From positions 1 through 29,915 of IMG/VR virus record IMGVR_UViG_3300006641_000114: 29,915 nucleotides of DNA; one strand, given 5' to 3'. Positions 1 to 29,915 of this stretch are shown one piece after another. Origin of the DNA: a virus. The notes under the pieces were generated by a model. That model made no database searches. It was not told the DNA's origin and was given only the letters and a program-made list of their open reading frames with translations. The first letter of the stretch is position 1. Every line of letters begins with the position of its first letter. Made by a program: the position numbers and the translations under genes.

Positions 1-215
1 AGTTTGCGTCTCATCTGGCAGGTTTTGCATAGGGGGGGGTCGTCGGCCAGCAACCTTAGCGGCCGTGCTGGATTTCCGGCGACGAGATCACCTGCGGCAA
101 CGTCGTGTGTGACGACGCTGCCGGCTCCGATGACCGCGTGTTGGCCGATGGTCAGGCCGGCGAGCATTCCCGCGTTGAATCCGATCGAGGCTCCGCGGCA
201 GATGCGCGAGCGCAC
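1..215 (-). CDS. Hexapeptide-repeat acyltransferase, C-terminal part (runs off the left edge)
   Basis: The minus-strand frame is open from a TGA at 219-221 down to position 1. It reads RICRGASIGFNAGMLAG, then HAVIGAGSVVTHDVAAG, then LVAGNPARPLRLL. Isoleucine or valine at every sixth position, the GAGSVV turn and the VAGNPAR ending are hallmarks of the left-handed beta-helix of bacterial O-acetyltransferases (LbH/Hexapep family), so this would be an acetyl-CoA-dependent sugar or amino-acid modifier. The only start I see is a GTG at 213-215, which would give a protein lacking most of its helix coils, and it overlaps the end of the methyltransferase-glycosyltransferase gene at 152-1357. It is therefore either a short acyltransferase or the remnant of a longer one that lost its N-terminus. 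A tail containing CKTC follows the family end and continues past the window. Family is likely; integrity is uncertain. Confidence 0.5.
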   Translation of the reverse strand, partial: MRSRICRGASIGFNAGMLAGLTIGQHAVIGAGSVVTHDVAAGDLVAGNPARPLRLLADDPPLCKTCQMRRK

Positions 216-1357
216 AAATCAGCGAGGAACGCCATGCGAACGTCAGGCTTCAGCGCGGTAAGGTGCGCGATGAAGTCGCCGCGTTGCCAGCAGTCTCGAA
301 GGTGGGGGTGCGAATTGGCGATGCGATGCGGCAGTGTCATGCCGATTAGCTCTCCGGCTTTCTCGATCTCGATCAGCGCGCCATTTTCCCACCACTTTTG
401 ATCGGTTTTACGTCGAGACTGCCAGGCTTCAAGAAACTCGATTGACTGCTCGCAGCGACGCACAAAAAAGACACCGCTGTTAAGTCCATTTATGTTGTCC
501 TTGAAAAACAACGCTGGAGTGACTCCGTCCCAGAAGTCTTCGAGCCGCTGGTCGTGCCGCATGAAAACCGCGTCGCTATCGATCCACATTACGAACTCGG
601 CTTCGTCCAGCGTCTCCGAAACGGCTTCGAGCTTCGCCCACGCCGCAGAACCTGGCGACTGCTCTGCGAGCTGGCGATGTTTGTATTTGTATCCATGCCG
701 TTCGCAGTAGACGGCGTGATTGTGCGCGGTCATCTCACGCCACGGCAAATTGTCCGTTGCGGCGCTGACCACTGCGATTTGAGACGGTGCGATGTCGCCG
801 ATCGGCTTGCGGAAATACCACGTCGGCCACTCTTCGAGCGTGTAGCCGACGACACGACCGACGCGCTTCGCGAAATCATCGACGGCCGACTTCACACCGA
901 ACAGCACGCCTCGATTTAAGTCGTCGCCGTACAGCCAGCAGTCGCGGTAGTCATGGCCGGCGAGCACTCCGCCGGGCAGCAATCGTTGCCAAAAAAATTC
1001 CATCTCGCGCGTCACGTGCGCGTATGTGTGATCGCTGTCGAGATAGACCGCGTCGAAATCGATTGGCGGGTCGAGCTTCAGCACGTCGCCGCGGTGAATC
1101 CGGAGACGCTCATCCTCACGCGCGAGCGCCTGCACTTCGCGAAACGCTTGGTCGAAGTCCATCGGCCAATCGTTCAAGAGAGTGTATTCCGGCCGCCGTT
1201 CCCAAAAGTCAAAGGCGTGCCACGCGCGGCCCTGCCACTGCGACAACACCTTCCGAGCGAACTCACCACGAAAGACACCGATCTCGGCCGCTTCGCCGAC
1301 CAAGCCCAGCTCGTTGAGCCACGCGCCGAACGTATCGCGAGTTCGCAGCTCAGCCAT
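152..1357 (-). CDS. Bifunctional SAM methyltransferase - DxD glycosyltransferase fusion (GT34-like)
   Basis: This 401-residue protein has two apparent enzyme domains. The N-terminal part (about residues 20-180) looks like a class I SAM-dependent methyltransferase of the Methyltransf_24 type: EIGVFRGE at 25-32 is the glycine-rich SAM loop, followed by DAVYLDSDH at 102-110, LLPGGVLAGHDY at 126-137. The C-terminal part (about 190-370) resembles the GMA12/MNN10 galactosyltransferase family: MWIDSDAVF with the metal-binding DxD at 260-262, then NSGVFFVR at 293-300 and GDFIAHL at 360-366. It would methylate and glycosylate a saccharide or protein acceptor in the cytoplasm. The start overlaps the end of the preceding gene by 8 bases, so the genes are probably translationally coupled. 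The last 30 residues overlap the acyltransferase frame and are low-complexity, so the C-terminus may be altered. The acceptor is unknown. Confidence 0.75.
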   Translation of the reverse strand: MAELRTRDTFGAWLNELGLVGEAAEIGVFRGEFARKVLSQWQGRAWHAFDFWERRPEYTLLNDWPMDFDQAFREVQALAREDERLRIHRGDVLKLDPPIDFDAVYLDSDHTYAHVTREMEFFWQRLLPGGVLAGHDYRDCWLYGDDLNRGVLFGVKSAVDDFAKRVGRVVGYTLEEWPTWYFRKPIGDIAPSQIAVVSAATDNLPWREMTAHNHAVYCERHGYKYKHRQLAEQSPGSAAWAKLEAVSETLDEAEFVMWIDSDAVFMRHDQRLEDFWDGVTPALFFKDNINGLNSGVFFVRRCEQSIEFLEAWQSRRKTDQKWWENGALIEIEKAGELIGMTLPHRIANSHPHLRDCWQRGDFIAHLTALKPDVRMAFLADLCARASAAEPRSDSTRECSPA

Positions 1358-3683
1358 CGAGTTCCGCCTTTCGACTCAAGACCACCTGATAGCCATCGTG
1401 CAGCATCTCGAAGCCGTTCGCGAGCGCCCACGGAATCGCCTGTCCGCCCTTGCCGGTCCACTGCCGCCCGTCGAACGGACTATCGTCAATGATGACGATG
1501 CCGGCCGAGTGCAGTTGCGGCAGGGCGGCTTGCAGTTCGATCAGGCAGTTCTCTTGATGGTTCGGCTCGGTCGTGTCGAGCGAGTCGAGATACAGAACGT
1601 GAATCGTTTCGTTGTTCGCGCGCAGCCAGTCGTCGCCGCGTGAAACATGCACGGCGACGGTCTCGCCGAAACAGCGAGTCCGGTCGTGAGCGAAGCGGCA
1701 GTTCCCATCATTGAGATCGACTGAGTGCAGCCGGCCGCCGAGGCGAGATAGGAATGCCCCGAACAGGTAGGTCGAGTAACCCGCGCCGCCCCAATCTTCG
1801 CTTGCTCGAATGCAGCCGGTTTCGACGAACGTCGGCGACTCGAACCGCCGCAGAGTTTCGCGAAACACAAGATCAAAACTCACGTCACGATCGACGAGCT
1901 TGGAGAGCCATCCGCCGTGATCGTTGCGAGTCCACGCGACGAACTGCTGAAGCTGCACGTCCGCCGCGATCGGGGCATCGACGAGATACTTCGCCGGCCC
2001 CAGCATTCTCGCCACCAACTCCGAGCAGCGGTACGAGTCCAGATCATCGTCGCCAGCTTCGACGATCTGCCAGCCGATGCGCTTTTGCAGGTTCCAATCA
2101 CGCCGCCGGCCGATCGTCACGCAGAGTAGTTCCGGATCTGGTATCGCGTAGGTCGTCGCGTAATGTCCTTCTCGAAAAAGACCGACACGCTTGGCACGAA
2201 CCAACTGCGCGGCGTGAAGAGGTCCAGAATCGACACCGACGACGATGTCGCACAGCGACGCCAAAATCAGAAGCTGCTGAATCGACACATGGCCGAAAAG
2301 ATCGCTGGCATGAATAACGTGGCGAGATGCCACGCGCGGAGAACGATTGTCCCAATCGAGGACGATGATCGTCCCGCCTGTTCGATGCACGACGTCACCG
2401 TAAAACTCAAAATGAAATTCCTGACTGACGTTTTTGCGACCCGGATCGGTGTTCCCCATGCCATGAAAACAAATCCACGGCTTCGGGAATGGAGCGAGCG
2501 CAGACCGCGTGTTCTCGACCGTCTGCACATCGAGCTTCTCGCGCAGATCGACGGGGTTCGCGACGAGCGCGGTCCACGCCGCCTCGCGTGAATCAAAGAT
2601 CGGAGGCAGCGGCGCGTGCTCCAGATTGCAGCCGACTTTGTTGCCGGCCCAATCTTGCGATCGGTCGTGCTCCAAGTTCCAGCGCGTGCCGATGAAAGCT
2701 TCCGGCCAAGAGTGATGAGCACCGCGATCGACCAGCTTCACGCCAGCCGCCTCAAACAGCCAACGCTTGTCTTCGGTGACTTGCACCGCCAGCTCGCAGC
2801 CGGCCGCTTCGTAGGTTTTTGCGATCCGCACGAAGTTCGCCGAGTCTCCGAGGCCGTGCGGAAATCTGACTGCCACGCGACGCGGTTCACCGAATAGATG
2901 CCGCTTTCCTTGCACGATCGCAATACTCTTTGCGATACGTTTTAGATTCGCGCCGAATTTCCAGGCGAGTTCTGCGTGCCGCGGTGACTCCAGGCAGATC
3001 TGTTCAATATCCGTGAACAGTCCAAGCCAAGCCGGCCCGGTCGAACTGCATACGAGCAGCGAGCACTCGGCGACACAATCCGCGAAAGCTTCGACAGTCG
3101 CGGGAAATGTTCGGTCGATTTGTCCCGTGCAGACGAGCTTGCCGAGCAATCGCTCGACATGTCCGTCAGTGTCTCGCGGACTGCGTGAAGCGCCGAACAA
3201 ACTGATCGCGTATCCGGCCGCCTTCAAATCCGCGGCGGTCTGCAACCAGTAGTTTTCGTCGAAGTAGCCGTTCCCTTGCGTGAACTCGACCGGTGCAATC
3301 ATCACGCGCTTCGCGTGCGGCGAGCAGTTCCACAGCAGAGGGAAGCCCACCGCTTCGCCGGGGGCGAGTTCGTTTCCCATTTCGACGGCGGCATTGTCGA
3401 AGATCGTCGGCTGCAAAAGACCTAACCGCTTCGACTCTTCATCAGGTGCGATCGTCAGCGCGGCCGCACGCTCAGGCCGCACGTTCACGCGGCCGGGAAA
3501 GACATAGTTCCAGATCGCCTTCACGTTGAGGCAGTCGTCGGGATCAGGCGGCACCACAAACGGCTCGAAGCCGTCGCGCTGCGCGAGATGCCACAGTGTG
3601 CCCGCCCAAATTGCATGATTGCCGACAGCCGCACACTGAAGAGATCTATGATCGAATCGATAAACTCGCGCTTCCTTGTTCAT
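1350..3683 (-). CDS. Tandem GT9-like glycosyltransferase fused to a methyltransferase-like domain
   Basis: This 777-residue fusion has three parts. Residues 1-255 resemble a divergent heptosyltransferase-type domain, with CSSTGPAWLGLF at 212-223. Residues 265-545 are a clearer glycosyltransferase family 9 domain: RFPHGLGD at 273-280 is the nucleotide-sugar loop, and VVGVDSGPLHAAQL at 481-494 is the signature seen in ADP-heptose transferases. Residues 600-777 resemble a class I methyltransferase: FVETGC at 619-624, HSVDLN at 653-658, VLYLDSLD at 696-703 and IVIIDDSPF at 729-737. Heptosyltransferase-family enzymes add sugars to lipopolysaccharide or other glycans. In a phage tail cluster the acceptor could be a virion protein. 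The ATG overlaps the stop of the upstream GT9 gene by four bases, consistent with one operon of glycan-modifying genes. Confidence 0.75.
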   Translation of the reverse strand: MNKEARVYRFDHRSLQCAAVGNHAIWAGTLWHLAQRDGFEPFVVPPDPDDCLNVKAIWNYVFPGRVNVRPERAAALTIAPDEESKRLGLLQPTIFDNAAVEMGNELAPGEAVGFPLLWNCSPHAKRVMIAPVEFTQGNGYFDENYWLQTAADLKAAGYAISLFGASRSPRDTDGHVERLLGKLVCTGQIDRTFPATVEAFADCVAECSLLVCSSTGPAWLGLFTDIEQICLESPRHAELAWKFGANLKRIAKSIAIVQGKRHLFGEPRRVAVRFPHGLGDSANFVRIAKTYEAAGCELAVQVTEDKRWLFEAAGVKLVDRGAHHSWPEAFIGTRWNLEHDRSQDWAGNKVGCNLEHAPLPPIFDSREAAWTALVANPVDLREKLDVQTVENTRSALAPFPKPWICFHGMGNTDPGRKNVSQEFHFEFYGDVVHRTGGTIIVLDWDNRSPRVASRHVIHASDLFGHVSIQQLLILASLCDIVVGVDSGPLHAAQLVRAKRVGLFREGHYATTYAIPDPELLCVTIGRRRDWNLQKRIGWQIVEAGDDDLDSYRCSELVARMLGPAKYLVDAPIAADVQLQQFVAWTRNDHGGWLSKLVDRDVSFDLVFRETLRRFESPTFVETGCIRASEDWGGAGYSTYLFGAFLSRLGGRLHSVDLNDGNCRFAHDRTRCFGETVAVHVSRGDDWLRANNETIHVLYLDSLDTTEPNHQENCLIELQAALPQLHSAGIVIIDDSPFDGRQWTGKGGQAIPWALANGFEMLHDGYQVVLSRKAELDG

Positions 3684-4627
3684 CGCATCCTTTCAATTGC
3701 TGCTACCACGTCGGCCGGCGTGATCCTTGTCATGCACTCGCCGACCGGTCTTTGCAGGCCGAACACCGGCCGCTCGCAGAGCGACTGATTTTTCGAGTCT
3801 CCGTCGCTGAGCGGCACGACGCGCGACTTCCAGCAGCCGCCGAGTCGGCAACACGGTAGCTGATAGGTTCCGACTGTGTGGAGAGTGGTTTGCAGAGGGT
3901 ACGTCGTCCACGTCACGGGCTCGCGTCCGCCGAGCAAACAGAGATAAGGCTTTTCCCACGCCGCGCAGAGATGTTGCAGCAGCGTCACGCCGCCCAAGCC
4001 GCCGCGAGCGTGCCAGGCCAGACGGATCAACTGCCGCAAGTCGGTCTTGCCGCGCAGGTCGATCACGCCGCTTAAGTCGGGGTGAAAATGCGACGGAGAG
4101 CACTCGCCGATCTGCACCCACAGAATCCGGCCGCGAGTCCGATCGACGACCTCTTGAAAAGATTCGACCGGCCACTGCTTTGCCGGGTAATCAGACTTCG
4201 TGCCGGCGTTGAGCAGCCAAAACGGAACGTCGCGGCCGTTCGTGTGATGCTGCCGCACCTGGTTGATCCACGTTTTTTCCTCGCTGCTCAAATACAGGTG
4301 CGGACGGTTCGTCGTCAGCGACAGCGGCCGGCCGATCTGCTCGGCGAGGTGCGACGTGTAGCCGGCGAGGAATGGCACCGCTCGATGATTCGAGTGATTG
4401 ACCGACGGATAGCGGCATTCGATCCGCGTCGCGTCGCGGTCATCGTCGGCGATTGGCGTCAGATGCGGGTTGTGCTCCCAGACTGCTCCGCACGTGGTCC
4501 TCGTGTCGGTGAGGAACTCGCCCGGATAAGTCTTGTGAAGCGACTCCACAGCCGCCGTCAGCGTCAGGATGTCGCCGGGACACAGCGACGAGCACAGCAG
4601 CAGCTTGATCGGTTTCGATTTTGCCAT
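3680..4627 (-). CDS. Glycosyltransferase family 9 protein (heptosyltransferase-like)
   Basis: This 315-residue protein has the layout of GT9 heptosyltransferases: two Rossmann-like halves. The first begins IKLLLCSSLCPGDILTLTAAVESL, broken here as a hydrophobic strand followed by the PGD substrate loop. The second holds GGLGGVTLLQHLCAAWEKPYLCLLGG, again a recognisable G-x-x-x-x-x-H-L-x-A-A-x-x-K-P pattern. GGREPVTWTTYP then matches the nucleotide-binding region of family members. A cysteine-rich stretch (CCRLGGCWKS) follows. I start at the ATG at 4625-4627, which is preceded by GGGGAAG, and not at a longer in-frame start inside the upstream gene. It is the first gene of the modification cluster and overlaps the next by four bases. 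Donor sugar and acceptor cannot be read from the sequence. Confidence 0.72.
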   Translation of the reverse strand: MAKSKPIKLLLCSSLCPGDILTLTAAVESLHKTYPGEFLTDTRTTCGAVWEHNPHLTPIADDDRDATRIECRYPSVNHSNHRAVPFLAGYTSHLAEQIGRPLSLTTNRPHLYLSSEEKTWINQVRQHHTNGRDVPFWLLNAGTKSDYPAKQWPVESFQEVVDRTRGRILWVQIGECSPSHFHPDLSGVIDLRGKTDLRQLIRLAWHARGGLGGVTLLQHLCAAWEKPYLCLLGGREPVTWTTYPLQTTLHTVGTYQLPCCRLGGCWKSRVVPLSDGDSKNQSLCERPVFGLQRPVGECMTRITPADVVAAIERMR

Positions 4628-4649
4628 CCGTGGCTTCCCCGCCGCGACG

Positions 4650-4919
4650 CTACGCACGCGCTCCGACGCTCAGCTCGCGATTCACGAACTCGAACACCTT
4701 CGGCAGATCGGCCAGCGGAAAACCCTTGGACGTTTGCGAGTGCCACACGCGACTGTCCGCGACGTGCGCGACAACGACGAGATATCGGCCTGACTTCAGC
4801 GCGTTCGCGAGATTCTCGTTCAGAACCGTTTCGGCCGTGACCTTCTCGACCGCTCCGATCGGAGGCTTCGACGGCTTCTTGCGACTGATGACTTTCTTTA
4901 CCATCTTCCGTCCGGACAT
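4650..4919 (-). CDS. Small basic protein of unknown function
   Basis: This 89-residue protein is not recognised. The N-terminus is strongly basic (MSGRKMVKKVISRKKPSKPP, positions 1-20), followed by an alpha/beta-looking domain with YLVVVAHVADSRVWHSQTSKGFPLADLPKVFEF split over residues 44-77. The ATG at 4917-4919 is chosen because GGGAG precedes it by about 8 bases. A TTG fifteen bases upstream is also open. The start lies inside the last codons of the preceding Cys-cluster gene, so the two are probably coupled. The gene sits between serine-rich tail proteins and glycosyltransferases, but nothing in the residues indicates a function. Confidence 0.6.
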   Translation of the reverse strand: MSGRKMVKKVISRKKPSKPPIGAVEKVTAETVLNENLANALKSGRYLVVVAHVADSRVWHSQTSKGFPLADLPKVFEFVNRELSVGARA

Positions 4920-5341
4920 TTTTCTGACTCCCAAGCCAGTTTGTTGAGGAACTCATTCTTCCCCGTGCAGTCGCAGCCGCACTTTGTGCAGTGCGTTTTA
5001 TCGAAGAACGGGCAGCCTTCACAGATCGAGACGAGCTTCGCGATCTCGGATTGCTTGCGACGTTTGAACCCGTTGGCCGCGTGCTTGGTGACCGCCTTGG
5101 CGAAGTTCCAGACGCGAGTCGTCAGCGGCGGAAGTTCCGGCTGCGGCGAGCTGGTTTCTTGATTCTGTGCCGCCGCTCGCGTCTGCGGTGAATCGATCAC
5201 GACCACTTCAGCCGACAACGGCAGCGGCTCGAAACCCCACGAGCGGCGGTACTGATTCACCTTCTCGCGCGGCAAGCCAGACTCACCACGGCAGATGTCG
5301 CGTTTGCGGCCGACGAGCTGATCGCATTCCGACAGGTTCAT
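4898..5341 (-). CDS. Small protein with C-terminal cysteine cluster (possible zinc-binding phage protein)
   Basis: This 147-residue protein starts with MNLSECDQLVGRKRDICRGESGLPREKVNQYR, which I break here as an N-terminal helix with two cysteines. A proline-rich linker (SSPQPELPP) follows. The C-terminus is the striking part: CEGCPFFDKTHCTKCGCDC, then W, then KCPDGRW. This CxxCP...CxxCGC...KCPxxxW arrangement occurs at the end of several small phage and metagenomic proteins of unknown function, where it presumably binds a metal. The ATG at 5339-5341 overlaps the stop of the poly-serine gene by four bases (ATGA), which favours this start over a longer open frame upstream. Close coupling to the poly-serine protein suggests a joint role in a tail appendage or its modification, but this is inference. 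Confidence 0.7.
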   Translation of the reverse strand: MNLSECDQLVGRKRDICRGESGLPREKVNQYRRSWGFEPLPLSAEVVVIDSPQTRAAAQNQETSSPQPELPPLTTRVWNFAKAVTKHAANGFKRRKQSEIAKLVSICEGCPFFDKTHCTKCGCDCTGKNEFLNKLAWESEKCPDGRW

Positions 5342-6051
5342 TCCGTGATCTCGAACTCGAACAGATCTTCGATCGGATCGGAGCAGCCACACAGCCCGAT
5401 CGTCGAAAATGCACCGGTGATCGACAGCGGCGAACAGTTCGCCGTGAAGGTATTCGACTGACCGTTGACCGAATACGTGCCTGCCGCGCCCTCGTCGAAG
5501 TCGCATTCAATCGCAAACGTCTGTCCGCAAATTGTCCCTTCGTACCTGGGCGGCGACGTTGCCACACGATTCAGCGTGATGCTCGCCGGATATCCCGCGC
5601 ACGGACTGGTGATCGTCATGTAAAGCGTGTCCGGAGTGCAGGGACACGGGCAGTTAACGCAGCCGCTCGACGAACTTGACAGGTTTTCGGAGCTTTGCGA
5701 CGAACTGCTGCTCGACGAACAATCGCAACAAACTTCGACATACGTCGGACCAGGAGCACCACTGCCAGATGGCGGGCCGGGAATTGAGCCTCCGTTGCAG
5801 TGATCTTCGAGTAGTTCCCAATCCGTTGCAAATTCGCCCCAGTAGTAAATGACATAACCGCAGCCGCAGGCGCTCGACGAACTGCTCGATTGCGAGGAAC
5901 TCGTTGACGACGACACCGAGGACGAACTCGACGACGACGAACTGCTGCTCGACGAGGAGGAAGAGCTTGACGACGACGAGCTGCTCGACGAACTGCTGCT
6001 CGATGAACAGCAGCAATCACCGCTCGAACTGCTTTCGAGTGAGCTGCTCAC
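5338..6051 (-). CDS. Poly-serine, cysteine-rich protein (putative tail appendage)
   Basis: This 237-residue protein contains an uninterrupted run of 30 serines at residues 16-45. Further serine blocks interrupted by V, T or Q follow to about residue 60, and a second tract lies around residues 110-130. Cysteines flank each tract (CCC before the long run, CGCG after it, CCDC and CVNCPCPC near the second). The C-terminal third, from TLYMTITSPCAG to the end, looks like a compact beta domain. The run uses all six serine codons. The GTG start at 6049-6051 lies two bases from the stop of the upstream serine-rich gene. I read it as a structural tail or fibre protein with flexible, probably modified serine stalks, because it sits between tail genes and glycosyltransferases. 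No family is recognised. Confidence 0.7.
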   Translation of the reverse strand: MSSSLESSSSGDCCCSSSSSSSSSSSSSSSSSSSSSSSSSSSSSSVSSSTSSSQSSSSSSACGCGYVIYYWGEFATDWELLEDHCNGGSIPGPPSGSGAPGPTYVEVCCDCSSSSSSSQSSENLSSSSSGCVNCPCPCTPDTLYMTITSPCAGYPASITLNRVATSPPRYEGTICGQTFAIECDFDEGAAGTYSVNGQSNTFTANCSPLSITGAFSTIGLCGCSDPIEDLFEFEITE

Positions 6052-6052
6052 G

Positions 6053-6772
6053 TCAGCACTTCCTCACGTTGACCATCGTTTTCGTGATCGTGCAGGCGCT
6101 CGCGTTGAAAGTCACATCTTTCACGACTTCGACGCATTCGCCATCGCTCGACGGCGTGCTCGACGGATCGCTCGACGGCTGACTCGAATCGCTCGACGTG
6201 CTCGACTCGCTCGACGCCGAGCTGTCACTCGATTGCGACGAACTGACCGACGGCGACGAATCAGAACTCGGACTTGACGCACTCGACTCGCTAGATGGCG
6301 ACGACGACGGCGAAGACGAAGGACTCGACGAAGAACTGCTCACCGAGGACGACGACGAGGACGACACCGACGACGATTGACTCGACGAGGACGACGAACA
6401 ACAGCCACCACTCCGTCGCAACGCACGCCAGACGCCGCCGAGCCATCCGCAGATCACGCGGCAACCGCTTCGCGGAGCGTGCAGCGGATCACTCAGCTCG
6501 GAGTTCAGATCGCAGTCGCCATAGACCTCGACCTCTTGCGAAGTCGCCGAGATCGTGCCGCTCGACCGCTTCATCAAATAGCCCGTCGCCGAAATCAAAT
6601 CGCTCGACGGCAAATCCTCCGTGAGCAGGACTTCGATCAGACCTTGCCGGCTGAGACCGCGATTCACGCCACGGCGCGGCGGCTGATTTTGATTGCGCCG
6701 CCGATTCGCCCGCACAGCGTCAGTGATGTCGCCGACCGCTTCTTTCGTGAGTGTGAATCCGACGACCGCCAT
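6053..6772 (-). CDS. Serine-rich protein with globular N-terminal domain
   Basis: This 239-residue protein starts with a non-repetitive domain (residues 1-120) that includes ITDAVRANRRRNQ, a GLIEVLLTEDLPSSDLIS segment and a Cys pair (GCRVICGWLGG). A serine-dominated region (about residues 123-205) follows, containing S with P, V, D, E and Q in irregular order. The last 35 residues (GECVEVVKDVTFNASACTITKTMVNVRKC) look like a small beta domain. The ATG is preceded by GGAG at about 7 bases. The architecture of globular anchor, serine stalk and small tip resembles a fibre or an adhesin stalk. It directly follows the putative distal tail protein and precedes the poly-serine gene. No known family is recognised, so the structural role is inferred from position. 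Confidence 0.65.
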   Translation of the reverse strand: MAVVGFTLTKEAVGDITDAVRANRRRNQNQPPRRGVNRGLSRQGLIEVLLTEDLPSSDLISATGYLMKRSSGTISATSQEVEVYGDCDLNSELSDPLHAPRSGCRVICGWLGGVWRALRRSGGCCSSSSSSQSSSVSSSSSSSVSSSSSSPSSSPSSSPSSESSASSPSSDSSPSVSSSQSSDSSASSESSTSSDSSQPSSDPSSTPSSDGECVEVVKDVTFNASACTITKTMVNVRKC

Positions 6773-6815
6773 TCGTGACTCCGTAATCCGGCAGCTCGTT
6801 CGAGACTTCCGTTCG

Positions 6816-6848
6816 AGACTTCCGAAGTCTCAAAGACTTCGGAAGTCT
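6816..6848. repeat. Repeat A, copy 1 (33-bp double palindrome)
   Basis: Arms AGACTTCCGAAGTCT and AGACTTCGGAAGTCT around a 3-base spacer CAA. It lies between the putative distal tail gene and the serine-rich gene. A half copy lies just upstream, at about 6802-6810. Confidence 0.95.
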
Positions 6849-6865
6849 TTTCGCACGATGTGACC

Positions 6866-7720
6866 TTAAACGAGCAGCGCGACCAGCGACGACCAACTTG
6901 TCGGGAGATATCGCTCGAAGGTCAAGATGACTGCCGACGCTGCCGAAGGATTCGCCAGCACGCCGCCGCTGCCATCGAGCGGCACCGGCTGTTGTGGTTC
7001 GCTGCCGTCGGCGTTGACGATTGCCACACGATCGGAGCCGCTTTTCTGCCGCCAGCCGGCATCCAGCACGTTCGCGTCCCAGCCGTTGTCATCGACTTCG
7101 ATCGTGCCGCTGACCGTGTAGTAGGTCGTTCCGTTTCGCTCGTGCGGTCCCGTGATTTCCGGCTCGCGAAACTTGGCCTTCGACGCGCCGACGCTGATCG
7201 CTCCGCCCCAGATCGTGAAACCGGCAAGGTTCAACGAATTCTGCAACGAGAACACCCACGCCGGAGGCGTCGCCGTGTTCTTCGTGAACGTGATCAGTCC
7301 ACGAGCGCGATCCTTCTCAATCGGCGGATCAATGAACGGATCGCCGGCCGAGTTCAACACCGGATCGCCATTCGCATCGACGACCATCACCTCGGAGAAA
7401 AGTTGCCCGCTGACCTTCAACTCGGCCGGTTCGTTGAGCGGGTTTTCGTCGTCGTTCGAGTATTCGATCTCGCAGAGCCAAATGAGCATCTCGTGCTCTT
7501 GCGTCGGCCGATAACTTTTTGGGTAGGCCGTTGCGTCACCTGGAAAGGAATCGCTCGGCGTGAAGCCCGACGTTGCCGACACTGCCGCGACCACTGTCGC
7601 CCCGTTGTCGTCAGGATCGTTGCAATAGACGCGACAGACGCGCCGCCACCGCGTCGAGCCGTCGTTTCGCGCCTCGCCGTCTCGCGACTTCGCAATCTCT
7701 TTGATCTGAATGACAGCCAT
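6866..7720 (-). CDS. Putative distal tail or baseplate protein
   Basis: This 284-residue protein is not assigned to a named family. It is mostly predicted beta strands with a repeated pattern of hydrophobic alternation. Recognisable stretches are RRVCRVYCNDPDDN near the N-terminus, MLIWLCEIEYSND, RGLITFTKNTATPP, GLITFTK-like turns and TYYTVSGTIEVDDNGWDANVLDAGW, which suggest a phage structural protein with a ligand- or partner-binding surface. The ATG at 7718-7720 has GGGAG about 7 bases upstream. An alternative longer frame would add residues encoded by repeat B at 7733-7792 and is rejected. It follows the tape measure gene directly, the position where siphophages encode distal tail and baseplate proteins. 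Confidence 0.6.
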   Translation of the reverse strand: MAVIQIKEIAKSRDGEARNDGSTRWRRVCRVYCNDPDDNGATVVAAVSATSGFTPSDSFPGDATAYPKSYRPTQEHEMLIWLCEIEYSNDDENPLNEPAELKVSGQLFSEVMVVDANGDPVLNSAGDPFIDPPIEKDRARGLITFTKNTATPPAWVFSLQNSLNLAGFTIWGGAISVGASKAKFREPEITGPHERNGTTYYTVSGTIEVDDNGWDANVLDAGWRQKSGSDRVAIVNADGSEPQQPVPLDGSGGVLANPSAASAVILTFERYLPTSWSSLVALLV

Positions 7721-7732
7721 CCTTGGCTCCCA

Positions 7733-7792
7733 GTTCGTAGTTCCGCCTTGAGGCGGCTGCATCCCTCACCGCCTAAAGGCGGAACTACGAAC
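7733..7792. repeat. Repeat B, copy 1 (60 bp)
   Basis: Inverted repeat with outer arms GTTCGTAGTTCCGCCTT and its complement. It lies between the tape measure stop and the distal tail start. Length is a multiple of three. Confidence 0.95.
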
Positions 7793-9198
7793 TACCGCAC
7801 GCCCACCGCTGCAACTTCAGCGTTCTCGATGTTGCGATTCAGCCGAGCCGCTTCATCTGCCGCACGCTTGGCCTCGTCGTACTGCTTTTTGGAGATCTGA
7901 TACTGTCGATCCGCCTGCTGATTGCCGGCCGCTGCAAACAACGTCTTGAAGAACTCACCCGATCCAGCCGTGATCGCACCCGCGCCACGCTGACCGATTC
8001 GTCGCTCGCGATCTCGAAAGCGGCTCTGATCCTCCCACTCTTTTTTCTGCTGAGCCGCAACAGCCGCGTCGTTTCCGCTGACGTAGTTCGGGTCGTTCGG
8101 ATCAGCAGAACTGCCGTCGAAAAAGAACGTGCCGCCGTTTCCCTTCTTGAGCTTCGGACCTTTCTCGAACTCCCGCTTTGTTGCAGCCAGAGCCTTTGAA
8201 AGTTCCGCAAGCTGATCCGCCGACTCTTTCAGGTTCTCGTTCCAAGTCGTCACCGACACTTGATTGAACTGGCCGCCCGCAAACGCTGTGCGCGACTGCT
8301 GAGCCTGAAACTCTTTTTGCGTCTTGTCCCAACCCTTCATTTCCAGTGCCGTGTCGCCGCTTTCGACATCGCCGAGAACGCTCGTGCGGAAGCCGTGGAC
8401 CTGATCAATCAGCGTCTGTAGCCAGCCTTTGACGTTCAGCTTCTCAAGAAACAGCGTTGCGATGCCGCCGAGCGTCAGGCCGATCTCATCTTTGAACGTG
8501 CTCCACAGTCCGGTGAGCGTCGTCGATTGTGTCGCTGCCATATCGTGGAAGCGTCCGCCAGCAGACGTGGCATCGACGAACGCTTGCCGCACTTCATCGA
8601 ACGAAATTTTCCCGTCCTCCATGCGTTTCTTTAGCTCGGCCATTGTCTCGCCCGTGCGACGGCTGATCTCTTGCAGCGGGTTGAAGCCGGCGTTGATCAA
8701 CTGCAACAAGTCCTGACCCATCAGCCGGCCGGTCGAAGCGATCTGACCGTAAGCCAGGCTGATGCGACCGAGCTTCTCTTCGCTCCCCATCGCGACATCA
8801 CCGAGCATCATCAGATCGGGAATCACGCTTTTCGCGTTCACGCCGAAGTTGAGCAGCATCTGCGCCGCGTCGCGGACTCCGCCTTGTGAGTACGGCGTTT
8901 TCGAGGCGTACTGCGTGAGACCGCCGAGCATCGACTTCGCCGCATCCGCGCTGCCGAGCAACGTCGTGAACGACGCTTGAGCCATCTCGCTTTGAGCGGC
9001 CACTTCCACGCCCCACTTCGCCGCCGCCATCACCGACAGGCCGGCCGTCGCCGCCGCCGCGAATCCGAGCAGCTTGCCGCCGACCGCCGAAGCGACCGAA
9101 CCCAACCCACCAACCTCTTGACGGACCTGCTGCGCCCCGCTCGAAAACTGAGCGTGATTCATTCGCAGCCCGATCACGATGTCGCCAAGAGTCGCCAT
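7792..9198 (-). CDS. Tail tape measure protein
   Basis: This 468-residue protein matches the N-terminal tape measure domain of siphophages. It starts MATLGDIVIGLRMNHAQFSSG, given here as a strand-turn-helix, and continues with a hydrophobic AAAATAGLSVMAAAKWGVE segment. The conserved block ALTLLGS-like (FTTLLGSADAAKSML), YASKTPYS, AAQMLLNFGV, LISLAYGQI-like and GQDLLQLINAGFNPLQEIS, then GETMAELKKRMEDGKIS, follows, as in the TIGR02675-type tape measures. The protein spans the tail lumen and sets tail length. Its size would predict a short tail of roughly 70 nm if the usual 0.15 nm per residue holds. The C-terminal 130 residues are charged and helical. SD-like AGGAA precedes the ATG. Repeat A lies just upstream and repeat B abuts the stop. 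Confidence 0.9.
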   Translation of the reverse strand: MATLGDIVIGLRMNHAQFSSGAQQVRQEVGGLGSVASAVGGKLLGFAAAATAGLSVMAAAKWGVEVAAQSEMAQASFTTLLGSADAAKSMLGGLTQYASKTPYSQGGVRDAAQMLLNFGVNAKSVIPDLMMLGDVAMGSEEKLGRISLAYGQIASTGRLMGQDLLQLINAGFNPLQEISRRTGETMAELKKRMEDGKISFDEVRQAFVDATSAGGRFHDMAATQSTTLTGLWSTFKDEIGLTLGGIATLFLEKLNVKGWLQTLIDQVHGFRTSVLGDVESGDTALEMKGWDKTQKEFQAQQSRTAFAGGQFNQVSVTTWNENLKESADQLAELSKALAATKREFEKGPKLKKGNGGTFFFDGSSADPNDPNYVSGNDAAVAAQQKKEWEDQSRFRDRERRIGQRGAGAITAGSGEFFKTLFAAAGNQQADRQYQISKKQYDEAKRAADEAARLNRNIENAEVAAVGVR

Positions 9199-9212
9199 AG
9201 GTTTCCTGAAAC

Positions 9213-9244
9213 GACTTCCGAAGTCTCAAAGACTTCGGAAGTCT
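9213..9244. repeat. Repeat A, copy 2
   Basis: Same arms with one base missing at the left. It stands between the gpT-like gene and the tape measure start, 15 bases from the ATG, and outside the SD. Confidence 0.95.
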
Positions 9245-9254
9245 GCTCGTCAAA

Positions 9255-9512
9255 TCACACCCCAAACGCCATTCGGAAGAAATCAAACGTCTCTTCCGCC
9301 GTCATCACGTCTTGTTCTCGAATCACCTCGTCGCCGCCGTCGAATCCCCACGCTCGCAGAACTTCATCCACGTCGCACGGTTCGCCGCCGAACGCCGTGA
9401 TCGCACTCAGCACCGTGGCCATTTGCTCGGCCGGCTTGATCGTGCCGAACGGCCGCAATCTCGCGAACGCTTGCCACTCGGCGAACTGTTCCGGAGTCAG
9501 CTCGTCGAGCAT
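9255..9512 (-). CDS. Tail assembly chaperone, gpT-like frame (expressed by -1 frameshift from the gpG-like gene)
   Basis: From the ATG this frame gives 85 residues beginning MLDELTPEQFAEWQAFARL, the pattern of lambda gpT-like minor tail or DUF4035 proteins (LT..EF.EW.AF..L.P). The frame stays open upstream as far as the slippery site at 9584-9590. The extra segment (RLFAFELAQSVGRLDVDR) also resembles the start of gpT homologues, so the natural product is probably a G-T fusion of about 230 residues: 121 residues of the G frame plus 109 from this frame. In lambda-type phages gpG and gpGT coat the tape measure and recruit tail tube subunits. The position just before the tape measure is the expected one. 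Independent translation from the ATG at 9510-9512 cannot be excluded. Confidence 0.82.
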   Translation of the reverse strand: MLDELTPEQFAEWQAFARLRPFGTIKPAEQMATVLSAITAFGGEPCDVDEVLRAWGFDGGDEVIREQDVMTAEETFDFFRMAFGV

Positions 9513-9544
9513 CCGATCCACATCGAGCCGCCCGACCGACTGCG

Positions 9545-9946
9545 CTAGCTCGAAGGCGAACAGACGGCTCGGACGGCCTCGGAGTTTTTTAAGAGTCGCT
9601 CCAAATCGCCTCGGTCAAACCCGACGTGCGAATTGACCTGCCGATGAATGATCTCGATCACCTTGGAATCGAGCCCACGCACGCGATCGAGATCCGCATC
9701 CGTGAACAACGGCGAGCCTTTTTCATCGCAGACGCAAGCGATCACGAGCCGCGCCTTGGCCGTCTTCAGCCGCTCATCATCGACCTTGTCGAGTTCGTCG
9801 GTCAGAACCGACGCCTCGAAGTCGTCTTTTTCGCGAGCGGTCATCGACCGCATGAACGCTCGAATCTTCCATTGATCGAGACCGGCAATTGGCTCAATTC
9901 GCCGAGTCGCCGCTGCCGTGAAAAAGTCCGTCGCACTCGATCCCAT
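9545..9946 (-). CDS. Tail assembly chaperone, gpG-like (short product)
   Basis: This 133-residue, mostly helical protein starts MGSSATDFFTAAATRRIEPI and contains WKIRAFMRSMTAREKDDFE, TAKARLVIACVCDEKG, and SPLFTDADLDRVRGLDSKVIEIIHRQV (cited in pieces). The phrase ACVCDEKGxPLFTDxD is common to tail assembly chaperones encoded upstream of tape measure genes in many siphophages. It ends in the zero frame 13 codons after the slippery heptamer. The start at 9944-9946 excludes an upstream open stretch that is merely repeat A in translation. Together with the frameshift product it would chaperone the tape measure during tail assembly. Confidence 0.82.
   Translation of the reverse strand: MGSSATDFFTAAATRRIEPIAGLDQWKIRAFMRSMTAREKDDFEASVLTDELDKVDDERLKTAKARLVIACVCDEKGSPLFTDADLDRVRGLDSKVIEIIHRQVNSHVGFDRGDLERLLKNSEAVRAVCSPSS
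9584..9590 (-). promoter_or_regulatory. Slippery heptamer A AAA AAC for -1 ribosomal frameshift
   Basis: Read on the minus strand, the zero frame is CTC TTA AAA AAC TCC. The heptamer A-AAA-AAC fits the X-XXY-YYZ rule exactly. After a one-base backward slip, reading continues CTC CGA GGC into the gpT-like frame. A seven-base complementary pair (9524-9530 with 9565-9571) could form a stem about 12 bases downstream. The position, 13 codons before the zero-frame stop, is typical of tail chaperone pairs. Confidence 0.85.
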
Positions 9947-9975
9947 GCTTTTGCCCTTGTCAGTGGTCAGTTGCC

Positions 9976-10008
9976 AGACTTCCGAAGTCTCAAACACTTC
10001 GGAAGTCT
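9976..10008. repeat. Repeat A, copy 3
   Basis: Same arms with one mismatch in the right arm (ACACTTC). It stands upstream of the gpG-like gene and lies inside an open frame that is not translated as that gene. Confidence 0.93.
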
Positions 10009-10037
10009 GGTCGTCTGGTCGAAGTCTGCTCGTCAAA

Positions 10038-10445
10038 TCACGCTCCCGGCCCGACCGCTTCCATCTTCGCGCGTTTCTTCGCTCGGTCGGCCTTGAACTC
10101 TTTGACCTGCTCATCGGTCGCATCCAACGCCGCGATGCCAGTCGCTTGAGCGACTTCCAATCGCTCGGCCCGCACCTTCAGACGGTCGAGCTTCGCGAGC
10201 TTGTTGGCACACACACGGTCGATGCACTCTTGATCGACCGGCTCAGCGATCCCCATTTCCACCAGCCGCCAGGCTTCCGGGTGATCGATAACGGTCCCGA
10301 TCGTGCCAACCACGCGACTCCGCCGGCGAAACTCTTCGCCGTTGATCTTGCCCGACAGTTGCAGATGGATCAGATTTTTGAAGTCGTCGATCGACTTGAT
10401 GTCCGGATGCGTGATCTCACGCTCAACAATCAATTTCGCTTTCAT
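10038..10445 (-). CDS. Small tail-region protein of unknown function
   Basis: This 135-residue protein lies between the tail tube gene and the gpG-like chaperone. It begins MKAKLIVEREITHPDIKSID and continues with a helical, charged middle (SGKINGEEFRRRSRVV, DHPEAWRLVEMGIAEPVDQEC). It ends in a lysine/arginine/alanine-rich tail (QVKEFKADRAKKRAKM). The ATG has AAGGAAG at about 8 bases. No named family is recognised. DHPEAWRLVxxGxAEPxDxEC resembles a motif I associate with small proteins next to phage tail genes, possibly a helical clamp. The position suggests a role in tail assembly. Confidence 0.62.
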   Translation of the reverse strand: MKAKLIVEREITHPDIKSIDDFKNLIHLQLSGKINGEEFRRRSRVVGTIGTVIDHPEAWRLVEMGIAEPVDQECIDRVCANKLAKLDRLKVRAERLEVAQATGIAALDATDEQVKEFKADRAKKRAKMEAVGPGA

Positions 10446-10462
10446 TTCGGCTTCCTTGCCTC

Positions 10463-10548
10463 GTAGGGTGGGTCCACCATCGGGCGACCCACCATTCTGG
10501 TTACGTTTGTCCTTCGTGGTGGGTCGCCCGTTGGTTGACCCACACTAC
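10463..10548. repeat. Repeat C, copy 1
   Basis: Inverted repeat beginning GTAGGGTGGGTCCACC and ending in its imperfect complement GGTTGACCCACACTAC. It lies between the small tail protein and the tail tube gene. Confidence 0.85.
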
Positions 10549-10550
10549 GG

Positions 10551-10967
10551 CTACACCGTCAGCACCGGCGAGCCGTCGATCGATGCCTTGAACTTGCCCT
10601 TCAGCCCGTCGTTCATTTTCACGATCGGCTTGAACTCCGCTCCGGCCGTCACGAAGTCGATCTCGGACGCTCCCGTGTTCACGAAGACGACCTGACAAGT
10701 CCCTTTCGCCGGAGTCGTCACCAACGCCAGCAACGCGGCGTGATTGGCCAAGTCCGGATCCCAGAAGACTTCCGCGTCGAGATCGTCGCCGGCCACGTAG
10801 CCGGTCAAATCCCGTTCCTCGCCGACGCCCGATTGATCAAGCGTCATGGCCTCGAAGTCCGAAGACTTCCAGCCTGGCGGACTCAGATCGACGCACTGCG
10901 CGATCGTGGTCATCACCGAGGAAATGCTGAGCTGAAACAGAGTCCCTTTGGATTTTGCACGTGCCAT
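10551..10967 (-). CDS. Major tail tube protein
   Basis: This 138-residue protein resembles TP901-1/lambda-type tail tube subunits. It starts MARAKSKGTLFQLSISS, and then has a GWKSSDFEAMTLDQSG segment, VAGDDLDAEVFWDPDLANHAALL with the typical W.P....H..L pattern, a TTPAKGTCQVVFVN strand pair, and GLKGKFKASIDGSPVLTV at the end. Tube proteins stack as hexameric rings around the tape measure. The Ala-Ser-Asp-Gly content, size and position between terminator and chaperone genes all fit. A strong Shine-Dalgarno (AAGGAGGAA) lies directly before the ATG and directly beside repeat B at 10980. Repeat C follows the stop. Confidence 0.85.
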   Translation of the reverse strand: MARAKSKGTLFQLSISSVMTTIAQCVDLSPPGWKSSDFEAMTLDQSGVGEERDLTGYVAGDDLDAEVFWDPDLANHAALLALVTTPAKGTCQVVFVNTGASEIDFVTAGAEFKPIVKMNDGLKGKFKASIDGSPVLTV

Positions 10968-10969
10968 GA

Positions 10970-10978
10970 TTCCTCCTT
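10970..10978 (-). promoter_or_regulatory. Strong Shine-Dalgarno of the tail tube gene
   Basis: The minus strand reads AAGGAGGAA, three bases before the tail tube ATG at 10967. It is among the best matches to the anti-SD sequence in the window, fitting high expression of a tail tube. Repeat B begins one base further upstream. Confidence 0.7.
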
Positions 10979-10979
10979 G

Positions 10980-11051
10980 GTTCGTAGTTCCGCCTTCAGG
11001 CGGTCCTGTCGTCGTTTCCTCAATGCACCGCCTGAAGGCGGGACTACAAAC
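10980..11051. repeat. Repeat B, copy 2 (72 bp)
   Basis: Same outer arms with a longer loop than copy 1. The tail terminator TAG (11044-11046) lies within the right arm, and the tail tube SD begins one base beyond the left end. Confidence 0.95.
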
Positions 11052-11511
11052 TCGTCACATCCTCACGCCAGCCAACGCGCGCCCGGATCACGCGCGGCCG
11101 ATCCGTGTTCCCGTGCCCGATGTCCTCTTCCGGGTCGTCGAACTCAGCCAAAACATCGACTTGCTCAATTGTCACCGTCGCCGCGCCGCCGGTCTCCGGA
11201 TTCGTCACGCTGACCGTGCCGCCGTTGCGAATGCCGTGCAGCACTTGCCGAGCGACCTTCGCCAACACCTGAGCCTCTTCCTTCAGCAGCGCGTGAGCGA
11301 CAAACTCAAAATGAGGAAATTGCAAATCGCATTCGGTGCCGTCGAGTTCCTGATTTCGCCGCGCGTCCGCCTGAAACGGCCGCTCGATCGTCAGCGCCGG
11401 CAGATCGTCCACATCGACGAAGTGCCGCTCGCCAACGAGCACGCGCGTCCCGACAATCGCCGTGATCGCGGTCTTCGACAGGAACTTCGTTTGCAACGCC
11501 TGCTCAATCAT
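11044..11511 (-). CDS. Tail terminator / completion protein (DUF3168-like)
   Basis: This 155-residue protein begins MIEQALQTKFLSKTAITAIVG, followed by TRVLVGERHFVDVDDLPALTIE and then a long central helix (HALLKEEAQVLAKVARQVLHG). A further beta strand region with PEEDIGHGNTDRPRVIRARV comes near the end. The IVGTRV...LPALTI opening and helix-then-strand order match small DUF3168-type tail terminators that cap the tail tube where it joins the head. The start at 11509-11511 is preferred over an upstream frame that only translates repeat-A debris. The final TAG lies inside repeat B, so the repeat supplies the stop codon. Confidence 0.75.
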   Translation of the reverse strand: MIEQALQTKFLSKTAITAIVGTRVLVGERHFVDVDDLPALTIERPFQADARRNQELDGTECDLQFPHFEFVAHALLKEEAQVLAKVARQVLHGIRNGGTVSVTNPETGGAATVTIEQVDVLAEFDDPEEDIGHGNTDRPRVIRARVGWREDVTSL

Positions 11512-11553
11512 GTCACCCCGATCGAAGACTTCCGTTCCGAAGACTCGTTCCAA

Positions 11554-11586
11554 AGACTTCCGAAGTCTTCAAGACTTCGGAAGTCT
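11554..11586. repeat. Repeat A, copy 4
   Basis: Same arms around spacer TCA. It is preceded at 11524-11545 by degenerate half-arms. It lies between the gp10-like and tail terminator genes. Confidence 0.95.
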
Positions 11587-11616
11587 GTCAGCGGAAGTCT
11601 GTCCGTCTCATGTTTC

Positions 11617-12246
11617 CTATTTCGCCAACTGCTGGACTTCGCGTTCCATTTCGTTTCGAGTCAACGTGTCGATCTGCCGGGTTGAATTCGACAGGCTGCG
11701 GAATGACGGTTCGAGCGGAACCAACCGGCCGGCGCGTTGGACTTTCTTGCCAGTCGCTTTGCGAGTGTTTCCCGATTTGCGGCTGCCGGTTGAACGCTCA
11801 TCCGTGCCCAATCCAAACCAGTGCGCGTTATTTGACGAGATGCCGACACCTTCCTTGGATTTCCGCTGCGAATTGGCTTTTCTTCCCACCGAGAATCCTG
11901 CCTTCGCAGTCATCTCGGTTTTGCTTTGCTTTTTGACCTTGCTTCCAACGGTCAGAGCCATCGCCTGCGCAACCGAGCGATGTCCCATCCGTTTGGAACG
12001 TGCGCTTTGCGGATAAGTCGAGTTCCTCCGCGTCATATTCCGTTCTTCGGTCTCCACCAATTTCATCTGCGCTTTCAGTGCCTTGGTGACGACTCGCGAA
12101 ACGCCGGCCTTCGACAGTTCTTCCAGCCGATCCATGATCGGATCGATGTTGTGAGCGATCTGATACTTGGCCTTGAACTTCAAGGCCGGAATCCTCCGAG
12201 CCTTGAACTTCACCGCCGACCACTCCGCCCGTGACACCGCAGACAT
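11617..12246 (-). CDS. HK97 gp10-like head-tail joining protein
   Basis: This 209-residue basic protein begins MSAVSRAEWSAVKFKARRIPAL and contains SKAGVSRVVTKALKAQMKLVETEER and a KKQSKTEMTAKAGFSVGRKA segment. It then contains HWFGLGTDERSTGSRK, followed by SFRSLSNSTRQID near the end. The layout of a helical N-terminus, then 'a-k-v-G' strand, H-W-F-G/E-x-G-T, and 'F-x-x-S' matches the HK97 gp10/tail-component family, where the WFG.GT motif is characteristic. It acts in head-tail joining. Its ATG shares one base with the stop of the adaptor gene (TGATG). Repeat A lies just after the stop. Confidence 0.78.
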   Translation of the reverse strand: MSAVSRAEWSAVKFKARRIPALKFKAKYQIAHNIDPIMDRLEELSKAGVSRVVTKALKAQMKLVETEERNMTRRNSTYPQSARSKRMGHRSVAQAMALTVGSKVKKQSKTEMTAKAGFSVGRKANSQRKSKEGVGISSNNAHWFGLGTDERSTGSRKSGNTRKATGKKVQRAGRLVPLEPSFRSLSNSTRQIDTLTRNEMEREVQQLAK

Positions 12247-12584
12247 CAGTACCTCGTCAACATCTCGATCTCGCGGCGGTCCTCTTCGTGAGGAAACGCC
12301 GCGAGAATCGACAGTTTCAAACTTCCCCAAGAAATTCGCATCTCGCTGGTGATAGCTTCCGTTTCGCTGCTCCGAATCACCTGAATTCTGTGAGAGACAT
12401 CCGCATCGACCACGCCGGCCCGAGTAAACTCCTTTGTTCCGCGGGGAATAATCCGAGCGAAACATTGAAAGTGCGTTTCCCAGTTGTCGTCATCCTCCAG
12501 ATCGACCTCTTGCAACGTGTTGAGCGTTGGCGAGGCGACGATTTTTTGAATCGTGATTCGTTCGGAGTAGTTGGAAAGTTTCAT
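12246..12584 (-). CDS. Phage head-tail adaptor (head closure, SPP1 gp16-like)
   Basis: This 112-residue protein fits the head-tail adaptor family: N-terminal SERITIQKIV (R-I-T-I-Q), WETHFQCFARIIPRGTKEF (W....A.i.p..g.E), DADVSHRIQVIRSS (H.i.iR), then the MRISWGSLKLSILAAF strand pair and a C-terminal REIEMLTRY. Length is normal. It closes the connector after DNA packaging. Start at 12582-12584. The long open frame upstream only translates repeat B. The gene is coupled by TGATG to the gp10-like gene. Confidence 0.85.
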   Translation of the reverse strand: MKLSNYSERITIQKIVASPTLNTLQEVDLEDDDNWETHFQCFARIIPRGTKEFTRAGVVDADVSHRIQVIRSSETEAITSEMRISWGSLKLSILAAFPHEEDRREIEMLTRY

Positions 12585-12585
12585 C

Positions 12586-12657
12586 GTTCGTAGTTCCGCC
12601 TTCAGGCGGTCCTGTTGTCGTGCGCTCAATGCACCGCCTGAAGGCGGAACTACGAAC
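12586..12657. repeat. Repeat B, copy 3 (72 bp)
   Basis: Same arms and a loop closely similar to that of copy 2. It lies between the gp6-like connector and the adaptor gene and supplies the connector stop (12650-12652). Confidence 0.95.
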
Positions 12658-13255
12658 AAACCTCCGCGATTCGGTCGTCTCGCAGCTTCCACGGAGCGAG
12701 CAGCGACTTGAGCGTTCGGCTGCGGATCGTGTCGGTTCCGCCGAGCGCCACGTCGTTCTCGATCCCTTCGTACATCCAACCGGCCAGCAGCATGACCGCC
12801 GTCCGCAGGTCGTTCGGAACGCTGGCCGAAGTCGCTCCGAAGCCGCACACAAACTGCACTTGGACGCTGTCCACAAAGTCGCGGCAGGCCGGCCACAGTG
12901 TTCCGTAGCTCGGCACAATCAGGCCCGGTTCGTTTTTCGTGCTGACGACGTAATCGGCCGAGTCCAGCGTGATCGTGTCGCCGTCGCTGTCGAGATACGT
13001 CACCGAGGAAACCGACGCGAGCGACCCACGCGGCAGCACGATCGGAGCGTCGCCAGACGGGAACCGGTTGAGCGTGATCTTCCAAGTCTGAGTGATCAGC
13101 GCTCGCCAGCAGATTTCCTCAACGTGCCGAGTCGCCGCGTTGAGTAGTTGCGTCAGATAGGTGTCAAAGTCGCTCGAATCAATGCGGCAATGCGCCTTCA
13201 GCTCGGTCAGCGAGACCGGCAAAGCCGCAGGAGCAGTGATCAGCGTCAGAGACAT
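12650..13255 (-). CDS. Head-tail connector protein (gp6-like)
   Basis: This 201-residue protein resembles HK97 gp6/DUF3199 connectors: MSLTLITAPAALPVSL, then LKAHCRIDSSDFDTYLTQLLNAATRHVEE, given here in part as the first helices (L.....i......d..l..ll..A....e). TQTWKITLNRFP and PRGSLASVSSVTYLDSDGDT follow as the characteristic Q.w.......P sections. The C-terminal helices contain VPNDLRTAVMLLAGWMYE. Twelve copies would form a ring under the portal. The ATG is four bases beyond the stop of the fibre-like gene. The last residues and TAG come from repeat B (12586-12657), so the repeat has changed or defined the C-terminus. Confidence 0.85.
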   Translation of the reverse strand: MSLTLITAPAALPVSLTELKAHCRIDSSDFDTYLTQLLNAATRHVEEICWRALITQTWKITLNRFPSGDAPIVLPRGSLASVSSVTYLDSDGDTITLDSADYVVSTKNEPGLIVPSYGTLWPACRDFVDSVQVQFVCGFGATSASVPNDLRTAVMLLAGWMYEGIENDVALGGTDTIRSRTLKSLLAPWKLRDDRIAEVCS

Positions 13256-13258
13256 TGT

Positions 13259-14605
13259 TTAGCCCACGATCGAAGGCAGTTCAAAAGGTTCGTCATCCGG
13301 CGGTACGGTGAAATACTTTTTGACGGTTCCGACAAGCATCTCGTACTCACCGCCCTGAATCAGTCCTGTAAATTCGACATACCCGAGCGCGTCGGACGTG
13401 TCCGAGCGATAGCCATCGTCGGCGATCACACCCGACCCCGGAGCCGTGATCTGTCGCACCTGCACCACCACGTTTGCGACTCGCACGCCGGCCGATTCCG
13501 CCCAGCCTCGCCCCGTCGCATAGCCGGGATCACTGGCCGTCGTCGCCAACTGCGACATCGAATACGTTTGAGTTTCAGTACCATTGACGATCAAGGTCGT
13601 CGGCGTGAACGAGTAGCCCGACCGCGTAATCGTGACGCTGTAGGTGGCGTCATCGAGCGAAAAGGTTGCGACGCCACTTGCGTTGGTCGTCGCCAGGAAT
13701 GAAGACGCTCCGCTCGTCAGTCGAACGGTCGCGCTTTCCAGAACGGTCGTACCATCGTTCACTGTGATCGTGACCGATCGTGCTCCAGTTCCCGATCCCG
13801 TGTCAATCTCAGAAACTGCCTCAGACATCGCTTCCAGTGAGTCTGTCACTTCACTGAAGGTTCCGCTCCCGTTGCCAGTCGCCCGCAGTTCTGTGCGTGC
13901 GGTCGTGTTACCGGTTTGCTTGCCGGCCATCAAACCGAGCCACTGAGCCAGCGACGTAATCCCGCTGAAAAGCGTCGCCGTGATCCGAGTCACAAGGTTG
14001 CCAGTGTCGGCCTTCACGGCCGCGATGTCTGCGGAGACTGATACACCGGCTGGCGTTCCGATCTTCGTGTTGATCGCGTCAACGCTGGTCTGACTGGCTC
14101 TCGCATCCAGAATCACGTCGAGCCGTCCGCCGTCGGCCCAATCGGTTTGCAGTTCGTTCGTGTCGGCGAGGATTGCGGCGATCTCTGTGTCGAGGAAGTC
14201 GTCGATCGCGTCAACGCTCGCTTGCGTCGCGAGTGCCGCCTGATAATTCACCACGTCCAACTCAAACTCCAGTAACACCGGCAGCATGTTGGTCGCCCCA
14301 TAAATTACGACCTCGGCCCATTTCGCACTTGCCGCGAGCACGGCATCAGGAATTCCGACCTCGTATCCACCTGTGACCGGCCCACCGTCGGCAATGAATC
14401 CGCCGCTCGTGAACGTGCCGACCGTTGCTGTTGCGAGCGTGATCGTCGTCCAAGAATTCTGCCCTTCGCGACGATACTTCGCGGCGAGTCCGCTGCTGTT
14501 GTAGACCAGCGAACCGAGGCCCGCCCCCGTTGTTGAAGACGTGTCTTGAATGAAGATCGGCACCGTGATTGACGTGCTGCCGGCGGTTATTTTTCTGCGA
14601 CTCAT
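13259..14605 (-). CDS. Large fibre-like protein with coiled-coil and regulatory-like beta domains
   Basis: This 448-residue protein begins MSRRKITAGSTSITVPIFIQ. The first 125 residues form a phage domain seen at the N-terminus of fibre or upper baseplate proteins (GLVYNSSGLAAKYRREGQ-type). Residues 130-230 are a repetitive helical section (ASVDAIDDFLDTEIAAIL, DTNELQTDWADGG, SQTSVDAINTKIG) characteristic of trimeric fibres. Then SVTITVNDGTTVLESATVRL to SYSFTPTTL-like repeats (about 270-350) look like a carboxypeptidase regulatory or PEGA-like beta sandwich. A second beta domain ends the protein. The start is chosen because GGAGGAAT lies directly upstream and the ATG overlaps the previous stop. 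It is placed between the beta-helix spike and the connector gene, so it could be a head-attached fibre. Confidence 0.7.
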   Translation of the reverse strand: MSRRKITAGSTSITVPIFIQDTSSTTGAGLGSLVYNSSGLAAKYRREGQNSWTTITLATATVGTFTSGGFIADGGPVTGGYEVGIPDAVLAASAKWAEVVIYGATNMLPVLLEFELDVVNYQAALATQASVDAIDDFLDTEIAAILADTNELQTDWADGGRLDVILDARASQTSVDAINTKIGTPAGVSVSADIAAVKADTGNLVTRITATLFSGITSLAQWLGLMAGKQTGNTTARTELRATGNGSGTFSEVTDSLEAMSEAVSEIDTGSGTGARSVTITVNDGTTVLESATVRLTSGASSFLATTNASGVATFSLDDATYSVTITRSGYSFTPTTLIVNGTETQTYSMSQLATTASDPGYATGRGWAESAGVRVANVVVQVRQITAPGSGVIADDGYRSDTSDALGYVEFTGLIQGGEYEMLVGTVKKYFTVPPDDEPFELPSIVG

Positions 14606-15693
14606 GCTGAGATTCCTCCGGTGAATCCACGCGGCAAAAACAGACCACCACCTGAAGCTGCTTGCGATTGCCACGCGCCGCCGTCGAGGTACGCGGGATA
14701 ACCAGCGGCTTTGACATCTGCTCCGCCGCCGGCCGTATCGTTGAGCGTTAAGTCGCTCGACGACGTGAATGGATCGGCCGACAACGCGACTTCTCCGTAG
14801 ACTGGCCAATCACCTTCGTTCGTGTCACTCGCGCCGAAGTTTCCGAGAAAGTTCGCGCACTGGAATTGATGCCTGACGGATGTCGTGGAGTTGTACCATT
14901 TCGATGATCCGCCGCTTCCCCAAGCAACGCAGTTCTGCATTGAGATTGGACCGTTTGCGACTCCCTGGCTGATGTAGGTGTTCGTGATATTTCTAAACGA
15001 ACAGGCCCAGAGTTCCCCACTGCCTGACGTCACATAGCCATAACCAGCATCGCGAAACACGCACGCAATCAATGTCTGATTTCCACCACCGCCGTTGATG
15101 CAGCCGGCCCCTGATGTGTTGCCTGTCGCGAGCGACCGGAGCAAAACAAGGTTTGTCCCGCTGAATGCCGAAGCTGACGAACTTGAACTCGCGCACGTCG
15201 CGTCACAGTCATCGACGATCGTTGTGTTGCTGCCTGATGTCAGACCGATCGCCGACGCTGACGAGGCGTGTGTGTTTGCGAATTTGCATCGTCGCAAGAC
15301 TCCGTTGTTGCCAGCCGTGACCGTTGAGCCTGTTCTCGCAGACGTGAAGCTGACTGCCTCTGCGACCATGTAATTCGGCAGCGTCAATCCCCCGGTCGTG
15401 TAAGTGACGACCGGAAAGTTCGTCGTGACGAGCGCACCGCCGCGCGTGCGGCCATTTGCATCCAAGTCGCCATCCGAAGAGTTGATGCCGCGAATGGAAA
15501 TCGGAGCCGCCGCCGTCCCCGCGTTGGTGAACGTGTCGCTCGCTGTCGTTCTGCTGATCGTTCCCTGCACGTTCGCTCGCTGACCTGACGAGAGAGATGT
15601 GAGCATCGTTGCCCATGACCACGCATTCGCCAGCGACGTGCCATCAGCGGCACCCGCTCCAGAGTTCGTCACATATCGCTCGGTCCAAGCCAT
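14602..15693 (-). CDS. Right-handed beta-helix spike protein
   Basis: This 363-residue protein has the composition of a parallel beta-helix (pectate lyase-like fold): many Gly, Asn, Ser and Thr, few charges, and repeated turns such as NNGVLRRCKFANTHASS, SNTTIVDDCDATCASS, GCINGGGGNQTLIACVF and NPISMQNCVAWGSGG-like coils, each ending in Asn, Ser or Cys. N-terminal MAWTERYVTNSGAGAADGTS and SLANAWSWATML are a common start for this family in phage spikes. A receptor-binding or polysaccharide-degrading spike is likely. No catalytic residues can be assigned by eye. It is coupled to the following fibre gene by a four-base overlap and stands 12 bases after the preceding gene (start to stop), so it belongs to the same block. 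Confidence 0.7.
   Translation of the reverse strand: MAWTERYVTNSGAGAADGTSLANAWSWATMLTSLSSGQRANVQGTISRTTASDTFTNAGTAAAPISIRGINSSDGDLDANGRTRGGALVTTNFPVVTYTTGGLTLPNYMVAEAVSFTSARTGSTVTAGNNGVLRRCKFANTHASSASAIGLTSGSNTTIVDDCDATCASSSSSASAFSGTNLVLLRSLATGNTSGAGCINGGGGNQTLIACVFRDAGYGYVTSGSGELWACSFRNITNTYISQGVANGPISMQNCVAWGSGGSSKWYNSTTSVRHQFQCANFLGNFGASDTNEGDWPVYGEVALSADPFTSSSDLTLNDTAGGGADVKAAGYPAYLDGGAWQSQAASGGGLFLPRGFTGGISA
14612..14619 (-). promoter_or_regulatory. Shine-Dalgarno deciding the start of the fibre-like protein
   Basis: The minus strand reads GGAGGAAT seven bases before the ATG at 14605. It lies inside the final codons of the preceding spike gene (Gly-Gly-Ile), and the two genes overlap by four bases. 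This picks the 448-residue start over a longer open frame. Confidence 0.7.
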
Positions 15694-15704
15694 TCTCTTT
15701 CACC

Positions 15705-16214
15705 CTACCACGCGGCAACTGCCGACTTGATTTGTTCCTTACCCGCACCGCTCGACACGAGCTGATTCAGCGTTTCGTTAAAGAACGTCGCGACGGCCTG
15801 CGTGTCGGCAATCGCCGCCAACGCCTCGACGATCTCCGCCTCACTCGGCAGAGCATCCAGGCCGACAGCCTGCCATCGCGGAGCAGTAACACGACCGATG
15901 GACTTCAACTGCTCGCAGACTTCCGCCAGCTCCGGCACCGACTCTGCGATTTGCGTCAGCCCCTCTTGGCTGTCGTCAAGCGACAGGTCGATTCCCTCGG
16001 TGACGTACAGGATTGCCGCGCGTTTCATTCCGCCGGCCTCCATCGCGTCACCAATGGCTTCTGCGACTCTCGCACCATACGCACGAGCGCACGCACCGTA
16101 TGTTTTCGGCGTGCTGTCGAGATGCGTGACGACCGTTTGCGAGAGTGCCGCGGTCACGTCACCAACAGAGTGACCAGCAAGTCCCATTGATTCGATCGCT
16201 GTTCTCAGTCGCAT
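15705..16214 (-). CDS. Helical protein of unknown function in the fibre/spike block
   Basis: This 169-residue protein is largely helical and acidic: MRLRTAIESMGLAGHSVGDV, then QTVVTHLDSTPKTYGACARAYG, then ILYVTEGIDLSLDDSQEGLTQI and a C-terminal FFNETLNQLVSSGAGKEQI. No family is recognised. AAGGGA lies about 6 bases before the ATG. It stands directly upstream of the spike gene in the same transcription unit. It may be a structural or assembly partner of that block, for example a chaperone. This is a guess from position. Confidence 0.6.
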   Translation of the reverse strand: MRLRTAIESMGLAGHSVGDVTAALSQTVVTHLDSTPKTYGACARAYGARVAEAIGDAMEAGGMKRAAILYVTEGIDLSLDDSQEGLTQIAESVPELAEVCEQLKSIGRVTAPRWQAVGLDALPSEAEIVEALAAIADTQAVATFFNETLNQLVSSGAGKEQIKSAVAAW

Positions 16215-16262
16215 TTTCGTCCCTTTGTGAATCGAGCGAACTGCGGCCGTACCAACGGTCGA

Positions 16263-16574
16263 TCAGTCCGTTTCAATCGTGATCGTGAGAGTCGCATCGG
16301 TTCCCGCTTCGCGAATGAACCGCAACGCTTGGATGTTCAAGTTTCCGACGATCGTGACAGAGCCATTCGCGGCGATCAGATGCCCGACGGTCACGCTCGG
16401 ATCGGCGTTGTCGTATCGGTACATCACTCCGCCTGTGCGCGCGGAAATCACGGCCTTGTCTGCTGCCGCCAGCACGCCGGCCGTCCAACTGAAATCGGCG
16501 TGACTGATCGCCTTCGCCGTGGTTGAGATCGTGGCCGACTTCGCTTCGCTGAATTTGGTCGTCTGAATCGACAT
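16263..16574 (-). CDS. Small beta-rich structural protein of unknown function
   Basis: This 103-residue protein starts MSIQTTKFSEAKSATISTTA and runs as alternating strand-forming residues to TDATLTITIETD at the end, with YRYDNADPSVTVGHLIAANGSVTI in the middle. Small all-beta proteins of this kind next to the capsid gene are often decoration or fibre subunits of the virion. I do not recognise a named family. The ATG shares a base with the stop of the preceding gene (TGATG), so they are coupled. The sequence has little charge and no cysteines, as expected for a stable outer protein. Confidence 0.6.
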   Translation of the reverse strand: MSIQTTKFSEAKSATISTTAKAISHADFSWTAGVLAAADKAVISARTGGVMYRYDNADPSVTVGHLIAANGSVTIVGNLNIQALRFIREAGTDATLTITIETD

Positions 16575-17053
16575 CAGGCACCTCCCACGATCACGAAGTC
16601 GATCGTCGAATCCGCATCGCCCGACGTGAACGAGATTCGTTTTGCCGAACTTCCCACGGCCGACAGGTTGTCTCCGAACGACTTTTGAAACGGTTGTCCG
16701 GCGTAAAGGTTTTCGTTCGTCAGTCCGAGCGAATAGCCGTTTGTCGCGTCGGCCGTCATCACCACCGCCGCCGAGTTGCCGCTCGCCGGCAGCAGCAAGA
16801 TTTCTTTGATCTTCTTGCCGTTGAAGTTGAACGTCCGATTGCCGGCCCCGACCAACGCCGTCAGATCGGCGACGAACGCACCGGCCGACAGCGTGATCGT
16901 GCCGCTGGCCACCGTGTCCGCGACGACCGACGAACTCGCGTTAAGGTTCGCTTCGAGGTTCTGAATCTCGTGCGTGATAATGTTCCGCTGCGATCCGCCG
17001 GTCAGCGTCTCGCGCACGAGCAACTTCATCAGCCGATTGACTTCGACAGACAT
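16574..17053 (-). CDS. Beta-rich structural protein of unknown function
   Basis: This 159-residue protein has a helical N-terminus (MSVEVNRLMKLLVRETLTGG) and then a beta-rich body: VASGTITLSAGAFVADLTALVG, NRTFNFNGKKIKEILLLP, SAAVVMTADATNGYSLGL, ISFTSGDADSTIDFVIVGGA. The length and the style of strands resemble phage capsid-associated or fibre proteins. I see no named family. It is coupled by overlap to the next small beta protein. Repeat A stands upstream. Confidence 0.6.
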   Translation of the reverse strand: MSVEVNRLMKLLVRETLTGGSQRNIITHEIQNLEANLNASSSVVADTVASGTITLSAGAFVADLTALVGAGNRTFNFNGKKIKEILLLPASGNSAAVVMTADATNGYSLGLTNENLYAGQPFQKSFGDNLSAVGSSAKRISFTSGDADSTIDFVIVGGA

Positions 17054-17091
17054 TTGAAATTCAAGACGTTGTAATGAGAGACTTCAATGAG

Positions 17092-17124
17092 AGACTTCCG
17101 AAGTCTCAAAGACTTCGGAAGTCT
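17092..17124. repeat. Repeat A, copy 5
   Basis: Perfect copy with spacer CAA between two small beta-protein genes. A partial arm occurs just before it. Confidence 0.95.
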
Positions 17125-17144
17125 GGTCGTCCTATCGGACACGA

Positions 17145-17555
17145 CTAAACCGTGATGCCCGCGATCGTGCCGGCCACCGTGTTGTCCGCCGGCCCGCGAC
17201 GTCGGCGATACAGCAGAGCGTAGATTTCGCCGAGCACCGTCGAAGTGCCGCGAGCGCAGCTTGCTCGCAGGTAACGCTTCGAGGGGCTGACGATATCGAC
17301 GAACTGAACTTCGTCGCTCGCACCCGGCACGACCGCACCGCCGCTGACGTCACTGTAGGACGAATCATCGTCCGAGTGCGTCGCCTTCAGGATGTTGTCG
17401 GCGGCCGCCGTCTCGAACGTGGTCAGAAACAGCACGCCGTCGGCGTTCTCGGACTGCATGTCCACCGTGTCGCTGGTGATCGTGGAAGTGCCGGCCGTTT
17501 GATATGCCTTGACCTTCTTGATCGCGATCAGTTCGGACAGTCTCTGATTGAACAT
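17145..17555 (-). CDS. Small structural protein of unknown function
   Basis: This 136-residue protein begins MFNQRLSELIAIKKVKAYQTAG and has a beta-rich centre (TSTITSDTVDMQSENADGVLFL, FETAAADNILKATHSDDDSS, DEVQFVDIVSPSKRYLRAS). It ends with GEIYALLYRRRRGPADNT and a hydrophobic strand. The pattern D.....AD.V.F.....T....L....DD resembles a small phage structural family often annotated only as hypothetical, found near major capsid genes. The ATG is set by GGAGAG about 8 bases upstream. The longer frame upstream is the translation of repeat C. Confidence 0.6.
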   Translation of the reverse strand: MFNQRLSELIAIKKVKAYQTAGTSTITSDTVDMQSENADGVLFLTTFETAAADNILKATHSDDDSSYSDVSGGAVVPGASDEVQFVDIVSPSKRYLRASCARGTSTVLGEIYALLYRRRRGPADNTVAGTIAGITV

Positions 17556-17566
17556 GTGGGCTCTCC

Positions 17567-17644
17567 GTAGGGTGGGTCGAGCATCGCGAGACCCACCGAG
17601 TTGACCGGTCGAAATGGTGGGTCTCGATGCTCGACCCACCCTAC
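17567..17644. repeat. Repeat C, copy 2
   Basis: Two near-complementary arms, GTAGGGTGGGTCGAGC and its complement, with a 20-base loop. It lies upstream of the 136-residue protein gene. Confidence 0.93.
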
Positions 17645-17689
17645 TTGTTGACTTTGGTTTCTCGCCGTTCGTCGGCCGGACGTGCCGGC

Positions 17690-18016
17690 TTACTGACCGC
17701 GCTTGCGTTTGCGGGGAGCGGCCGGCTCGCTGTCTCCGGAGTTCTCATCGTTCGTCCCTTCGGCATTCGTTTCGTCCGCCGGCTCGTCATCGGTTGAGAC
17801 TTCCGAAGTCTTCAAGACTTCGGAAGTCTGCTCCGTCTGCTCCGTGGAAGTCTGCTCCGTTTCGACCACCTTCGCGGCCGGCTTCGAGCCAACTCGTTTC
17901 CCGCCGCCGTGAGCTTCCAGCCACGCGGCGTTCTCTTCCGTGACTTCGATCGTCTGCCCTTTTTCGCCCTTGCAGCCGGCTTTGTGGCACGTGTGGTTGA
18001 GCGTGAATTGCACCAT
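17690..18016 (-). CDS. Small protein with in-frame repeat A insertion
   Basis: This 108-residue protein has an N-terminal segment MVQFTLNHTCHKAGCKGEKGQ with a CHKAGC cluster and EVTEENAAWLEAHGG, which resembles small virion proteins whose N-terminal domain carries the phrase 'V....A..L...G.a'. The C-terminal half is low-complexity, acidic and ends KRKRG. Within it, residues about 63-74 (TSEVLKTSEV) are encoded by a full copy of repeat A at 17797-17829, which keeps the frame open because it is 33 bases long. GAGG precedes the ATG by about 8 bases. Function unknown. Confidence 0.6.
   Translation of the reverse strand: MVQFTLNHTCHKAGCKGEKGQTIEVTEENAAWLEAHGGGKRVGSKPAAKVVETEQTSTEQTEQTSEVLKTSEVSTDDEPADETNAEGTNDENSGDSEPAAPRKRKRGQ
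17797..17829. repeat. Repeat A, copy 6 (inside a coding frame)
   Basis: Perfect arms with spacer TCA, in frame in the 108-residue protein gene. It encodes TSEVLKTSEV without a stop. Confidence 0.95.
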
Positions 18017-18069
18017 AAGAAAAACCTCGTGTTCGATCCTCTTCAGTTGTCACGGTCGCCGTGACGGAA

Positions 18070-18441
18070 TTATTGAACGATGCCCAACGCTTGCAGATCG
18101 TCGATCACCGAGTTGACGAGCTGCTTCACGTCGGCCAGATCCGCGACGAGCTTGTTGATTTCGTCGGCCAGCTCTTGCACAGCCGCGATCACCGAAGCGT
18201 CGGCCGTGATCGCTCCGATCGTGTTGTCGTTCGTTCCCGCTCCGTCGGTGACGGTCAGCGTTGCGGCCGTCGGCGCTGCGTGCGTTTTGTCCGCCGTCGA
18301 GTATGTCTGAGTGTAGGCCGATCGCTGCGTGCCGTTGGCTTTGACCACCGCACCGGTTTTCAGATCGAGCACTCCGCCGCTGTGAATCTCCAGCGTGTCG
18401 CCTTCTTCCGTGTGACGGACCTTCGTGTTTTCGTGCGCCAT
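18070..18441 (-). CDS. Head fibre-like protein
   Basis: This 123-residue protein begins MAHENTKVRHTEEGDTLEIH, with GGVLDLKTGAVVKANGTQRS as a small beta turn region. It then has the sequence VTDGAGTNDNTIGAITADA and a C-terminal helical segment VQELADEINKLVADLADVKQ ending in DDLQALGIVQ. A beta N-terminus, an AT/ADGAGTNDNT linker and a C-terminal coiled coil ending L...Gi. is the form of head-fibre/decoration proteins of many siphophages located directly downstream of the capsid gene. This identification rests on pattern and place only. It is 29 bases beyond repeat C and directly follows the capsid gene. Confidence 0.6.
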   Translation of the reverse strand: MAHENTKVRHTEEGDTLEIHSGGVLDLKTGAVVKANGTQRSAYTQTYSTADKTHAAPTAATLTVTDGAGTNDNTIGAITADASVIAAVQELADEINKLVADLADVKQLVNSVIDDLQALGIVQ

Positions 18442-18456
18442 CGCGTTCGCCTTGTT

Positions 18457-18537
18457 GTAGGGTGGGTCGAGTCATCCAGACCCACCAGAAACGTGATCGG
18501 AAGAGGGTGGGTCTCGCCCATGCTCGACCCACCCTAC
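18457..18537. repeat. Repeat C, copy 3
   Basis: Full two-arm copy between the capsid gene and the head fibre-like gene. Confidence 0.93.
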
Positions 18538-18555
18538 GCAACCGCTTCAGCCCGG

Positions 18556-19968
18556 TTAGGCTTGCAGCAAGTGCAGAACCGGAGCCGTTCCCGCGTCGAG
18601 CAGGTTGCCGTCGGCTCGCTGGAACGCGATGAACGCGACCTGATCCTTCTCCGCGTATCGCTCGTCGAGCCGCTTCAATCGCAGCACGCCGGCGCGGCGG
18701 ATCAGGTATTTGCTGAGATCACCGTACAGCAGCGTTTTCGTCGCGGTCGCGACGCTCGACTGCATGAACGTGTTGTACGTCACCGGCTTCCCGTTGATCG
18801 TGTCCGGTTCGCCGGCCTTCACGTTCGGTTCCCACAAGTAACGGCCGTTGCCGTCCTTCTTCTTGCGCAGATGGTTGGTGATGTTCTTGTGGCACATATA
18901 CCGAGCGTTCATCCCGTAGGCGTCGTCAAGCGCCGCTTCGAGATCGAACACCTCGTCAATGTCGATGGCCGTCGCGCTCGCGGCCGTCACGCCCAGCGTC
19001 GACGCCAACGTGATGCCACGCGGTTGCTTCACGCCGGTTCCCAGCGTGAATTTGCGCTCCATCGCTCGGCCGAGTCGCATTCCCAACCAGCCGCCTGTGC
19101 GAGCAGCCAGGTTGAAGGCGTTGTCTTCGAGCAGCTCAAACGGCATCTTCAGCATCTTGCTGCTGAACTTGAACGCGAACATGCTGATCTGCCCGAGCGT
19201 CGGATCGGTCGAGCCGTCCGTGTCCGCAGACTCGCCGACGATCTCGCCCTCGTTCGAGGTATCATCGACCGTCGGGATCGGCAGTTCCGAACCGCTCTCG
19301 GTCGTGATCACGTCGGCCACTTGCATCATGCCGGAGAACGCGAGCAGGTTTTCCTCGAACCGATTGAGGAATGACATCGGCACCGCGTAGCCGCCGGACG
19401 AACCGGTGATCGAAGACATGACGCGGGCTTCCCGTTCGTCGAGCAGACGCTGCCGAGCCATGCGGTTGATTTCCCGCTTCGCCGAGCGGGCATCCCGCTC
19501 GCGGTATTCGTTGGCGATATCCGACAGGAAGCCGTCGTTTTCGATCCGGACGTTGATTTGCCGCCGAGCCGGATTAAAGTGCATGCGCTGGCAAGCCGCT
19601 TCCTGCTCGTTGGTCAGATCGTTGCCGCCGCGGAACCACGCTTGCAACGCGAGGGCTCGATCGCGGTACGTCGGCAGGTCGTCCTCTTCGCGCTCGCTGC
19701 GAGTGTCGGCGACGCTGAAATCATCGCGGCCGATGCGTCGGTTCGTGTCGGCCGGAGTCTGTCGCAGGTTCTTCAACCGCGACTCAAACTCTTCGGACTT
19801 CTCCGCACGACTGATGCGCTCCTCGAGGGTCGTCAGCTCGGCTTCGAGCTTTTCGACTTCGGCCTTGTCTTCGGCCTTCCATTCGTAGCCGGCTTGCTCT
19901 TCGCGAGCATAGACCGCTCGAATTTGCTTGACCAACGCCACCCGCTTCTCGCGCAGTTCTTTGAGCAT
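18556..19968 (-). CDS. Major capsid protein (HK97 fold)
   Basis: This 470-residue protein has the architecture of HK97-type capsid proteins. A charged helical N-terminus (residues 1-75, MLKELREKRVALVKQIRA, EKLEAELTTLEERIS) is the scaffolding delta domain. A linker follows, and the mature domain begins near SSITGSSGGYAVP at residues 185-197. Markers are VITTESGSELPIPT, FKFSSKMLKMPFELLEDNAFNLA, RAMERKFTLGTGVKQPRGI and YMCHKNITNHLRKKKDGNGRYLW, all typical. The scaffold would be removed by the protease encoded immediately upstream. The ATG has GGAAGGGA before it. Repeat C half-element 19985-20014 is just beyond. Length is normal for a gene with its own scaffold domain. Confidence 0.95.
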   Translation of the reverse strand: MLKELREKRVALVKQIRAVYAREEQAGYEWKAEDKAEVEKLEAELTTLEERISRAEKSEEFESRLKNLRQTPADTNRRIGRDDFSVADTRSEREEDDLPTYRDRALALQAWFRGGNDLTNEQEAACQRMHFNPARRQINVRIENDGFLSDIANEYRERDARSAKREINRMARQRLLDEREARVMSSITGSSGGYAVPMSFLNRFEENLLAFSGMMQVADVITTESGSELPIPTVDDTSNEGEIVGESADTDGSTDPTLGQISMFAFKFSSKMLKMPFELLEDNAFNLAARTGGWLGMRLGRAMERKFTLGTGVKQPRGITLASTLGVTAASATAIDIDEVFDLEAALDDAYGMNARYMCHKNITNHLRKKKDGNGRYLWEPNVKAGEPDTINGKPVTYNTFMQSSVATATKTLLYGDLSKYLIRRAGVLRLKRLDERYAEKDQVAFIAFQRADGNLLDAGTAPVLHLLQA

Positions 19969-19984
19969 CGGAGTCCCTTCCGAG

Positions 19985-20014
19985 GTAGGGTGGGTCGAGT
20001 CATCGAGACCCACC
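19985..20014. repeat. Repeat C, copy 4 (single arm)
   Basis: Only the first half is present (GTAGGGTGGGTCGAGTC...GACCCACC), itself a short hairpin, upstream of the capsid gene. Confidence 0.85.
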
Positions 20015-20046
20015 AAACAGCCCGCGAGCCAGTTTTGAAAAGCGAC

Positions 20047-20196
20047 TCACAGGCGAAACGTGTTGGAAATTCGTTTCACCGAATCGCAGAACTCGGCTGC
20101 AAAATCGGTCAAAGCAGTTGCCAGCTCATCCGGCCGGCGTTTCAATTCGCACCACTCATCGAACTCGGCGACGAGGTGCGTAGCACAACTAAGACA
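20047..20196 (-). pseudogene. Short open stretch without a usual start (possible gene remnant)
   Basis: Between the prohead protease and capsid genes, one minus-strand frame is open for 49 codons and reads coherently as THLVAEFDEWCELKRRPDEL and then ALTDFAAEFCDSVKRIS. It ends at TGA 20047-20049. No ATG or GTG is in frame after the stop at 20197-20199, only a TTG at 20143-20145 (32 residues). The residues look like a small helical phage protein. The missing start may have been lost to an imperfect palindrome near 20171-20208. It is equally possible that this is chance. Confidence 0.25.
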
Positions 20197-20242
20197 CTAG
20201 ACCACCTCGCGAAAGTTTCGCAAGAGGGAAAAAGTTTCCGAA

Positions 20243-20275
20243 AGACTTCCGAAGTCTCAAAGACTTCGGAAGTCT
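20243..20275. repeat. Repeat A, copy 7 (overlaps the prohead protease stop)
   Basis: Perfect copy with spacer CAA. The prohead protease ends inside it with DFRSL and TGA. Confidence 0.95.
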
Positions 20276-21018
20276 GTGACCGCAAGTTCCAACGCCCGCG
20301 AGCGACGCTGACGGCGTTCGCGATCACGAGTCCGCTGTGCCGCCGCCGCTTCGGTGTTCGTGATGCCGCGCTGCCAAGCGTCAAACGATTCGCGAGCACT
20401 CAGCACGTGAGCGTCATACCATGATCGCCACTGAGCCGCCGCCGGCTGTGACTCGGCGCTCGCTGCTCGCCGCTCGCCACTTGTGCCGTCCCGCGTCCCC
20501 GCCGTTGTCGATTCGTAAGCCGGAAAAACCACCGGCCCGACTTCCCACAGTTCCACCTCAGTGATTTCTCGATACCACAGATGCTGATCGCCCACGACAA
20601 GCTCGCGCCACGTCGCCGCCAACGGGATGAACATGAACGACGAGCCGCTCACGTCCCCGCGCCGCACTGACTCCAACACATGCCGAGCCGGCTCACTGTC
20701 CGGCGGTTCGACCTCATACTTCAGACCGACATTGTCGATCGACAGCAGCAGCGTGCCCGCCGTCGAGCGGCCGAGAATCAAATTCGGATCGTGATTGAAA
20801 AACGATCGGCAATCGTCCTCACGAATCGCTCGATCGAACGCACCGGGCATGATCCGCTCGTAGGTGTCCGACCAGAGTTGATACTCGGTCCCCGGATCGC
20901 CTTCGCGAAAGAAAACGGCACCGTATCCGACGATCGCCGGATGCTTCTCGCCGTCGTTCGCACGAATCAACGAACACGATCGCCGGCTCGTGCCGGGCAA
21001 AAGTCGAGTCGATGGCAT
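20257..21018 (-). CDS. HK97-family prohead protease
   Basis: This 253-residue protein matches the phage prohead protease family (peptidase U35): IVGYGAVF and then ERIMPGAFDRAI at 54-65, the catalytic His in FFNHDPNLILGR at 73-84, LKYEVEPPDSEPAR at 99-112, and the Ser in GDVSGSSFMF at 121-130. WYREITEVELWEVGPVVFPAY (given as strands) follows. It cleaves the capsid scaffold domain before packaging. Residues after about 165 look like a low-complexity extension (SGERRAASAESQPAAAQ resembles repeat D, then charged helices). The last five residues and TGA lie in repeat A at 20243-20275, so repeat A supplies the stop codon. Confidence 0.92.
   Translation of the reverse strand: MPSTRLLPGTSRRSCSLIRANDGEKHPAIVGYGAVFFREGDPGTEYQLWSDTYERIMPGAFDRAIREDDCRSFFNHDPNLILGRSTAGTLLLSIDNVGLKYEVEPPDSEPARHVLESVRRGDVSGSSFMFIPLAATWRELVVGDQHLWYREITEVELWEVGPVVFPAYESTTAGTRDGTSGERRAASAESQPAAAQWRSWYDAHVLSARESFDAWQRGITNTEAAAAQRTRDRERRQRRSRALELAVTDFRSL
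20452..20481. repeat. Repeat D-like tract inside the prohead protease gene
   Basis: A degenerate run of CTCGC(T/C)-type units encodes SGERRAASAES in the C-terminal extension of the protease. Similarity to repeat D is moderate. Confidence 0.45.
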
Positions 21019-21030
21019 GTTGTTCCCTTT

Positions 21031-21106
21031 GTAGGGTGGGTCGAGTCATCGAGACCCACCATTTTTGAAACGTGCTGGTGGGTCTCGATGACTCGACCCA
21101 CCCTAC
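21031..21106. repeat. Repeat C, copy 5
   Basis: Full two-arm copy with an AT-rich loop, between the portal and prohead protease genes. Confidence 0.95.
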
Positions 21107-21109
21107 GGG

Positions 21110-22870
21110 TTACACCAATTCCGCCGCACGATCCGGCAGACCGTCGAGCAGCTTCTCAAACGATTCGCGAGTCCTCGTCGCGTTCTCGCCGACGTGCTCT
21201 TGCAGTTCCGACAATACCGAGCACTCGAACCAACTCGGCAGCGTGTGCTCGACGCGAGCCTTCGCATCCATCGGCAACCGTCGGCAAAGTGCTCCGGCCG
21301 GCGTCAACGCCTGACTAATCACGTCCCCATGATCCTCGTCGAACCGCGAGAAAAACTTCTCGACCTTCGCCGCATCAACGCAGCGATCCCACACCGAGCG
21401 AACGCGCTTCACCATTCGACCGACCGCTTCGCGAACCACGGCGACGTGAGCCTCTCGCAGCGATGTCTCGCGATCGTCCTCATCGTCATCCTCACCGAGC
21501 GGCAGATCGTCCGCGACGAGCCGTTGGTTCGTAGTCCCGCCTTCAGGCAGAACCTCATCCCGCCTGAAGGCGGAACTACGAACCCGCTCGCCACCCTTCT
21601 GCCCACCTTCGGCCGACTTTGCCAAGTTGCCGATATTCAGCGGATCTTTGAATTCGCTTTCCGGAACGGTCGGATCAAGATTCTCTAAGCTGCGAACTTC
21701 TTTCCGCACCATCCACGGCAGACCGCCGAGCGCCGTGCGGTAGTACGCCGCTCGCTGTGCGAGGTTCGATCGAACCATCGCTTGCCGCACGAACTCGAAC
21801 TTGACGTTTTCCGATTCGTAATCGGCCTTCGTAAGCAGCTTGTAGGAACACTCCTGTTCCCAAGCGACGAGCCACGGCTCCAACGCATCGTCGAGATATT
21901 CCTGATTCGATTGTTCGAGCGAGGCGTAGGCCGAGTTCCCTTTCGCTCCGACCTTGTGCGGCGGGAGCCCAAGATAGTTCGCAATCGTGATCAGGTCGAA
22001 CTCTTTCGATTCGAGCAGTTGCGACTCGGCCGGGTTGATCGTCAGCGCGTTGGCCTTCGCTCCCTCTTCGAGGATCACCGCCTTGTGAGCGCTCTTCAAT
22101 CCGGCCTTCATCTTCTGCCAAGTCGCTTGCAGCCGAGCGTACGCTTTATCGCTGAGCGCCTCCGGAGCCTCGATCGTGAACTTCGGAGTCGCCGCGTTCT
22201 CGAAGAACACGTTCCCGAATTGCTGACGAGCGATCGCACCGCCGAAACCTTCGACCGCGACTTTCAACAGCGAGTAACCGGTGAGTCCATCGAAGCCGAA
22301 TCCGTGAATGTGCAGCACGTTCTCCGGCGCGAGCCTACGCAGTTCCGAAGCCGGATCGTCGAGCGTTCCGCCGAGCGACGTGACGTAATACAGCCGGCCG
22401 TTCACTCGGACGGGACAGGTGCGATCAGGCAGCAGCGGCACAATATCGATCGGCTCGCCCGCCTGGTTTCGGTAGATGTACGCGAATCCGCCGCCTTGAA
22501 GGATCGCGTGCCCGGTCAGCGTTTGCTTCAGGTGAAAGGCCGAAGTCTCTCGACAGGCTCGCAGCCGCACGAACTTCCCACCGGGAATCGTCAAATCGCG
22601 CGTCTGCTTGCCGCTCTCTTCCCACCGAAACGGATAGAACGGCAGCTTGGCCAACGCGCCCGACAGCAGCGAAACGCCACGGTACACGCCCGACAGACGC
22701 AACGCCGTTTGCCGGTTGACCCGAATCCCGCTGACCGACTTCGTTTCGCCGAACGCCTCGTCCCACGCTTCGGGATCGGACAGCGAGACGCTCGGATTCT
22801 CCCACGAGAGCCGCTGCTCGGTCACACCGCGAGCGTCAACGTCGAACGAACTACACGCCAGAGCTTCCAT
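21110..22870 (-). CDS. Portal protein (HK97 family) with in-frame repeat B
   Basis: This 586-residue protein fits HK97-type portals: SVSGIRVNRQTALRLSGVY at 45-63, RACRETSAFHLKQTLTGHAILQGGGFAYI with the typical 'GNay..i....G.i..L.plp', a VLHIHGFGFDGLTGYSLL segment, then PPHKVG and NQEYLDDALEPWLVAWEQE. About 12 copies form the portal ring for DNA entry. The conserved part ends around residue 425. Residues 430-448 (VRSSAFRR...PEGGTTN) are exactly a 57-base repeat B at 21527-21583. An acidic stretch (GEDDDEDD) and a helical C-terminal domain follow. The ATG is after repeat C (22883-22912). The tolerance of the insertion suggests it is in a flexible C-terminal linker. Confidence 0.92.
   Translation of the reverse strand: MEALACSSFDVDARGVTEQRLSWENPSVSLSDPEAWDEAFGETKSVSGIRVNRQTALRLSGVYRGVSLLSGALAKLPFYPFRWEESGKQTRDLTIPGGKFVRLRACRETSAFHLKQTLTGHAILQGGGFAYIYRNQAGEPIDIVPLLPDRTCPVRVNGRLYYVTSLGGTLDDPASELRRLAPENVLHIHGFGFDGLTGYSLLKVAVEGFGGAIARQQFGNVFFENAATPKFTIEAPEALSDKAYARLQATWQKMKAGLKSAHKAVILEEGAKANALTINPAESQLLESKEFDLITIANYLGLPPHKVGAKGNSAYASLEQSNQEYLDDALEPWLVAWEQECSYKLLTKADYESENVKFEFVRQAMVRSNLAQRAAYYRTALGGLPWMVRKEVRSLENLDPTVPESEFKDPLNIGNLAKSAEGGQKGGERVRSSAFRRDEVLPEGGTTNQRLVADDLPLGEDDDEDDRETSLREAHVAVVREAVGRMVKRVRSVWDRCVDAAKVEKFFSRFDEDHGDVISQALTPAGALCRRLPMDAKARVEHTLPSWFECSVLSELQEHVGENATRTRESFEKLLDGLPDRAAELV
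21527..21583. repeat. Repeat B, copy 4 (57 bp, inside the portal gene)
   Basis: The same palindrome with a short loop, codon-aligned inside the portal frame and encoding exactly 19 residues (VRSSAFRR to PEGGTTN). Confidence 0.95.
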
Positions 22871-22882
22871 GCTCTTCCCTTC

Positions 22883-22912
22883 GTAGGGTTGGTCGAGTCA
22901 TCGAGACCCACC
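22883..22912. repeat. Repeat C, copy 6 (single arm)
   Basis: One half element with a G-to-T change (GTAGGGTTGG) just upstream of the portal ATG. Confidence 0.85.
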
Positions 22913-22919
22913 AGATTCA

Positions 22920-23138
22920 TTATGAAACGGTGAATTTCCCGCGCGGTCCCATCGTTGCCAGTAATGCCTCTTGCAAATCGAAATACACATCCGCGAGCAG
23001 ATCTTCGTTGATCTTGATCTTCGACTGACATTGTCGCGCGACGAACACGACGGGAGCATTCGCTTCCGATGTCGCCTTTCTGATACCGACGATCGAGGCC
23101 ACACCACCGAACGTAAATTGCCTTCGGCTGACTTTCAT
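22920..23138 (-). CDS. Small protein of unknown function between terminase and portal
   Basis: This 72-residue protein begins MKVSRRQFTFGGVASIVGIR, has VVFVARQCQSKIKIN, and a helical C-terminal DLLADVYFDLQEALLAT. The start at 23136-23138 is supported by GGAGAAG about 8 bases upstream. A second frame over the same stretch (starting near 23154) is open but has no good ribosome-binding site and would continue into repeat C. I do not recognise a family. The position between terminase and portal genes often holds small packaging or connector accessories. Confidence 0.5.
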   Translation of the reverse strand: MKVSRRQFTFGGVASIVGIRKATSEANAPVVFVARQCQSKIKINEDLLADVYFDLQEALLATMGPRGKFTVS

Positions 23139-23168
23139 TTTCCATCTTCTCCACACACGCTGACGACC

Positions 23169-23201
23169 AGACTTCCGAAGTCTCTGAGACTTCGGAAGTC
23201 T
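23169..23201. repeat. Repeat A, copy 8
   Basis: Perfect arms with spacer CTG, one base beyond the large terminase stop. Confidence 0.95.
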
Positions 23202-23202
23202 T

Positions 23203-25167
23203 TCAATCATCGCCCAACACGCGCACGTCTCGTTTGTCATAAACGCTGCCATTCTTCTCGTGAAACAGCAGCTCGCTGTACGCCATCAACACCGACACCA
23301 TTTCGTCGATCTTCGCCAGCGGGTTTGACTTGTCCGGCATCCACAGATCGCGGCTGTCGCGGACGATCGTCAGGTTTCCGGCCTGCCACGCCAGACACGG
23401 CTCGTTGCCGTGTCGAATCCAGCCCTCTTTCAAGTTCTGCTCGAACGATCTAAGCGGCTCGTTGTAAAACTTCGCAATCTGAGTGAACTCGAAGACCTCT
23501 TGCCCGTGATCGTTCGACAGGTTTTGAGCGACCACGCGAGCGAACATCGGATCGTATGCCCACGACCGAATCGAATACCGCTTCGAGAACGCCGCAATGC
23601 GCCGTTCGATGTCCGGATAGTCGATCCCGTCTCCCTCGTAACAGATCAGCGAACCGGACTTGATCCAAGCCGCGATCTGCGGAGTCATTAGCGCGTCGTC
23701 GCGGCCTTCGCAGGTGAAGGCTTGCCCGATCAAGTGAATCTCTTCACCGATCGGAAACACCGCCGCAAACGCCGCGAAGTCGTTCGACCGAGCCAGATCA
23801 AACCCGCCGAACCCGACCGCTCCACGCGGCACCGCCGTTGCGCCCGCTCCACGCAGCCACAGCTCCGGCGTGATAAACTTTGCCTTGCTGCTCACTCGGA
23901 CATTCATGTGATACCGCAGCAGCGTGTTGAGCGCCTTCGGCCGTTGCCTCGCCTCGTTCGCCCGCGCTTTCAAGTATCGCGGAGCGACCGAGATTCCGAG
24001 ATTTGGATTCGCTTTCGGCCAGCAAGCCTCATCAAACGGATCGTCCGCCGCGATCGTTCCGCTGCCGTCGCAGTGATCGTTGAAAAGTGCTGCCCATCCA
24101 GCACGACGCGCCAGCGAGTGGTTCCCCTTTTCTCCAGCGGCAAGACCACTCGCTCGCGCGTCGTGCTTGTGACCGCATTTCACGCAGCCCAAACATGGCC
24201 GCTCGTGATTGTCGATCGCCGCCAGGAAGCCGAAGACCGTGTCGTCAACAACCTCGTCGGTCAAAGCCGATTCGCAGACGCGAGCGAAATAGTCGTGCTC
24301 GTTGATCCACAGTTCGGAGCCGTCGTGTCCGGCCGTCGTGATAAACATGATCAGCGGCTGAAACCGAGCACCGCCGGCCGTGGTGATCTTCTCGAACAGT
24401 CCCTCGTGCCGCTTCGCCCATTCGTGCAGTTCGTCCGCGACGACGGCCGACGTGTTCAAGCCGTCGGTCGATTTGCTGTCGCTGCCGAGAATCTGAATGA
24501 AGCTGTTCGTCTTCGAGTAGTGAATCGACTTGGCCAGCGGTCGCAGCCGTTTTCGCAGCGGCTTGCTCTTCGCGATCATGTTCACCGCTTCGCGGAACAC
24601 GATCTTCGCCTGCGCCTCTTTCGTGGCCACGCAGTAAATCTCCGCCGCTTCCTCCGTCGGAAGATCGAAGACCAGCAGCAGCAGCATGATTGCGGCCATG
24701 AACGTGGACTTCCCGTTTTTGCGAGCGATCTCGATCAGAGACCGCTCGAAGCGTCGGCCGCCGTCTTCTTTGCGTCGCCAGCCGAACAGACACCAGATAA
24801 TGAACTTCTGCCAGTCGCTCAGCGTGAAGGGATCGCCGGCCTTCGTGTGACCGCTGGGGCTGTTCTTGCTGTGCTTGCAGCAAGATTCGATGAAGACAAT
24901 CGCCACTTCGGCGTGAGCCTCGGAAAAGACATAACCACGAGCTTCGGCTTCCACGAGATCGCGGACATGCCGCAGCACAGCCAGACGAACCAATCGGCCA
25001 GCGACGATCTGACCTCCGAGAACACGCCGGCAATACGTCTCGACGTCACGAGCGATCGGAGACGAACCGAACGCCGGGATCGGGTCGGCTCGCTGTCGCG
25101 CGGGCTTCTTTCGTTTGTTCGTGGTTGTTCGTGCAATCGTCTTTTCCCTGTAGGGCGGGTCGAGCAT
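23203..25167 (-). CDS. Terminase large subunit with in-frame repeat E
   Basis: This protein belongs to the HK97-type large terminases (Terminase_1/YmfN). In 654-residue numbering, RKNGKST (149-155) is the ATPase Walker A, VVADELHEW (242-250) the Walker B with catalytic Glu, and FGGFDLARSND (453-463) and SWAYDPMFA (535-543) contribute nuclease Asp residues. It packages concatemers through the portal. Between the ATPase and the nuclease (DTVFGFLAAID and DPFDEACWPKANPNL) lies an unusually long insert with CLGCVKCGHKHD, which may bind zinc. Inside it residues about 335-358 come from repeat E (24100-24167). The start is uncertain: the only in-frame ATG is inside repeat C (25165-25167), while an ATT at 25135-25137 has AGGGA upstream. 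Stop lies two bases from repeat A. Confidence 0.93.
   Translation of the reverse strand: MLDPPYREKTIARTTTNKRKKPARQRADPIPAFGSSPIARDVETYCRRVLGGQIVAGRLVRLAVLRHVRDLVEAEARGYVFSEAHAEVAIVFIESCCKHSKNSPSGHTKAGDPFTLSDWQKFIIWCLFGWRRKEDGGRRFERSLIEIARKNGKSTFMAAIMLLLLVFDLPTEEAAEIYCVATKEAQAKIVFREAVNMIAKSKPLRKRLRPLAKSIHYSKTNSFIQILGSDSKSTDGLNTSAVVADELHEWAKRHEGLFEKITTAGGARFQPLIMFITTAGHDGSELWINEHDYFARVCESALTDEVVDDTVFGFLAAIDNHERPCLGCVKCGHKHDARASGLAAGEKGNHSLARRAGWAALFNDHCDGSGTIAADDPFDEACWPKANPNLGISVAPRYLKARANEARQRPKALNTLLRYHMNVRVSSKAKFITPELWLRGAGATAVPRGAVGFGGFDLARSNDFAAFAAVFPIGEEIHLIGQAFTCEGRDDALMTPQIAAWIKSGSLICYEGDGIDYPDIERRIAAFSKRYSIRSWAYDPMFARVVAQNLSNDHGQEVFEFTQIAKFYNEPLRSFEQNLKEGWIRHGNEPCLAWQAGNLTIVRDSRDLWMPDKSNPLAKIDEMVSVLMAYSELLFHEKNGSVYDKRDVRVLGDD
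24100..24167. repeat. Repeat E, copy 1 (inside the large terminase gene)
   Basis: 68-base imperfect palindrome, left end AGCACGACGCGCCAGC and a complementary right end (one base deleted). It is in frame in the terminase linker. Confidence 0.93.
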
Positions 25168-25225
25168 CGAGACCCACCAGAAAAGAAAACGAAATGGTGG
25201 GTCTCGATGACTCGACCCACCCGAC
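25150..25225. repeat. Repeat C, copy 7
   Basis: Two-arm copy between the 75-residue gene and the large terminase. It contains the only in-frame ATG for the terminase. Confidence 0.93.
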
Positions 25226-25231
25226 GAAGAC

Positions 25232-25459
25232 TCACGCCGCTGCATCGCCGCGCGGCATCACGAATTCGCGAGCGTCGGCCAACGCCTCATCGGCCGTTGA
25301 CCGATAGGGTAAATGCACAATTCGGATTCGCCGCGTCGTGCCACGCGGCAACGTGATCACCACACGCCACTCTCCCAAGAGCGTCACCTGCAAAGCGACG
25401 TTCTCCAGATGGGGCGCGATCCCCAACAGCTCCTCAAGCAACTTCGGCACGTCATCCAT
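25232..25459 (-). CDS. Small protein of unknown function between terminase subunits
   Basis: This 75-residue protein reads MDDVPKLLEELLGIAPHLEN, then VALQVTLLGEWRVVITLPRG and RIRIVHLPYRSTADEALADA. The second half is a plausible two- or three-strand sheet followed by a helix. The ATG at 25457-25459 is set by GGAG about 8 bases before. The longer frame would only translate repeat E. The stop lies between the genes in sequence next to repeat C. I do not recognise a family. The position suggests a packaging accessory, but this is inference. Confidence 0.5.
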   Translation of the reverse strand: MDDVPKLLEELLGIAPHLENVALQVTLLGEWRVVITLPRGTTRRIRIVHLPYRSTADEALADAREFVMPRGDAAA

Positions 25460-25469
25460 GACAGGCTCC

Positions 25470-25537
25470 AGCACGACGCGCCAGCGAGTGTTTGCGGTTC
25501 TGTCCGCAGAAACGAACACTCGCTGGCGCGTCGTGCT
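25470..25537. repeat. Repeat E, copy 2
   Basis: 68-base palindrome with perfect 23-base arms. It lies between the small terminase (its TAG overlaps the edge) and the 75-residue gene. Confidence 0.95.
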
Positions 25538-26063
25538 AGTTTCGTTTCGCTCCCACCATCCGCTCGAACTGTTTCGAGATCTGCTCGATCGGATCGTCGT
25601 CCTCTTCGCCGTTGCCGCCCTGAATTCGCATTCCAGATCGGCTGCTCGGCGTCATCCCGAATTCGCGAGCCAACCGCAGCAGATCATTCCGCGACTTGTG
25701 CATGATCGCCGTCACCGGATGCTGATAGACCGACGAGCCGATCTCTTCCCCGTCGTTGTTCGTGCGAGTCGATTCGACGAACAGCTTCTCGATGTCGCCG
25801 GCAATCCAATTCGAGCAGTTGCGAAACATTGAAAACGTGTCGCAGAACAATGCGAAGACCACGCCGTCGATCGGAGTCAAAAGGTTGTGCTTGACCAGTC
25901 GCGGAGCGAGTTCGCGCCACAACTCTTGAGCCGCCTCGTCGAGCCACTCCGGCATGATCGGCTCGCCGGCCGCGACCTCGACGCCCGCATCGCGATCCTT
26001 GCGATACGTGCCGCGCTCTTTCTTCACCGCCGCCGGCGTCTTTGCTGGTCCGCGTCTGCCCAT
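25536..26063 (-). CDS. Terminase small subunit (P27 family)
   Basis: This 175-residue protein has the signature of P27-like small terminases: MGRRGPAKTPAAVKKERGTYRKDR at the start (G-R-x-G-P-x-K-x-P) followed by EPIMPEWLDEAAQELWRELAP, then LLTPIDGVVFALFCDTFS. HPVTAIMHKSRNDLLRLAREFGMTPSSR is the conserved C-terminal block. It recognises the packaging site and recruits the large subunit. The ATG at 26061-26063 is correct because upstream codons only translate repeat A. The final TAG overlaps the edge of repeat E at 25470-25537, so the repeat defines the end of the coding frame. Confidence 0.92.
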   Translation of the reverse strand: MGRRGPAKTPAAVKKERGTYRKDRDAGVEVAAGEPIMPEWLDEAAQELWRELAPRLVKHNLLTPIDGVVFALFCDTFSMFRNCSNWIAGDIEKLFVESTRTNNDGEEIGSSVYQHPVTAIMHKSRNDLLRLAREFGMTPSSRSGMRIQGGNGEEDDDPIEQISKQFERMVGAKRN

Positions 26064-26104
26064 CGTAGTTTTGGTCGAGTCATCGGGTAGCGTGCCGGAA
26101 GGAA

Positions 26105-26137
26105 AGACTTCCGAAGTCTCAAAGACTTCGGAAGTCT
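26105..26137. repeat. Repeat A, copy 9
   Basis: Perfect copy with spacer CAA between the HNH nuclease and small terminase genes. Confidence 0.95.
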
Positions 26138-26156
26138 GGCAGTCCACGACACGACC

Positions 26157-26624
26157 TCAAGACCCACCGACTCGCTTTCGTTTGTGTGGTGGTTTTCGCG
26201 TTGCTCGACCCACCCGACCTAACAGCCGATCCTCGGTCATCGTCTTGACCGAATGGCAGCGCCAGCACAGAGCTTGATGATTGGTCGGTTTCCAAAATCC
26301 CGGATCATCCGGCCCTGTCACTGGCACGATGTGATCCGTGCATTCGGAGGGGGTTGCGCGACCGGCCTGGCGACACCGCACGCAGAGCGGGTGTCGAGCG
26401 AGGAAGGCTCGCGAATACTTTTGCCAGCGGTATCCGTATCCACGCGCGGCCGCGTGAGGAAACTCGGCGCTCGGAGCCGCACGCCCGACCCAGCCGAGGT
26501 TTCTTGTGGGCCGAGGGGCGAGGGGCGAGGGGCGAGGGGATGGGCCGGCAGACGATCCGCTCGCTGCTCGTCCCTCGTCCCTCGTCCCTCGTCCCTCACT
26601 CCGTTTCCCGACTCGCTTGGCCAT
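26157..26624 (-). CDS. HNH endonuclease with repeat-derived segments
   Basis: This 155-residue protein has a clear HNH fold at residues 77-126: HPLCVRC with CxxC (81-84), ECTDHIVPV with the DH pair, and NHQALCWRCHS with the catalytic Asn-His and CxxC (115-124). Such nucleases sit next to terminase genes in many phages and are needed for packaging or cos cutting in the HK97 group. The order HNH, small terminase, large terminase, portal is the canonical one. Residues about 10-39 (GRGTRDEGR...PRPSPLAPRP) are low-complexity and come from repeat D. The C-terminal 20 residues come from a degenerate copy of repeat C. No strong SD is visible. The start may be further upstream. Confidence 0.85.
   Translation of the reverse strand: MAKRVGKRSEGRGTRDEGRAASGSSAGPSPRPSPLAPRPTRNLGWVGRAAPSAEFPHAAARGYGYRWQKYSRAFLARHPLCVRCRQAGRATPSECTDHIVPVTGPDDPGFWKPTNHQALCWRCHSVKTMTEDRLLGRVGRATRKPPHKRKRVGGS
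26160..26218. repeat. Repeat C, degenerate copy 8
   Basis: Pieces AGACCCACC, GTGGTGG and GCTCGACCCACCCG in the order expected for repeat C, with many changes. It forms the C-terminal end of the HNH nuclease frame. Confidence 0.6.
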
Positions 26625-26794
26625 GAATTCGCCGATCGTTGAAAAAGCATCGACTTCACGAAATCGACCGACGTTTCCAGCGAGGCCAGCCGCACGTGCA
26701 AATTCACAATCCCGCCGAAGATCGTCAAATGCAGCAGAGTCGCCAACGCGATCCAATCACCGACCCCAAGTTGTGTCAGCTTCCGTTCCGACAT
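26318..26794 (-). CDS. Small membrane protein, C-terminus overlapping the HNH gene
   Basis: This frame begins MSERKLTQLGVGDWIALATL and has one strongly hydrophobic segment at about residues 13-30 (WIALATLLHLTIFGGIV) followed by a heptad-like helix (HVRLASLETSVDFVKSML). This is the layout of a small bitopic membrane protein such as a holin or spanin partner. GGAG lies about 6 bases before the ATG. From about residue 57 the frame runs 307 bases into the HNH gene and is proline/arginine-rich, much of it from repeat D. I think the natural gene was about 60-80 residues long and lost its stop when the repeat arrived. The role in lysis is only a suggestion. Confidence 0.5.
   Translation of the reverse strand: MSERKLTQLGVGDWIALATLLHLTIFGGIVNLHVRLASLETSVDFVKSMLFQRSANSWPSESGNGVRDEGRGTRDEQRADRLPAHPLAPRPSPLGPQETSAGSGVRLRAPSFLTRPRVDTDTAGKSIREPSSLDTRSACGVARPVAQPPPNARITSCQ
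26509..26597. repeat. Repeat D, copy 1 (GAGGGGC/CTCGTCC tandem inverted)
   Basis: A run of GAGGGGC-type units on one side and CCTCGTC-type units on the other form a loose inverted repeat. It is in frame with the HNH gene. Confidence 0.85.
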
Positions 26795-26846
26795 CGTGAC
26801 TCCGAATCTGACGACCAGACTTCGACGACCAGACTTCGTGACGACC

Positions 26847-26879
26847 AGACTTCCGAAGTCTCTGAGACTTCGGAAGTCT
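26847..26879. repeat. Repeat A, copy 10
   Basis: Perfect arms with spacer CTG between the Gam-like and small membrane protein genes. Half-copies (CCAGACTTCG) precede it. Confidence 0.95.
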
Positions 26880-26886
26880 TTCACTT

Positions 26887-27495
26887 TCATTCACCCACGT
26901 TGACCGTGATCTGCTCCGGTTGCTTTTCCAGCTTCAGCGGCAGCGACTTTGCGTTGAGCGTCTTCTTGTCGAGCGCCGCCTTGGCATAGCTCTGATTCCA
27001 CGAATACCGGATCGACACCAGATCGCCGATCCGCACCTCGGGGACAAGTTCCCCGTTGAGCAGCTCGTCGATCGCCGGCTTCACCTTGTGTTTTTTCAGA
27101 AACTCATCGAGCACCTGATCGAGCGTCTTGTCGGCCGATCGCGGAACCAGCTTGTCCGCGATGTTCCGAAACGTGATCGAGCCGGCTTCGAGTTCCCGCG
27201 TCTTGCCCTCGATGCCGTCGAGCAGATCGTCGCGATTCTTCTCGGCGTATTGGATCACCGCCTCGGTCAGTGCCGCGCGTCGCTCGTCGAACGATCCGCC
27301 GCCGAGTTTCTTATCAACGATCAGCTTTTGATCGCGCTCGAAACAAAGCGCGTCGATCCGCGTTTCGTAGTCCAGCACGATGCGAGCCGACTCTTGATCG
27401 AGCCACTTGATCTCTGCCAACGCCCGCTCGACATCGTCGAGAGACTTCACGGCCGGTTTCGCCGGCAACAGGTTTTTGGGCTGAGTCGCGCTCAC
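26887..27495 (-). CDS. Host-nuclease inhibitor Gam-like protein
   Basis: This 202-residue protein fits the bacteriophage Mu Gam family: an N-terminal helix pair (SLDDVERALAEIKWLDQES, IDALCFERDQKLIVDKK), a central helix (RRAALTEAVIQYAEKNRDDLL) and the diagnostic KTRELEAGSITFRN turn, corresponding to the Gam 'G.i.wR' region. Gam binds double-stranded DNA ends and protects them from host exonucleases, and is a Ku relative. The C-terminal half contains TLDQVLDEFLKKHKVK and an unfamiliar beta section. The GTG start overlaps the stop of the endonuclease gene by four bases. Its coupling to a non-specific nuclease is unusual. Confidence 0.72.
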   Translation of the reverse strand: MSATQPKNLLPAKPAVKSLDDVERALAEIKWLDQESARIVLDYETRIDALCFERDQKLIVDKKLGGGSFDERRAALTEAVIQYAEKNRDDLLDGIEGKTRELEAGSITFRNIADKLVPRSADKTLDQVLDEFLKKHKVKPAIDELLNGELVPEVRIGDLVSIRYSWNQSYAKAALDKKTLNAKSLPLKLEKQPEQITVNVGE

Positions 27496-28280
27496 GGAAT
27501 CACCGCTTCCAATTCGTTCTCGATGCGATCGGGCAGGCCGACGAACAGGTCGAGACCGCTGATCGACTCCAGTTCGTCGGCCGAGATGCGATGTCTTTGA
27601 AAGTCGTCAACGGGATGGTCCGAGTCATTGGGCAGGCACCAGCATTCGATTGCCTCAACCTTGCCATCGACCTCCCACAGAACCGCTTTCGCGCAGTGTG
27701 TTGGAACCCACACGCCGCGGCCGATCGTCTTCGCGAAAATCCATTGCGTTTTCAGATCGTCGGTTTTCATTCGCCAGATCGGAGCCGTGACCACGTAAGC
27801 GACGACACCCGACTCAGACGCTCGTCGCCGCAGGTGATCTTCGAGCCGCTTCCATTCGCCTCGATTGAGTTCCGGAGTCTGCGGCATCGTGTTCGCCAGC
27901 GTGAACGTCGCGGACTGAGCCGCTTCGCTCGACGTATGATCGGCCGACGCGGCAAGATGACCGCGATCGAACCCGCTCGCCTCGTAATCCTTCAACGTCG
28001 TGCGGAATTCGCTCGGAACACGCAAATCGGCTCGCCAGCTTTCGTCACCGCGAACCGCTTTGCCGGCGAGATGCTTTCCGTCGAGCACCTCCAGAACCCA
28101 ACGCGGACACCGAGTTCGATCCGGCGATCCGATCAAATAGCCGTCGGCCGGCTTCAAAAACTGATCGTCCGGCAAACCATACTTCGACAAGACCGCCAGC
28201 CGGTCGGCCGGTAGGTTTCCGTGACACAGCGCGAACGCTGCGAACAAAAACAGCAGAGTCACGATCGAACGCAGTTTCAC
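27492..28280 (-). CDS. Exported DNA/RNA non-specific endonuclease (NUC1/Serratia nuclease family)
   Basis: This 262-residue protein has the family signature: FDRGHLAAS at 104-112 (DRGH contains the catalytic His), the metal-binding Asn in ANTMPQTPELNRGEW at 129-143 (written in the family as N..PQ...N...W), and WPKTEDHL-like helices. VAYVVTAPIW and KAVLWEVDGKVEAIECWCLP follow as core strands. The start is placed at GTG 28278-28280 because AAGGTGG lies just upstream and the N-terminus is then KLRSIVTLLFLFAAFALCHG, a signal peptide. A longer frame only translates repeat A. Exported nucleases of this family degrade nucleic acid outside the cytoplasm. In a phage this is odd, and its pairing with Gam could reflect protection against nuclease activity. 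Confidence 0.85.
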   Translation of the reverse strand: MKLRSIVTLLFLFAAFALCHGNLPADRLAVLSKYGLPDDQFLKPADGYLIGSPDRTRCPRWVLEVLDGKHLAGKAVRGDESWRADLRVPSEFRTTLKDYEASGFDRGHLAASADHTSSEAAQSATFTLANTMPQTPELNRGEWKRLEDHLRRRASESGVVAYVVTAPIWRMKTDDLKTQWIFAKTIGRGVWVPTHCAKAVLWEVDGKVEAIECWCLPNDSDHPVDDFQRHRISADELESISGLDLFVGLPDRIENELEAVIP

Positions 28281-28313
28281 GATCACCACCTTTGAATCAA
28301 AGACTTTCGTGAA

Positions 28314-28346
28314 AGACTTCCGAAGTCTCAGAGACTTCGGAAGTCT
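28314..28346. repeat. Repeat A, copy 11
   Basis: Perfect arms with spacer CAG, between the small membrane protein and the exported nuclease. Confidence 0.95.
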
Positions 28347-28365
28347 GGTCGTCGAAGTTCTGATC

Positions 28366-28596
28366 TCACCAATGAAGACTGACGACATCGCTCGGCGTTC
28401 GACTCGCTCGATACGCGGCAACGTGTTGTTTTTCTTCTTCGGTCAGCGGCCGGTTGCTCGCCCTGGCCAGCAGCCGCAGCACCTTAAACGCTCCGGCCGC
28501 GAACGGGGAACGCAACACGCCGAGCACTCCGCCGAGCACTCCGCCCGCCGCGATTTCGACCCCAAACGAGGCCAGCAGTCCCAGCACGATCGTCAT
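28366..28596 (-). CDS. Small glycine-rich membrane protein
   Basis: This 76-residue protein begins MTIVLGLLASFGVEIAAGGV and continues LGGVLGVLRSPFAAGAF, giving one or two short hydrophobic Gly/Ala-rich segments before a charged C-terminal region (LTEEEKQHVAAYRASRTPSD). The size and layout fit a holin-like or export-related small membrane protein. Nothing diagnostic is seen. The ATG overlaps the stop of the preceding large gene by four bases, so both are translated from one message. The next gene, an exported nuclease, is separated by repeat A. Confidence 0.55.
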   Translation of the reverse strand: MTIVLGLLASFGVEIAAGGVLGGVLGVLRSPFAAGAFKVLRLLARASNRPLTEEEKQHVAAYRASRTPSDVVSLHW

Positions 28597-29915
28597 GTCA
28601 GCACGTCTCCGATCTTGTCTTTGATCGCCTCCCGCGCCTTGGCCGCGATGAACCCGCGAATGCCGCCCGTCGCGTGACTGACACCCAGCAGCGACAGCAC
28701 GAACGCAATCACACGAGCCGGCAGACTCTTTTTTTCGACATCGTCCGGCGTCTCGGCGGCCGGCTCTTGTGCGTCGAGCTTCTCGTCGATCACGTCGCCA
28801 ATTTGGGACACGATCTTGTTGACCAGCGAAGCGTCGTCCGCACGCGGTTCAGCCGGCACGCTCGCCCCTCGCCCCTCGCCCCTCGCCCCTCCGCCATCAC
28901 TGATCGGATCAGGAACCGGCAGCGGCGGAGTGCTCTCGCGATCATACGGCAGCAGCCCGTCAGGCATCAGCAGGCCGCGCACGACGTTCGCGAAGTCCGC
29001 CTGATGACCACGCTCAAAAATCACATCGACCGGCAGTCCTTCGGGAATCATGCCGGCCAGAATCTTCTCGACCTTGCCGGCGATCAGTCCCTTCAGTCCG
29101 ATCGGCAACTGCCGCACGAGCACGATCACCGCGACCGGATCGGCTTCGATCCGCGCCGCTTCGCAGATCGCCGCGTAGCGGTTCGGCTGAGTCCGTTCGT
29201 CGATCAACTGCAACTGCGCCTTGCCGTCGAGATGCTCGTTGATCCGCCGCTCCACAAGCCCACGCGATTTCTTCAACGCGACACTCCGAGCCATCCCGCG
29301 CACCATGCCGACATCTTGCTTCGCCGCGAGCACGATGATTGACACCGTGGACCAATCCGGCGGAGTTTCGATCGGCACCGGCGGAGCGTCTGCGGGTGGG
29401 ACGACGTCCGGCTGCTGGCCTTTCGGAGCGGCCTTCCAGCGAGGATCAGCCGGAGGATCGGGCCGGCCGACAAAGATCTGTCCGACCGATTGCCCGACGT
29501 TCCCAAACCACTGCAACAGACCATCACGCGAAGCCGTCTTGTAGCCCGTGCGTGTGGCCGTCGTGCCGCGCACCCAGGCGACGGGGAACGACTGCATTCT
29601 CTTCCCGGTCGTCAGCTCGCATTCGGCGACGAGCTCCGGTTTGTCCCACGCTCCGCGTTCACGCTTCACGATCACGACATCGCCGAGCCTTCCGGCCGCC
29701 GCATCCTTCTCAAGCGTGATGCAGTCCGAGCACCGCTCGACACAAAACGCGACGAGTTGCGGTCGCTGCGATTCGTCCGCCGCTTTCGGATTGCCACCGG
29801 ACTGACACGCGACCACCGCCGCGCGAGTCGCCGTCCAGGTGATCCAAAATGAATCCTTGAAGTCGGTGCCGTGGCACAAGCCGACGACTTGCCGCTTCGA
29901 GTTCACCAGCGGCCC
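28593..29915 (-). CDS. C-terminal part of a large protein: protease-like end, thioredoxin-like domain, membrane-proximal tail (5' truncated)
   Basis: The frame is open to the right edge and begins GPLVNSKRQVVGLCHGTD, which resembles the GGPLxN....VVG end of a trypsin-like serine protease domain, so the gene starts outside the window. Next (about residues 50-135, counted from the GTG at 29904-29906) is a thioredoxin-like segment with CSDC at 59-62 as CxxC, DVVIVK, and SFPVAWVRG containing the cis-proline position. Residues 180-320 form an alpha/beta domain I do not recognise (VSIIVLAAKQD, VAVIVLVRQLPIGL). An acidic, Pro-rich linker includes repeat D (28859-28891), then SLPARVIAFVLSLLGVS as a short hydrophobic stretch. 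Fusions of protease-like and Trx-like modules are frequent in planctomycetes. Whether this is phage or host is open. Confidence 0.55.
   Translation of the reverse strand, partial: GPLVNSKRQVVGLCHGTDFKDSFWITWTATRAAVVACQSGGNPKAADESQRPQLVAFCVERCSDCITLEKDAAAGRLGDVVIVKRERGAWDKPELVAECELTTGKRMQSFPVAWVRGTTATRTGYKTASRDGLLQWFGNVGQSVGQIFVGRPDPPADPRWKAAPKGQQPDVVPPADAPPVPIETPPDWSTVSIIVLAAKQDVGMVRGMARSVALKKSRGLVERRINEHLDGKAQLQLIDERTQPNRYAAICEAARIEADPVAVIVLVRQLPIGLKGLIAGKVEKILAGMIPEGLPVDVIFERGHQADFANVVRGLLMPDGLLPYDRESTPPLPVPDPISDGGGARGEGRGASVPAEPRADDASLVNKIVSQIGDVIDEKLDAQEPAAETPDDVEKKSLPARVIAFVLSLLGVSHATGGIRGFIAAKAREAIKDKIGDVLT
28859..28891. repeat. Repeat D, copy 2 (tandem CCTCGCC units)
   Basis: Four CTCGCCC-type units in frame in the right-edge gene, encoding GARGEGRGA in the linker before the membrane-proximal end. 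Confidence 0.85.

Follow-up and report, generated by a model that had tools for sequence, protein, structure and literature searches.

Polyserine tails and linkers are widespread among uncultured phages, and the 30-serine run of the phage analysed here is one case. On balance, we favour the view that the serines of this run accept sugars on a structural protein of the tail tip, where a phage-encoded GT9 enzyme would glycosylate them.

The serine-rich tail module

The window, the whole 29,915-bp IMG/VR record analysed here, encodes an HK97-type capsid and a portal together with a tape measure protein, and its serine-rich genes follow the tape measure gene in the direction of transcription, placing them in the tail module (Table 1). 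The poly-Ser protein begins (GTG)SSSLESSSSGDCCC-S30-V. After its CCC-S30 segment come three shorter tracts (S6, S7 and S5) bordered by Cys-rich sequence; the C-terminal part is predicted to be beta-rich. The GTG start codon lies one base past the upstream ORF's TGA and has a good ribosome site (GAGGAA) eight bases 5′ of it. That upstream ORF encodes the companion protein, in which 73 of the 239 residues are serine and the serine-rich segment is bordered by cysteine.

Table 1 Features of the window and of serine-tailed virion proteins in other phage contigs
Feature	Contig	Position	Strand	Basis
Methyltransf_24 + GT34-like glycosyltransferase fusion	window	152..1357	−	PF13578 1e-11; PF05637 4.1e-19
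GT9 + Methyltransf_24 fusion, 777 aa	window	1350..3683	−	PF01075 1.5e-8; PF13578 7.9e-8; phrog_24975 1.7e-81
GT9 heptosyltransferase-like enzyme	window	3680..4657	−	PF01075 1.3e-8
Small Cys-rich protein (ICxxCPF...CTKCGC...CPDGRW), between serine-rich gene and glycosyltransferases	window	4898..5341	−	E=4e-34 to L165:9050-9556
Poly-Ser protein, 237 aa	window	5338..6051	−	translation and codon counts
30-serine tract, all six codons	window	5917..6006	−	codon counts
Companion serine-rich protein, 239 aa	window	6053..6772	−	N-terminal domain, GCC-Ser-rich linker, Cys-bordered 29-aa C-terminal domain
Tail-module protein upstream of serine-rich genes	window	6866..7762	−	homologue in L165 (6655-7686), same position, z 28
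Tape measure protein	window	7792..9198	−	PF20155 E=1.4e-26; phrog_9959 6.3e-55
Serine C-tail on major capsid protein	L114			PF05065 2.5e-18; phrog_10 4.7e-47
Serine C-tail on head closure protein	L114			phrog_501 4e-5
Serine C-tail on major tail protein	L114			phrog_117 2.5e-20
Serine C-tail on head decoration protein	L116			phrog_122 1.7e-9
Serine tail on tail tube protein	L130			phrog_158 2.5e-4; weaker in L139

The poly-Ser protein had no matches in Pfam, PHROG or NCBIfam, and its single-sequence AF2 model was poor and uninformative (pLDDT 42). As low-complexity filtering blocks BLAST of this protein, it was compared by synteny and with its sequence masked or split into domains. At the protein level, homologues were found only in near-identical contigs in IMG/VR, and none among INPHARED phages; the S30 is unchanged in one such contig, IMGVR_UViG_3300006917_000353 (99.97% identity over 13,087 bases).

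A 43-kb contig, L165, carries homologues of the window genes from the tail module to GT9 in the same order. L165:7658-8680 corresponds to the companion gene (C-terminal domain z 6.9 against shuffles), and the next gene, L165:8697-9116, occupies the position of the poly-Ser gene and encodes CPCC-S7 without significant sequence similarity. The number of serines, proposed in the original prediction as a point to compare among homologues, is thus not conserved at this position. The small Cys-rich protein and its L165 counterpart (L165:9050-9556) are possible metal-binding partners. The latter is followed by a GT9 gene (55% identity to the window GT9), an HldE-C-like adenylyltransferase, a sugar-nucleotide SDR enzyme and a second GT9-like gene. 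In the window, the GT9 gene starts about 0.7 kb downstream of the serine-tract gene, and the glycosyltransferase cassette may extend past the contig end, beyond the GT34-like fusion gene. The glycosyltransferase genes adjoining the serine-rich genes were not mentioned in the original prediction.

Two kinds of dispersed repeat were also observed. The paired palindrome AGACTTCCGAAGTCT-NNN-AGACTTCGGAAGTCT occurs in eleven copies, in one order and orientation throughout (22 hits, 0.01 expected), at 6816-6848, 9212-9244, 9976-10008, 11554-11586, 17092-17124, 17797-17829, 20243-20275, 23169-23201, 26105-26137, 26847-26879 and 28314-28346. Of 336 loci, the only ones with the pair were contigs from this phage. 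Several copies lie near gene boundaries, and the pair may be a dispersed REP-like element or a regulatory or recombination site. A 72-bp repeat is found at 10980-11051 and 12586-12657 (about 92% identity), and translated strings similar to it (VVPPSGG, PEGGTTN) recur in other window ORFs.

Serine tracts in the window and in other phages

Codon counting gave exactly the composition first reported for the 30 consecutive serines, TCG 14, AGC 7, AGT 3, TCC 3, TCA 2 and TCT 1, with the cysteines likewise as described, CCC before the run and ACGCG after it. Such a run is far beyond chance: of 80 random IMG/VR contigs, one had an ORF with a serine tract. That all six serine codons are used is correct but unremarkable, as 70% of 30-serine draws under the phage's usage hold all six, and the codon mix of the tract is that of serine across the phage's genes (Monte Carlo P=0.95).

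The accompanying argument, that mixed codons speak against DNA slippage, does not hold as stated: mixed codons lack the power to exclude DNA-level expansion because multi-codon mixed units are themselves duplicated. One instance is a pure 111-serine tract (L110:8571-8903; IMGVR_UViG_3300042197_002762) that belongs to a protein of 1098 aa encoded on a 178-kb phage contig. It repeats the 15-bp unit AGC AGT TCG TCG TCG in tandem, with a lag-5 codon identity of 0.90 vs 0.36 when shuffled. Nine of the 65 phage tracts with at least 15 serines are periodic at P<0.01, and within the window gene the S30 tract and its own S7 tract, about 90 residues apart, have a 7-codon (21-nt) block in common (P=0.004, for independent codons). 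These arrays and shared blocks are what would be expected if the tracts were DNA-level repeat expansions of little function, a reading that is nevertheless already disfavoured and in our estimate highly improbable, given that 64 of the 65 tracts mix TCN and AGY codons, that several virion proteins per phage carry tracts in one reading frame, that the tracts associate strongly with one family of glycosyltransferases (see below) and that pure serine survives codon turnover. The last point comes from comparing two phages, L115/L133 and L116/L118 (91.7% DNA identity). Between them, an S25 tail is of the same length with one synonymous change, and in the adjacent tail, S48 in one phage and S41 in the other, codon order is scrambled and the residues are 100% serine. 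The claim that serine is kept at the protein level is therefore borne out in other phages (S25/S25; S48/S41), and these sequence comparisons support selection for serine in the tracts. The tracts appear to lengthen when mixed-codon blocks are duplicated, after which selection would keep serine while codon choice drifts towards that of the genome.

When IMG/VR was scanned by codon pattern, at least 15 uncultured phage contigs proved to have proteins of the capsid, head decoration, tail tube or tail tip that bear serine tails or linkers. The scan revealed phages with a serine tail or tract on each of two to six proteins. The candidate acceptors in these other phages are virion proteins by family identity (major capsid, head decoration and major tail proteins; Table 1), and we infer that the poly-Ser protein of the window is likely present in the virion too. 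INPHARED yielded no homologue of the L120 decoration protein or the L129 N-terminal protein. A search of the open-licence literature found no paper describing such tails in phages, and prior work elsewhere is possible.

The tracts follow two architectures. C-terminal tails account for 22 of the 65 tracts of at least 15 serines; in the second architecture, an internal Cys-bordered serine-rich segment is found in the tail-tip proteins of the window, L110, L129, L134 and L165. Internal tracts such as those of the window, L129 and L165 do lie between domains, as they would if they were mere flexible spacers and the glycosyltransferases served otherwise, for example by altering the sugars on the host surface so that other phages are kept out. 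In polysaccharide-degrading bacteria, long pure serine segments are inter-domain linkers of secreted enzymes; the phage tails share their purity and length but are virion tails, not inter-domain linkers. Non-virion phage enzymes also contain polyserine linkers, as in a secreted glycosidase-like protein of L132 (identity judged by eye). A spacer role nevertheless fails for the C-terminal tails, because there is nothing after the tract to link, and would leave the association with GT9 in both directions, and the adjacency of the genes, unexplained. We consider this explanation unlikely, though neither it nor the stalk discussed next is mutually exclusive with glycosylation.

The cysteines bordering internal tracts in the window, L110, L129, L134 and L165 also bear on the original proposal of an extended stalk with inter-chain disulphides formed by the flanking cysteine clusters. 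The two ideas are compatible, because dense O-glycans would stiffen the segment too. As an explanation of the tracts, however, the disulphide stalk is very unlikely: the cytoplasm is reducing, and none of the 22 C-terminal tails has a cysteine within the 5 residues preceding the tract.

Association of serine tracts with GT9 genes

The preferred reading, glycosylation of the serines, draws on the distribution of GT9 genes. GT9 was present in 7 of 16 contigs picked only for serine tracts and in 0 of 82 background contigs (Fisher P=8e-7), the latter comprising 34 tape-measure relatives (0/34) and 48 random contigs (0/48); the contigs are fragments and partly related, so that these counts are not fully independent and represent associations, not rates. 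The association persisted when two close relatives were collapsed (P=4e-7) and, among contigs of at least 30 kb, was complete, with GT9 in 6/6 serine-tract contigs vs 0/47 in the background (P=4e-8). The tape-measure relatives, collected as 80 viral loci and 10 genome loci, became a background set, and among the viral ones no serine tracts were found except in this phage itself. In the reverse direction, 38 of 59 contigs picked only by a GT9 profile, for which the window and four serine-tract phages, all themselves among the 59, supplied the sequences, had a serine-tract ORF within 10 kb, vs 0/81 and 1/80 in the background (1/161 in total). In these 38 loci the serine-tract ORF was always on the same strand as GT9, at a median distance of 1.2 kb. 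When the GT9 proteins were clustered at 50% identity, 9 of the 17 clusters had a serine tract nearby. In L110, the GT9 gene is about 2.5 kb from the serine-rich module.

The association has exceptions in both directions. Under the thresholds used, 21 of the 59 GT9-positive loci have no serine tract. Several serine-tract contigs shorter than 20 kb lack GT9, possibly due only to fragmentation, and a 27.6-kb contig (G004) lacks it also. L129 and L134 carry GT2 in place of GT9, and PF00535 (GT2) showed no clear enrichment (2/16 serine-tract contigs vs 2/34 tape-measure relatives). Counting matches above the reporting limit, Methyltransf_24 followed the same trend as GT9 (6/16 vs 1/34; P=0.003).

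Genes for sugar-nucleotide synthesis accompany some of these loci. HldE-C-like adenylyltransferase genes were found in 10 of 50 GT9-positive contigs. The L165 example (L165:10882-11331) matches TIGR02199 at 2.5e-49 with a score of 166.8, below the curated cut-off of 181.5, and therefore the sugar may not be heptose. HldE-adenylyltransferase-like genes were seen in the GT9-positive contigs G057, G061, G062, G076 and G088, and some HldE-like phage ORFs, at 466-578 aa, could encode full bifunctional HldE-like proteins. In G008 (L139+L140), three Methyltransf_24 genes, an NAD-epimerase (sugar-nucleotide) gene and two GT9 genes directly precede the gene for a 1154-aa serine-rich fibre-like protein.

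A putative TibC-like enzyme and a proposed glycan coat

The AF2 model of the window GT9 (pLDDT 95.4) has a GT9-type GT-B fold, with VIA-align Z-scores of 23.9 to 3tov, 21.1 to WaaF and 20.3 to TibC. Because all three score Z 20–24, the fold alone cannot separate protein from LPS transferases, and it fits LPS heptosyltransferases equally, as the spacer explanation would allow. Searching the PDB with a profile of five phage GT9s returned WaaF (2e-6) and TibC (1.5e-4). A comparison of the two alignments showed that the one to WaaF ends before the cysteines, while the one to TibC spans GCW...C...C. Across 36 aligned phage GT9s, invariant residues include G27, D28, K159, C268, C274, W275, C293 and C307. 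Three of the four cysteines align with TibC C342, C358 and C370, the first lying beside an alignment gap near C339, and the resulting C-terminal motif resembles the TibC iron finger, as judged from these alignments. TibC loses activity when the iron-finger cysteines 339, 342, 358 and 370 are mutated (PMC4358343). TibC Lys230 corresponds to phage K159, and the catalytic-type Asp is D28 (via WaaF). The sugar-site residues Thr226 and Arg286 of TibC, whose conserved set also includes Asp110, have no clear phage match, and where TibC has Trp305 the phage GT9s have His (His228), on our reading of the alignments the residue of LPS heptosyltransferases too. The four-cysteine finger is not universal in serine-tract contigs, being absent from the GT9 of L110.

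TibC heptosylates serine, not threonine, from an ADP-heptose donor, and besides its fold has an N-terminal beta-barrel, a beta-hairpin thumb and a dodecameric assembly (PMC4358343). The phage enzyme resembles this bacterial autotransporter heptosyltransferase group (TibC/Aah, BAHT) in its GT9 fold, C-terminal finger, invariant Lys and catalytic-type Asp, and presumably in using serine as acceptor. It differs in being phage-encoded and, in addition to the His for Trp305, in its size of about 310 aa vs 406 for TibC, which would leave no room for the N-terminal barrel; the alignment starts at TibC residue 80. It would presumably act on structural proteins, at their low-complexity serine tracts, and not on beta-helix autotransporters as TibC/Aah do. 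With moderate confidence, and without claiming family membership, we suggest from sequence and model that the window GT9 works like a TibC-type protein heptosyltransferase. No homologue of it, or of two other phage GT9s, was found in INPHARED. The BFVD entry A0A6J5SVC1, a 924-aa uncultured Caudovirales phage protein annotated 'Glycosyltransferase Aah/TibC', matches the window GT9 model; the kinship of phage GT9s with Aah/TibC is thus already noted by automatic annotation.

In the proposed mechanism, the serine tract would present acceptor sites on a structural protein, probably of the tail tip, and we infer that the GT9 encoded just downstream transfers sugars onto the serines, probably assisted by the neighbouring GT9/methyltransferase and GT34/methyltransferase fusions. 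The leading candidate would be heptose or a related ADP-activated sugar. This would give the particle an extended segment densely covered with O-linked sugars, which may aid adsorption, protection or surface masking. For the broader idea, that many unrelated uncultured phages share this self-decoration, the genetically encoded polyserine tails of their capsid, decoration and tail proteins being hyper-O-glycosylated by phage-borne TibC-like enzymes, in some cases with their own HldE-like sugar-nucleotide synthesis, to give a sugar-coated virion, we judge the case to be evenly balanced.

Related systems are known. Freeman et al. (2023; cited in PMC11256854) reportedly described virion glycosylation in mycobacteriophages, in which phage-encoded glycosyltransferases are thought to modify virion proteins; we know of no long pure serine tails serving as acceptors there. 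That system differs from ours in its enzymes and hosts. The serine-rich repeat glycoproteins of Gram-positive bacteria are glycosylated by enzyme families other than GT9. They combine long serine-rich acceptor regions with dedicated glycosylation (PMC6973325). Unlike the phage proteins, they are bacterial adhesins with accessory secretion.

An odd low-complexity tract leads to a general hypothesis that can be tested: many environmental phages may coat their own particles with glycans, using simple serine tails as acceptors. If true, protein O-heptosylation would extend from bacterial adhesins to the viruses of bacteria, the presence of GT9, methyltransferase and sugar-nucleotide genes in phage tail modules would be explained, and polyserine together with a four-Cys GT9 would be a sequence marker for glycosylated virions.
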